A DNA stretch of 38,464 nucleotides, from NCBI GenBank assembly GCA_027030405.1, contig JALVEZ010000073.1, positions 1 through 38,464 of the forward strand, given 5' to 3'. Positions 1-38,464 of the stretch are shown here, piece by piece (the stretch's first letter is position 1; each line of letters starts with the position of its first letter). This stretch comes from Hydrogenothermaceae bacterium (GTDB lineage: Bacteria; Aquificota; Aquificia; Aquificales; Hydrogenothermaceae). Position numbers and translations under genes: made by a program. A model generated the notes under the pieces. It was given only the letters and a program-made list of their open reading frames with translations, did not search any database and was not told the origin of the DNA.

Positions 1-2
1 TC

Positions 3-119
3 ACACTTGTTCAGAACTTAAAAGGTGGAATGGAAGCCTGGTTAGAAGAACATGATGAGATTGTTGAGGAAGATGAATATGAACCACCTAAAGCTGGTGG
101 TGGTGGTGGTTGCTTATAA
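3..119 (+). CDS. Rhodanese-like protein, C-terminal end (5' end outside window)
   Basis: Only the last 38 codons are present, open to the left edge and ending in TAA. The stretch VQNLKGGMEAWLEEH matches the closing helix of rhodanese domains, where NLxGGxxAW is conserved, so this is probably a sulfurtransferase or sulfur-binding domain protein. An acidic linker follows, then a tail PPKAG-GGGG-CL in which five glycines are encoded by a perfect (GGT)5 run at 96-110. The cysteine is the penultimate residue, as in the DsrC/TusE arm. The last gene of the same operon ends almost identically. The catalytic loop is outside the window, so activity cannot be judged. It lies 54 bases before the molybdoenzyme gene on the same strand. 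Confidence 0.7.
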   Translation, partial: TLVQNLKGGMEAWLEEHDEIVEEDEYEPPKAGGGGGCL

Positions 120-173
120 TAGCAATAATATTAATGAATACTAAAGGTTATTAAACACAAGGAGGTAAGATTT

Positions 174-3086
174 ATGGCCTTATCAAGAAGGGACTTTCTA
201 AAAGTTCTAAGTGCTACGGGAGCTGGAGTGACTTTAGGTGGTAACGCAGCTTTTGCAAAAGATAAAGCGTTGATGGTTGAAGATCCAAGACACTCTTACC
301 CAAACAGCTCTTATACAGAAAATATGTATAGAAAAGAGTTTGCTTACACTTACGGTAAGAAAGAAGAACACGGAACAGCTTACCACTGTGTAAACTGTCA
401 GGGTAACTGTGCATGGGATGTTTGGGTAGATAATGGAATAGTAACAAGGGAAAACCAGGTTGCTAACTATCCTCAAATAAATGCAAAAATCCCTGATTTT
501 AACCCAAGGGGTTGTAATAAAGGGGTTCAGCATTCTCAAATAATGTATGAAAAAGATAGAATTCTTTATCCTTTAAAAAGGGTAGGAAAAAGAGGCGAAG
601 GTAAGTGGAAAAGAATTACATGGGATGAAGCTGTAACAGAAATAGCAGAAAAAATTTATGAAACAATGCTCAATAAAGGGCCTGAAGGTTTATATATCCA
701 CGTTGGTGCAGGTATGCTTACAGAAGGTAGAGCAGCATCTGGTAAGAGATTAGGTGCTTTGCTTGGAGCTGTAAGACCTTATATTGCATCATACGTTGGT
801 GATATGTTCCAGGGTGTATCTGTTGTTTATGGTGAAGGTAACGTAGGTTGTACATGGGACTTCCAGTACGTAACAGATGTCCAAGTATATTGGGGAATGG
901 ATCCTAACAAAACAAGAATTCCTGATGCTCACTTTGTATGGGAAGGAAAGTATAACGGTTCAAAAGTTATAGTAATTTCACCAGAATTTAATGCTACTGC
1001 AATTCATGCAGATTTATGGATACCTGTAAGAGCTGGATATGATTCATTTTTAGCAATGTCTGTAATGAATGAGATCTTCCAGAAAAAACTTTACAAACCT
1101 CAATTTATAAAAATATTTACAGATTTACCTTTCTTAGTAAGATTAGACAATAAAAAACTTTTAAGACTTTCAGATATTGATGTGGAAAATCCTCCTCCAG
1201 AATTTGATGAGGAAATTTACAAAGTATTTGAAGAAAAAGCAGAAGGAGGAGAGTTTGAAGCAGATGCTTGTTTCTTCTCATGGAACACAAAAACAAATAA
1301 GTTAACTTTAATGCCTGGAACAGAAGGAAACCCGATTAAAACATTAAGACTTAAAGATGTTGGTTGGGATATTGATCCTGCCCTTGAAGGTAAATGGGAA
1401 GTTACATTAAAAGACGGAACTAAAGTTCCTGTAACTACTGTGTTTGAACTCGTAAAAGCAGAAGCTGCTAAGTTCCCAGCAGAAAAGACTCATAAGCTCA
1501 CAAATGTTCATCCTAAATTAGTAGAACAGTTGGCGATTGATTTAACTCAGCCAAAAGTTGTTAACTTAAACGTTGGATTTACACTAGGTAAATATTTTAA
1601 CGGATTGTTAGGACATAGAAACGTTGCTTCATTACCTGGTTTAAGTGGAAGACTTGGGCCATACGGTGGTTTAAACACTGAGAATGAAGTGGCAATCTCA
1701 GGTATGGGTGTTATCTCAAGTTTTGCTGGTAAATACAAACACAGATTTGCTTCTGGTTTTGTAAGTGAGTACGTTTTAGGAAACGTTTTTGAATCAGCTG
1801 AAAAACTTTACTCTGATGAAGATATCAAGAGAGGAACAGGTTGGTCTAAAGATAAATATATCCAAACAGTAAAAGATATACTTAAGAAAACAGCAAATGA
1901 CGAAGGAAACAAAAATGTTAAGAAGACTGATGGAAAACCATACTGGACAACAGTAGAAACATTCCTTTTATTTGCAGATGCAAGATTTAGAAGAAACAAA
2001 GGTGGAACATACAAAGAAGCATTCCTTAAAAAAGCTAAATTCTTAGCATACGTTGATTTTAGAATGAGTGATTTTGCAACTTATGCAGACATTGTATTAC
2101 CTGCAAAATCTCACTATGAAGTATGGGATATAAGAACAAATCCTGGATACCATAGATTTGCAAACTTAGCACAACCTCCTCAAAACTTAAAACCAGTTGG
2201 GGAAGCTAAAGATGAATGGTCAATCTGTACAATGATTGTTGAAAAGCTTGAAGAAATTGCTAAGAAAAAATACAAAGAAACTGGTGATGAAAGATACATT
2301 AAGATACCTGATGAAGAACACCTTGCAGAAGGTGGATACAGACCAATGGATAAATTGGTTGAACTTTATACTGAAGAAGGAAAACTTAGAACAGATTTTG
2401 ATGCAGTTAAAATGGCACTTGAAAACGTTGACCAGTTTAAACCAAATACAATAGAGTCAATGAGAAAAAGAGGTGGCTTCCTTGTATTAAATGAAAAAGC
2501 AGGAAAGTCTTCACCTTTATATCCAGACAAACCTTACAACTCTTTTGAAAACAACCTTTACTTATTCGAAAGATTTGAAACATTATCTGGAAGATTAACT
2601 TACTATGTTGACCATGACCTCTGGATTGAATTAGGTGCTAATGTTCCAACAGCAAGAGAGCCAATCAGACCTAAGAAATATCCATTTGTATTAATGACTC
2701 CTCACGCAAGATGGTCAATTCACTCTACTTATAAGACATCTAAAACTCTCCTCAGATTACAGAGAGGAAAACCTTACGTAATGATTAATCCTGAGATTGC
2801 TAAGAAAAAAGGTATCAAAGATGGAGATGAAATAAGAGTGTTCAACAATATCGGTGAATTTTATGCGATGGCTAAAGTTTATCCATCTGCACCTAAGGAT
2901 GCAGTTCTTATTGAACACGGATGGGAACCATTCTTCTTCAAGAATAAGAAAAACCATAATGATGTAGTTGGTGACTTGCTAAACCTTCTTGAGCTTTCAG
3001 ATGGTTGGGGACACTTGAAATTCGGTGGTAACTGGGATGGTAACCAACACGCTTATGAAACATCAGTAGATATTGAAAAGGCTTAA
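174..3086 (+). CDS. Type II DMSO-reductase-family molybdopterin oxidoreductase, catalytic subunit
   Basis: This is the catalytic subunit of a periplasmic Mo-bis-PGD enzyme, 970 residues. The N-terminus has a twin-arginine signal (SRRDFLK, residues 4-10, then a hydrophobic stretch and AFA cleavage site), so it should be exported folded. The FS0 cluster ligands are H71, C75, C79 and C114, spaced HX3CX3CX34C exactly as in NarG, which places it in the type II group with nitrate, selenate, chlorate, dimethyl sulfide and ethylbenzene enzymes. An Asp in VGDMFQG (about residue 208) is a plausible Mo ligand. The C-terminal cofactor-binding domain starts near residue 840 (LMTPHARWSIHST). A strong GGAGGT site precedes the ATG. 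Subunits beta and gamma follow directly. The substrate cannot be told from sequence; the rhodanese neighbour suggests a sulfur compound, but nitrate, selenate or another oxyanion remains possible. Confidence 0.88.
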   Translation: MALSRRDFLKVLSATGAGVTLGGNAAFAKDKALMVEDPRHSYPNSSYTENMYRKEFAYTYGKKEEHGTAYHCVNCQGNCAWDVWVDNGIVTRENQVANYPQINAKIPDFNPRGCNKGVQHSQIMYEKDRILYPLKRVGKRGEGKWKRITWDEAVTEIAEKIYETMLNKGPEGLYIHVGAGMLTEGRAASGKRLGALLGAVRPYIASYVGDMFQGVSVVYGEGNVGCTWDFQYVTDVQVYWGMDPNKTRIPDAHFVWEGKYNGSKVIVISPEFNATAIHADLWIPVRAGYDSFLAMSVMNEIFQKKLYKPQFIKIFTDLPFLVRLDNKKLLRLSDIDVENPPPEFDEEIYKVFEEKAEGGEFEADACFFSWNTKTNKLTLMPGTEGNPIKTLRLKDVGWDIDPALEGKWEVTLKDGTKVPVTTVFELVKAEAAKFPAEKTHKLTNVHPKLVEQLAIDLTQPKVVNLNVGFTLGKYFNGLLGHRNVASLPGLSGRLGPYGGLNTENEVAISGMGVISSFAGKYKHRFASGFVSEYVLGNVFESAEKLYSDEDIKRGTGWSKDKYIQTVKDILKKTANDEGNKNVKKTDGKPYWTTVETFLLFADARFRRNKGGTYKEAFLKKAKFLAYVDFRMSDFATYADIVLPAKSHYEVWDIRTNPGYHRFANLAQPPQNLKPVGEAKDEWSICTMIVEKLEEIAKKKYKETGDERYIKIPDEEHLAEGGYRPMDKLVELYTEEGKLRTDFDAVKMALENVDQFKPNTIESMRKRGGFLVLNEKAGKSSPLYPDKPYNSFENNLYLFERFETLSGRLTYYVDHDLWIELGANVPTAREPIRPKKYPFVLMTPHARWSIHSTYKTSKTLLRLQRGKPYVMINPEIAKKKGIKDGDEIRVFNNIGEFYAMAKVYPSAPKDAVLIEHGWEPFFFKNKKNHNDVVGDLLNLLELSDGWGHLKFGGNWDGNQHAYETSVDIEKA

Positions 3087-3107
3087 TTTAAAAAGGAGGT
3101 AAATTAA

Positions 3108-4208
3108 ATGTCAAAAAGACAACTTGCAATGGTAATGGATTTAAATAAATGTATAGGTTGCCAAACTTGTACAGTTGCATGTAAAACACAATGGACAAAT
3201 AGAAATGGTAGAGAATACATGTACTGGAACAACGTTGAAACTCAGCCAGGTGAAGGTTATCCAAGAGGATGGCAAGAAGCAGGTGGAGGTTTTGACGAAA
3301 ACGGTAACCTTCAGGATGGTATCATTCCTGATATGGTTCTTGATTACGGTGTGCCTTGGGATTATAACCACGATGAGCTTTTTGAAGCAGAAAATATTCA
3401 ACCAGATTCTGACCCTGTATGGGGACCAAACTGGGATGAAGACGTTGGTGAAGGTGATTGGCCTAACTCTTACTATTTCTATTTACCAAGAATTTGTAAC
3501 CACTGTTCAAACCCAGGATGTTTAGCTGCTTGTCCAAGAGAAGCTATATTCAAAAGAGAACAGGATGGAATTGTTTTAGTTGATTTAGATAGATGTCAGG
3601 GATACAGATACTGTATTGCAGGATGTCCTTACAAAAAGATCTATTTCAATCCAAAACTTTCAAAATCAGAAAAATGTATATTCTGTTTCCCAAGAATTGA
3701 AAAAGGTTTACCTCCAGCATGTGCTCATCAGTGTGTTGGAAGAATTAGATTTGTAGGATTCTTAGATGATAAAGAAGGACAGGTTTACAAACTTGTTCAC
3801 AAATATAAAGTTGCATTACCATTAAGACCAGATATGGGAACACAGCCAAACGTATATTATGTTCCTCCAGTTCTCCAACCACCTAAATTTGACGAGAACG
3901 GAAAACCTATCGAAGGTGAAGACAGAGTTCCAATAGAGTACTTGGAAAAACTTTTTGGTCCAGCTGTTCATGAAGCAATTGCTGTACTTAAATCTGAGAT
4001 GGCTAAAAGAGAAAGAGGAGAAGAATCTGAATTAATGGATATTCTTATTGCATATAACCATGCTGATATGTTCAGATTAGATAACGAATACTATCAAAAC
4101 ATTGCTGCTGAACAAGGATTAAAAGGCTCTGAATTCTTTAAAATTGTTGATTCAAGATATATACAAGGTGCAAATACTCAGAAAATAGAAATTAAATCTT
4201 ATTTCTAA
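3108..4208 (+). CDS. Iron-sulfur beta subunit of the type II molybdoenzyme
   Basis: A 366-residue NarH-like electron-transfer subunit carrying four clusters. Ligand groups are C15/C18/C21/C25, C130/C133/C138/C142, C163/C169/C173 and C190/C193/C205/C209. In the third group the fourth expected cysteine is Tyr166 (CQGYRYC); NarH has Trp there and binds [3Fe-4S], so one [3Fe-4S] and three [4Fe-4S] clusters are likely. The block GCPYKKIYFN followed by SEKCIFC is nearly the NarH signature. There is no signal peptide, as expected for a subunit co-exported with its Tat-bearing partner. It begins 21 bases after the catalytic gene with a strong AGGAGGT site, and passes electrons from the Mo site to the gamma subunit. 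Confidence 0.9.
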   Translation: MSKRQLAMVMDLNKCIGCQTCTVACKTQWTNRNGREYMYWNNVETQPGEGYPRGWQEAGGGFDENGNLQDGIIPDMVLDYGVPWDYNHDELFEAENIQPDSDPVWGPNWDEDVGEGDWPNSYYFYLPRICNHCSNPGCLAACPREAIFKREQDGIVLVDLDRCQGYRYCIAGCPYKKIYFNPKLSKSEKCIFCFPRIEKGLPPACAHQCVGRIRFVGFLDDKEGQVYKLVHKYKVALPLRPDMGTQPNVYYVPPVLQPPKFDENGKPIEGEDRVPIEYLEKLFGPAVHEAIAVLKSEMAKRERGEESELMDILIAYNHADMFRLDNEYYQNIAAEQGLKGSEFFKIVDSRYIQGANTQKIEIKSYF

Positions 4209-4213
4209 ATCGT

Positions 4214-4232
4214 GGAAGGGGGTAACCCTTCC
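4214..4232 (+). other. Intercistronic hairpin between beta and gamma genes
   Basis: A perfect 7-bp GC-rich stem, GGAAGGG/CCCTTCC with loop GGTAA, starts five bases after the beta stop codon. No T-run follows, so it is not a normal intrinsic terminator. It probably stabilises the upstream mRNA or tunes expression of the gamma gene, which starts 34 bases further on. Confidence 0.6.
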
Positions 4233-4266
4233 TTAACCTAAATTAGAAGTTAAGGAGGAACTAATA

Positions 4267-5460
4267 ATGAAAAAAGCTTTAAAAGCTGCCATATTCGGTA
4301 TTACAGCAGGGGTAACTGCTTTAGCTTTTAGTGCAAATGCAGGAATTAAAGATTTTTACAAATGGGAAGTTTTAAACGCAAAGTATGTAAATGATGAATT
4401 ACCAACAGATCCAAAAGCTGATTTATGGAAATCAGTTCCAGGAAAAAAAGTTTATCTTTACCCTCAAGTTTCAGTAAGACTAAATGATAAAAAAGCTAAC
4501 GAAATTATTCCAAGAAAACGTTTAACTGCAGCTTTAGTGAAAGTTGCTTACAACAGAGATAATATTGCTGTTTATATCACTTGGAAAGATAAAACTCCTT
4601 CTATCCAGCCTGCAGTTACTACAAATGCTTTTGCAGATGGTGTAAGTATAGAATTTCCAAACAAATTTGGAAAAGGAATAACACTTCCTTATATAGGGAT
4701 GGGAGATTCAAAACATCCTGTAACTGTTTATCTACAAAAAGAAGTTGCTGGTAGAGATTATCAGAAATCATTTATTTCTGAAGGATTTGGTTCATTAACA
4801 GAAATAAATGAACCTGATGTAGATGTTGTTATGGTCTATAACAAAGGAAAAAGAGAATGGACTGCAGTATTTAAAAGACCTTTAAAAACTGAAAACAGCA
4901 ATCTTAAAGCTGGTTTAGTTCCTATAGGTTTTGCAATCTGGGATGGAAGCCAATATGAAAGAGATGGAAATAAATCTTTATCAAGATGGAAATTTATCAG
5001 ATTAGGAAAATATGAATTAGATAAAGATTACCTTTCTTACGTATCTTGGGGTGATATGATTCATAAAGAAGGAGACCCTGAAAGAGGAAAACAGTTAATG
5101 GCTCAAAATGGATGTAACGGTTGTCACAGATATGATGATCAGCAGATGGCTCCTGAAGGAATGGCTCCTAACCTTTACAATATCGGTGGAATTGCACATG
5201 CACCATACTTAAGAGATTCTATTGTTGATCCAAACGATGTTGTCATCAAGAACTTAAACCAGAACAGACATTACAATAAAGCTGGTGCAAAAGATGTAAA
5301 CGGTGCATATCCTAATAATGATATGTTTACATGGTATATAGTAAATCCTGATGGAACTGTAAGCTCTAAAATGCCTCCGTTCAACTTCTTACCGGAAGAA
5401 GACATAAAAGATATTGTTGCTTATTTAAAAACTTTAAGAACATGGAAAAACTTCAAGTAA
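4267..5460 (+). CDS. Gamma subunit: ethylbenzene-dehydrogenase-type heme-b domain fused to cytochrome c
   Basis: A 397-residue secreted protein with a Sec signal peptide (about residues 1-25, cleaved near ANA). Residues 30-255 are a beta-rich domain resembling the heme-b gamma subunits of type II molybdoenzymes (EbdC, DdhC, SerC, ClrC). Residues 262-397 are a class I cytochrome c with one CXXCH at 283-287 (NGCNGCHRY) and a likely Met ligand in SSKMPPFN near 368. Known gamma subunits normally lack this second domain, so the fusion gives the enzyme a built-in heme-c outlet, plausibly to a periplasmic cytochrome or oxidase. No membrane anchor is visible beyond the signal. Start chosen at the ATG behind AAGGAGGA. 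Confidence 0.85.
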   Translation: MKKALKAAIFGITAGVTALAFSANAGIKDFYKWEVLNAKYVNDELPTDPKADLWKSVPGKKVYLYPQVSVRLNDKKANEIIPRKRLTAALVKVAYNRDNIAVYITWKDKTPSIQPAVTTNAFADGVSIEFPNKFGKGITLPYIGMGDSKHPVTVYLQKEVAGRDYQKSFISEGFGSLTEINEPDVDVVMVYNKGKREWTAVFKRPLKTENSNLKAGLVPIGFAIWDGSQYERDGNKSLSRWKFIRLGKYELDKDYLSYVSWGDMIHKEGDPERGKQLMAQNGCNGCHRYDDQQMAPEGMAPNLYNIGGIAHAPYLRDSIVDPNDVVIKNLNQNRHYNKAGAKDVNGAYPNNDMFTWYIVNPDGTVSSKMPPFNFLPEEDIKDIVAYLKTLRTWKNFK

Positions 5461-5477
5461 TTTAGGAGGAAATAACA

Positions 5478-5897
5478 ATGAAGATTTTATTAAAAAGATT
5501 ATTTCTTTTGCTTTTAGTATTAACTGTTGCAGTTAATACATCTGTATTGGCTGAAGAGGATGAAGAAGCAGAAGAAGTTGAACTTTACAGTGCAGTTATT
5601 ACAGCAAAATCCTGTGCAGAAAAAGCTTTAAAAACTGGAAATTATGACATCTTAACAAACTGTCCTCCTGTTGAAGCTGCTAAAACTGGATATGTGATAT
5701 TTGATCCTGTTGAGGGTGAGTATTACTATGTAAAATTAGGTGAAATTTATCAATATGAATTAGATGAAGGCTTTAACGGGAACATTGATATCTCAGGTGT
5801 AATTGTAGGAGAAAAAGATGGAGTTCCTGTTATCGAGCCTGAAGATTACTCAATTAGTCCAAAACCAAAAGCTGGATTCTTCAAAGGTTGTTTATAA
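5478..5897 (+). CDS. Small secreted protein with DsrC/TusE-like C-terminal cysteine tail
   Basis: I do not recognise the family. It is 139 residues with a clear Sec signal (residues 1-25, ending VLA), then an acidic run (EEDEEAEEVE) and a small globular part. It has cysteines in KSCAEK and TNCPPV, and a third as the penultimate residue of the tail PKPKAGFFKGCL. That tail matches the end of the upstream rhodanese-like protein (PKAGxxxGCL in both). It is the last gene of the molybdoenzyme operon, 17 bases after the gamma gene, and is followed by a terminator. It could be a periplasmic sulfur-carrier or redox partner of the enzyme; this is inference. An assembly role is the main alternative. Confidence 0.8.
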   Translation: MKILLKRLFLLLLVLTVAVNTSVLAEEDEEAEEVELYSAVITAKSCAEKALKTGNYDILTNCPPVEAAKTGYVIFDPVEGEYYYVKLGEIYQYELDEGFNGNIDISGVIVGEKDGVPVIEPEDYSISPKPKAGFFKGCL

Positions 5898-5907
5898 TCT
5901 AAATTAT

Positions 5908-5930
5908 GGGGGTTTTATCCCCCCTTTTTT
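5908..5930 (+). terminator. Intrinsic terminator of the molybdoenzyme operon
   Basis: GGGGG, loop TTTTAT, CCCCC(C), then TTTTTT and further T-rich sequence. It closes the + strand operon 10 bases after the last stop codon and reaches into the 3' end of the converging globin gene. Confidence 0.9.
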
Positions 5931-6819
5931 ATTTACTTTTCTTTGCAATCAGCCAGTAGGTAATCCCTAAAAATAAAACAATCAAACCATAAGCCAGTAA
6001 GTCGATATATTTTCCTGTAGAAAGAGCCGCAATAAGTATTTTTCTTATCATAGCTGCCAGAGCAACGCCGATAAACGCACCTAAAGCAAATCCACCACCT
6101 CTGAGATGTTTAAGCTCTTCAGTCATAAGTTCACTAACTGCCCATAGAATAAGAAGACTACCTAAAACCCTTATAATACCTTCTTCAAATTTTACTTCAC
6201 CAATAAGAAGATCGTAAATATCCGTGACAAAAAGTTCCAGCACGAAGAAAGCCACAATGATAAGAGCAATTACCAGTATTAAATCAAGTAAATCAGCAAC
6301 TTTTTTAGATATGTTAATTAATGTTTTTTCTATTTTTGATTTTGTAGAATGTTTTTCAATTTCTGCATCTATGTAAGATTCTGTAATTGTATCAAGGTTT
6401 ATATCAAGCAGTTTATTTATTGAATTTATCATTTCTTTTCTTTTTTTAGGATTATCTATTTCTTGATTTATCTTGTCTATAATGAATTCTCTAATGAAAG
6501 AAAAACTTATATTTACGTAATGATTTGGCCAGCCAATATTTACGTGCTCTTTACCTATTTCTTTTAGAAAATTGAAATAGTTCTTATCATACTTTCCTTC
6601 GAACAATAAACGGAACCATTTTTGAACTTCATTTTTATGTTTTAGAACTATCTCTTCAGAATATAAATAATCTTTTACATTGGGAAGATTAAATATAAAA
6701 TCATAAAATTCCTTTAAAAATTCTTTTTCGTACTTCTCCATAATAGATGCTAGTTCTTTGATGTTCTCAATGTCTTTTTGTGAAAACCCGTAATTTTTCA
6801 TCAACTGTTTTGGATTCAT
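5929..6819 (-). CDS. Protoglobin/globin-coupled-sensor domain fused to PsiE-like membrane domain
   Basis: The protein has 296 residues. Residues about 1-160 resemble the sensor globin of globin-coupled sensors and protoglobins: an all-helical domain with the segment IGKEHVNIGWPNHYV, where His92 sits at the proximal heme-ligand position and the following IGxPxxY pattern is typical. Residues about 170-296 hold four hydrophobic helices and a segment LRGGGFALGAFIGVALAAMIRK, matching the PsiE-type phosphate-starvation membrane family. The likely role is a membrane protein that senses O2, NO or another heme ligand. There is no kinase, methyl-acceptor or cyclase output. It stands alone, converging on the molybdoenzyme operon and diverging from tRNA-Phe. 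The heme assignment is by motif only. Confidence 0.75.
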   Translation of the reverse strand: MNPKQLMKNYGFSQKDIENIKELASIMEKYEKEFLKEFYDFIFNLPNVKDYLYSEEIVLKHKNEVQKWFRLLFEGKYDKNYFNFLKEIGKEHVNIGWPNHYVNISFSFIREFIIDKINQEIDNPKKRKEMINSINKLLDINLDTITESYIDAEIEKHSTKSKIEKTLINISKKVADLLDLILVIALIIVAFFVLELFVTDIYDLLIGEVKFEEGIIRVLGSLLILWAVSELMTEELKHLRGGGFALGAFIGVALAAMIRKILIAALSTGKYIDLLAYGLIVLFLGITYWLIAKKSK

Positions 6820-6902
6820 CTATTACTCCATAATAGTTATTTTTATATTCTATATATTAGTATAAAGTAAGTAGTATAGTTTGTTTTATGAGAAAAATCC
6901 TC

Positions 6903-6933
6903 TTGACAAATAGAGTAGAAGTATATAAACTAT
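6903..6933 (+). promoter_or_regulatory. Sigma70-type promoter of tRNA-Phe
   Basis: TTGACA at 6903-6908, with an AT-rich -10 region TATAAACTAT at 6924-6933 (TAAACT gives a 17-base spacer, TATAAA gives 15). It ends about 18 bases before the mature tRNA. Confidence 0.6.
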
Positions 6934-6950
6934 TTCCTCTGATATGAAAT

Positions 6951-7026
6951 GGCCAGGTAGCTCAGTCGGTAGAGCACGCGGCTGAAAACCGCGGTGTCGG
7001 CGGTTCGATTCCGCCCTTGGCCACCA
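6951..7026 (+). tRNA. tRNA-Phe (GAA)
   Basis: A 76-base cloverleaf with acceptor stem GGCCAGG/CTTGGCC (one G-T pair), D-arm containing AGCTCAGTCGGTAGAGC, anticodon stem CGCGG/CCGCG with loop CTGAAAA giving anticodon GAA, and T-loop GTTCGATTC. The terminal CCA is encoded. It ends two bases before the converging folK stop codon. Confidence 0.97.
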
Positions 7027-7027
7027 T

Positions 7028-7507
7028 TTATTTTAAACATCCAAAAATAGAAAAATTTTCCAACTCTTCGAATAATTCTTTAACACTTTTTTTTAACACA
7101 GGATGGATAAATTCAGGATCTAAGTCTAGTAAGGGCTGAAGAACAAAATCCCGTTCTTGAATCCTCGGATGGGGTATTTTAAGCTCTGGTCTGGTAATAA
7201 TTTGATCTCCATAGAATAGTATATCTATATCAACCTCTCTAGGCCCCCAATGAAATCGTTCTATTCTTCCCACTTCTTTTTCTATTTCTTTTATTCTCTT
7301 AAAAAGTGCTTCAGGAGTTAGCTCTGTATAGCCAGAGATGGCAATATTAATAAAGTCATCTTGCTCCGTATACCCAACGGCTCTTGTTAAATAGTAGTAG
7401 GATTTTTTTATATCTTTTACATAATTTGAAAGCATCTGTATTGCAGTGTCAATATTTCTTCTTTTATTCCCTACATTTGACCCTAACCCTAAAAATATTT
7501 TCTCCAT
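7028..7507 (-). CDS. folK: 2-amino-4-hydroxy-6-hydroxymethyldihydropteridine pyrophosphokinase
   Basis: HPPK transfers pyrophosphate from ATP to 6-hydroxymethyl-7,8-dihydropterin in folate synthesis; it is cytosolic. The family signatures are present: FLGLGSNVGN at the N-terminus, then RFHWGPREVDIDILFYG with the Mg-binding DxD, and IPHPRIQERDFVLQPL. I start at the ATG at 7507 (159 residues, MEKIFLGLGSN). The open frame continues ten codons upstream to a TTG at 7537, but the conserved first strand begins right at the inner Met. It diverges from purH across a 75-base gap, so the two may share a control region. Confidence 0.93.
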   Translation of the reverse strand: MEKIFLGLGSNVGNKRRNIDTAIQMLSNYVKDIKKSYYYLTRAVGYTEQDDFINIAISGYTELTPEALFKRIKEIEKEVGRIERFHWGPREVDIDILFYGDQIITRPELKIPHPRIQERDFVLQPLLDLDPEFIHPVLKKSVKELFEELENFSIFGCLK

Positions 7508-7582
7508 TTTTATACCTACTTTTATAATTGATTCCAATATTTTATAATTAATTCTTTCAAAAATAAAAAAAGAGGTAGATGG

Positions 7583-9130
7583 ATGAAAAAAAGAGCCCTT
7601 ATTTCTGTATCTGACAAAAGCGGTGTAGTGGAGTTTGCAAAAAAACTTGAAGAATTAGGTTATGAGATCATTTCTTCCTCAGGAACTGCTAAAGTTTTAA
7701 AGGAAAACGGAGTTAATGTTATTGAAGTGTCAGAAATAACTGGATTTCCAGAAATAATGGGAGGAAGAGTAAAAACACTTCATCCCAAAATCCACGGTGG
7801 CTTACTTGCAGTTAGAGATAACCCTGAATATATGAAACAGCTTGAACAGAATGAAATAGAACCAATAGATATTGTGGCAATCAATCTGTATCCTTTTGAA
7901 GAAACCGTAAAAAAGGGAGCAGATTTAGATGAAATTATCGAAAATATAGATATAGGTGGCCCTGCAATGGTGAGGGCTTCAGCAAAAAACCATAAATTTG
8001 TAACAATAATTGTTAACCCTGAAGATTATGACTCTGTTATTTCCGAATTGGAAGAGAAAGGGGAAACTTCTTTAGAAACAAGAAGAAAATTGGCTTTAAA
8101 GGCTTTTAGACATACGGCTTTTTACGATTCGATTATATCATCTGTGTTAAATAAAGAATTTGGAATAAATGAAAAATTCCCAGAAGAGTTTACAATACCT
8201 TTCAGAAAAAAAGAACAGTTAAGATACGGAGAAAACCCCCATCAAGAAGCATCTCTTTTTGTTTCTCCGTTGGAGTATGAAGGATTATCTATTGCTGAAA
8301 GTGAAGTTTTACATGGAAAAGCAATGTCTTACAATAACTTTTTAGATGTGGAAGCTGCTGTAAATCTTGTAAAAGAGTTTGAAGAAACGGCTGCTGTTGT
8401 TGTAAAACATAACAATCCGTGTGGTGTTGCAATAGCAGATACCGTTGAAGAAGCATACACTGAGGCTTTCAGTAGAGATCCAAAGTCAGGATATGGTGGA
8501 ATTGTTGCATTAAACAGACCTGTTGACCTGAAAACTGCTGAGAAAATGGTTGAAGTTTTTCTTGAGGTTATTGCTGCCCCTGAATTTGAAAAAGATGCAT
8601 TTGAGTTTTTAACAGCTAAAAAGAGAAATTTGAGACTTGTAAAAGTGAAAAACTTTGATAAAAAGCCTGAAGGTTTAGAATACAGAAGAATTACAGGAGG
8701 TATCCTTGTTCAGGATAGAGATTTGGAACTTTATGAAAAATGGGATATAGTATCTAAAAGGGAACCTACAGAACAAGAAATAAAAGATCTTTTGTTTGCA
8801 TGGAAAGTTGTAAAGCATGTAAAATCAAACTCTGTAGTGATAGCTAAAGATCAAAAATCTGTAGGAATAGGCCCAGGACAGACATCCAGAGTCGATAGTC
8901 TTGAAACCGCCGTTAGAAAGGCAAATGAATTTGGTTTTTCCACAGAAGGTGCAGTTTTAGCATCAGAAGCATTTTTACCTTTTCGGGATAGTGTAGATGA
9001 AGCTGCAAAACACGGTATAACTGCAATAGTTCAACCTGGAGGTTCAATTAGAGATCCAGAAGTTATTGAAGCCGTTGACGAGCATAATATGGCACTTATA
9101 TTTACAGGAATGAGACATTTCAAGCATTAA
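7583..9130 (+). CDS. purH: Bifunctional AICAR formyltransferase / IMP cyclohydrolase
   Basis: This enzyme performs the last two steps of de novo purine synthesis: formylation of AICAR, then cyclisation to IMP. It is full length at 515 residues. The MGS-like IMP cyclohydrolase domain occupies about 1-145 (ALISVSDKSGVVEFA, VKTLHPKIHGGLL). The formyltransferase domain fills the rest, with KHNNPCG carrying the catalytic Lys-His pair, LRYGENPHQ and SDAFxPF-like ASEAFLPFRD. An AGAGGT site precedes the ATG. It is separated by 32 bases from the downstream patatin gene, which may be co-transcribed. Confidence 0.96.
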   Translation: MKKRALISVSDKSGVVEFAKKLEELGYEIISSSGTAKVLKENGVNVIEVSEITGFPEIMGGRVKTLHPKIHGGLLAVRDNPEYMKQLEQNEIEPIDIVAINLYPFEETVKKGADLDEIIENIDIGGPAMVRASAKNHKFVTIIVNPEDYDSVISELEEKGETSLETRRKLALKAFRHTAFYDSIISSVLNKEFGINEKFPEEFTIPFRKKEQLRYGENPHQEASLFVSPLEYEGLSIAESEVLHGKAMSYNNFLDVEAAVNLVKEFEETAAVVVKHNNPCGVAIADTVEEAYTEAFSRDPKSGYGGIVALNRPVDLKTAEKMVEVFLEVIAAPEFEKDAFEFLTAKKRNLRLVKVKNFDKKPEGLEYRRITGGILVQDRDLELYEKWDIVSKREPTEQEIKDLLFAWKVVKHVKSNSVVIAKDQKSVGIGPGQTSRVDSLETAVRKANEFGFSTEGAVLASEAFLPFRDSVDEAAKHGITAIVQPGGSIRDPEVIEAVDEHNMALIFTGMRHFKH

Positions 9131-9162
9131 TGGTTTAAAATAAATTATACAGAGAGGCTGTC

Positions 9163-10836
9163 ATGGAATCTGTCGCATTGTCTTTATCAGGGGGAGGTTT
9201 CCGGGCTTCTCTGTTTCATATTGGAGCATTAATGAAGTTGGCCGAAACAGGCTTGCTTCAAAGAACAACAACCCTTTCCACAGTCTCAGGTGGTTCTATC
9301 ATTGGTATGCTTTACTATCTCCATCTTAAATATTTATTAGAAACAAAATCAGATATCCAACCTGAAGATCTTATTGATGTTGTGAAAAATGTAGATAAAG
9401 AATTCAGAAAGGCAATGAAAAAAGATATTATATTTTTGCCATTTAGAAAAAAATCTGCAAAAATGTTAGAAGCTTCTTTTAAAACCTCTCTAACAAGAAC
9501 AAACATTCTATCAGAAATTTATCAGGAAGAAATCTATAAAAATATATGGAATAAAATAGTTGATTTCTGGAAATCACAGTCTAATAGGCCAGAAGAATGG
9601 AAAGATGTTGATAAAGATAGTTCTCCTTATTTAAATAGATTAAAGATATATCCAAAATCTGTGTTTGAAAATGGTTCTTTAGATTACGATTCTTTTCATT
9701 ATGAAAAACATTACAATCAGCTAAATTTTCCTATTAAAATTCCTGATCTGGTAATAAATTCAACCAATCTGAACACAGGTAAGCTGTGGAGATTTTCTGC
9801 AACAAAATTTGGTGAATACCTGTCCCTTACGGAAATTTTCTCCCAAAAGGAAATTAGAAAGAAATTTGAGGAATTATGTCAGCAAAAGGAGTTTATCGCT
9901 TTACGTTCCAAATATGGATTAGAAAAATTGATAGATCTTCACACAGGAAAAGAAGATTTAGAACAGTTTTATAACCAGAACAATCTTCGACAGATTTTTT
10001 CTTCTGTTGATGAATTTAAAAACGGATTAAAAGATTTTTTAAATTTTTTACTGAGATTCCGAGATGAACATTTATATGACTATAAAGATATATCAAAACA
10101 AAGAATAACAATAGGTGAAGCAGTTGCATCTTCAGCCTGTGTACCTGGAGTATTTGCACCGTTTGTTTATGAAGATAAAGGTAAAAAATATGTAGAAATA
10201 TATGGAGAAAATGTTGAAAATATAAAACTTGTTGATGGTGGTGTATATGATAATCAAGGACTTGAAAGTGTTTACAGAAAATTTACAAAGAGGAAAATTA
10301 GGACAGGAAAAAATGAAAATTTAGGTTTAGTTTTTTGCTCTGATGCTTCAGGACAGATGAATGTGGATAAAGTAGGCTCTATGTCTGTAAAAGTTGTATC
10401 CCGTTCTACAGAAGTTCAGGGAGATAGATTAAGACTTTTAACTATTAACAAACTTTATGAAGAAAAAAATCAAGAATTTTTAAAATTCATACTTATCCAT
10501 CTTAAACAGTATGTGAAAAAGCCGATAAAAGAGCCTCCAATCCTTTTTCCAGAAGATCTGGCTGAGCTTAATTCCCGTATAAGAACACATCTAAACATTT
10601 TCTGGGATGAAGAAATTAATAGTCTAATTGTTCATGGCTATGCATTGTCAGAATACTATCTGTACAGATTCGTCCCAGAAGAAATAAACGAAATATCATT
10701 AGATTTTAGAACGAATATTTTAAAAATTTATTCAGATATCCAGAACAGGAAAGAATTTTATAAAAAAATATTGAGAGCCAGCCAGTCTAAGCTCTCAACA
10801 ATTAAAATATTCTTTATAAAGAAATTTTTTGTTTAA
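9163..10836 (+). CDS. Patatin-like phospholipase family protein
   Basis: A 557-residue probable acyl hydrolase. The oxyanion loop SLSGGGFRAS lies at residues 7-16, followed by the nucleophile segment STVSGGSIIG (about 39-48, Ser in GGS, the variant found in many bacterial patatin and cPLA2-like proteins). The Asp partner is in KLVDGGVYDNQGLE near residue 360. Between them is a long insertion (about 90-300), charged and helical, without a recognisable domain. There is no signal peptide. The substrate is not predictable; membrane phospholipid is likely for the family. The stop codon overlaps the stop of the opposing small gene by four bases. Confidence 0.85.
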   Translation: MESVALSLSGGGFRASLFHIGALMKLAETGLLQRTTTLSTVSGGSIIGMLYYLHLKYLLETKSDIQPEDLIDVVKNVDKEFRKAMKKDIIFLPFRKKSAKMLEASFKTSLTRTNILSEIYQEEIYKNIWNKIVDFWKSQSNRPEEWKDVDKDSSPYLNRLKIYPKSVFENGSLDYDSFHYEKHYNQLNFPIKIPDLVINSTNLNTGKLWRFSATKFGEYLSLTEIFSQKEIRKKFEELCQQKEFIALRSKYGLEKLIDLHTGKEDLEQFYNQNNLRQIFSSVDEFKNGLKDFLNFLLRFRDEHLYDYKDISKQRITIGEAVASSACVPGVFAPFVYEDKGKKYVEIYGENVENIKLVDGGVYDNQGLESVYRKFTKRKIRTGKNENLGLVFCSDASGQMNVDKVGSMSVKVVSRSTEVQGDRLRLLTINKLYEEKNQEFLKFILIHLKQYVKKPIKEPPILFPEDLAELNSRIRTHLNIFWDEEINSLIVHGYALSEYYLYRFVPEEINEISLDFRTNILKIYSDIQNRKEFYKKILRASQSKLSTIKIFFIKKFFV

Positions 10837-11102
10837 ACAATTTTTAACATTACCACCGTTTTAGGTTTACCGTTTTCTTCCTTAACCTGTGAATAAGCAT
10901 ACATCTCTGCTTCTTCATCATTTTCCTGTAAGGCTCTTATTGATGTCATTTTTCCGTTTCTTAATACAATTACGTTATCTGTCGGGAAATAACCGTGTTT
11001 TTGCATTTCTTCTTTAAATTTTTCTGTGGCTATCTCTTCCTGTTCAGGATCTCTTATATCAACACCTTCAAGTGTAATAACAAGCGTTTTAACATCTTCC
11101 AT
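10833..11102 (-). CDS. Conserved-looking small protein of unknown function
   Basis: The family is not recognised. It has 89 residues, no cysteine, no signal and no membrane segment. The composition is balanced, with predicted beta strands at both ends (KTLVITLEGVDI, KTVVMLKIV) around an acidic helix, consistent with a compact alpha/beta fold. It begins four bases after the stop of the thioredoxin-fold gene, so it is the last gene of the mtaB operon as read from the spacing. It is real rather than a shadow because the spacing is tight and the opposing gene does not overlap beyond the stop codon. Confidence 0.65.
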   Translation of the reverse strand: MEDVKTLVITLEGVDIRDPEQEEIATEKFKEEMQKHGYFPTDNVIVLRNGKMTSIRALQENDEEAEMYAYSQVKEENGKPKTVVMLKIV

Positions 11103-11106
11103 CGGC

Positions 11107-11619
11107 TTACTCCTTAATAAGATCTTTTACGTATTTTTCAACACTTTCTACGGATTTTGGTCTGACAACGATATTTTTTATATATCCTTTTTCATCTATA
11201 TAAAGAATTAAAGGAACATCAACTTTTCTGATGTTATATAAAACTGCTGCTTTATAATCAACAAGCCATACAGGAAATTTTAGAGGTATTAATTTTTTAG
11301 CCTTTTGAACTTCTTTCAGATCAGATCTACTTAACAGACCGGCAATAAATATAACTTTCCCTTTGTATTTATCTAAAAGGTAGTTCAGTTTTGGTAAAAA
11401 TTTGAATGAATCCCTATCTCCGTATGCCCAGAAAATAAATACCACAGGTTTTCCGTGTCCTGCTACATCTGAGAGTCTAACAACTTTTCCCTGTTCATTA
11501 AAAGCAGGAAAATCTAAAAATTTCTTATTCAGGTAATCTGAAATTTTTGGTTGAGCAACGGCACTGCTCATTACTAAAATCAGAACACTGAAAATTGTTA
11601 AATTAATTATTTTTTTCAT
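11107..11619 (-). CDS. Periplasmic thioredoxin-fold protein lacking all cysteines
   Basis: The protein has 170 residues with a Sec signal peptide (residues 1-22, cleaved near AVA). The rest follows the TlpA/redoxin plan: a strand (PVVFIFWAYGDRDS) where WCxxC would sit, a central KVIFIAGLL strand, and VDVPLILYIDEKGYI holding the cis-Pro turn before the last strands. The usual WCPPC-type site is replaced by WAYGDR and the mature protein has no cysteine, so it cannot be a thiol oxidoreductase; a binding or structural role is more likely. It lies between the DsrE-like gene and an orphan in one operon, 14 bases after the former. Confidence 0.78.
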   Translation of the reverse strand: MKKIINLTIFSVLILVMSSAVAQPKISDYLNKKFLDFPAFNEQGKVVRLSDVAGHGKPVVFIFWAYGDRDSFKFLPKLNYLLDKYKGKVIFIAGLLSRSDLKEVQKAKKLIPLKFPVWLVDYKAAVLYNIRKVDVPLILYIDEKGYIKNIVVRPKSVESVEKYVKDLIKE

Positions 11620-11633
11620 AGCCTTTCTCCTTT

Positions 11634-12110
11634 TTAATGTATTGGTAGATATGCGTATCCTTTGTTCTGCCAGTTAATGAGGCTTACTCCCGCTGAATAT
11701 TCTAAGTGAACAAATGGATATATTGAACCTTTAGGGATTTTTCTTGCTTTCCTTCCTATATCACACATCTCAAATCTTACGCCGTATATCTGATGTAATG
11801 TTTTTAGTCTTTGATAAAGCTCTTTTTGCTCTTTCTTTAATACTTTATCATCGGCATACGGTGAGTTTTTAAGATCTTTTATAAAGAATTTATAAGCATC
11901 TCCGTGTATAACAACAACTGCTTTCAGATCGGTAAGATTGTTTTTATAATATTCAATCATATTAGATAATCCGCTTAGCAGATATATTTTTAATTTTTTT
12001 ATATCGCCAGTTTTTAGATCTATAACAACCTTTCTTTCTTCACCGAAACTTTTTCCTATGCTGAGAAAAACTAATACTATCAGAATTATATATCTAAATT
12101 TCTTTTCCAT
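11634..12110 (-). CDS. Secreted DsrE/DsrF-like protein
   Basis: The protein has 158 residues from the ATG at 12110, with a signal peptide or N-terminal anchor (KFRYIILIVLVFLSIGKSFG). The remainder is a DsrE-like fold: KVVIDLKTGD, a helix with LSNMIEYYKN, DLKAVVVIHGDAYKFFI, and a conserved segment YGVRFEMCDIGRKAR with the single mature cysteine at the position used by this family for sulfur transfer or redox. It ends VSLINWQNKGYAYLPIH, typical of the family. A longer frame starts 24 bases upstream, but GAGAGGAT sits just before the chosen ATG. The start overlaps the 3' end of mtaB by 17 bases. Possible role: periplasmic sulfane-sulfur binding. Confidence 0.78.
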   Translation of the reverse strand: MEKKFRYIILIVLVFLSIGKSFGEERKVVIDLKTGDIKKLKIYLLSGLSNMIEYYKNNLTDLKAVVVIHGDAYKFFIKDLKNSPYADDKVLKKEQKELYQRLKTLHQIYGVRFEMCDIGRKARKIPKGSIYPFVHLEYSAGVSLINWQNKGYAYLPIH

Positions 12111-13398
12111 AATTATCCTCTCTATCTTGACCAACTTCTGTTAATCTTACATTCGAAATACTGTTTATATCTTTATCTGAATCAAACTTTATATGTATAT
12201 AATTTCCAGTCAGTCCTATTTTTTTCCCTTCTTTTTCTCCAATGATCAGAACTTCTAAATTTTTATCAAGATATCTTTTTCTAAACGCAACATTTTTTTC
12301 TTCAGAAATTTTTCTCAGGATATTTGTTCTTCTTTTTTTCTCAGATGGATGAACAGTATCTCCTAATTTCACTGCAGAAGTTCCTTCCCTTTCTGAGTAC
12401 GTAAAAACGTGTATATAAGCAAATGGAATATCTTTTATATTATTCAAACTGTTTTCAAATTTCTGTTCTGTTTCAGTTGGAAATCCAGTAATAATATCCG
12501 TTCCTATGGCTGTATCTGGTCTTCTTTTTAAAATCTTTTTAACAACGTCCATATACTCTTTAACTGTGTAATTTCTTTTCATATCCCTTAAAACATCATC
12601 ATCTGCCGATTGCATAGATAGATGAAAATGAGGGGCTATTTTTTCCTCAGATGTGATAAGCTCTAAAAGCTCTTCATCAATCTCATTAATCCCCATAGAT
12701 GAAAGTCTTATTCTGTAAAGTTCAGGTACTTTAATAAGATTTTTTAAAAGTTCGTTCAAATTTCCTTCTTTGTGATCATAGCCAAATTGAGAAAGTTGTG
12801 TCCCTGTGAGAACAATTTCTTTAAATCCTTGCTGTGTTAAGATTTCGACCTGTTTTGTTATATCTCCAATTTTTGCACTTCTAACCTTTCCTCTGGCAAA
12901 TGGGATGATACAAAAACTACAAAAACTGTTACAACCTTCTTGAACTTTTAAAATTGGTCTTGCACCTTCATAAAAAGTGCTGATCTGGAAAGTGTGAAAC
13001 TGGTTTTCCCTAAAAATATTGTCTATAAAAATTTTATCTTCATTTTTTTCATTCAGATAGTTTTCAATAATCTCATATACTGCATTTTTATGTGAGTTAC
13101 CGATAACAATGTCAACTTCTTCCATCTTTGCAATTTCTTCTGGATTTACCTGAGCATAACAACCTGTAGCAACTACAACAGCATTTGGATTTCTTCTTTT
13201 TGCCTGTCTTAATGTTTTTCTTGATGTCCTATCTGCATCATTTGTAACCGTGCAGGTGTTTACAACATAAATATCTGCAATATCTTTAAAATCTGTAAGC
13301 TGATAACCTCTTTTCTCAAAGGTTTCCTCTATTGCAGAGGTCTCAAACTGATTCATTCTACATCCTAATGTTGTAAGTGCAACTTTTACAGGTTTCAT
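12094..13398 (-). CDS. mtaB: tRNA (N6-threonylcarbamoyladenosine37-C2)-methylthiotransferase
   Basis: A radical-SAM enzyme that converts t6A37 to ms2t6A in ANN-decoding tRNAs. It has 434 residues in the family order: an N-terminal UPF0004 domain with three cluster cysteines (TLGCRMNQFET, NTCTVTNDAD, ATGCYAQ), a radical-SAM core with CNSFCSFCIIPFARG, and a C-terminal TRAM-like region. TLGCRMNQFET and VTNDADRTSRK favour MtaB over MiaB. It heads a four-gene minus-strand operon with the DsrE-like, thioredoxin-fold and orphan genes. The functional link to the periplasmic proteins is unclear and may be only positional. Confidence 0.9.
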   Translation of the reverse strand: MKPVKVALTTLGCRMNQFETSAIEETFEKRGYQLTDFKDIADIYVVNTCTVTNDADRTSRKTLRQAKRRNPNAVVVATGCYAQVNPEEIAKMEEVDIVIGNSHKNAVYEIIENYLNEKNEDKIFIDNIFRENQFHTFQISTFYEGARPILKVQEGCNSFCSFCIIPFARGKVRSAKIGDITKQVEILTQQGFKEIVLTGTQLSQFGYDHKEGNLNELLKNLIKVPELYRIRLSSMGINEIDEELLELITSEEKIAPHFHLSMQSADDDVLRDMKRNYTVKEYMDVVKKILKRRPDTAIGTDIITGFPTETEQKFENSLNNIKDIPFAYIHVFTYSEREGTSAVKLGDTVHPSEKKRRTNILRKISEEKNVAFRKRYLDKNLEVLIIGEKEGKKIGLTGNYIHIKFDSDKDINSISNVRLTEVGQDREDNYGKEI

Positions 13399-13482
13399 TA
13401 ATTTTCCCTTACAGATAAATTTTTTAAGTCAGTCTCAAATATATTCGGAAAAAAGATGTTTCTCAATGGAATAAATCATAAA

Positions 13483-14151
13483 TTATTCAGAATAAGCCAT
13501 TTCAATGGCTCTTTTGATGTCTTCAAATAGCGTTTCTTTGGCGTTTGGATTTCTCAGAACATAAGCAGGATGGTAAGTCAGGTAAACCAGTCTTCCTTCC
13601 CAGTTTATAGCCGTTCCTCTTTCTTTGGTTATTTTTACAGGTCTTTTCAGTATTCCAAATGCTGCCGCAGCACCTAAAAGACATAAAACCTTTGGATTTA
13701 CAACCTCAATCTGTTTTTTTAGGTATGGAAAACATGCTTCCTGTTCCATTGGGGTAGGAGTTCTGTTTCCAGGAGGTCTGCATTTTACAGTATTTGCAAT
13801 ATAAAACTCTTCTCTTTTATGTCCTGTCGCCTCAATCAGAGAAGTGAGTAATTTTCCTGCCCTACCTACAAAAGGTCTTCCTAATCTATCCTCGTCTGCA
13901 CCTGGTGCTTCTCCGATAAACATAAGTTTTGCATTTACATTACCTTCACCTAAAACAGCCTGTGTTCTGCTAAGGTGTAGATCACACTTTGTACATTTTT
14001 GAATTTCTTCATTAAGCTTTGCAAGTATTTTCAGTTTTTCTTCTGTCGACAATCCGTTATTTTCCACTTCTTCTCCAATATCTGGAATAAAAAGCCCATC
14101 TATTCCGATTTCTTTTAAAATTTTTAGATGTTTTATTAAATCATCTTTCAT
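13483..14151 (-). CDS. udg: Family 4 uracil-DNA glycosylase (thermophile type, 4Fe-4S)
   Basis: Removes uracil from DNA, important where heat speeds cytosine deamination. It has 222 residues. Motif GEAPGADEDRLGRPFVGRAG (80-99) carries the active site and HPAYVLRNP lies near the C-terminus. Cluster cysteines are C53, C56, C124 and C140, matching the CX2CXnCX14-17C pattern of family 4. The first 45 residues are a charged extension before the core domain. Its start codon overlaps the clpS stop by one base (TAATG), so translation is probably coupled. Confidence 0.93.
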   Translation of the reverse strand: MKDDLIKHLKILKEIGIDGLFIPDIGEEVENNGLSTEEKLKILAKLNEEIQKCTKCDLHLSRTQAVLGEGNVNAKLMFIGEAPGADEDRLGRPFVGRAGKLLTSLIEATGHKREEFYIANTVKCRPPGNRTPTPMEQEACFPYLKKQIEVVNPKVLCLLGAAAAFGILKRPVKITKERGTAINWEGRLVYLTYHPAYVLRNPNAKETLFEDIKRAIEMAYSE

Positions 14152-14429
14152 TATAAATAAATCTCAGTTCTTAAATCTATCTCTTCTAAAATTTTTGAAA
14201 CTTCTAACGCTTCTTCAAAATCACCTTCATAAACTTTAGCCTGTCCTTTTGTATGGACTTCCATGGTAAGTTGTTCCGCCGTATATATGTCGCATTTTAT
14301 AGCCTTAATCAGCTGTTCTATAACTTCATCAAATGTATGCCAGTCATCATCAAACAGTATAACTTTTGCAGGTATTTCAGTTATTACTTCATTATCAACT
14401 TCTTGTTGAAACTGGTGCTCCAGTGACAT
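14151..14429 (-). CDS. clpS: ClpS-like adaptor protein
   Basis: ClpS delivers N-degron substrates to ClpAP. The protein has 92 residues with the core KVILFDDDWHTFDEVIEQL, AEQLTMEVHTKGQAKVYEG and a terminal LRTEIYL strand, all at expected places. The usual DDxxT/NxxxxV pattern is slightly changed to DDDWHTFDEV, and the His before Lys-Gly (VHTKG) is kept. It starts three codons after the GAGGTAAG site and lies five bases after the nadD stop. The nadD-clpS-udg order looks like one transcript. Confidence 0.85.
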   Translation of the reverse strand: MSLEHQFQQEVDNEVITEIPAKVILFDDDWHTFDEVIEQLIKAIKCDIYTAEQLTMEVHTKGQAKVYEGDFEEALEVSKILEEIDLRTEIYL

Positions 14430-14434
14430 GCTTC

Positions 14435-15061
14435 TTACCTCTTATAGAAATTTTTTTTAATAATATACTCTTCTATCTCTGGTAAAACAAGATATTTTAT
14501 TGATTTTCCTGTTTTTACTCTGCTTCTGATCTCTGTGGAAGAAATATCAATTCTCCTTGAATCAAAATAGAATATTTTAGTTTTATCTGGTTCTATATTT
14601 CTATCTGTTGAGAGTTGTATATCAGGAAAATACTCATCTAAATAGTCCTGAACATTATAAAAAGAGTCTTTACCACGACCTACAACAATAAAATTTGTCA
14701 GTTTTATGAGCTTATCTGCATCTTTCCATTTGTGTAACGACAATAAAGAGTCCGTTCCAACTATAAAAACAGGATTGTAATTTAATCTTTTTCTATATTC
14801 ATTGATTGTATCAATAGTGAAGGATTTCCCTCCTTTTCTTATCTCAAGATCATCAATCTCAAAGTATGGATTGTATCTGATTGCCATTTCTAACATTTTT
14901 AGTCTGTCTTTTGCTGGAGCTTTTGAAGAAGGTTTTAAAGGGGAGTGGTAAGCAGGGATAAAAACAATTTTGTCAAAATTGAAATCTTCTCTGATATCTT
15001 CAGCAATTCTTAAATGACCTATATGAACAGGGTCAAAGCTTCCTCCGTAAAGAGCAATCAA
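14435..15061 (-). CDS. nadD: Nicotinate-nucleotide adenylyltransferase
   Basis: Forms deamido-NAD from nicotinate mononucleotide and ATP; its product is the substrate of NadE, encoded about 17 kb further on. It has 208 residues, with the nucleotidyltransferase motifs GGSFDPVHIGHL (6-17) and ISSTEIRSRVKTGKSI near the C-terminus, plus FIVGTDSLLSLHKWKD in the middle. The start is TTG, with GGAGG about ten bases upstream; no ATG is nearby in frame. It is the first gene of nadD-clpS-udg. Confidence 0.94.
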   Translation of the reverse strand: MIALYGGSFDPVHIGHLRIAEDIREDFNFDKIVFIPAYHSPLKPSSKAPAKDRLKMLEMAIRYNPYFEIDDLEIRKGGKSFTIDTINEYRKRLNYNPVFIVGTDSLLSLHKWKDADKLIKLTNFIVVGRGKDSFYNVQDYLDEYFPDIQLSTDRNIEPDKTKIFYFDSRRIDISSTEIRSRVKTGKSIKYLVLPEIEEYIIKKNFYKR

Positions 15062-15132
15062 AAAAATAATCCTCCAGATAATTTTAAAAATTATAATCCG
15101 AAGACAATGAAATTGATATGATAGAAAATATG

Positions 15133-15160
15133 ATACGGCCTCTCTTAAGAGAGGCCGTAT
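15133..15160 (-). terminator. Terminator of the htrA gene
   Basis: A perfect 28-base palindrome, ATACGGCCTCTC-TTAA-GAGAGGCCGTAT, 12 bases after the htrA stop. On the minus strand it is followed by CATATTTTCTAT, a moderate T-run. It separates htrA from nadD-clpS-udg. Confidence 0.85.
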
Positions 15161-15172
15161 TGTGTTAAGAAA

Positions 15173-16600
15173 CTATTTTGTAACTATTGGCATAACCGTA
15201 AAGATATTTGCTGTTCCTCTTTGAACGAAGAGAAGAACACTATCTTTTTTAAGTTTTTCTACTTTTTTTACCATTTTCCAGAACTCATTTGCAGAATGAA
15301 CAGGTTTCCTGTTTACTTTAAGAATAATATCTCCTGTTCTTAAACCTGCTTCGTCTGCTGGACTGCCTGCTTTTACTCCTAATACAATAACTCCATATGG
15401 AACTTTAGGGATACTGAATCTTTCTACAAGTTCAGGTGTTATATCTCCAACGATTAATCCATATTTTGCTTCCATTTCTTGAAGATTTCCTGTTTCTTCA
15501 TATTCTTCATCCCAAGGAGCTGTTTTTACAGTGATGGTTCTTTCTTTTCCATCTCTTATAACTGTTATTTTCACCTTTGTTCCAGGTGGATTTCTCATAA
15601 TGTACTTTTGTAAATCATTTGTTGTATAAACAGGTTTTCCATTAACTGCAACAATAATATCACCAGGTTTTATACCTGCTTTATCTGCAGGGCCACCTTT
15701 TAAAACTTTTGATACAAGGACACCTTTATCAACTTTGAAATGTTCTGCAAGTTCAGGTGTTAATTCCTGTATTAACACCCCAATTTTACTTCTTTTAACT
15801 TTTCCATATTTTAAAAGCTGATCCATTACCCATTTAGCCTGATTAATAGGAACTGCAAAACCTAATCCCTGTGCACCCATAATGATTGCCGTATTGATAC
15901 CTACAACTTCTCCACGGACATTAACAAGTGGCCCACCTGAATTTCCTGGGTTAATAGCTGCGTCTGTTTGTAAGAACCCTTCTCCTGGATGTCCTTCGAG
16001 TGTTCTATTTAGTGCAGAGATTATACCTTTTGTAACTGTTCCAGTGAGCCCTAAAGGACTACCGATAGCAATCACCATATTACCAGGCTTTAATTTGTCA
16101 GAATCACCTAATTTTAAAACATGTTTTGATGCAAATTTTTCTATCCCCTTTTTGAAGGGAACAGCAACCAGTGCAACATCACTTAACTTATCTTTTCCTA
16201 TTACTTTACCGTCAAGTGTAACCTTGTTTTTAAATCTAACCTGTATATTTGTTGCATTTTCGATAACATGGTTATTTGTAAGAAGATAAACAAGTTTTTT
16301 CTTGTAATCAATTTTCACAATAAACCCTGAACCTAATCCTTCTCTTTTCTGTGTAAACTCCCTTTTATTTGGAATACCAAAGAAGTCTCTAAAAGGCAGA
16401 TCTGCGAAAGGATTAGGAATTTTTACTTCCTGAACTGTAAAAATTGTTGCGACACCAGGTGAAACCTGGTCAACAATATTTACCACTTCGTTGTCCATCT
16501 TTTGCAATAGACTTTCTGCATGTGAACTTACAGAAGCGATAAAAAGAAATAGGGCCAATATATTTAGCCTGAGAAATGCTGGATTTTTAGACATCCACAT
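15173..16600 (-). CDS. degP: Periplasmic serine protease, HtrA/DegP family
   Basis: A quality-control protease and chaperone of the envelope, 475 residues. There is a hydrophobic signal (about residues 9-28, ending SHA), then a trypsin-like domain with triad His111 (TNNHVIE), Asp141 (SDVALVAV) and Ser221 (NPGNSGGPL). Two PDZ domains follow (about 270-365 and 380-470), each with an LxxGDIIxxVNxKPV core, which is the DegP/DegQ layout. The start at 16600 is supported by AGGAGG nine bases upstream; a second Met is two codons later. It is transcribed alone and diverges from the AhpD-like gene. Confidence 0.93.
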   Translation of the reverse strand: MWMSKNPAFLRLNILALFLFIASVSSHAESLLQKMDNEVVNIVDQVSPGVATIFTVQEVKIPNPFADLPFRDFFGIPNKREFTQKREGLGSGFIVKIDYKKKLVYLLTNNHVIENATNIQVRFKNKVTLDGKVIGKDKLSDVALVAVPFKKGIEKFASKHVLKLGDSDKLKPGNMVIAIGSPLGLTGTVTKGIISALNRTLEGHPGEGFLQTDAAINPGNSGGPLVNVRGEVVGINTAIIMGAQGLGFAVPINQAKWVMDQLLKYGKVKRSKIGVLIQELTPELAEHFKVDKGVLVSKVLKGGPADKAGIKPGDIIVAVNGKPVYTTNDLQKYIMRNPPGTKVKITVIRDGKERTITVKTAPWDEEYEETGNLQEMEAKYGLIVGDITPELVERFSIPKVPYGVIVLGVKAGSPADEAGLRTGDIILKVNRKPVHSANEFWKMVKKVEKLKKDSVLLFVQRGTANIFTVMPIVTK

Positions 16601-16727
16601 CTTTTCGTCCTCCTAAAAATTTATTTTCATTTTATAGTATAAGGTATAACGTGAAAAATTAGTGAAAACATTGTAAAAACAAATAAATTATTTTATATTT
16701 AAAGAAATATAGAAGGAGGGATTAAAA

Positions 16728-17093
16728 ATGGAAAATCACAACCATGATATCCACGTTGACATGGAACTTTATTATAAAAGATTTTTAGATTTGATGGAAG
16801 AAGTTAAAAAGGAAAATCCAAAGTATGTTGAATCATTTATGGAGTTCTACAAAGCAACAGAAGCACCTGGAGCTCTTGACACAAAAACAAAAGAACTTAT
16901 TTCTATTGCTCTGGCAGTAAAAGCACAATGCGAATACTGTATCGCCTTTCACACAAAAAATGCCATTCTTGCAGGTGCTACACGAAAAGAGATAATGGAA
17001 TCTGCGTTTGTTGCAACATTAATGGGAGGTGGCCCGTGTGTTGCATTTATGAGATACGTTGTTGATGCCTGTGATCAGTTTGGAGCAAAATGA
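16728..17093 (+). CDS. AhpD-like carboxymuconolactone decarboxylase family protein
   Basis: A 121-residue all-helical CMD/AhpD-family protein. The motif QCEYCIAFHTKNAILAGAT (about 64-82) carries the CxxC...H redox site of peroxidase-type members. The N-terminus is His-rich (NHNHDIHVD), perhaps a metal-binding tail. The role is probably thiol-dependent peroxide removal or another redox task; the family includes many proteins of unknown activity. A strong GGAGGG site precedes the ATG. The next gene overlaps its stop by ATGA, so the two are translated together. Confidence 0.87.
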   Translation: MENHNHDIHVDMELYYKRFLDLMEEVKKENPKYVESFMEFYKATEAPGALDTKTKELISIALAVKAQCEYCIAFHTKNAILAGATRKEIMESAFVATLMGGGPCVAFMRYVVDACDQFGAK

Positions 17094-17983
17094 GAGTATT
17101 TATAACAGGTGGAACAGGATTTATAGGTAGATCTATTGTAAGAGAACTATCTAAAAAAGGTTGTTCGGTTATTGTTCCTACCCGTCAATATATGAAACCG
17201 CCTGATTTTCTATTTCCACCTGATGTTAATGTAGAAATTATTCCCTTTTCTACAAACTTAGACGATGTTATTAAGAAAATAAAGCCTGATATAGTTATAA
17301 ATCTTTTGGGAATTTTAAAAGAAAATAAAAAGAAAGGAATTACTTTTGAAACGGTTCACGTAGAATATACTCAAAAATTAGTGGAAGGTTCCCAAAATAT
17401 AGGTGTTAAAAAGTTTCTACAGATGTCTGCGTTAGGTGCAGATGAAAACTCTAAAAGTAAATATTTTCAGACAAAAGCAAAAGCAGAGAAAATAGTATCA
17501 GAAACAGGTCTTGATTTTGCTATTTTTAGACCATCAATAATTTTAGGAAAAGAACAGAAGCTTTTTAATGATCTCAGATATTTTTCAAAATTTACACCGA
17601 TTATTTTAGCTCCGAAAGGAAAAGTTCAGCCTGTTCATGTACTGGATGTAAGAGATTCTTTCATTAAAATATTAGAGTCAGATATAAAAAATGAAATATT
17701 TGAGCTTTGTGGAAATAAAATCATCTCGTATAAAGAACTCTTTGAATTTGCACTTAGATTTATCGGTAAAAAAAGAGTTGTATTGGAACTGCCGAGACAA
17801 TTTTTTAAACCGTTATTGCCTGTATTTTCTTTATTTCCAGATCCTCCTATGACTAAAGACCAGTATTATATGCTTGAGAAAGACAATGTATGCTTAGGAA
17901 ATTATAAAGGAGTTAAGGATATTTTAGGGAATATTCGTGATCCTTTTAAGATACAAAAAGAAATTCAATTTAAGCTGAAATAA
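17090..17983 (+). CDS. NAD(P)-binding SDR-type (NDUFA9-like) protein
   Basis: A 297-residue atypical short-chain dehydrogenase/epimerase. The Rossmann motif GGTGFIGRSIV is at residues 7-17 and DIVINLLGIL at about 66-75; a YxxxK (YFQTK) follows MSALGAD. These features match the complex I NDUFA9-like/NmrA-like group, whose members bind NADP and often act as structural or assembly factors rather than enzymes. Its ATG overlaps the stop of the AhpD-like gene. The stop is directly followed by the stop of the opposing small gene. Substrate unknown. Confidence 0.85.
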   Translation: MRVFITGGTGFIGRSIVRELSKKGCSVIVPTRQYMKPPDFLFPPDVNVEIIPFSTNLDDVIKKIKPDIVINLLGILKENKKKGITFETVHVEYTQKLVEGSQNIGVKKFLQMSALGADENSKSKYFQTKAKAEKIVSETGLDFAIFRPSIILGKEQKLFNDLRYFSKFTPIILAPKGKVQPVHVLDVRDSFIKILESDIKNEIFELCGNKIISYKELFEFALRFIGKKRVVLELPRQFFKPLLPVFSLFPDPPMTKDQYYMLEKDNVCLGNYKGVKDILGNIRDPFKIQKEIQFKLK

Positions 17984-18151
17984 TCATTTCAACTTTTCAA
18001 TAGGAACTTTATATTCCTTAGAACAGGCTCCATACTCAGAACAACCTGCACATTTACCTTTTTGAATCTGATTTTTTATTCTGAAATAAAGATATCCACC
18101 TGCTAATAAAACAATTATTCCAACTACTAGATAATCCTGAATGTTTTCCAT
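17984..18151 (-). CDS. Small Cys-rich single-pass membrane protein (FeoB-associated type)
   Basis: A 55-residue gene. It starts MENIQDYLVVG, has one membrane helix (about 6-23, ending GGYLYFR), and then a basic stretch and a cysteine cluster KGKCAGCSEYGAC. This is the layout of the FeoB-associated Cys-rich membrane proteins, though no feoB is visible here. A near-perfect GAAAGGAGGTGG site lies eight bases before the ATG, which makes translation very likely. The stop lies directly beside the stop of the + strand neighbour. The role may be metal or Fe-S handling; unproven. Confidence 0.8.
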   Translation of the reverse strand: MENIQDYLVVGIIVLLAGGYLYFRIKNQIQKGKCAGCSEYGACSKEYKVPIEKLK

Positions 18152-18170
18152 TTTTATACCACCTCCTTTC

Positions 18171-18200
18171 AGTATAACTCTAATTTATACTAAATCTCAA
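18171..18200 (-). promoter_or_regulatory. Candidate promoter of the small Cys-rich membrane gene
   Basis: On the minus strand TTGAGA (18200-18195) is followed after 18 bases by TATACT (18176-18171), about 20 bases before the ATG. Part of the ribosome site would be close to the transcription start, so the leader is short. Confidence 0.4.
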
Positions 18201-18226
18201 TTAGACACAATGGTAAAAGTCATAAA

Positions 18227-18253
18227 AAAAGCCCCCATTTTACGGGGGCTTTT
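18227..18253 (-). terminator. Terminator of the speE-bpsA transcript
   Basis: Stem GCCCCC/GGGGGC extended by AAAA/TTTT, loop of seven bases, and TTTTTTTATG on the minus strand. It lies 22 bases after the bpsA stop codon. The flanking A/T runs make it potentially bidirectional. Confidence 0.9.
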
Positions 18254-18275
18254 AAATCCTTTATTTTAACAGGTT

Positions 18276-19352
18276 TTACGTTGTTGAACCTTCTTCATCT
18301 AAATACAACTCTCTGAAAACTTCATCTGTAATTTGAACGTTTTCACCTTTAAATCCAGGCATTGCTTCTATTCTGTACCACGCAGAACGGTACCATATAT
18401 CTTCTGGCCCTTTATTAACAGGAGCTACTTGTTGAGCTCTTGTTTCTTCGTGGTATTCCCAGTTCATATATGCATTAAAGTCCTGAACAATATCAGTGAT
18501 AACCATTCCATAATCATTTATTAATGCTCTCTGGAAGTTTTGCCATCTGTTTAAAGAAGAATCCCTTAATGTTAAACCAAAGTATCCTGCTGAACCTTCA
18601 CTTCTTAATGAAGCAATTCCCCTTGCAATGAAGGCTTTAAATGCTTTTACTGTCTCTGGAGGATCAGTGATAAACACATCAAAAGCTCCTATCCATTCTT
18701 CAGGGAAAGGATTTCTTAAATCAAATCTTATTGCTTCTGCATTATCAATGCCTAACTCTTTAAAGATTTTGTTATCAAAATCTATTGAACGCTCATCAAT
18801 ATCAAGTATTAAAACCCTTCTTGCTAAACCAGTTAAAGCAACAGCAAGGCCTGTTAAATCATCTTCAGCACCCATAACTAAAATGTCTCTATTTCTTAAA
18901 TCTTCTCTTGAATCTAAAAATAAGACCCTTGAAACAGTTGTTTCTGGTGTGACAGAACCTTGATCGTATTCCTGTATAGCTTTAGGTCTATCTTTTGCAA
19001 GTTCTACAAAAGTTCTATACCATTCTTTATTTGCGTAGAACGGTATTCCCCTTCCTTCACAGGCCTGACATGTATAATCAACATATGGAGGAATATTAAG
19101 TTCTTTTACAAGATTTATTCCTTTATCAGTTAAAAATAGTTCGTCATTTTCAACTTTTACGATTCCTTCTTGGATAAGTTCTTTTACAATCTCAGAAGCT
19201 GCAGGAACAGGTAAATCAGAATAATCTACAACTTTCCAGAAATCTGAAGTTACTTGCAATGCTGCAAGAACTCTTTCAACATTTCTGCTAATTAATTTGA
19301 TGTTTGTTTTTTCCGTTGCCTTCTGAGCCACAGATGCTAAAATGTCTGCCAA
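18276..19352 (-). CDS. bpsA: Branched-chain polyamine synthase (N4-bis(aminopropyl)spermidine synthase)
   Basis: Adds aminopropyl groups from decarboxylated SAM to the N4 of spermidine, giving quaternary branched polyamines that protect nucleic acids at high temperature. It has 358 residues: an N-terminal winged-helix-like region (1-90), then YTCQACEGRGIPF, the SAM-binding GAEDDLTGLAVALTG, DIDERSIDF, and the catalytic loop TDPPET, all diagnostic of BpsA. The start is TTG behind AGGAGGT; this is the only plausible start. It lies 90 bases after speE on the same strand and is followed by a strong terminator. It releases methylthioadenosine, the substrate of the methionine salvage genes at 26.3-28.2 kb. 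Confidence 0.95.
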   Translation of the reverse strand: MADILASVAQKATEKTNIKLISRNVERVLAALQVTSDFWKVVDYSDLPVPAASEIVKELIQEGIVKVENDELFLTDKGINLVKELNIPPYVDYTCQACEGRGIPFYANKEWYRTFVELAKDRPKAIQEYDQGSVTPETTVSRVLFLDSREDLRNRDILVMGAEDDLTGLAVALTGLARRVLILDIDERSIDFDNKIFKELGIDNAEAIRFDLRNPFPEEWIGAFDVFITDPPETVKAFKAFIARGIASLRSEGSAGYFGLTLRDSSLNRWQNFQRALINDYGMVITDIVQDFNAYMNWEYHEETRAQQVAPVNKGPEDIWYRSAWYRIEAMPGFKGENVQITDEVFRELYLDEEGSTT

Positions 19353-19442
19353 TTGTTAACCTCCTTTGATTTGTAATGGATTTAAAATTGTGAAAACAAT
19401 ATAAAATATTAACATATTAAGTGCTTGAAACTCAAACAAATT

Positions 19443-20267
19443 CTACCTTATCATCTCTTTTACAAACTCAGGTATATTAAAAAGTGCTTTATAAATATCT
19501 TCATTTATATATCTTGTATCTAATCCTTTTAATTTTTCGATATTATTTGTATTTAATATATCATCGCTATCTGAAGCAAGAGTATAACTCCACATACCTG
19601 CTGGATATGTGGGAACAAATCCTACATACACACCAACATTTTTAAATACCTTTTTAATCTCGTTTACTGCTTTTTTAAAGTACTCTTCCTGTAAAAATGG
19701 AGATTCTGTTTGTGCAACCATTATTCCGTTTTGTTTTAATGAGTTTTTCACTTTTTCATAAAACTCTTTTTGGAAAAGAACTTCAGAAGCTCCAACAGGA
19801 TCAGAAGAGTCCATAATTATCACATCATAATAGTTTTTTCTTTCTTCTAAAAATTCATTTCCATCTTCTATAAAAATTTTCACTTTAGGATCTCTAAGCT
19901 TTGAAGATATAGTTGGAAAATATTTTTCTGCCACAAAAATCACTTCTTCATCTATTTCGCATAAATGAGCCTCTTCCACAGAAGGATGTTTTAATACTTC
20001 TCTAATTGTTCCACCATCTCCACCGCCAATCACTAAAACTTTCTTAGGTTCTGGATGCTGAATCATTGCAGGGTGGGCTAACATTTCGTGATACATAAAT
20101 TCATCTCTTTCAGTTGTCTGAATAAGACCATCTAATACAAGAACTTTTCCAAATTCATAACTATCTAAAACAACAATTTCCTGATATTTTGATTTTATCC
20201 TTTTTACTTCTTTAGCTTTGATAGTAAGTCCAACATTTTCTGTTTGATATTCTGTAAACCAGATCAA
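19443..20267 (-). CDS. speE: Polyamine aminopropyltransferase (spermidine synthase)
   Basis: Transfers aminopropyl from decarboxylated SAM to putrescine or agmatine. It has 274 residues with the family landmarks: an N-terminal beta domain, LDGLIQTTERDEFMYHEMLAHP, the SAM-site VIGGGDGGTIREVLKH, CEIDEEVI, and IMDSSDPVG with the catalytic Asp. The start is TTG with GGAGG six to seven bases upstream; the conserved FTEYQ follows at once. It sits between the M16 gene (21-base gap) and bpsA, so both aminopropylation steps are encoded together. Confidence 0.95.
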   Translation of the reverse strand: MIWFTEYQTENVGLTIKAKEVKRIKSKYQEIVVLDSYEFGKVLVLDGLIQTTERDEFMYHEMLAHPAMIQHPEPKKVLVIGGGDGGTIREVLKHPSVEEAHLCEIDEEVIFVAEKYFPTISSKLRDPKVKIFIEDGNEFLEERKNYYDVIIMDSSDPVGASEVLFQKEFYEKVKNSLKQNGIMVAQTESPFLQEEYFKKAVNEIKKVFKNVGVYVGFVPTYPAGMWSYTLASDSDDILNTNNIEKLKGLDTRYINEDIYKALFNIPEFVKEMIR

Positions 20268-20288
20268 TTTTTTCCTCCATTAGTTTTT

Positions 20289-21593
20289 TTATGGTTTTAC
20301 TATTACACAAGCATAACCTTTAGGAATATAATTCTTCCACGCTTCCAAAATATCATTTTTATTGACTTTGTTAATATAATCAACATACAGTTTATCAAAT
20401 TTATATCCTAACCCAACTGTTTCAAACCATCCTAAATACCATGACTGTTTTGCCCGTGTTTGATGGTCTAACAGGAAATGACCGACTATTTTTTCTTTAG
20501 CTATCTGGATCTCTTCATCAGATACACCTTTTGAGATACTATTTACAACTTCTTTTATTCCTTCCACAGATTCTTCTGTTTTTTGAGGTGCTGTTCCTAT
20601 GTATGCAAATAATCTCCCCATATTTATTCTTGTTGGAAAAAATGAAGCAACTGCATAAGCAAGTCCTCTTTTTTCTCTTAACTCTTGAAAAAGTCTTGAT
20701 GTAAAACCACTTCCCAAGATGCCGTTCAGAACTTTCATTGCAAAATACTCTTTATCTTTAACAGAAGGAGCATTGTAAGCATATAAAATCGTTGATTGGG
20801 CTCCTTCCCTTTTTACTGTTTTACAACCTACATTTCCTATCTCATAGTTATAAACAGGAAATTTATAATCTTTTTTGTTTTTCAGACTTCCAAATGTATC
20901 TTTTATAAGATTTTCCACTTTTGAATAAGAAACATCACCAACAAAAGAAACCACGAATCTTGAACTTTCCATAAGTTCATTCCATCTTTTTTGTATATCC
21001 TTTTTTGAAATAGTTTTCACATCACTAACTTCACCTAAAACAGGATACTGATATGGTGTGTCTTTATAAATTATTTTTCTTAGTTCATCAAAAGCATAAG
21101 AAAAGCCTTCTTCTTTTTTGGCAATGATCTGAGCAATTGTGTTTTGTTTTTCCTGTTCCAACTTATCTTCAGGAAAAATAGGATTTAAAAGCATATCCTT
21201 TATTCTCTTAAGACCTTCGCCTAAATCTTCAACTCTTAAAGCAAATTCAATAATCGAATATTCCTCTGAGACAGATGCAGAAATATAACCTCCACTATTT
21301 TCAAAAAGCTTATTAAATGAGATGAAATCATAATTTTTAGTTCCTTTTAAAGCCATTTTAAAAGTTAGATTTGTCAATCCTTTTTTTCCTTTTGGGTCTT
21401 CGATACTGCCACCCTTAATAAATATTGAACCTGCAATAATACCAAGCCCTTCCGTTTCTTTAAAAAGAACTATCACTTTATTTGCCAGAATATTTTTAAT
21501 CACTTCTTGACCTCCATTATTATCCTTCCCGAAAGAACTGTAAGAAAAGATTAAGAAAACTACAAATATTATAATCTGTAAATGTTTTTTCAT
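20289..21593 (-). CDS. M16-family peptidase homologue, catalytically degenerate
   Basis: A 434-residue secreted protein with a signal peptide (about residues 4-22). It has the two-lobed M16 plan: GSIFIKGGSIEDPKGKKGLTNLTFKM at the N-terminal lobe and YNAPSVKDKEYFAMKVLNGILGSGFTSRLFQELREKRGLAYAVAS in the C-terminal lobe. The zinc site HxxEH should fall at GLxHFLEHM; here it reads GLTNLTFKM, so all three ligands are lost. In M16B pairs one partner is often inactive but supplies the R/Y motif (here RGLAYA), so this may be the non-catalytic half of a heterodimer. No catalytic partner is in the window. It precedes speE by 21 bases. Confidence 0.88.
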   Translation of the reverse strand: MKKHLQIIIFVVFLIFSYSSFGKDNNGGQEVIKNILANKVIVLFKETEGLGIIAGSIFIKGGSIEDPKGKKGLTNLTFKMALKGTKNYDFISFNKLFENSGGYISASVSEEYSIIEFALRVEDLGEGLKRIKDMLLNPIFPEDKLEQEKQNTIAQIIAKKEEGFSYAFDELRKIIYKDTPYQYPVLGEVSDVKTISKKDIQKRWNELMESSRFVVSFVGDVSYSKVENLIKDTFGSLKNKKDYKFPVYNYEIGNVGCKTVKREGAQSTILYAYNAPSVKDKEYFAMKVLNGILGSGFTSRLFQELREKRGLAYAVASFFPTRINMGRLFAYIGTAPQKTEESVEGIKEVVNSISKGVSDEEIQIAKEKIVGHFLLDHQTRAKQSWYLGWFETVGLGYKFDKLYVDYINKVNKNDILEAWKNYIPKGYACVIVKP

Positions 21594-21619
21594 TATATCC
21601 TCGTTTAAAAGATTTTTAT

Positions 21620-21638
21620 ATCATTTATTCTAAATGAT
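21620..21638 (-). other. Small hairpin in the M16 gene leader
   Basis: A perfect 8-bp inverted repeat, ATCATTTA/TAAATGAT around TTC, lies 27 to 45 bases before the M16 start codon. It has no T-run and could affect translation or serve as a protein-binding site. Confidence 0.4.
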
Positions 21639-21651
21639 TATATCAGATATG

Positions 21652-21716
21652 AAAAATAAAAAAGGGGGCCTCATTGCAAGGCCCCAGTAAATTTTGGGGG
21701 AGGGAGGGGGAGGTAC
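21652..21716 (-). ncRNA. Candidate C-rich small RNA or attenuator leader
   Basis: A predicted transcript of about 65 bases on the minus strand, read from three signals: a near-consensus promoter directly upstream, a C-tract (CCTCCCCCTCCCTCCCCC at 21695-21712) and a strong intrinsic terminator. The C-tract contains repeated CCUCC, the anti-Shine-Dalgarno sequence, so it could block ribosome sites as C-rich sRNAs do in other bacteria. The CCCC at the end of the C-tract can also pair with the GGGG of the terminator's 5' arm, so the same RNA could be an attenuator for the M16-speE-bpsA operon, whose first ATG lies 59 bases further on. I know of no named family that fits. The exact 5' end is an estimate. 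Confidence 0.6.
21665..21685 (-). terminator. Intrinsic terminator of the C-rich RNA
   Basis: On the minus strand GGGGCC, loop TTGCAATGA, GGCCCC, followed by CTTTTTTTATTTTT. The + strand has no T-run, so the direction is clear. Confidence 0.85.
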
Positions 21717-21721
21717 AATTA

Positions 21722-21750
21722 AATATACAACAACTTTTATGAACTGTCAA
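21722..21750 (-). promoter_or_regulatory. Near-consensus sigma70 promoter of the C-rich RNA
   Basis: Minus strand TTGACA (21750-21745), 17-base spacer, TATATT (21727-21722). This is the best promoter match I find in the window: a perfect -35, five of six at -10, and ideal spacing. The start should be near 21716-21714. Confidence 0.75.
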
Positions 21751-21959
21751 CAAAAGTTAATAACATTTTAAAAAGTTCATAACTTCTAACCTTTTAAGGT
21801 ATTGATAACTATTACTAACAATAAAATATACCATAATAAGATATATTTTTAAATTTAAAAATAAAATTATGTTAAAAGTTTGAAAAAGACAACCGAAACC
21901 AAGTAAAAAATGAGAAACACTAAGTGATGGAATATATTTCTCTCCCACTTAAGAAATTA

Positions 21960-22292
21960 TTATTCTTTTGTGCAAGTATAAACTTCTGCAGTCATTGATG
22001 AAATTGTAGTAGGGATTAATATGTTAGCAGCTATGCCAATTAATACATCCATTCCAGAATATTTAGTTTCAACTTTAACTTCCTTTCCTTTTGGAATTAT
22101 ATCTGAAGTAGAGTTATTAGAAATTGGAATTAATCCCCAGAAAAGATAATAGGCACGTTTTTCCGAAACTTTCTTACAAATATATTCATTTGAAGGTTGA
22201 ATTAATTTAGCATCACCCTCAATTTTAATAGTTGAACAGCTAGTAAGAAAAAAACCCAAAATTAAAAATGATAAAAAAAATAATTTTTTCAT
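21960..22292 (-). CDS. Small lipoprotein, Bor-like
   Basis: A 110-residue lipoprotein precursor: a hydrophobic signal and lipobox LTSC (Cys19). The mature part resembles Bor-type small lipoproteins in layout: YYLFWGLIPISNN, a KVETKYSGMDVLIGIAANILIPTTI segment with a central hydrophobic stretch, and a terminal VYTCTKE. The exact family is uncertain. A strong AAAGGAGGG precedes the ATG. It is monocistronic: an oxidase-operon terminator lies upstream, and about 210 AT-rich bases before the next signal lie downstream (21751-21959), where I see no gene. Confidence 0.75.
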   Translation of the reverse strand: MKKLFFLSFLILGFFLTSCSTIKIEGDAKLIQPSNEYICKKVSEKRAYYLFWGLIPISNNSTSDIIPKGKEVKVETKYSGMDVLIGIAANILIPTTISSMTAEVYTCTKE

Positions 22293-22330
22293 AATAACTA
22301 CCCTCCTTTCAGTTTATGTTAAGTTTAGTA

Positions 22331-22360
22331 AAAAAAAGGCAGGTTTAAAACCTGCCTTTT
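22331..22360 (-). terminator. Terminator of the cbb3-type oxidase operon
   Basis: Stem AAGGCAGGT.../...ACCTGCCTT closing over TTAA, followed on the minus strand by TTTTTTTACT. It is symmetric and flanked by A and T runs, so it may work in both directions. Confidence 0.88.
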
Positions 22361-22395
22361 AATTTTCGTTTTTGTTTAGCTTAAATAAAACAGTT

Positions 22396-22620
22396 CTAGT
22401 TTCTCATTAATTCTCTTATCCAGATATATTTATCTGCAGCTTCTGGGCCTTGATTCATTACACTTAACCATCCTAAAAAATCGGGTATCCAGTCTAAAAC
22501 TATATATGAAACTGCAAAGATAATATATCCAATCCAGAATAACATCCACCATGTAGGAACTGCATCTGTAACATATGTAATCTTATCTACTGCTTTCGTA
22601 TTATCTAAGTGACTAGCCAT
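22396..22620 (-). CDS. Heme-free CcoP N-terminal-like subunit of the oxidase
   Basis: A 74-residue protein from the ATG at 22620, with AGGAGGG eight bases upstream. An upstream TTG in frame lies inside the previous gene's end and inside the ribosome site, so I reject it. One membrane helix follows the motif DAVPTWWMLFWIGYIIFAVSYIVLDW, matching the N-terminus of CcoP (LPRWWLWLFY...YLVLYP). The heme domains of CcoP are missing here; a diheme cytochrome is encoded at the other end of the operon. It overlaps the previous gene by eight bases. Confidence 0.75.
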   Translation of the reverse strand: MASHLDNTKAVDKITYVTDAVPTWWMLFWIGYIIFAVSYIVLDWIPDFLGWLSVMNQGPEAADKYIWIRELMRN

Positions 22621-22903
22621 TTTTAAGCCCTCCTTTTTCAACTTCTTGAATTTTTTCTTCCAAATCTAAGATATCGTATTTAGGAGCCTCGATATCCTTA
22701 AAATCCCCTTTGAGGTAAGAATATACAAATAAGAAAAACCATCCAGTTAAAGCAATAATATATGAAATAACTTCAACTAAAAATCCTTTCATTTCAAATC
22801 CAGCTTCAAGATAAGCAACAGTTCTAACTGCGATTACTGTACCTACAACAAATAAGAAAATGAATAATGTAAGTAGTGAAACTAATTTTGAATTAATTTT
22901 CAA
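22613..22903 (-). CDS. Two-helix membrane protein of the oxidase operon
   Basis: The protein has about 96 residues, with two hydrophobic helices (about 8-28 and 40-62) and a charged C-terminal tail ending in KKG-rich sequence. I favour the TTG at 22903, which sits eight bases behind AGGAGG; a GTG at 22912 overlaps the ribosome site. I do not recognise a named family. Position between the CcoO and CcoP-like genes suggests an accessory subunit like CcoQ, though it is longer than usual CcoQ. Confidence 0.7.
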   Translation of the reverse strand: MKINSKLVSLLTLFIFLFVVGTVIAVRTVAYLEAGFEMKGFLVEVISYIIALTGWFFLFVYSYLKGDFKDIEAPKYDILDLEEKIQEVEKGGLKNG

Positions 22904-22961
22904 CCTGAACACCTCCTTGAGGTTGATAAAATTGAGGAGGAAAATCCTCCTCTTTTATAAA

Positions 22962-23678
22962 TCATTTTAAAGCCCATTCTTTAGTTGGTTTAACTTCCCA
23001 TGTTCCTAACCATTGTAAGTAAACTAACATTGCCAATCCTCTTTCATTAGGAACTAACTTTCCATCTTTGTTCTTTTCGAAGAACCAAGGATACCCTGGC
23101 ATATTTGTTCCAGGAGAAGTAGACGCAGGATCGTATAAGTGAGCTACCTGCCAGTCTATGTCGTGAACAGCAGCTTCTCTAATTAAGTCAGGCCCTATTC
23201 TTTTTGTTCCCCATAAAACTGGAGCCTGTAATTCATTTTGATATTCAGAAGGGTAAGAAACTGTGTTTGATACACCAGGAATTCCGAATCTTAATGTCTC
23301 ATTTGAAACTGGTCTTACATCCTGAGAGTGGCAGTTCCAGCAACCTTCAGCAACATACCATCTATGACCTATAGCTAAAGCTTTAGCAAAAGTTTCTTCA
23401 TTTGGAGCACAGTTAGAAACTTTTCCAGCACCTGCAAATTTCTCTTCATAATCACAGAACTTTTTAAATTGTTCTGGATAATATCTTGCTAATTTTTCAA
23501 AGTCAGCCCATGCTGAATAGTTTTTTGCTTTAGCTTCTGCAGCTAAATCTGTCTTAGTTTTCATTGGAATATCTTTTAAAACAAACATTGGTAATGCCCA
23601 TGATACAAAGTCAGCAAACAGGAAGAATATAACCCCTGCAACTAACGCAACGAATGAAAATCTTTCCATTTTACCCAT
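22962..23678 (-). CDS. ccoO: Cytochrome c oxidase cbb3-type subunit II
   Basis: A membrane-anchored monoheme cytochrome c of 238 residues. One N-terminal helix (about 5-30) is followed by a periplasmic domain with the CcoO signature EGCWNCHSQDVRP (CXXCH near 116-120), WGTKRIGPDLIRE, and MPGYPWFF containing the axial Met. It carries electrons to the binuclear centre of subunit I. It begins 15 bases after ccoN behind GGGAGGT. About 40 residues after the anchor form an insertion not typical of proteobacterial CcoO. Confidence 0.93.
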   Translation of the reverse strand: MGKMERFSFVALVAGVIFFLFADFVSWALPMFVLKDIPMKTKTDLAAEAKAKNYSAWADFEKLARYYPEQFKKFCDYEEKFAGAGKVSNCAPNEETFAKALAIGHRWYVAEGCWNCHSQDVRPVSNETLRFGIPGVSNTVSYPSEYQNELQAPVLWGTKRIGPDLIREAAVHDIDWQVAHLYDPASTSPGTNMPGYPWFFEKNKDGKLVPNERGLAMLVYLQWLGTWEVKPTKEWALK

Positions 23679-23693
23679 AATTTGATACCTCCC

Positions 23694-25088
23694 TTAAACC
23701 GAATCTGATCTAAGCTCTGCGGATAATCCTTTTCCTGCAGTAGCTGTTTTCCAGAAGTTAACTGCATACATAAATAATCCTGTTAACATCATAATTCCAA
23801 GAACACTTCTGAAGTACCAGAACGGTTTAGAGAAGTTTACAGAATCAATCCAAGGATTTAATCCAATCCAGTCAAATCCAACAACAAGACCAGCTGCAGT
23901 TAAATCAAAGAACATAGCAAGAACACCAATCATAAGTAACCAGTAAGCACCTTCAGATAAACCTTTTGAGTACATAGTTTCTTTTCCAAAGAGTTTAGGC
24001 CATACATACTCTGCCATACCGAGAACCCATAAACCAAAGGTACCGAACATTATAAGGTGAGCATGTCCTGTAACCCAATCTGTAAAGTGAATAACTTTTT
24101 GGAATGTTAATGTAACGTGGAATGCACACTGGAAGCAAGTAATCCAATAGAAAATAGCACCTGTGTACATATATCTTAAAGGAACATTGTATTTTAACTG
24201 TTCTGCAGAACCTCTTAAAGTCATCATAAAGTTAATTAAAACTGAAGTAACAGCAAACTCAATAGCAACAGTTGCAAAAACAGCTGAGTACTGAGCAAAC
24301 ATTGGAATTGGAGACCATAAGAAATGGTGAACACCATTCATTGGATAGAAAAATGCTAATCCCCAGAATCCAAGTAAAGATAAACCGTGAGACCACATAG
24401 GTTTTTTCATGATAATTGGAACAAAATAGTACATTAACCCCCATGCAACTGGAGTAACATAAAGTCCAACAAGGTCATGAATAAATGTAGACTGAACTGC
24501 ACCTGCTCCAGCACCTGCAGACCAGAATCTTGGGATCATGTTACCCATGAAAACAACCAGTGGAGTCCAAACGAGCATTGCAGAAATGTACCATCCAGAA
24601 ACATATAAAGGTCCTCTTTGAGATGCTTTGAATAAAGGAGCTCCAAATTGAACTAAGTGTAGTAATAACCAGAATACGATAATTGGGTCAATCCACCAAG
24701 GAGTTTCACCCCACTCAACGTTATCTGCTTGACCTAAGAAAAGTATAGCTACAACAGTGATTAAAACAGCAGCCTGTAAAGCTATCCACATAAACCAACC
24801 GAGTGCATCACTTAAAACTCTGTATCCTGTAAATCTTGGAACAGCCCAGTATAAAAGACCTGCAAACATATTAACTAAAAATCCATATGCAGCACCTGCT
24901 GTATGAATCATTCTAACTCTACCTGGAGATAAGAACTCAATTCCAGGGAAAGGATAAATTCCATCCAATTGTAAAGAGTATAAGAATCCTACCAATCCAA
25001 CAATTATAAAGAATACAAGCCCCATCGCTATATGGGCTTTAACAAGTCCATAATTAACTAAATTTTGTAAATCTTGAGTATTTGACAT
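23694..25088 (-). CDS. ccoN: Cytochrome c oxidase cbb3-type catalytic subunit I
   Basis: A heme-copper O2 reductase subunit of 464 residues with about 12 membrane helices. Conserved histidines are seen at RMIHTAGAAYGF (heme b ligand), STFIHDLVGLY (CuB), FFYPMNGVHHFLW (CuB pair, with the Tyr of the helix-7 His-Tyr cross-link), and IHFTDWVTGHAHL (heme ligands). The arrangement is cbb3-like rather than aa3-like. It lies between the diheme cytochrome and ccoO genes and ends the respiratory chain at high O2 affinity. NO reductase is the main alternative, but the helix-7 Tyr and the adjacent ccoO argue against it. Confidence 0.92.
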   Translation of the reverse strand: MSNTQDLQNLVNYGLVKAHIAMGLVFFIIVGLVGFLYSLQLDGIYPFPGIEFLSPGRVRMIHTAGAAYGFLVNMFAGLLYWAVPRFTGYRVLSDALGWFMWIALQAAVLITVVAILFLGQADNVEWGETPWWIDPIIVFWLLLHLVQFGAPLFKASQRGPLYVSGWYISAMLVWTPLVVFMGNMIPRFWSAGAGAGAVQSTFIHDLVGLYVTPVAWGLMYYFVPIIMKKPMWSHGLSLLGFWGLAFFYPMNGVHHFLWSPIPMFAQYSAVFATVAIEFAVTSVLINFMMTLRGSAEQLKYNVPLRYMYTGAIFYWITCFQCAFHVTLTFQKVIHFTDWVTGHAHLIMFGTFGLWVLGMAEYVWPKLFGKETMYSKGLSEGAYWLLMIGVLAMFFDLTAAGLVVGFDWIGLNPWIDSVNFSKPFWYFRSVLGIMMLTGLFMYAVNFWKTATAGKGLSAELRSDSV

Positions 25089-25101
25089 TCTTCAGCCCTC
25101 C

Positions 25102-25872
25102 TTATTTTTTACCCTGATTCATTAAATAAGCAATGTATGAAACGAGATGCCATCTATCTTCCTCAGATAAGTATCCGAAAGCTGGCATTGGAGAACCTTC
25201 TAAACCAACTGTTAAAACTCTGAAAGTATCTTCAGGTTTTGGCCCAGCTGCTCTAACAGGATAAGTTAGATTTGTTGGAGGAACTGGTAATGATGCAGCA
25301 GCAGCACCGTCCCCTTTTCCAGTATCTCCGTGACATCCATTACAACCATTCATTACATATAACTCTTTTCCTTTGTTGATAGATTCTTGAGTTCCAAAAT
25401 ATTCAGGAACACCATTGAGCTTTTTGTAAATAGATTCTCCAGGTTTTTCTTTTTCCCATCTGTCAGAAAAAGTTTTGATGTAAGCAATAACCGCTTTCTT
25501 TTGAATTTCAGGAACTAAATGGAAAGAAGGCATAGCTGTTTGAGGAATACCCCAGTTTAAGATATGCATTAAATCTTCATCTGTAGGTAAAGTTCCTTCT
25601 GGTGTAGATTTCCATCTAAAGATAGCTGTGTGAAAGTTTGGTGGCTTATTTTTAAAAAATGGAGCTGCCATACTATTTCCATCTCCATTAGGTCCGTGAC
25701 AACCTACACAGTACTTGTTATAAACCTTTCTTCCTTGTTCTTCCATTGCTGTAAGTTCTTTTGTCTTTTTAGCCTGAGCAGGTTTTGATGAATAGACATG
25801 CATCAGTCCATAGACGAATAACAGCGGTAAAAAGAAGAACATTAACCACCTGAGGGTCGTGTTTTCTCCCAT
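25102..25872 (-). CDS. Membrane-anchored diheme cytochrome c (split CcoP-like)
   Basis: A 256-residue protein with one N-terminal helix (about 8-27) and two class I cytochrome c domains. CXXCH motifs are YCVGCHGPNGDG (about 55-59) and NGCNGCHGDTGKGDG (about 178-182); Met ligands are probably in TAMPSFH and SPMPAFG. The diheme pattern matches the soluble part of CcoP, but here it is an independent gene at the head of the operon with its own anchor, while the CcoP-like N-terminal segment is the last gene. It probably feeds electrons to CcoO/CcoN. Start behind GGAGGT. Confidence 0.9.
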   Translation of the reverse strand: MGENTTLRWLMFFFLPLLFVYGLMHVYSSKPAQAKKTKELTAMEEQGRKVYNKYCVGCHGPNGDGNSMAAPFFKNKPPNFHTAIFRWKSTPEGTLPTDEDLMHILNWGIPQTAMPSFHLVPEIQKKAVIAYIKTFSDRWEKEKPGESIYKKLNGVPEYFGTQESINKGKELYVMNGCNGCHGDTGKGDGAAAASLPVPPTNLTYPVRAAGPKPEDTFRVLTVGLEGSPMPAFGYLSEEDRWHLVSYIAYLMNQGKK

Positions 25873-26003
25873 GAGAATACCTCCTAAAAAAATATAATTA
25901 AAATCATAAATCGTGTATTATTGCCACTAAATTCTATAAAAGCAAGGATTGCAATTCAATTATTTAAATTAATGTTAATTTAACAAAAATATAACAACCC
26001 CTT

Positions 26004-26309
26004 CTATCTAAATGCAGAAATCTCTTTATCACATTTTACCTTAAGTACTTTGAAAAACAGTTTTTTTTGCGTGTATACATATAAATCGTTGTAATGTAAA
26101 AAACTATTTATATGTTTATGAATATAAATATTTAAATTGTTATTTTCAATAACTTCGTAAGATTCTGGATTTTTGATAGGTTCTTTTTGAAGTTTTAGCT
26201 TTATACGATTGCAGATTGTATCAAATTTCGTTTTAGATTTTTTTAAATCAATAATTAGATATTTATTTTTTTCTTCTTTGATAAGTTCATCAGATATTTT
26301 TAACGGCAT
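26004..26309 (-). CDS. Small protein of unknown function, last gene of the mtnW operon
   Basis: Not recognised. It has 101 residues, is Lys/Asn-rich, and has no signal or membrane helix. Predicted strands include YLIIDLKK, NLNIYIHKHI and LFFKVLKVKC. One cysteine. The ATG lies one base after the mtnX stop, and GGAGAT sits about 12 bases before it, so co-translation is likely. It does not resemble the known salvage enzymes MtnA, MtnB or MtnD. Confidence 0.6.
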   Translation of the reverse strand: MPLKISDELIKEEKNKYLIIDLKKSKTKFDTICNRIKLKLQKEPIKNPESYEVIENNNLNIYIHKHINSFLHYNDLYVYTQKKLFFKVLKVKCDKEISAFR

Positions 26310-26310
26310 C

Positions 26311-26961
26311 TTATTTTAAGATCTCCTCCATTTTTGCTTTTACCTGATAAAAATTATCATATTCATAAAATGGAATACTGTTTTTCTTCAATTCCTTTGC
26401 AAATAATCCTCTGGCAAATATTATATCAGTTACTTTGGCTGCATTTATGTCTGTAATACTGTCCCCTATGTAGATTTTAGTTCCTGTATATTTCCTTATT
26501 ACAGAAATCTTACACATTCCACAATCGTTGTCATCACATAACGGATCACATTCGTATATGAACTTAATTTTTATATATTCCCCACTAAAGTCTGCCTGAT
26601 TACAATATATTTTAGTGATTAAATCTTTATAAGGTTCAAGTAAAGGATAGATATAAAAATCAAGACCACCACTAATTACAATAAATGGAATATTTTTTGA
26701 TTTTAAAAACAGTAACAGTTCTTTAAATCCTTCTCGAATTGGTACATTTTCTAATACGAATTTGATGATTTCATCTTTTTTAGATGATGGAATCATAGAA
26801 AAAAGTTTTGCTACTCCTTCAGATATGGTGATCCTTTTATTAAAAATATCGTCCCATACTTTTTTCCAATGTTCAGGTGCAAAGTGGGACATTATTTTAC
26901 ATATTGTATCTTCTTTTGTTATGGTTCCATCGAAATCTGAGAAAACTATGTAGTTGTTCAT
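26311..26961 (-). CDS. mtnX: 2-hydroxy-3-keto-5-methylthiopentenyl-1-phosphate phosphatase
   Basis: A HAD-superfamily phosphatase of methionine salvage that acts after MtnW to give the acireductone. It has 216 residues. Motif I is VFSDFDGTITKEDT (nucleophile Asp at about 9, acid Asp at 11), motif II VISGGLDFYIYPLL, and motif IV YIGDSITDINAAKVTD. The cysteine-rich insertion CDPLCDDNDCGMC is the same as the MtnX hallmark cluster. HFAPxxW near the N-terminus also fits. Its start overlaps the mtnW stop (ATGA). The MtnX assignment is strengthened by this neighbour. Confidence 0.93.
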   Translation of the reverse strand: MNNYIVFSDFDGTITKEDTICKIMSHFAPEHWKKVWDDIFNKRITISEGVAKLFSMIPSSKKDEIIKFVLENVPIREGFKELLLFLKSKNIPFIVISGGLDFYIYPLLEPYKDLITKIYCNQADFSGEYIKIKFIYECDPLCDDNDCGMCKISVIRKYTGTKIYIGDSITDINAAKVTDIIFARGLFAKELKKNSIPFYEYDNFYQVKAKMEEILK

Positions 26962-28151
26962 TTTTCATAGATTTTTAAAAATTTATCTAGTTCTTCACTT
27001 GCAAGTCTGCATTCTTCTGTTGATACACCGTTCATCGTGCAATCTAATAGATCTCTATAAGCCTTTGAACCTGCAAAAATTCCATCTGGATGTGTATAAG
27101 GGTATCCTCCTGTATTTATGATTACTTGTGTTCCAAAATCTTTATAAACCTGAGGGATTTTTTCTATAGATATTCCTCCAGTTGGTATAGGAAATGACGG
27201 CTTAATATTTTCAAAATCCTCTTTCAATGCAGTGGAAATTTCCATTGACTTTGTATGTGGAAAATTTTTATAAGGAGATGGAAATATTACAGCATCTGCT
27301 CCTGCAAGTCTCATTAACTTTCCTATTAATAAAGTAGAATCAATTCCTGTATAGTCTGACTGATAAATAGCCCCGCTAAAAGAAGGATGGGCTATAAATC
27401 CAGCATTTAAATTTTGAGATAAGGTTTGTAAGACATCAAATCCGTATGGAACTACATTAATAAGGAATAGTTTTATTCCTGCTTTTAATCCTTTTTCAAC
27501 TTTTTTGTACAATTCATCGATATGTCCTGTTAAATTAGGAACGTACAGTGTCTTTCTTCCTGTTATACGTTCTGCTTCTTCTGCTATTTTTAGACAATGT
27601 TCTATTCTCTCTTCAAATGGGGCAGTTGCTTCGTCAAAAAATATTTCATCATCTTTAACAATATCAAAGCCTGCAGAAGCCATTTGAAAAAAAACTTGAG
27701 AATACTGCTCAGATGATAATCCAAAAGCTCCTTTTATAACACCTAAAAGTAGAGGTTCATGTTTTATTCCTATTAATTCCCGAATACCTGTGATTCCATA
27801 TCTTGGCCCTTGGAAATAATCCAAATAGGTAGGAGGAAACTCTATATTTATAAGTTTTATATTTTCCTCCATTGAAAGTTTTCCAAATATAACAGTAAAT
27901 AAAGAAGGAATATCATGTTTAAAAAGGATTAGAGGAAAACCTATTGTGATTAATGCTTTGTAAAGCCTTTTATCTTTTTCATAAAAATCTAAATATTCAA
28001 CAACTTTGCCTTCATAAGTTTTCAACTTAGGATTAAATCTTAGGTTATTTTCAGAGCCTATTGTAAGTTCTTCTGCTAATCTTTTTGCTTTTTCTTCTAC
28101 ATTAAATTTTTTATTTGAACTTAATAAGTAGGTAACATTAATATAGTTCAT
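26958..28151 (-). CDS. mtnW: RuBisCO-like protein: 2,3-diketo-5-methylthiopentyl-1-phosphate enolase
   Basis: A form IV RuBisCO homologue that enolises DK-MTP-1-P in methionine salvage and does not fix CO2. It has 397 residues, slightly short for the family. RuBisCO-type positions kept are Lys140 (GVIKGAFGLS), the carbamylation motif DIVKDDE with Lys166, Asp168 and Glu169, and His255 (FIAHPSFSG). The signatures RYGITGIRELIG, YGFDVLQTL, FPSPYKN and TGGYPYTHPDGI follow the YkrW/MtnW pattern. The true RuBisCO large subunit would have GTTVKPKLGLS and HRAMH. It is nine bases after the ABM-domain gene and overlaps mtnX. Confidence 0.93.
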   Translation of the reverse strand: MNYINVTYLLSSNKKFNVEEKAKRLAEELTIGSENNLRFNPKLKTYEGKVVEYLDFYEKDKRLYKALITIGFPLILFKHDIPSLFTVIFGKLSMEENIKLINIEFPPTYLDYFQGPRYGITGIRELIGIKHEPLLLGVIKGAFGLSSEQYSQVFFQMASAGFDIVKDDEIFFDEATAPFEERIEHCLKIAEEAERITGRKTLYVPNLTGHIDELYKKVEKGLKAGIKLFLINVVPYGFDVLQTLSQNLNAGFIAHPSFSGAIYQSDYTGIDSTLLIGKLMRLAGADAVIFPSPYKNFPHTKSMEISTALKEDFENIKPSFPIPTGGISIEKIPQVYKDFGTQVIINTGGYPYTHPDGIFAGSKAYRDLLDCTMNGVSTEECRLASEELDKFLKIYEK

Positions 28152-28160
28152 AGGCTTCCT

Positions 28161-28481
28161 CTATTTTTCTTTTATGATTTCATAAACCTCAACACTTAAT
28201 TTCCCTTGAAACATTTCTTTAGGAGGGTTATCTTTATGAGCTTCTCTAAATGCTTCACTCCTTGTGTAATTGATAAAATCCTCCATAGTTTCCCATAATG
28301 TTTCTATAATAAATGTATTGTTTTCAGGCATTCCTGGAATGTTTTTAGGTTCTAAAATATTCATTTTTACAAATCCTGGCTGATCTGTTAATCCTTTTTC
28401 ACCAAACTTTTCTATTACCCTTTGTTTGAAAGCTTCTACATACTCTGGATTTAATGGAAACTTAGTCATTACTACTATCAT
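28161..28481 (-). CDS. Antibiotic-biosynthesis-monooxygenase (ABM) domain protein
   Basis: A 106-residue ferredoxin-like ABM-type protein: MIVVMTKFPLNPEYVEAFKQRV, QPGFVKMNILEP, TFIIETLWETMEDFINYTRSEAFREAH. The strand-helix-strand order with FxxYTxSxAFxxAH is typical of the family, which includes small monooxygenases and heme-binding proteins. It is the first gene of the mtnW-mtnX operon, behind GGAGGTTG. A salvage role is not established; it could act on a sulfur or aldehyde side product, or be unrelated. Confidence 0.83.
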   Translation of the reverse strand: MIVVMTKFPLNPEYVEAFKQRVIEKFGEKGLTDQPGFVKMNILEPKNIPGMPENNTFIIETLWETMEDFINYTRSEAFREAHKDNPPKEMFQGKLSVEVYEIIKEK

Positions 28482-28597
28482 CTTACAACCTCCTAATAAT
28501 TAAAATATGATTTTTACCTTACAATGTAAACTTCATTTGAACTATTATTATAACGAAAAGAAAAGAATAAAGAATTTTAAAAGAGGAGTAAATCTAA

Positions 28598-30568
28598 ATG
28601 TTTTTAGAATTTAAAATAGAGGATTTAGAGAAGGAAAAAGAGAAGGTTTTTGAAAAATTAGAAAGTAATAAAAAAAGAATAGAAGAACTTCTTCAAATAG
28701 AAGACAAAACTTTTATGAACTTTGTTAGACCATATCAATTTATCCACGAAGAGCTTAACTGGATATTTAAACCGCTTATTCATCTTAATTATGTTAAAAA
28801 CAATCCAGAAATTCAAAAGGTTTTCACAGAGATTCTACCTGTAATAACGGAATATTTCACAAATTTAGGTCAGAATGAGGAGCTTTATAAAAGTTTTAAA
28901 GAAATTTATGAAAAAGAAAAAGGTAACCTTACAGCTGCCCAAAGAAAAGTTTTAGAAGATCTGATTCTTGAGTTTGAATTAAGCGGTGTAGCTTTACCTA
29001 CAGACAAAAAAGAAAGATTAAAAACTATAAATATTGAACTTAGCCAGCTTCAAAATCAGTTTTCTCAAAATGTTTTAGATGCTACAAATGCGTATGAACT
29101 TATCATAGAGGATTTTGAAGATGTTAAAGAACTTCCTGAAACGGATCTCAATTCAGCGAAAATAGAAAAAGATGGAAAAATAGTTTATAGATTTACCCTT
29201 CAACTTCCAAGTTATATAGCGTATATGACATATGGCTCCAATAGAAAGCTCCGTGAAGAACTATACAGAGCATACTCAACAAGAGCTCCAGAAAATGAGG
29301 AACTTTTAGAAAAAATACTGAAATTAAGACATGAAAAGGCAACATTATTAGGATTTAAAAATTATGCTGAATTATCTTTAAAACAAAAAATGGCACCATC
29401 TGTTGAAAAGGTTCTTCAGTTTTTAGAAGATCTTGCAATGAAAAGCAAACCTCAAGGAGAAAAGGAAGTTCAGGAATTAAAAGAATTCGCAAAATCTTTG
29501 GGATTTGATGAAGAACTTCAAGCTTATGATGTGGCTTATTACTCAGAAAAGTTAAAAAAATCTAAATTTGATTTTGACGAAAAAGCATACAAACCGTATT
29601 TTGAAAAAAATAGCGTAGTAGAAGGTTTATTTAACTTTATTTATAAACTTTTTGGTGTAGAGTTTAGAAAAGTTGATGTTCCTGTATGGGATGAAACCGT
29701 TGATGTTTATGATCTTTACAGGAATGATGAAGTTTTTGCCAGAATTTATTTAGATTTAGAAGCAAGACAGGATAAAAAAGGTGGAGCATGGATGGATGAC
29801 TGGCAAACAGGATGTTTAGATGAAAACAACTGCAGAGTTTATCCAACTGCCTTTGTTGTTGCTAATTTCCCACCTTCAACAAAAGACCAGCCTTCATTAT
29901 TGAGACATTACGATGTTGTTACATTATTCCACGAGATGGGTCATGCAATACATCACTTATTCAGTGAGGTTACTGAAAGTTTTGTAAGTGGAACATCAGG
30001 TGTAGAATGGGATGCTGTAGAGTTCCCTTCTCAATTTTTAGAAAATTTTGCCTATGAAAGAAAAGTTTTAAAGACTTTTGCTAAACATTATAAAACAGGC
30101 GAAATAATCCCTGATGATATGATTGATAAACTGATAGCGTCTAAAAATTTTCAGTCTGCAATGGCAATGCTAAGGCAGCTTGAATTTGGTTTATTTGATT
30201 TGAAAATTCATACAAATGCTTACACCAAAGAGCAGGTTCAAGAGATTTTAGATCAAGTGAGGGAACAGGTTTCATTAATAAAACCACCATCGTATAACAA
30301 ATTCCAGCAGGCATTTACCCACATTTTCTCAGGTGGATATGCAGCAGGGTATTATAGCTATAAATGGGCAGAAGTTTTAAGTGCAGATGCATTCTTCATT
30401 TTTATTGATAACGATATTTATGATGAGGAAATTGCTTCCAAATTCTTAAATACTGTCTTAAAACAAGGCGGAAGTAAGCCAGCCATGGAGATTTTTAAAG
30501 AGTTTACAGGTAGAGAACCTGATATTGATGCTATTTTGAGACTCGCAGGAATTGAAGTGGTTGTTTAA
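28598..30568 (+). CDS. prlC: M3 family oligopeptidase (oligopeptidase A / PrlC type)
   Basis: A cytosolic zinc metallopeptidase that trims short peptides, 656 residues. The zinc site is LFHEMGHAIHHLFSE (HExxH near 445-449), with the third ligand in EFPSQFLENF about 25 residues on. The C-terminal PAMEIFKEFTGREPDIDAILRLAGI and the GGYAAGYYSYKWAEVLSADAF segment are characteristic of oligopeptidase A / thimet-type members. No signal peptide. An AGAGGAG site precedes the ATG. It is transcribed alone. The PrlC assignment over other M3 members is by overall similarity only. Confidence 0.9.
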   Translation: MFLEFKIEDLEKEKEKVFEKLESNKKRIEELLQIEDKTFMNFVRPYQFIHEELNWIFKPLIHLNYVKNNPEIQKVFTEILPVITEYFTNLGQNEELYKSFKEIYEKEKGNLTAAQRKVLEDLILEFELSGVALPTDKKERLKTINIELSQLQNQFSQNVLDATNAYELIIEDFEDVKELPETDLNSAKIEKDGKIVYRFTLQLPSYIAYMTYGSNRKLREELYRAYSTRAPENEELLEKILKLRHEKATLLGFKNYAELSLKQKMAPSVEKVLQFLEDLAMKSKPQGEKEVQELKEFAKSLGFDEELQAYDVAYYSEKLKKSKFDFDEKAYKPYFEKNSVVEGLFNFIYKLFGVEFRKVDVPVWDETVDVYDLYRNDEVFARIYLDLEARQDKKGGAWMDDWQTGCLDENNCRVYPTAFVVANFPPSTKDQPSLLRHYDVVTLFHEMGHAIHHLFSEVTESFVSGTSGVEWDAVEFPSQFLENFAYERKVLKTFAKHYKTGEIIPDDMIDKLIASKNFQSAMAMLRQLEFGLFDLKIHTNAYTKEQVQEILDQVREQVSLIKPPSYNKFQQAFTHIFSGGYAAGYYSYKWAEVLSADAFFIFIDNDIYDEEIASKFLNTVLKQGGSKPAMEIFKEFTGREPDIDAILRLAGIEVVV

Positions 30569-30576
30569 AAAGATAA

Positions 30577-30598
30577 ACACCCCGTTTAACAGGGGTGT
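30577..30598. terminator. Bidirectional terminator between prlC and the small secreted gene
   Basis: Stem ACACCCC/GGGGTGT with an eight-base loop. The minus strand continues TTTATCTTTTT (after the small gene); the + strand continues CCTTTAG, a weak T-run. Confidence 0.75.
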
Positions 30599-30601
30599 CC
30601 T

Positions 30602-30889
30602 TTAGATACATTTAGATAAAATTGCGTTATAGGCTTTTTCAGGTGAACTGTATTTTTCTTCTATAACTTTTCCATCTGTGCACCTTGAAATGAACTTATT
30701 ATCTTTTTCAGACTTTAAGATCACTCCAATGTAACCATCTTTACCAATGATATCCATAAATGGATTTTGAACATGTAAAACAGTTTCTGTAGGTTCTACA
30801 GCCTGTGGTTCTTCTGCTAATGTTGGTGAAAATATCCCAACTGCTAACCCTAAAGCAGCACTTGCCGCTAACGTTCTTACTTTTACCAT
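30602..30889 (-). CDS. Small secreted protein of unknown function
   Basis: Not recognised. It has 95 residues with a Sec signal (about 1-25, ending LAEE), then a short proline/glutamate linker (PQAVEPTET) and a globular part with two cysteines (ISRCTDGK and the near-terminal SKCI), which could form a disulfide. A strong GGAGGAG site supports the ATG. The upstream region holds tandem 11-base repeats, which suggests two-component control. It is monocistronic. Confidence 0.75.
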   Translation of the reverse strand: MVKVRTLAASAALGLAVGIFSPTLAEEPQAVEPTETVLHVQNPFMDIIGKDGYIGVILKSEKDNKFISRCTDGKVIEEKYSSPEKAYNAILSKCI

Positions 30890-30927
30890 ACTATTTCTCC
30901 TCCTAAAAGTTTTTTGTTTTTATATTT

Positions 30928-30978
30928 TTATCTTAATAGTTTTATATTAATTTATTATTAAGATAATATTAAGATAAT
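30928..30978 (-). promoter_or_regulatory. Operator-like repeat cluster upstream of the small secreted gene
   Basis: Two perfect tandem copies of ATTAAGATAAT (30957-30967 and 30968-30978) and an inverted half copy TTATCTTAAT (30928-30937) lie 39-89 bases upstream of the ATG. Tandem repeats with an 11-base period are typical of OmpR/PhoB-type response-regulator boxes. The region is AT-rich, which weakens the case. The rest of the gap to 31206 (about 228 bases) shows no gene, stem with T-run or tRNA that I can support. Confidence 0.45.
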
Positions 30979-31206
30979 TTAATAATATAACTGCTGTTGG
31001 TATGGATAATAGTATATATCCTTTTCAAAGATTAAATATAATGCAAATCATATAAAAAGACCTGCTTTCTGGTGACTAAAATAAAATATGGTGTTAGAAT
31101 GCTGATATAAGCTAACTTTCTGAAAAATTTAAATTTTTAAATAAACATATTTATAATTATAATAACAAATTATATTTATATGAATATTTATAATTCTATA
31201 ATTTAG

Positions 31207-32931
31207 TTAAAGTTCTTTAAACTTATTTGTTATTGGCATTCTTCTATCTTTTCCGAAGGCCCTGTGAGTTATTCTTATACCAATTGGTGCCTGTCTTCTT
31301 TTATATTCATTTTGATCTATCATTCTTATAACCTTTTTAACACTTTCCTCATCGATACCATATTTAGGAATCTCTTTTGCAGGGATGTCTTCTTCCACAT
31401 ATAGTCTGATAATTTCATCTAATATCGGATAAGGAAGAAGTTCATCTTCGTCTTTTTGATTTGGTTTTAATTCAGCAGAAGGTGGTTTTACTAAGACTCT
31501 ATCAGGGATAACTTTAGATATGCTGTTTCTGTAATCTGCCAATTCGTAAACTTTCGTTTTTAGAACATCTTTTAAAACTGCAAAACCACCAACCATATCA
31601 CCGTATAATGTTGCATAACCAACACTCATTTCAGATTTATTTCCTGTGGCAAGGACAATCCATCCAAATTTATTTGAAAGTGCCATTAAAAGATTTCCTC
31701 TTATTCTTGCCTGAAGATTTTCTTCTGCATGTCCAGGCTTTGTTCCTGCAAATAATGGTTCTAATTCCTGTAAATATTTTTCAAATATATTTGTAATAGG
31801 AAGAACAAACTTCTCTATACCTAAATTTTCTGCTAACTCTTCAGCATCTTCAATACTTTCTTTAGATGTATACTGCGAAGGCATTAAAACGCCTTTTACG
31901 TTTTCACTCCCTAATGCATCTACTGCAATACATGCAGTTAATGAACTATCAATACCACCACTCAATCCTATAACAACTTTTTCAAAACCGTTTTTATAAA
32001 TATAATCTTTTAGACCTGTAACCAGTGCTTTATAATTTTGCTCTACTTCCCGTTCGTCTAAAAGAATTTTTTCAGGAAGAAGAATATATTTTTCTTTTAT
32101 TTTATAATCTAATTTAAACTCTTTTACGATTTCTTCCCTTTTATACTCGGCACGGAGTTCTTTAAGTCTATTATCTTTTAGCTGTTTTCTGAAAATATTA
32201 TCAAGTTCTAAATCACATAGAACCAGATCTTCTTCAAACGATTTTCCTTTCTCGTGAATTTTTCCATCAGGATCAACGATTATGCTGTTTCCATCAAAAA
32301 CAAGCTCATCCTGTCCTCCCACGAGATTTACATATGCAATTGATATAAGATTATCCCGTGCTCTAACTTTTATCATTTCTTCCCTTATTTTCAACTTACC
32401 CATATAGTAAGGAGATGCGTTTATATTTATAACCAGCTCAGCTCCTTCTATGGCTTGAGTATTTATAGGGTTTTCTGGATACCATATATCTTCACAGATA
32501 GAAAGACCAATTTTATAACCTTCTATATTCAAAAGGCATATCTCTTTTCCTTTCTGAAAATATCTGAGTTCATCAAAGACTCCATAATTTGGGAGATGAT
32601 TTTTATGATAACTTGTGATGATTTCACTGTTAAGCATTACAGCAGCAGCATTAAAAATATCTATTTTTTTATCAACAAAACCAACTATAGAAATAATATC
32701 TTTAGAATAATCTGCTATTTTTTGTATGTACTCTAAATTTTTGTTAATAAAACTGGGTTTTAGTAAGAGATCTTCAGGAGGATACCCTGTAAGAGCAAGT
32801 TCAGGAAAGGCTATAATATCTACCTCCTGCTCTTTTGCCTTTTGTATAAAATCAACTATCTTTTTATAATTTCCTTCAATATCTCCAACAACTGAGTTAA
32901 TCTGTGCTAAAGCAAGTCTAATTTTTTTCAT
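31207..32931 (-). CDS. nadE: Glutamine-dependent NAD+ synthetase
   Basis: Amidates deamido-NAD using glutamine nitrogen. The N-terminal nitrilase-like glutaminase domain (1-270) has Glu in AFPELALTGYPPEDLL, Lys in YHKNHLPNYGVFDE and Cys in LSICEDIWYP; the C-terminal synthetase (300-574) has the P-loop GLSGGIDSSL and ATGNKSEMSVGYATLYGD. I start at the ATG at 32931 (574 residues), nine bases behind TTTGGAG and starting MKKIRLALAQIN; ATG at 32937 is possible, and an in-frame TTG at 32946 overlaps the ribosome site. It completes the NAD pathway with nadD. A tnpB element lies only 28 bases upstream, so the element's end may supply its promoter. Confidence 0.95.
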   Translation of the reverse strand: MKKIRLALAQINSVVGDIEGNYKKIVDFIQKAKEQEVDIIAFPELALTGYPPEDLLLKPSFINKNLEYIQKIADYSKDIISIVGFVDKKIDIFNAAAVMLNSEIITSYHKNHLPNYGVFDELRYFQKGKEICLLNIEGYKIGLSICEDIWYPENPINTQAIEGAELVININASPYYMGKLKIREEMIKVRARDNLISIAYVNLVGGQDELVFDGNSIIVDPDGKIHEKGKSFEEDLVLCDLELDNIFRKQLKDNRLKELRAEYKREEIVKEFKLDYKIKEKYILLPEKILLDEREVEQNYKALVTGLKDYIYKNGFEKVVIGLSGGIDSSLTACIAVDALGSENVKGVLMPSQYTSKESIEDAEELAENLGIEKFVLPITNIFEKYLQELEPLFAGTKPGHAEENLQARIRGNLLMALSNKFGWIVLATGNKSEMSVGYATLYGDMVGGFAVLKDVLKTKVYELADYRNSISKVIPDRVLVKPPSAELKPNQKDEDELLPYPILDEIIRLYVEEDIPAKEIPKYGIDEESVKKVIRMIDQNEYKRRQAPIGIRITHRAFGKDRRMPITNKFKEL

Positions 32932-32959
32932 TTTCATAATCTCCAAATAGTTTATCTTG

Positions 32960-33150
32960 TTAAATTTTATATAAAGAATTATTATAGTGAACTACACGCT
33001 GACTTAAAACATTATTTCCGATGGAATACACAAATTCTAGATTTGTCAGTCGTTTTACAGGGGGTGTGCTATCTTGAGATAACCTTATCCCTGATAGGTG
33101 GTCACCACACCTTGCTACCCCTATCTGCCCATATACTTGGACAGACTTAG
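32960..33150 (-). ncRNA. Candidate guide RNA (omega/reRNA) region at the tnpB 3' end
   Basis: In IS200/IS605 elements the guide RNA is made from the 3' part of tnpB and the right end. Here the last ~85 codons after NADVNGARNLLKKF look unlike conserved protein (GVARCGDHLSGIRLSQDSTPP) and the DNA can fold: for example ACAAAT/ATTTGT in CAAATCTAGAATTTG at about 33033-33050, and GGTG/CACC near 33098-33113. The boundaries are only a guess from the family. Confidence 0.35.
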
Positions 33151-34471
33151 GGCTACTTTTAAGTTTTCCAAATACTCTAATCCTTATTACTTGCTTTAAT
33201 CCTGTAATGTAATCGTGAAAACTCTTTTTAAACTTTTTGAGTAGATTTCTTGCCCCGTTTACATCTGCGTTAATGGATCCTTTAATTGATTTAAACAATC
33301 CTCTATGTTTTCTTGCCTCAGGTGTGTAGTTTTCTTTGTTAACAGCTACTTCTTTTAAGCTGTCCACACCTGAAGTATAGCTCTCATCTACTAAGACTAC
33401 TTTTATTCCGTATTCGCTTGCTTTGTATTCTATTTGTTTTGATACTTTACCATGTGGTAGTAAACTTAACATCTGGTCTATTATGCTTGATAGCTTACTC
33501 TCTTTGTTTTTGCTTTCTTGTAGTTTACCTATGACTATAGCCCCTACATTGTATTTTTTTGCAAGCTCTACTATCAAATTTGAAACTTTATGACTAAAAT
33601 CTCTTATTAGATTGTTTACTCTCTTTTGTATCCTGTGGAGTATTTTATCTAATCTACTTGTTGAGAGTTTCTTGTTTATAAGGTTGTCTCTTTTCTTTTG
33701 CCATTTTGATAATTTCTTTAAATAGTTTCTGAGCTGTGTTTGTATTCCTTTGCCGTCTATTATATAGCTTGCTGGATGGTTTTCTATCACAAGGGTTGCA
33801 AAGTTTGATATTCCGTAGTCTATTGCTAATGCTATATCTTTTGATGGTTTAAGCTCTTGCTCCTTTTCAATCGCCCAAATCAGAGATTTTTCTATTTCTT
33901 TCTCATATACGATGTTTAGCCTGTATGTGATATTGTTGTATGCTTTATATGGTGTTATCTGAATATTGAGTATGTTTAGATTGCTTAAGTCTAATCCTGT
34001 TTCTATTCTCAGGTAATTTATATCTATCCCGTGTTTCTCTTTTAAGTGTTGTTTTAGCTCTTTTGATAGGCTTAACCTTATAGTGTTTCTTTCAATTGTA
34101 AATCCTGTTTTATCGTAAATTACTGGTCTGTGTGGTGATTTTTTCTTATTGAACTTTGGTGGTTTTACTGGTGATGGGTATTTTCCTGGTTTTTGTAAGT
34201 ATTTAAAAAAGTTTTGCCAACCTCTTGATAGCTCCTCTAATATAATTTGTGCTGTTCTGCTTTGTAGTGATTTCTTATGTATAGATGTATCTTTTAGCTT
34301 GTTGTATAGGTCGAATTTGTTTGGTTTTGCTAATTTGTTTTTTACTAGATGGTTTGCTTCATTCCATAGTTTTCCTGCGTGATAGGTCAGATAGCCTAAG
34401 ACTATGTTTGTGTTCAGGTCTATATAACTTAATTCTATTCGTAAGCTTCTTTTTGTTTTTATGGTATTCAT
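32960..34471 (-). CDS. tnpB: TnpB RNA-guided nuclease, variant without zinc finger
   Basis: The protein has 503 residues. The N-terminal helix-turn-helix/WED region is followed by a RuvC nuclease: Asp218 in LAIDYGISN (RuvC-I), IVIGKLQES at 313-320 where the usual RuvC-II IVxE is replaced by Gly315, and Asp403 in INADVNGARNLL (RuvC-III). Most TnpB proteins have TSxxCxxCG...FxCxxCG between II and III; here the region reads SYTSGVDSLKE...GLFKSIKGS, with no cysteines, so the zinc finger is absent. A TnpB clade lacking the zinc finger is known, so this is not decay. An alternative Glu, perhaps Glu319 or Glu324, could restore activity. The tail of about 85 residues overlaps the guide RNA region. 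Confidence 0.9.
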   Translation of the reverse strand: MNTIKTKRSLRIELSYIDLNTNIVLGYLTYHAGKLWNEANHLVKNKLAKPNKFDLYNKLKDTSIHKKSLQSRTAQIILEELSRGWQNFFKYLQKPGKYPSPVKPPKFNKKKSPHRPVIYDKTGFTIERNTIRLSLSKELKQHLKEKHGIDINYLRIETGLDLSNLNILNIQITPYKAYNNITYRLNIVYEKEIEKSLIWAIEKEQELKPSKDIALAIDYGISNFATLVIENHPASYIIDGKGIQTQLRNYLKKLSKWQKKRDNLINKKLSTSRLDKILHRIQKRVNNLIRDFSHKVSNLIVELAKKYNVGAIVIGKLQESKNKESKLSSIIDQMLSLLPHGKVSKQIEYKASEYGIKVVLVDESYTSGVDSLKEVAVNKENYTPEARKHRGLFKSIKGSINADVNGARNLLKKFKKSFHDYITGLKQVIRIRVFGKLKSSPKSVQVYGQIGVARCGDHLSGIRLSQDSTPPVKRLTNLEFVYSIGNNVLSQRVVHYNNSLYKI

Positions 34472-34480
34472 TTAAAATCT

Positions 34481-34509
34481 ATCCTATGGTAAACTACCTA
34501 AAAAAGCAA
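34481..34509 (-). promoter_or_regulatory. Candidate tnpB promoter
   Basis: Minus strand TTGCTT (34509-34504), 17-base spacer, TAGGAT (34486-34481). If used, the transcript would begin only a few bases before the ATG, so tnpB would be almost leaderless; otherwise the AGGAT serves as the ribosome site and another promoter is used. Confidence 0.35.
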
Positions 34510-34547
34510 GTTTTTTTAAGAAAAAAAGAAAGTTAGGCACTAAAAAG

Positions 34548-34618
34548 ATTTTCGGTTTTTTGGAAATGTTCAATTACTACTAATTTTTTTAGATGGTAAG
34601 CCGAAAGCAACCGAAAAT
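34548..34618. repeat. Inverted repeat at the presumed left end of the tnpB element
   Basis: ATTTTCGGTT (34548-34557) and its perfect inverse complement AACCGAAAAT (34609-34618), spaced by 51 bases. A second CCGAAA lies at 34601-34606. It occupies the gap between tnpB and the diguanylate cyclase gene, where no gene fits. Confidence 0.55.
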
Positions 34619-34664
34619 GGGTTTCAAGAAACAAAAATTTTATATAAAATAAAATAATATAAAA

Positions 34665-35711
34665 TTGGGGAAAGGGTTTTTGTTTAAAGATTTTAAGAAA
34701 TTGCTTTGGAATTCGTTAGAAAAACATCTGTTTTATCCTAATAATTTCCGCTTATCATTGGTTAAAATAGCAGTTTTTATATCATTTATAGATCTTGTTA
34801 TTTTAATTCCTTTTGACAGTCATAGAGGCTTTCATTTTCTTGCATTATCTGAATCTATAGCTTTATTCCTTTTAATTTATAACTATAAATTAGCTGAGCA
34901 AAAAAAAGAAAAAGAATCAACTGATCTCTTTATATTTATTTTTTCTTTGGTTATTTTCTTTGCTTTATTCTCAAAGAATATGACTGTTTATTATTGGATG
35001 GAAATGTTTCCAATCGTTGCATTTTTCTTAAAAGGTATTAAAGCTGGATTTGTATATTCAATTCTATTTTTTATAGGTGTTTCTATAATCAGCTTTTATT
35101 TATACATGAACAATGAATTACCATTGGATCTTTATACAGTAAAAGAAATTATTCAGGTTTATTTTACAATGGTGTTTATAAGTTTTTTAGTGGAGTTTGT
35201 CCGTTCACATTATGAAAAAGAACTGAAAAAAATTGTTTATACAGATTATCTCACAGGTATATATAACAGAAAAAAAGGTGAAGAAGTCTTGGAGTTTGAG
35301 ATCCTCCGTGCAAAAAGATTTTATCATCCACTTTCTATAATAATGTTTGATATTGATAATTTTAAAAAAATAAATGATACATATGGACATGACGTTGGAG
35401 ATTATGTTCTTATTACAATAGCAAAACTTGTTAAAAATTCTATTCGTAGAATCGATACATTTGTTAGATGGGGTGGAGAAGAATTCTTAATAATTTTACC
35501 TGAAACAGATATAAACGGAGCTAAAACAACTGCAGAAGTTATAAAAATGAAAATCGAAAATTACGAATTTGAAACGGTAGAAAAGGTTACAGCAAGTTTT
35601 GGTCTTTCTGAGCTTCATCCAGAAGATTCTTTATTTTCATTAATCAAAAGAGCAGATGAAGCTCTGTATATTGCCAAAAAATCTGGAAAAAATAAGATCG
35701 TTATCCGTTAA
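34665..35711 (+). CDS. Membrane-bound diguanylate cyclase (GGEEF)
   Basis: Makes cyclic di-GMP. The protein is at most 348 residues, with about six membrane helices (residues 30-175) of no recognised sensor family, a short linker, and a GGDEF domain: DYLTGIYNRKK, DIDNFKKINDTYGHDVGD, and the active site RWGGEEF. The inhibitory I-site RxxD is intact (RRID, five residues before GGEEF). The frame opens with TTG at 34665; a second TTG at 34680, just behind GGGGAAAGGG, may be the real start, making it 343 residues. The stop overlaps the opposing torD-like stop by four bases. It may answer a membrane or respiratory signal, but the ligand is unknown. Confidence 0.9.
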   Translation: MGKGFLFKDFKKLLWNSLEKHLFYPNNFRLSLVKIAVFISFIDLVILIPFDSHRGFHFLALSESIALFLLIYNYKLAEQKKEKESTDLFIFIFSLVIFFALFSKNMTVYYWMEMFPIVAFFLKGIKAGFVYSILFFIGVSIISFYLYMNNELPLDLYTVKEIIQVYFTMVFISFLVEFVRSHYEKELKKIVYTDYLTGIYNRKKGEEVLEFEILRAKRFYHPLSIIMFDIDNFKKINDTYGHDVGDYVLITIAKLVKNSIRRIDTFVRWGGEEFLIILPETDINGAKTTAEVIKMKIENYEFETVEKVTASFGLSELHPEDSLFSLIKRADEALYIAKKSGKNKIVIR

Positions 35712-36349
35712 CTAACTTCTTCTTTTTCTAAAGCTTCACATATATAATCGTAATCAGAAAGTATAAATTCTAAAGCAGTCTCAGCAACATCATAATAAAA
35801 TGGAGTTTCTGCCATATCTCTGGCAGCCATAAGATATATAGGCCCCCAATTTGCCAGATGTTCTTCCATGAATTTTTTCTGGATTTCTAAAAGTTTTCTA
35901 GCTTCTTCATAATCTTCTTTAGCATATGCATTTAGCTCTTCCTGAGCAAGATTCATCATAAATTCCATTTCAACGGCAATATGGTCAGGGGATAAAGCCC
36001 TTGTTTTATTTAAATCAATAGAATATCCGTGTTCTCTATAAAAAATAAGTGTTGGATTTGTGATAGTTGGATTAATATGTCCTTCCTCTTGCATAAAAAC
36101 AGATTCGTAAGGATATACATTCAGCAAAAATATAGTAGTAAAATCAACATTAAGATCTTCTTCGATAAGAGATCTAACATCTTTTTCTTTAAATTTATCC
36201 CACTCTTTTGTATTAGGGAATAAATCAAGCAAATCTTCTGTATTTTTTATTTTTTCTAAAGTTATTGCATCAATTTCTTCTATTAATAATCTGGATAATA
36301 ATCCATACATATTTATACGAGCTTGTGTTTCTATGATTCTATCTTCCAT
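35708..36349 (-). CDS. TorD/DmsD-family molybdoenzyme chaperone
   Basis: A 213-residue all-helical cytosolic chaperone that binds Tat-type signal peptides or apo-molybdoenzymes before cofactor insertion. The landmark LSPDHIAVEMEFMMNLAQEE (about 120-140) matches the TorD core E(F/Y)PDHxxxELEFM motif. It lies 153 bases downstream of the second molybdopterin gene on the same strand, so it probably serves that enzyme; it could also help the enzyme at the left end of the window. Confidence 0.9.
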   Translation of the reverse strand: MEDRIIETQARINMYGLLSRLLIEEIDAITLEKIKNTEDLLDLFPNTKEWDKFKEKDVRSLIEEDLNVDFTTIFLLNVYPYESVFMQEEGHINPTITNPTLIFYREHGYSIDLNKTRALSPDHIAVEMEFMMNLAQEELNAYAKEDYEEARKLLEIQKKFMEEHLANWGPIYLMAARDMAETPFYYDVAETALEFILSDYDYICEALEKEEVS

Positions 36350-36431
36350 TTATAACTCCTGAAGGAAATTTTGTTTCTAAATAAGATATGCAAATAATCT
36401 CATTTTTAAATATCTTTTGTCAAGATTGGAT

Positions 36432-36476
36432 TCTATTTTTCAAATTTATCAAATTATGGTATGTTTGAAAAATAGA
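36432..36476. repeat. 13-base inverted repeat overlapping the terminator
   Basis: TCTATTTTTCAAA (36432-36444) and its perfect inverse complement TTTGAAAAATAGA (36464-36476), loop 19 bases. The second arm shares bases with the terminator's arm (36470-36476), so the two hairpins exclude each other. Confidence 0.75.
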
Positions 36477-36498
36477 GGGGCATATGCCCCTTCTATTT
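36470..36498 (-). terminator. Terminator after the second molybdoenzyme gene
   Basis: Stem AAATAGA-GGGG/CCCC-T-TCTATTT around CATATG, followed on the minus strand by a TCTATTTTTC T-rich stretch. It lies four bases past the stop codon. The torD-like gene follows, so some read-through or a separate promoter in the 153-base gap is needed. Confidence 0.75.
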
Positions 36499-36502
36499 AT
36501 AA

Positions 36503-38464
36503 TTAAGATTCGTGGTGTTCTCCACCTTCTGAACCAGGCATTCTATATGCTCTGTCTGTATGTGGATACCAAGGTCTTGGGAACCATTTAGGTCTTCTTA
36601 AACCGTTTGGCCCTGGAGCTGGCCTTGTGAGTTCATCTCTCCAAGCCTGGTATACTTTGAATGTTTTAGAAGTATCAACTACAACATCACCAATTTTGTC
36701 GTCTGGGCCAGCTTTTTCAACTAACACTTTCTTATGCCAGCAGTGCATACCAGAAAGTGGATCTGGGTTTGCAGGGAATACAGAATTTTGCCATACACCA
36801 GATGTACCCTTCCACCATACTTCTTTAATATCTTCGTTGAATTCTGGATATGGCCATTTTAACCATTTCTCATGATGTTTTCTTTCAACGTGATGAGGCA
36901 ACACACCTTTTTTCCATCTAACCGTCCATAAGTGTTCTTTTGGATTGTCAATTTCTGCTAAAGCAGAACCAAACGTCATAACGCCTAATTCCTGATCAAA
37001 TCCTTCTACCTTAACTTTATCAACAACTCTCCATCTACCAGAGTGGTGAGAACAAGCAAGTACACCAGGTCTTGTAGCTTGTGTTGGCATTGCCATTCCT
37101 ACAAAGTAACCAACCTCTATTCCAGAGACAGTATCAACAACTTTAACTTTGATAGGATCTCCTCTTTTAATTCCTAATCTTTCAGCATCTTTTTCGTATA
37201 TCCATACAGGGTTATGGTTTTGTGAAATTTCCATTAACCATTTTGCATTTACAGAACGTGTATGAATGTTATATGGAAGTCTGTAAATAGGATTTAATAC
37301 GAAAGCATTTTCCTCAGTCATATAGTCATGGTGAACATGTGTTGTGATATGAATAAGTTTTTGTCTGTCTTGTTTGTCTTTTGGATATATTGGAATAGCA
37401 TATTCTGGCCAGTGGAATTCTACGAAAGTTTTTGAGTAGAACTCTAATAAACCTGTTGGAGTATGCCATCCAACTAATATTTTTCCATCTTTCATCACAC
37501 CGATAGGATGTCTTTCTGAATGAATTTCTGTGTAATGGTGTTTAAGGAATACAGCTCCTGTGTCTTCTTCAACATAAAGCTCAGACATAGGAATCCATTT
37601 TCCTTTATATTTAACAGCTTTCTTTACAGGATCATAAGGAAGTGGTCTTTCATGAACATTGTAAACATTTGTTTCTTCCGTCCATGCACCTCTATCTCTC
37701 ATATATTCATAAGGCGTTACACCTAATTTTTCGCAAACCTTTCTTAAGTTTGGTAATGTTCCAAATGCAGCTTCATACCACTCTTCAATGGTTACAGGTT
37801 TTCCTGGGTTCTTTTTAGATTCCCAATATTTTCTAATTCCAAGTGAACCATCAGGATCTATTGCGAATGCAAGATTGATCCAGAACTCATTTTCTTCCCA
37901 AACTTCACCAAGTCCTACTTTCTTATGAGCTTCTAAAGTTGCTCTCCATGGAACTTCAGGTTCCCATCCCATTTTTTGTAAAGCAACTCTTAAAGCTGGC
38001 TGTCTGAAAGCAGTCCATCTTTCAGGTTTAGTTTCTGCAGACTGGTTATCATGTCTTTCACCTGCAAGTCCAACAGGAAGTATGTAGTCAACATTCCAGT
38101 TTGTTTCAGACCACGTTGGAGATAAGTTTACAGTTAATCCCATTTTGTTTTCATCTCTTAAAACTTCGATCCATCTGAAACCATCAGGGTTAATCCATAC
38201 AGGGTTATAAATTTTAGAAATCCAGATATTTAATTTTTCAGGAATTTTAAGTCCTCTAGCTTCCCATTTTTTCCTCCATTCATCATCGGAAAGAAGATGC
38301 GGAAGTAAGAAACTTAACTCATAAGTAGATAAAGGCCATTCTGGAGGCCATAAAATTTCATTCCATGCATCAACAGGTGGAGGTTTTTTACCAACTGTGG
38401 CTTCATATCCTTTTCCACCAACTCCAAGAACGTGCCAGTGATGCCATCCAACAGCTCCAATTCC
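36503..38464 (-). CDS. Second molybdopterin oxidoreductase large subunit (N-terminal part outside window)
   Basis: The frame is open to the right edge (654 codons); the Met at 38143 is internal because coding continues upstream of it (GWHHWHVLG, NIWISKIYNPVWINPDG). Visible are part of the catalytic core, including ILPVGLAGERHDNQSAETKPE, and the C-terminal cofactor-binding domain NIHTRSVNAKWLMEISQNHNP, RLGIKRGDPIKV and ACSHHSGRW. This is a DMSO-reductase-superfamily enzyme but not a close relative of the type II subunit at 174-3086. Histidine is frequent (HITTHVHHDY, the C-terminus GGEHHES). The Fe-S site and signal peptide lie outside. Substrate unknown; sulfur, tetrathionate or arsenic compounds are possible for related enzymes. 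Confidence 0.87.
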   Translation of the reverse strand, partial: GIGAVGWHHWHVLGVGGKGYEATVGKKPPPVDAWNEILWPPEWPLSTYELSFLLPHLLSDDEWRKKWEARGLKIPEKLNIWISKIYNPVWINPDGFRWIEVLRDENKMGLTVNLSPTWSETNWNVDYILPVGLAGERHDNQSAETKPERWTAFRQPALRVALQKMGWEPEVPWRATLEAHKKVGLGEVWEENEFWINLAFAIDPDGSLGIRKYWESKKNPGKPVTIEEWYEAAFGTLPNLRKVCEKLGVTPYEYMRDRGAWTEETNVYNVHERPLPYDPVKKAVKYKGKWIPMSELYVEEDTGAVFLKHHYTEIHSERHPIGVMKDGKILVGWHTPTGLLEFYSKTFVEFHWPEYAIPIYPKDKQDRQKLIHITTHVHHDYMTEENAFVLNPIYRLPYNIHTRSVNAKWLMEISQNHNPVWIYEKDAERLGIKRGDPIKVKVVDTVSGIEVGYFVGMAMPTQATRPGVLACSHHSGRWRVVDKVKVEGFDQELGVMTFGSALAEIDNPKEHLWTVRWKKGVLPHHVERKHHEKWLKWPYPEFNEDIKEVWWKGTSGVWQNSVFPANPDPLSGMHCWHKKVLVEKAGPDDKIGDVVVDTSKTFKVYQAWRDELTRPAPGPNGLRRPKWFPRPWYPHTDRAYRMPGSEGGEHHES

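Follow-up and report, generated by a model that had tools for sequence, protein, structure and literature searches.

Invariant penultimate-cysteine tails on two unrelated proteins encoded beside a Hydrogenothermaceae molybdoenzyme, candidate sulfur-carrier arms

In the Hydrogenothermaceae, the genes for a molybdoenzyme of the type II DMSO reductase family are flanked by two genes whose products have unrelated bodies and a common C-terminal end, P-x-x-G-x-x-x-G-C-L (P-x-x-G-x3-G-C-L). One is a membrane-anchored rhodanese-domain protein and the other a small secreted protein, and the shared end is confined to this operon. Judged from the sequences, there is about an even chance that the two proteins are periplasmic sulfur-carrier arms serving the ClrA/SerA/DdhA-like enzyme, functionally like SoxY or DsrC and homologous to neither. 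The operon was analysed in a window of 38,464 nucleotides, meaning the whole stretch of DNA studied, and compared across a sample of 391 genomes that comprised 136 Aquificota, 41 of them Hydrogenothermaceae. Table 1 presents its features.

Table 1. Features of the molybdoenzyme operon, with positions counted from the first base of the window.
Feature	Position	Strand	Basis
Tailed membrane-anchored rhodanese-domain gene, 3' end (38 codons + stop)	3..119	+	PF00581 E=4e-10 for full copy
Tail PPKAGGGGGCL, penultimate Cys	84..116	+	PPxxGGGGGCL invariant in 30 distinct genes
Catalytic subunit, type II DMSO-reductase-family molybdoenzyme; Tat signal, Mo-ligand Asp, His/Cys FS0 motif	174..3086	+	TIGR03479, residues, tree
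Four-cluster iron-sulfur subunit	3108..4208	+	TIGR03478 539 bits, cut-off 481
Heme b (ethylbenzene-dehydrogenase-like) subunit with fused C-terminal c-type cytochrome domain (CNGCH)	4267..5460	+	PF09459 60 bits, PF00034 42 bits
Small secreted protein with signal peptide, OB-like body bearing two invariant Cys, and disordered tail	5478..5897	+	Structure model; no Pfam or NCBIfam match
Tail ISPKPKAGFFKGCL, penultimate Cys	5853..5894	+	Invariance in 33 distinct genes; pLDDT below 50, residues 134-139

The coding end at positions 3-116 (+) reads ...EYEPPKAGGGGGCL, and the small secreted protein (139 aa) ends in ISPKPKAGFFKGCL; a stop codon follows in each case. Among the small proteins, PKPK[A/P]GFFKGCL is kept in 33/33 distinct homologues (in its longer form, I[ST]PKPK[AP]GFFKGCL), and PPxxGGGGGCL is kept in all 30 distinct genes for the tailed rhodanese. 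A DsrC/TusE-type cysteine thus stands at the penultimate position (-2) in every one of these proteins. The initial annotation had proposed C-terminal cysteine tails on both flanking proteins, and they proved to be real and better conserved than it had noted, since every homologue keeps its tail; homologues lacking the tail cysteine, which it had said would refute it, were absent among the 33 + 30 distinct genes. Its shared motif, PKAGxxxGCL, holds as P-x-x-G-x3-G-C-L, whereas neither the K nor the A of 'PKAG' is conserved across the two proteins. Position -9 of the rhodanese tail is variable (K13/A9/S6/Q2), as is position -8 of the small protein (P25/A8), and because the rhodanese lysine varies, Pro-Lys is not part of the shared motif. 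In both tails the codons drift synonymously while the residues stay fixed, and invariant columns are concentrated in the tail relative to the body, both in the small protein (12/14 versus 19/89, p=5e-6) and in the tailed rhodanese (9/11 versus 31/121, p=4e-4).

The small protein was found in 33 of the 136 Aquificota genomes, all of them Hydrogenothermaceae, with every match extending to the last residue, and its profile had no match in the 255 non-Aquificota genomes. BLAST for the tailed rhodanese gave 21 loci, each with the tail (21/21), and a plasmid search with it gave no match. Within the Hydrogenothermaceae, matches to the pattern PKx5GC[LVIMF]-stop are nearly confined to the two tailed genes and a reversed-pattern control gave close to zero; the tail was not seen on unrelated genes in these pattern searches, an occurrence that the initial annotation had named as a refutation. 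GGGGGCL-stop occurs at the tailed rhodanese gene in 31/41 Hydrogenothermaceae genomes, and no gene-like ORF matches it in the 350 other genomes. A chance origin of the tails is ruled out by the family-wide invariance, the reversed-pattern control, the tail-versus-body columns and the GGGGGCL-stop counts. The molybdoenzyme and the small protein are co-distributed and are both absent from all other Aquificota families, with mismatches coming nearly all from draft genomes. In ten genera the enzyme genes have the tailed genes as immediate neighbours on either side, and in Hydrogenothermaceae genomes the tailed rhodanese gene was found nowhere but in the operon. In one complete genome (G097), the small protein is kept though the tailed rhodanese and the N-terminus of the molybdoenzyme are deleted, which counts against a carrier role. 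The Hydrogenothermaceae are hot-spring and vent bacteria. No account of this operon was found in literature searches.

Because the window starts at base 1 of its contig (G000:C73), the tailed rhodanese gene is truncated there, and a full copy lies on contig G000:C117 (L084:46-549(-)). The protein is membrane-anchored and its sole Pfam match is PF00581, over cut-off (E=4e-10 to 5e-10). Its active-site loop, which follows the central strand, carries S-x-x-G in place of the C-x-x-G of catalytic rhodaneses in 30/30 sequences, a call that rests on motif register because the profile alignment to TST reached no further than the N-terminal half and missed the loop. With the catalytic cysteine replaced by serine throughout, the tail cysteine becomes a candidate working thiol. 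The protein has exactly three cysteines, one of them in the tail, and one conserved body cysteine could instead be the working residue. AlphaFold gave a poor model (pLDDT 48, two sequences), which was left out of the argument. Adjoining it upstream are genes for a two-domain rhodanese (TST) that keeps its active-site cysteine in the loop CHVGxGRGS and for a homologue of the TsuA/YeeE-type thiosulfate transporters (PF04143, 113 bits). Both are present at nearly every locus, in agreement with the expectation of the initial annotation that the tailed genes cluster with sulfur genes.

The small secreted protein matched no Pfam or NCBIfam family. In its AlphaFold model the body is confident and OB-like and the tail is disordered; a modelled end of this kind, invariant and bearing a cysteine, fits what would be expected of a carrier arm. 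From sequence, such a carrier tail looks the same as a docking or disulfide tail. The ends could be recognition peptides for one shared partner, be it the molybdoenzyme, the cytochrome domain or the other tailed protein. The cysteine would then form a structural disulfide, perhaps joining the two tailed proteins, that holds a complex at the membrane, and no sulfur would be carried. As for a tether, the same end sits on two unrelated bodies, one membrane-anchored and one soluble, and residues other than the cysteine (GFFK, GGGGG and the final leucine) are just as invariant. However, the two tails agree only in P, G, G, C and L, which would be odd for one binding groove, and the loss of the rhodanese catalytic cysteine together with the sulfur-gene neighbours points to sulfur chemistry, so that we consider docking a reading with perhaps one chance in several. 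Sorting or anchoring ends of the GlyGly-CTERM kind are expected to include a transmembrane segment or a basic stretch in the sorting C-terminus, and a function of this kind is ruled out because neither follows the Cys-Leu.

The molybdoenzyme resembles the type II DMSO reductase family (ClrA, SerA, DdhA, EbdA and PcrA) in its Mo/Fe-S/heme b subunit layout, its Mo-ligand aspartate (VGD aligned with TGD of ClrA) and its His/Cys FS0 motif (H71-x3-C75-x3-C79). Unlike these enzymes, it forms a clade of its own, has a cytochrome c fused to the heme b subunit and is flanked by tailed genes, and it carries an extra invariant cysteine, Cys72, adjoining the FS0 histidine. Its catalytic subunit scores 806 bits against TIGR03479, below the cut-off of 985, which no protein in the 136 Aquificota genomes exceeds. 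The beta subunit is over the cut-off of TIGR03478, and the heme b gamma subunit is over that of PF09459 (33 bits) and below that of TIGR03477 (115 versus 170). Both CxxCH cysteines of the cytochrome c domain are invariant in 24 sequences. The nearest solved chains to the catalytic subunit are PcrA (4ydd/5e7o) and EbdA (2ivf), and the nearest characterised relative is the chlorate reductase ClrA (36.6% identity), its sister in the tree (support 90/87). This kinship, and the lack of tailed genes near the closest relatives outside the Hydrogenothermaceae (none was found near the closest non-Aquificota molybdoenzymes), would suit an enzyme that, like its relatives, uses a free small molecule such as chlorate, selenate, thiosulfate or a sulfide, while the tailed proteins of the operon handle sulfur or protect thiols as a module of their own. 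We regard this as unlikely, given that the tailed genes abut the enzyme on both sides in ten genera and that the tailed rhodanese gene is confined to the operon.

DsrC is a cytoplasmic protein with its own helical fold. The tails resemble those of DsrC and TusE in carrying, on a flexible C-terminal arm, a penultimate cysteine and then a small hydrophobic residue, whereas the small secreted protein is OB-like. The parallel with DsrC/TusE drawn in the initial annotation does not extend to homology, which is rejected: PF04358 matches neither tailed protein, the small protein has a different fold, and none of the 41 Hydrogenothermaceae genomes has a DsrC family member above cut-off. The penultimate cysteine of DsrC itself (Cys111) has been shown to bind sulfur (PMC3397948). 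LbpA, a sulfur-oxidation carrier of the Hdr-like pathway, likewise has a cysteine near the C-terminus that is often flanked by glycine (PMC6067878), and differs in being lipoylated, cytoplasmic and of the GcvH fold. A further precedent is SoxY of the SoxYZ carrier, with its cysteine-bearing GGCGG end (PMC6067878). Like the tailed proteins, SoxY is periplasmic with a Gly-rich, mobile, cysteine-bearing C-terminus, and it delivers sulfur intermediates to a number of enzymes, the molybdoenzyme SoxCD among them; unlike the tailed proteins, it has its cysteine third from the end, and the bodies are not homologous. The tails end in GGGGGCL or GFFKGCL rather than GGCGG, and TIGR04488 finds SoxY as a separate gene in 27/41 Hydrogenothermaceae genomes. 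Among near-complete genomes, 18 have both operon and SoxY, 2 the operon only, 1 SoxY only and 2 neither; the 2 operon-only genomes are at least 99% complete, and the operon is thus not tied to Sox, which counts against the carrier reading. No SoxC (TIGR04555) was over cut-off in the Hydrogenothermaceae genomes, and the window enzyme, of the DMSO reductase family, lacks the sulfite-oxidase-fold Mo subunit of SoxCD. A distant sulfite-oxidase-family gene is present in 16 of these genomes, adjoining small cytochromes in the window genome. Strict replacement of SoxCD by the operon is unsupported because the operon and SoxY are only loosely linked and because of these 16 genomes.

If the tailed proteins are sulfur carriers, thiosulfate or polysulfide would be the source of the sulfane sulfur, supplied through the TsuA-like transporter and the TST encoded upstream, with TST loading the tail cysteine, which on its flexible arm would bind sulfur as a persulfide and perhaps later as a sulfonate. 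One carrier, the rhodanese-domain protein that has lost its own catalytic cysteine, would be anchored in the inner membrane, and the other would be soluble and secreted. The arms would reach a partner encoded alongside them in the operon and present their sulfur to it. This partner would most likely be the Tat-exported type II molybdoenzyme; its reaction would run in the oxidative direction, with electrons predicted to pass from the Fe-S clusters to heme b and on to the fused cytochrome c. That the natural substrate of the enzyme is carrier-bound sulfur is a tentative proposal, with the chances against it; the enzyme would then be an analogue of SoxCD built on a molybdoenzyme family unrelated to it, and the membrane-anchored carrier would be a rhodanese that has given up catalysis. 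A redox or sulfur-sensing switch, in which oxidation or persulfidation of the tail cysteine serves as a signal and the cysteine does not present a substrate, is highly improbable: a lone exposed cysteine on a flexible end would be readily reactive, but such a switch fits less naturally with a periplasmic site, an operon without a regulator and two redundant tails.

Sox systems lacking SoxCD are common, and the oxidation of the sulfane sulfur they leave over is only partly understood. The products that accumulate on loss of SoxCD have been documented (PMC9959259). With its periplasmic products and their two invariant cysteine tails, this family-wide operon offers a concrete and testable candidate route for sulfane sulfur oxidation in Aquificota. 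If the proposal is true, rhodanese domains can be put to new use as carriers, and enzymes of the DMSO reductase family can use protein-bound substrates.

The first base of the window, on contig C73, lies inside the gene of a membrane-anchored rhodanese-domain protein, here called the tailed rhodanese; the window has its final 38 codons, which finish in ...EYEPPKAGGGGGCL-stop. The remainder of this gene is found on contig C117 of the same genome (L084:46-549, minus strand). Because the overlapping ends of the two contigs contain a mismatch, we infer their join from the common sequence and from the gene order of relatives. The genes that follow encode a molybdoenzyme and a small secreted protein with a cysteine tail of its own (table). 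The next gene, on the opposite strand (5929-6819 (-)), is an unusual fusion of protoglobin and PsiE domains, both over the Pfam cut-off.

Genes of the molybdoenzyme operon located in the window
Product	Coordinates
Molybdopterin enzyme, Tat-exported	174-3086
Fe-S subunit, four-cluster	3108-4208
Heme b subunit fused to c-type cytochrome	4267-5460
Secreted protein, 139 aa, ends ISPKPKAGFFKGCL-stop	5478-5897

Comparison of 13-20 kb loci from more than 20 Hydrogenothermaceae genomes revealed a constant gene order: a periplasmic two-domain rhodanese (TST), a TsuA/YeeE-type transporter, the tailed rhodanese, the Mo, Fe-S and heme b/cytochrome c subunits, and the small tailed protein. One locus (L065 of genome G076, 12165-15601 (-)) carries the TsuA-like transporter gene three times in tandem before the tailed rhodanese. 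In relatives, the operon is followed by a second molybdoenzyme set (Fe-S, NrfD, and a PhsA-like Mo subunit), related to PhsA/polysulfide reductases (L031, 9533-14280, and equivalents). In the window genome the protoglobin-PsiE fusion stands at this place, so the second set is not required as a neighbour by the tailed module. In the complete genome G097, a deletion (L068, about 14900-15000) begins at the start of the tailed rhodanese gene and reaches into that of the Mo subunit. It has taken away the greater part of the tailed rhodanese and about 120 residues from the N-terminus of the molybdoenzyme, and the small tailed protein is intact despite it.

The initial annotation had described a penultimate-cysteine tail on both proteins flanking the molybdoenzyme, and the wider comparison confirms and strengthens this claim. 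When the Aquificota (136 genomes) were searched at the protein level, without the tail as a criterion, 33 genomes had the small protein, all within the family, and each match extends to the last residue. A 19-sequence profile run against 391 genomes across the domain recovered the same 33 only, apart from two borderline hits, both partial and each in a long unrelated frame. All 33 distinct genes keep the tail I[ST]PKPK[AP]GFFKGCL. Likewise, PPxxGGGGGCL ends the tailed rhodanese at all 21 loci found by BLAST and agrees across 30 distinct genes, so that no homologue of either protein without the tail cysteine was met among these sequences. Tail codons drift synonymously while the residues stay fixed, with, for instance, six leucine codons at the final position of the small protein. 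Invariant columns are concentrated in the tails, both in the small protein (12/14 versus 19/89 outside the tail; Fisher p=5e-6) and in the tailed rhodanese (9/11 versus 31/121; p=4e-4).

The tails are also specific to these genes. Matches to PKx5GC[LVIMF]-stop in family genomes are mainly the two tail sites, which are 5.3-5.9 kb apart when on the same contig, and a reversed-pattern control is near zero. Those read in other families were not gene ends of any length, barring one doubtful 123-codon frame. Of the 41 family genomes, 31 contain GGGGGCL-stop. The 350 other genomes yield it just twice, in frames (9 and 101 codons long) that do not have the character of genes, which argues against a tail scattered over unrelated genes. 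What the two tails have in common is P-x-x-G-x-x-x-G-C-L. Of the "PKAG" first taken as the common motif, P and G stand, but the identity seen in the window is in part an accident: rhodanese tails have K, A, S or Q where the window has Lys, and A, M or I right after it, and in the small protein the second PK precedes P in 25 genes and A in 8. A stretch this short fits a shared ancestry of the two tails as well as convergence.

The bodies of the two proteins are different. The tailed rhodanese consists of an N-terminal membrane helix and a PF00581 domain, with exactly three cysteines in 30/30 sequences, the tail cysteine among them. Following its central strand, where catalytic rhodaneses show C-x-x-G, the loop is [VI]S-x-x-G-[DN], and by motif register the catalytic cysteine is thus replaced by serine; the upstream TST retains its cysteine (CHVGxGRGS). 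The small protein carries a signal peptide, and two cysteines of its body are invariant. A sequence search of the PDB returned no relative, and Foldseek gave at most weak OB-fold matches (best E=0.14). In the AlphaFold model the body reaches a pLDDT of about 90 and the tail (residues 134-139) falls below 50; a functional arm would be expected to combine such predicted disorder with an invariant sequence.

The catalytic subunit belongs to the type II DMSO-reductase family (TIGR03479, 806 bits, under the 985 cut-off), and the beta subunit is above its own cut-off. In the tree the catalytic subunit makes up a separate clade, whose sister group comprises ClrA and a ClrA-like sequence (support 90/87); it is 36.6% identical to Ideonella ClrA. 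Both the Mo-ligand Asp and the His of FS0 are retained. Aligned with PcrA (4ydd), it carries I, A and E at F164, Y165 and W461. In perchlorate reductase these residues form the aromatic gate, so the entrance would probably be more open here. An extra invariant cysteine, Cys72, directly follows the FS0-ligand His (HCVNC) and is absent from ClrA and NarG relatives. No match to the catalytic subunit at E<=1e-100 was found in Aquificota outside the family, and no tailed genes adjoin the molybdoenzymes of this type found elsewhere. A divergent copy in genome G085 (L176, contig C8, 1-892 (-); 52% identity) has Ser at the Mo-ligand Asp (VGS for VGD) and no tailed rhodanese gene upstream.

As to other sulfur genes, true SoxY is present in 27 of 41 family genomes, and neither SoxC nor DsrC scored over its cut-off in any of the 41. 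A distant sulfite-oxidase-family gene occurs in 16 of them. In the window genome it is adjoined by small c-type cytochromes: on contig C24 (L139, 1099-2628 (-)), a sulfite-oxidase-family protein below the SoxC cut-off is followed by a small monoheme c-type cytochrome, in a SorAB- or SoxCD-like arrangement. Operon and SoxY occur together in 18 of the 23 near-complete genomes; 2 of these have the operon only, 1 SoxY only and 2 neither, a suggestive but not significant association. Genome G104 is without either. Within the same family, Venenivibrio was reported in a published survey to miss the full Sox pathway (PMC10762115).

The two proteins were earlier read as persulfide carriers that may feed the molybdoenzyme, and this is supported in part. 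Membership of DsrC or SoxY is excluded, but a carrier arm remains the best reading of the tails, one held with as much doubt as confidence, to which disorder of the small protein's tail, invariance, loss of the rhodanese cysteine and the operon itself now contribute. There are established precedents for a cysteine on a flexible C-terminal arm that takes persulfide or sulfonate from one enzyme to another: the GGCGG end of SoxY (summarised in PMC6067878) and DsrC, in which sulfur is bound by the penultimate cysteine (PMC3397948). By analogy, TST would put sulfane sulfur onto the tails, which would bind it and offer it to a partner from the same operon, most likely by contact with the molybdoenzyme; if the reaction runs in that direction, electrons would exit via Fe-S, heme b and cytochrome c. 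More speculatively, one tail might carry and the other resolve, with sulfite release and a mixed disulfide. That the molybdoenzyme of these Hydrogenothermaceae acts on tail-bound sulfur is possible, though less likely than not.

Follow-up and report, generated by a model that had tools for sequence, protein, structure and literature searches.

Between two genes in the AT-rich DNA of a Hydrogenothermaceae contig (JALVEZ010000073.1; here the window, the whole stretch of 38,464 nt that was analysed) lies a short pyrimidine tract, which raises the question of whether it belongs to a small RNA gene and, if so, of what kind and with which partners. The original prediction had named a promoter, a C-rich tract and a terminator and had given no strand. 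All three are present on the minus strand (Table 1): a promoter TTGACA-17-TATATT at 21750-21722 (11 of 12 matches), the tract CCTCCCCCTCCCTCCCCC of 18 C/U residues at 21713-21696, and a stem at 21685-21665 followed by CTTTTTT with its U6 tail, the intrinsic terminator spanning 21685-21658. The discrete RNA that had been foreseen stands, with a predicted length of about 59 nt in place of the proposed 65 bases or so. Its noncoding character is also upheld, as no ORF of at least 60 aa overlaps it on its own strand. Taken by itself, a promoter match is no evidence in AT-rich DNA; nine sigma-70-like matches were found in the window versus 8.2 expected. The predicted fold (-15.4 kcal/mol, with the C-tract unpaired) is only mildly unusual as a single sequence (z -2.2). 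The C-tract pattern, with up to three mismatches allowed, occurs once in the window versus 0.01 expected, and the order of sigma-70 promoter, 5' C-tract and 8-bp terminator stem is found there with a covariance score of 72.3 bits (match at 21659-21720). The RNA is presumably transcribed in the organism of the window.

Table 1 Features of the C-tract RNA gene and its neighbours in the window
Feature	Position	Strand	Remarks
cbb3-type cytochrome oxidase operon (COX1/CcoN, FixO/CcoO, two small genes, c-type cytochrome)	22396..25872	-	upstream
AT-rich stretch with TTAWTAA-like repeats GTTATTAAC / GTTCATAAA flanking the -35 box	21724..21771	-	spacing about 20 bp
-35 element TTGACA	21745..21750	-	TTGA invariant across 20 orthologues
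-10 element TATATT, spacer 17 nt	21722..21727	-	TA..TT kept across 20 orthologues
Predicted type A sRNA, about 59 nt	21658..21716	-	start placed from the -10 box, +/-2 nt
C-tract CCUCCCCCUCCCUCCCCC, 5'-terminal, single-stranded; putative anti-SD pairing region	21696..21713	-	nearly invariant among orthologues
A/U linker AAAAUUUACU	21686..21695	-	length varies between orthologues
Terminator stem, 8 bp, GCAAU loop	21665..21685	-	6/8 pairs with two-sided changes, 100% of cells paired
Terminator U-tract, a 3' end that might bind Hfq	21658..21663	-	T6 tail; genome with two hfq genes
M16 peptidase gene	20289..21593	-	downstream; not a conserved neighbour

That the gene is real follows from its conservation and not from the promoter match or the single fold. 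A DNA search of 41 genomes of the family gave matches in 25, and 20 orthologues of the window's RNA (type A) were aligned over promoter, C-tract, linker and terminator. Promoter, tract and terminator are kept in these 20, the conservation in relatives on which the original prediction was to stand or fall. Little or no variation is seen in the -35 core TTGA, the C-tract and the GCAA loop; spacer and linker drift. The terminator stem changes in sequence and keeps its pairing: all cells are paired and none is broken, two-sided changes occur in six of the eight pairs (30 such cells versus 9.3 in shuffles), the covariation score was reached by none of 500 shuffles, and sliding the stem partners abolishes the signal. 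Such changes with the pairs kept show selection acting on an RNA with this terminator as its 3' end. A chance feature is ruled out by the orthologue conservation, the stem covariation and the rarity of the C-tract, and the window's RNA is almost certainly encoded by a free-standing noncoding sRNA gene. In the public complete genome of Persephonella marina, the type A C-tract contains an N (chromosome position 376671), probably marking a homopolymer that is hard to read.

In most genera the conserved neighbour of type A is the cbb3 operon, and in most genomes the RNA is located between this operon and a rhomboid-like gene. In one genus (g4) it lies behind gltX and the next gene is convergent; a different gene follows in the window. 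A sister RNA, type B, is encoded between gatC and topA, which are transcribed from the other strand, and has no co-oriented downstream gene. Since the neighbours change between genomes, the RNA is an independent gene rather than the leader of any one operon. A 5' leader or attenuator, in which C-tract and hairpin would form the beginning of the mRNA of the next gene (rhomboid-like or M16 peptidase) and govern read-through, would suit the co-directional next gene found at about 100 nt or less from the terminator in the window and at most type A loci. No ligand domain, leader peptide or antiterminator helix able to beat the 8-bp stem was seen, nor was there a conserved co-oriented downstream gene of the sort that marks leaders, riboswitches and attenuators. 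As a general explanation a leader is ruled out by the convergent or differing downstream genes, and we regard it as improbable. The frequent position of type A behind the cbb3 operon would likewise agree with a mere 3' terminator of that operon next to a fortuitous promoter. The promoter, however, is conserved together with the terminator, type A follows gltX in genus g4, and type B is not 3' of any co-oriented gene, all of which makes this reading extremely improbable and leaves the independent sRNA gene as the one adopted here. A second strong terminator, AAAAGGCAGGTTTAAAACCTGCCTTTT, which is bidirectional, separates the cbb3 operon from a small lipoprotein-like gene in the window (22334-22360).

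The type A covariance model matches 98 of 136 Aquificota genomes and 27 of 30 genera, a wide return for the phylum-level search that the original prediction had proposed. Three matches fall in the window's genome, namely the RNA described here, a clear type B RNA that lacks the FNR-like box seen in related loci (C7:23010-23072) and a weaker, divergent C-tract RNA (C174:1389-1447). The members were split by eye into types A-E, between which the register of the C-tract differs. Type B occurs once per genome and reads GCAUCCCCCUCCCUCCCC(C)UCCAUUUCCUGCGGGU..., with CCCCUCCAUUUCCUGCGG as its conserved 3' half. Type C (CUCCCCCUCCCUCCCC, tail CUUUCU) belongs to family f2, type D to genus g9 (Sulfurihydrogenibium) and type E (CCCCCUAUCCCCCUCCCUCCUCCCC) to family f5; yet another form is seen in Desulfurobacteriaceae contigs (L140, L157). 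Descent of all types from one ancestor, as opposed to convergence, is possible: model R1 detects types B-E at E values of 1e-14 to 1e-5, but the score comes largely from the C-tract, and promoters and loci differ. Many f2 forms (L061, L066, L090, L095, L099) carry GGGAGUGA(U/G)AAACUCCC just 5' of the C-tract, which may form a small hairpin at the 5' end and so conceal the tract's first CUCCC.

A scan of about 85,000 species genomes with the pattern CCCCCTCCCTCCCC...CCTTTYT gave 79 matching stretches, the majority of which have Aquificota titles (Persephonella, Sulfurihydrogenibium, Hydrogenothermus, Hydrogenobacter and Aquifex). An occurrence outside the Aquificota was rejected, as the off-phylum matches seem fortuitous, most of them being without the terminator architecture. 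One contig labelled Acidobacteria (L185, RFFP01000015.1) carries an Aquificaceae-type C-tract RNA and is probably mis-binned Aquificaceae DNA. No Rfam 15 family reached its gathering threshold in the window region, in line with the original view that no known RNA family has this build. The best sub-threshold sRNA match was mmgR/suhB (16.8 bits versus 41), and no Rfam match was obtained for the relatives either. The C-tract RNAs are a conserved Aquificota sRNA family outside Rfam with a distinctive minimal build, a 5'-terminal C-tract and a terminator.

By kind, this family belongs to the C-rich anti-Shine-Dalgarno (anti-SD) sRNAs. RoxS/RsaE of Bacillus and Staphylococcus blocks SD sequences with its C-rich regions under redox- and respiration-linked regulation (NO, ResD) (PMC4409812). 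It differs in having four C-rich regions, a larger fold and a ResD site, and the window RNA has no Rfam match. IsrR of Staphylococcus pairs through C-rich single-stranded regions with the SD or start regions of nitrate-respiration genes and resembles the window RNA in operating in an AT-rich genome, which has few G-rich stretches other than SDs (PMC9410917). IsrR itself is a Firmicutes RNA with three C-rich regions, several stems and Fur boxes, to which no homology was seen; unlike IsrR, type A is without a Fur-like site, whereas type E of the Desulfurobacteriaceae has one. The alpha-r14 or cuckoo RNAs of the alpha-proteobacteria have a conserved pyrimidine anti-SD motif and stems of variable sequence (PMC10746234). 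In alpha-r14 the motif CCUCCUCCC is repeated in three hairpins, whereas the Aquificota family has one tract of 14-20 nt at the 5' end and one terminator hairpin, and CCUCCUCCC is absent from the window RNA. Judged by analogy, the window RNA appears to work like RoxS/RsaE, IsrR and alpha-r14 and is a member of none of these groups, because the Rfam thresholds are not reached and the number of motifs, the fold and the promoter sites differ.

Two further members lie on a 1,551,335-bp chromosome that we take to be that of Aquifex aeolicus VF5, with model matches at 989751-989814 (+) and 1168993-1169050 (-). Both matches fall, on the listed strands, inside published ncRNA candidates, n68 (Aae-65; 989704-989840, plus) and n75 (1168974-1169071, minus) (Lechner et al. 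2014; PMC4227106). The two candidates have cDNA reads, and n75 was also tested on a Northern blot, where both strands were seen with bands larger and smaller than expected, the authors leaving its polarity open (PMC4227106). The family model suggests a polarity for n75. C-rich or CCUCC motifs are not mentioned in the main text of that paper (PMC4227106). Both RNAs were published as anonymous candidates without family or function, n75 also without orientation, and among the papers examined none was found that ties them to a function. Like the window RNA, n68 and n75 have a C-tract and a stem-loop; they differ in ending in a CTTTCT tail and in lacking the type A promoter and neighbourhood. The A. 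aeolicus relatives are previously detected RNAs, now placed in one family with an orientation that the model suggests. The description of the RNA as previously undescribed is narrowed by these two published relatives and holds for family, orientation and role, which are unassigned in the literature examined. An antisense G-rich RNA at the n75 locus, where both strands appeared on the Northern blot, could sponge the C-tract RNA.

The detection of two Aquifex members as RNA also bears on a reading at the DNA level, by which the opposite strand, GGGGGAGGGAGGGGGAGG, would form a G-quadruplex or pausing element at the promoter and the RNA would be a by-product. G-runs do lie on the template strand beside the promoter. 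A quadruplex, however, needs no exact tract with fixed T interruptions, and the terminator stem coevolves as RNA; we consider a DNA element very improbable.

The explanation that we regard as probable in its entirety is a trans-acting anti-SD sRNA serving respiratory adjustment. The stand-alone, sigma-70-transcribed type A RNA would act in trans, its unpaired 5' C-tract mimicking the anti-SD of the ribosome, pairing with mRNAs of unusually G-rich SD (GGGGAGG, GAGGGAGGGGG) and blocking 30S binding. The U-tailed terminator would stabilise the RNA and probably load Hfq. Encoded behind the cbb3 oxidase, type A would repress an alternative haem-copper oxidase in Persephonella and have other G-rich targets elsewhere, and the sister type B, under an FNR-like site, would act on denitrification operons. 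Type A probably tunes which respiratory enzymes are made; repression, Hfq dependence and the respiratory role are what we infer, and target pairing is a prediction throughout. Many type A members start with (AU)CACCUCC, like the 16S 3' end (GGAUCACCUCCUUU). All 21 genomes tested contain hfq, 20 of them two genes, and the window RNA combines a U-rich intrinsic terminator end with hfq in its genome (C252:2662-2850 and C66:10656-10838). The paired Aquificota hfq genes differ in the strength of their Pfam Hfq match.

Targets were sought on a complete chromosome of 1,930,284 bp, which we take to be that of P. marina EX-H1, with 1,950 genes from rough gene calling; the inspection of targets was partly post hoc. 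The C-tract is complementary to G-rich ribosome-binding sites, as had been recognised for CCUCC, and GGAGG is indeed the common SD in the window (18 of 38 called leaders). The further step to an RNA that could repress many messages is not supported. The type A tract is predicted to pair on average better with leaders (-11.5 kcal/mol) than with gene interiors (-9.6 kcal/mol), but shuffled tracts pair better still with the leaders (-13.1 kcal/mol), and GGGGAGG occurs in just 7 of the 1,950 leaders genome-wide. A general repressor of GGAGG messages is not favoured, shuffled tracts pairing equally well or better with the average leader, and the C-tract is richer in C than common AGGAGG sites need. 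What the target prediction on 5' leaders does bring out is a few G-rich leaders. Ranks 2 and 10 of 1,949 are held by two adjacent haem-copper oxidase genes, COX1 subunit I (553 aa) and the gene preceding it, which has no Pfam match and is taken as subunit II by position only. GGGGAGG is kept in the subunit II leaders of 10 of 11 species between divergent flanks, and no such conservation of GGGGAGG was seen in the leaders of nos and nap orthologues from these species. Judged from these sites, the case for this oxidase as a type A target where it is present is evenly poised. The neighbouring cbb3 genes, whose leaders are among the better predicted type A targets within the window, are not favoured, as in P. 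marina they have ordinary GGAGG sites with ranks of 166-1385, and G-rich conservation is absent from them. Overall, the evidence is consistent with a limited number of G-rich targets, most of them respiratory. In the window's genome neither a close copy of that haem-copper oxidase nor nosZ was found and the napA leader is without a long type B site, so that the window RNA's own target is not established.

The length and C-richness of the tract, which exceed what the common SD requires, would also be explained by a protein-binding decoy, a CrcZ-like sponge that titrates an RNA-binding protein and does not pair with mRNA; near-invariance and lack of structure are compatible with a protein site as well. 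Against this, exact complements occur at the start regions of functionally coherent genes, and the tract register differs between the types, as pairing would predict. We hold a decoy to be unlikely, and type A probably acts by antisense pairing at ribosome-binding sites.

For type B, the longest matches in the P. marina chromosome outside its own gene are three perfect sites. One of 18 nt lies in the leader and SD of the c-type cytochrome with which the cluster for nitrous oxide reductase (nos) opens, one of 16 nt falls barely within a small ORF at the end of the nap cluster, ahead of the nir genes, and one of 14 nt spans the start codon of napA. When type B was dinucleotide-shuffled 2,000 times, at least three matches of at least 14 nt were obtained in 0.9% of the shuffles and a match of at least 18 nt in 0.05%; that all three long sites lie in denitrification operons was noticed afterwards and stands outside this shuffle count. 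In other species the long sites at napA and nos are not conserved, only 7-9 nt being kept. On the strength of these complementarities we lean slightly towards denitrification as the target of type B in P. marina. An FNR/CRP-like site, ATGAT-N4-ATCAT, is present upstream of type B at 15 of 17 loci, versus 0.002 expected per window scanned, and is separated from the C-tract by 61-81 nt; the most frequent arrangement puts the box centre near -41.5, given the start as placed. The divergent gatC may share this site. A Crp/FNR-type regulator is encoded in the P. marina nos cluster.

More tentatively still, Aquificota may use phylum-wide minimal C-tract sRNAs of about 60 nt to switch respiratory chains by covering G-rich ribosome sites, type A silencing a rival haem-copper oxidase, type B denitrification under FNR-like control and type E iron-using enzymes under Fur-like control, and these RNAs may have evolved separately from RoxS and IsrR of the Firmicutes. 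If true, this would account for two Aquifex RNAs found years ago without a known role and would provide the deep-branching, thermophilic Aquificota with a phylum-wide sRNA family whose partners, testable ones, are mRNAs for denitrification and oxygen respiration. Seen alongside RoxS and IsrR, it would point to a repeated origin of C-rich respiratory sRNAs in AT-rich genomes. It would also supply plausible native partners for Aquifex Hfq, the crystal structure of which is known (PMC5379935).

The FNR-like, Fur-like and TTAWTAA sites serve as leads to the regulation of these RNAs. No FNR-like box was found in type A promoters. TTAWTAA repeats with a spacing of 20 bp (at -44 and -24) surround the -35 box in the majority of type A orthologues, a possible regulator site and a lead only. 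The search for a Fur-like box gave nothing convincing in types A-D, the best 7-1-7 match in the window promoter reaching 8 of 14 (p 0.985). Type E promoters contain a 7-1-7 Fur-like box with 11-12 of 14 matches (shuffles, p <= 0.01), and such a box suggests that the Desulfurobacteriaceae form is an iron-responsive sRNA. In this form (L101-L106) the box TGATAACTATTATTA is located over the promoter, about 20 nt 5' of the C-tract, and is duplicated in L105.
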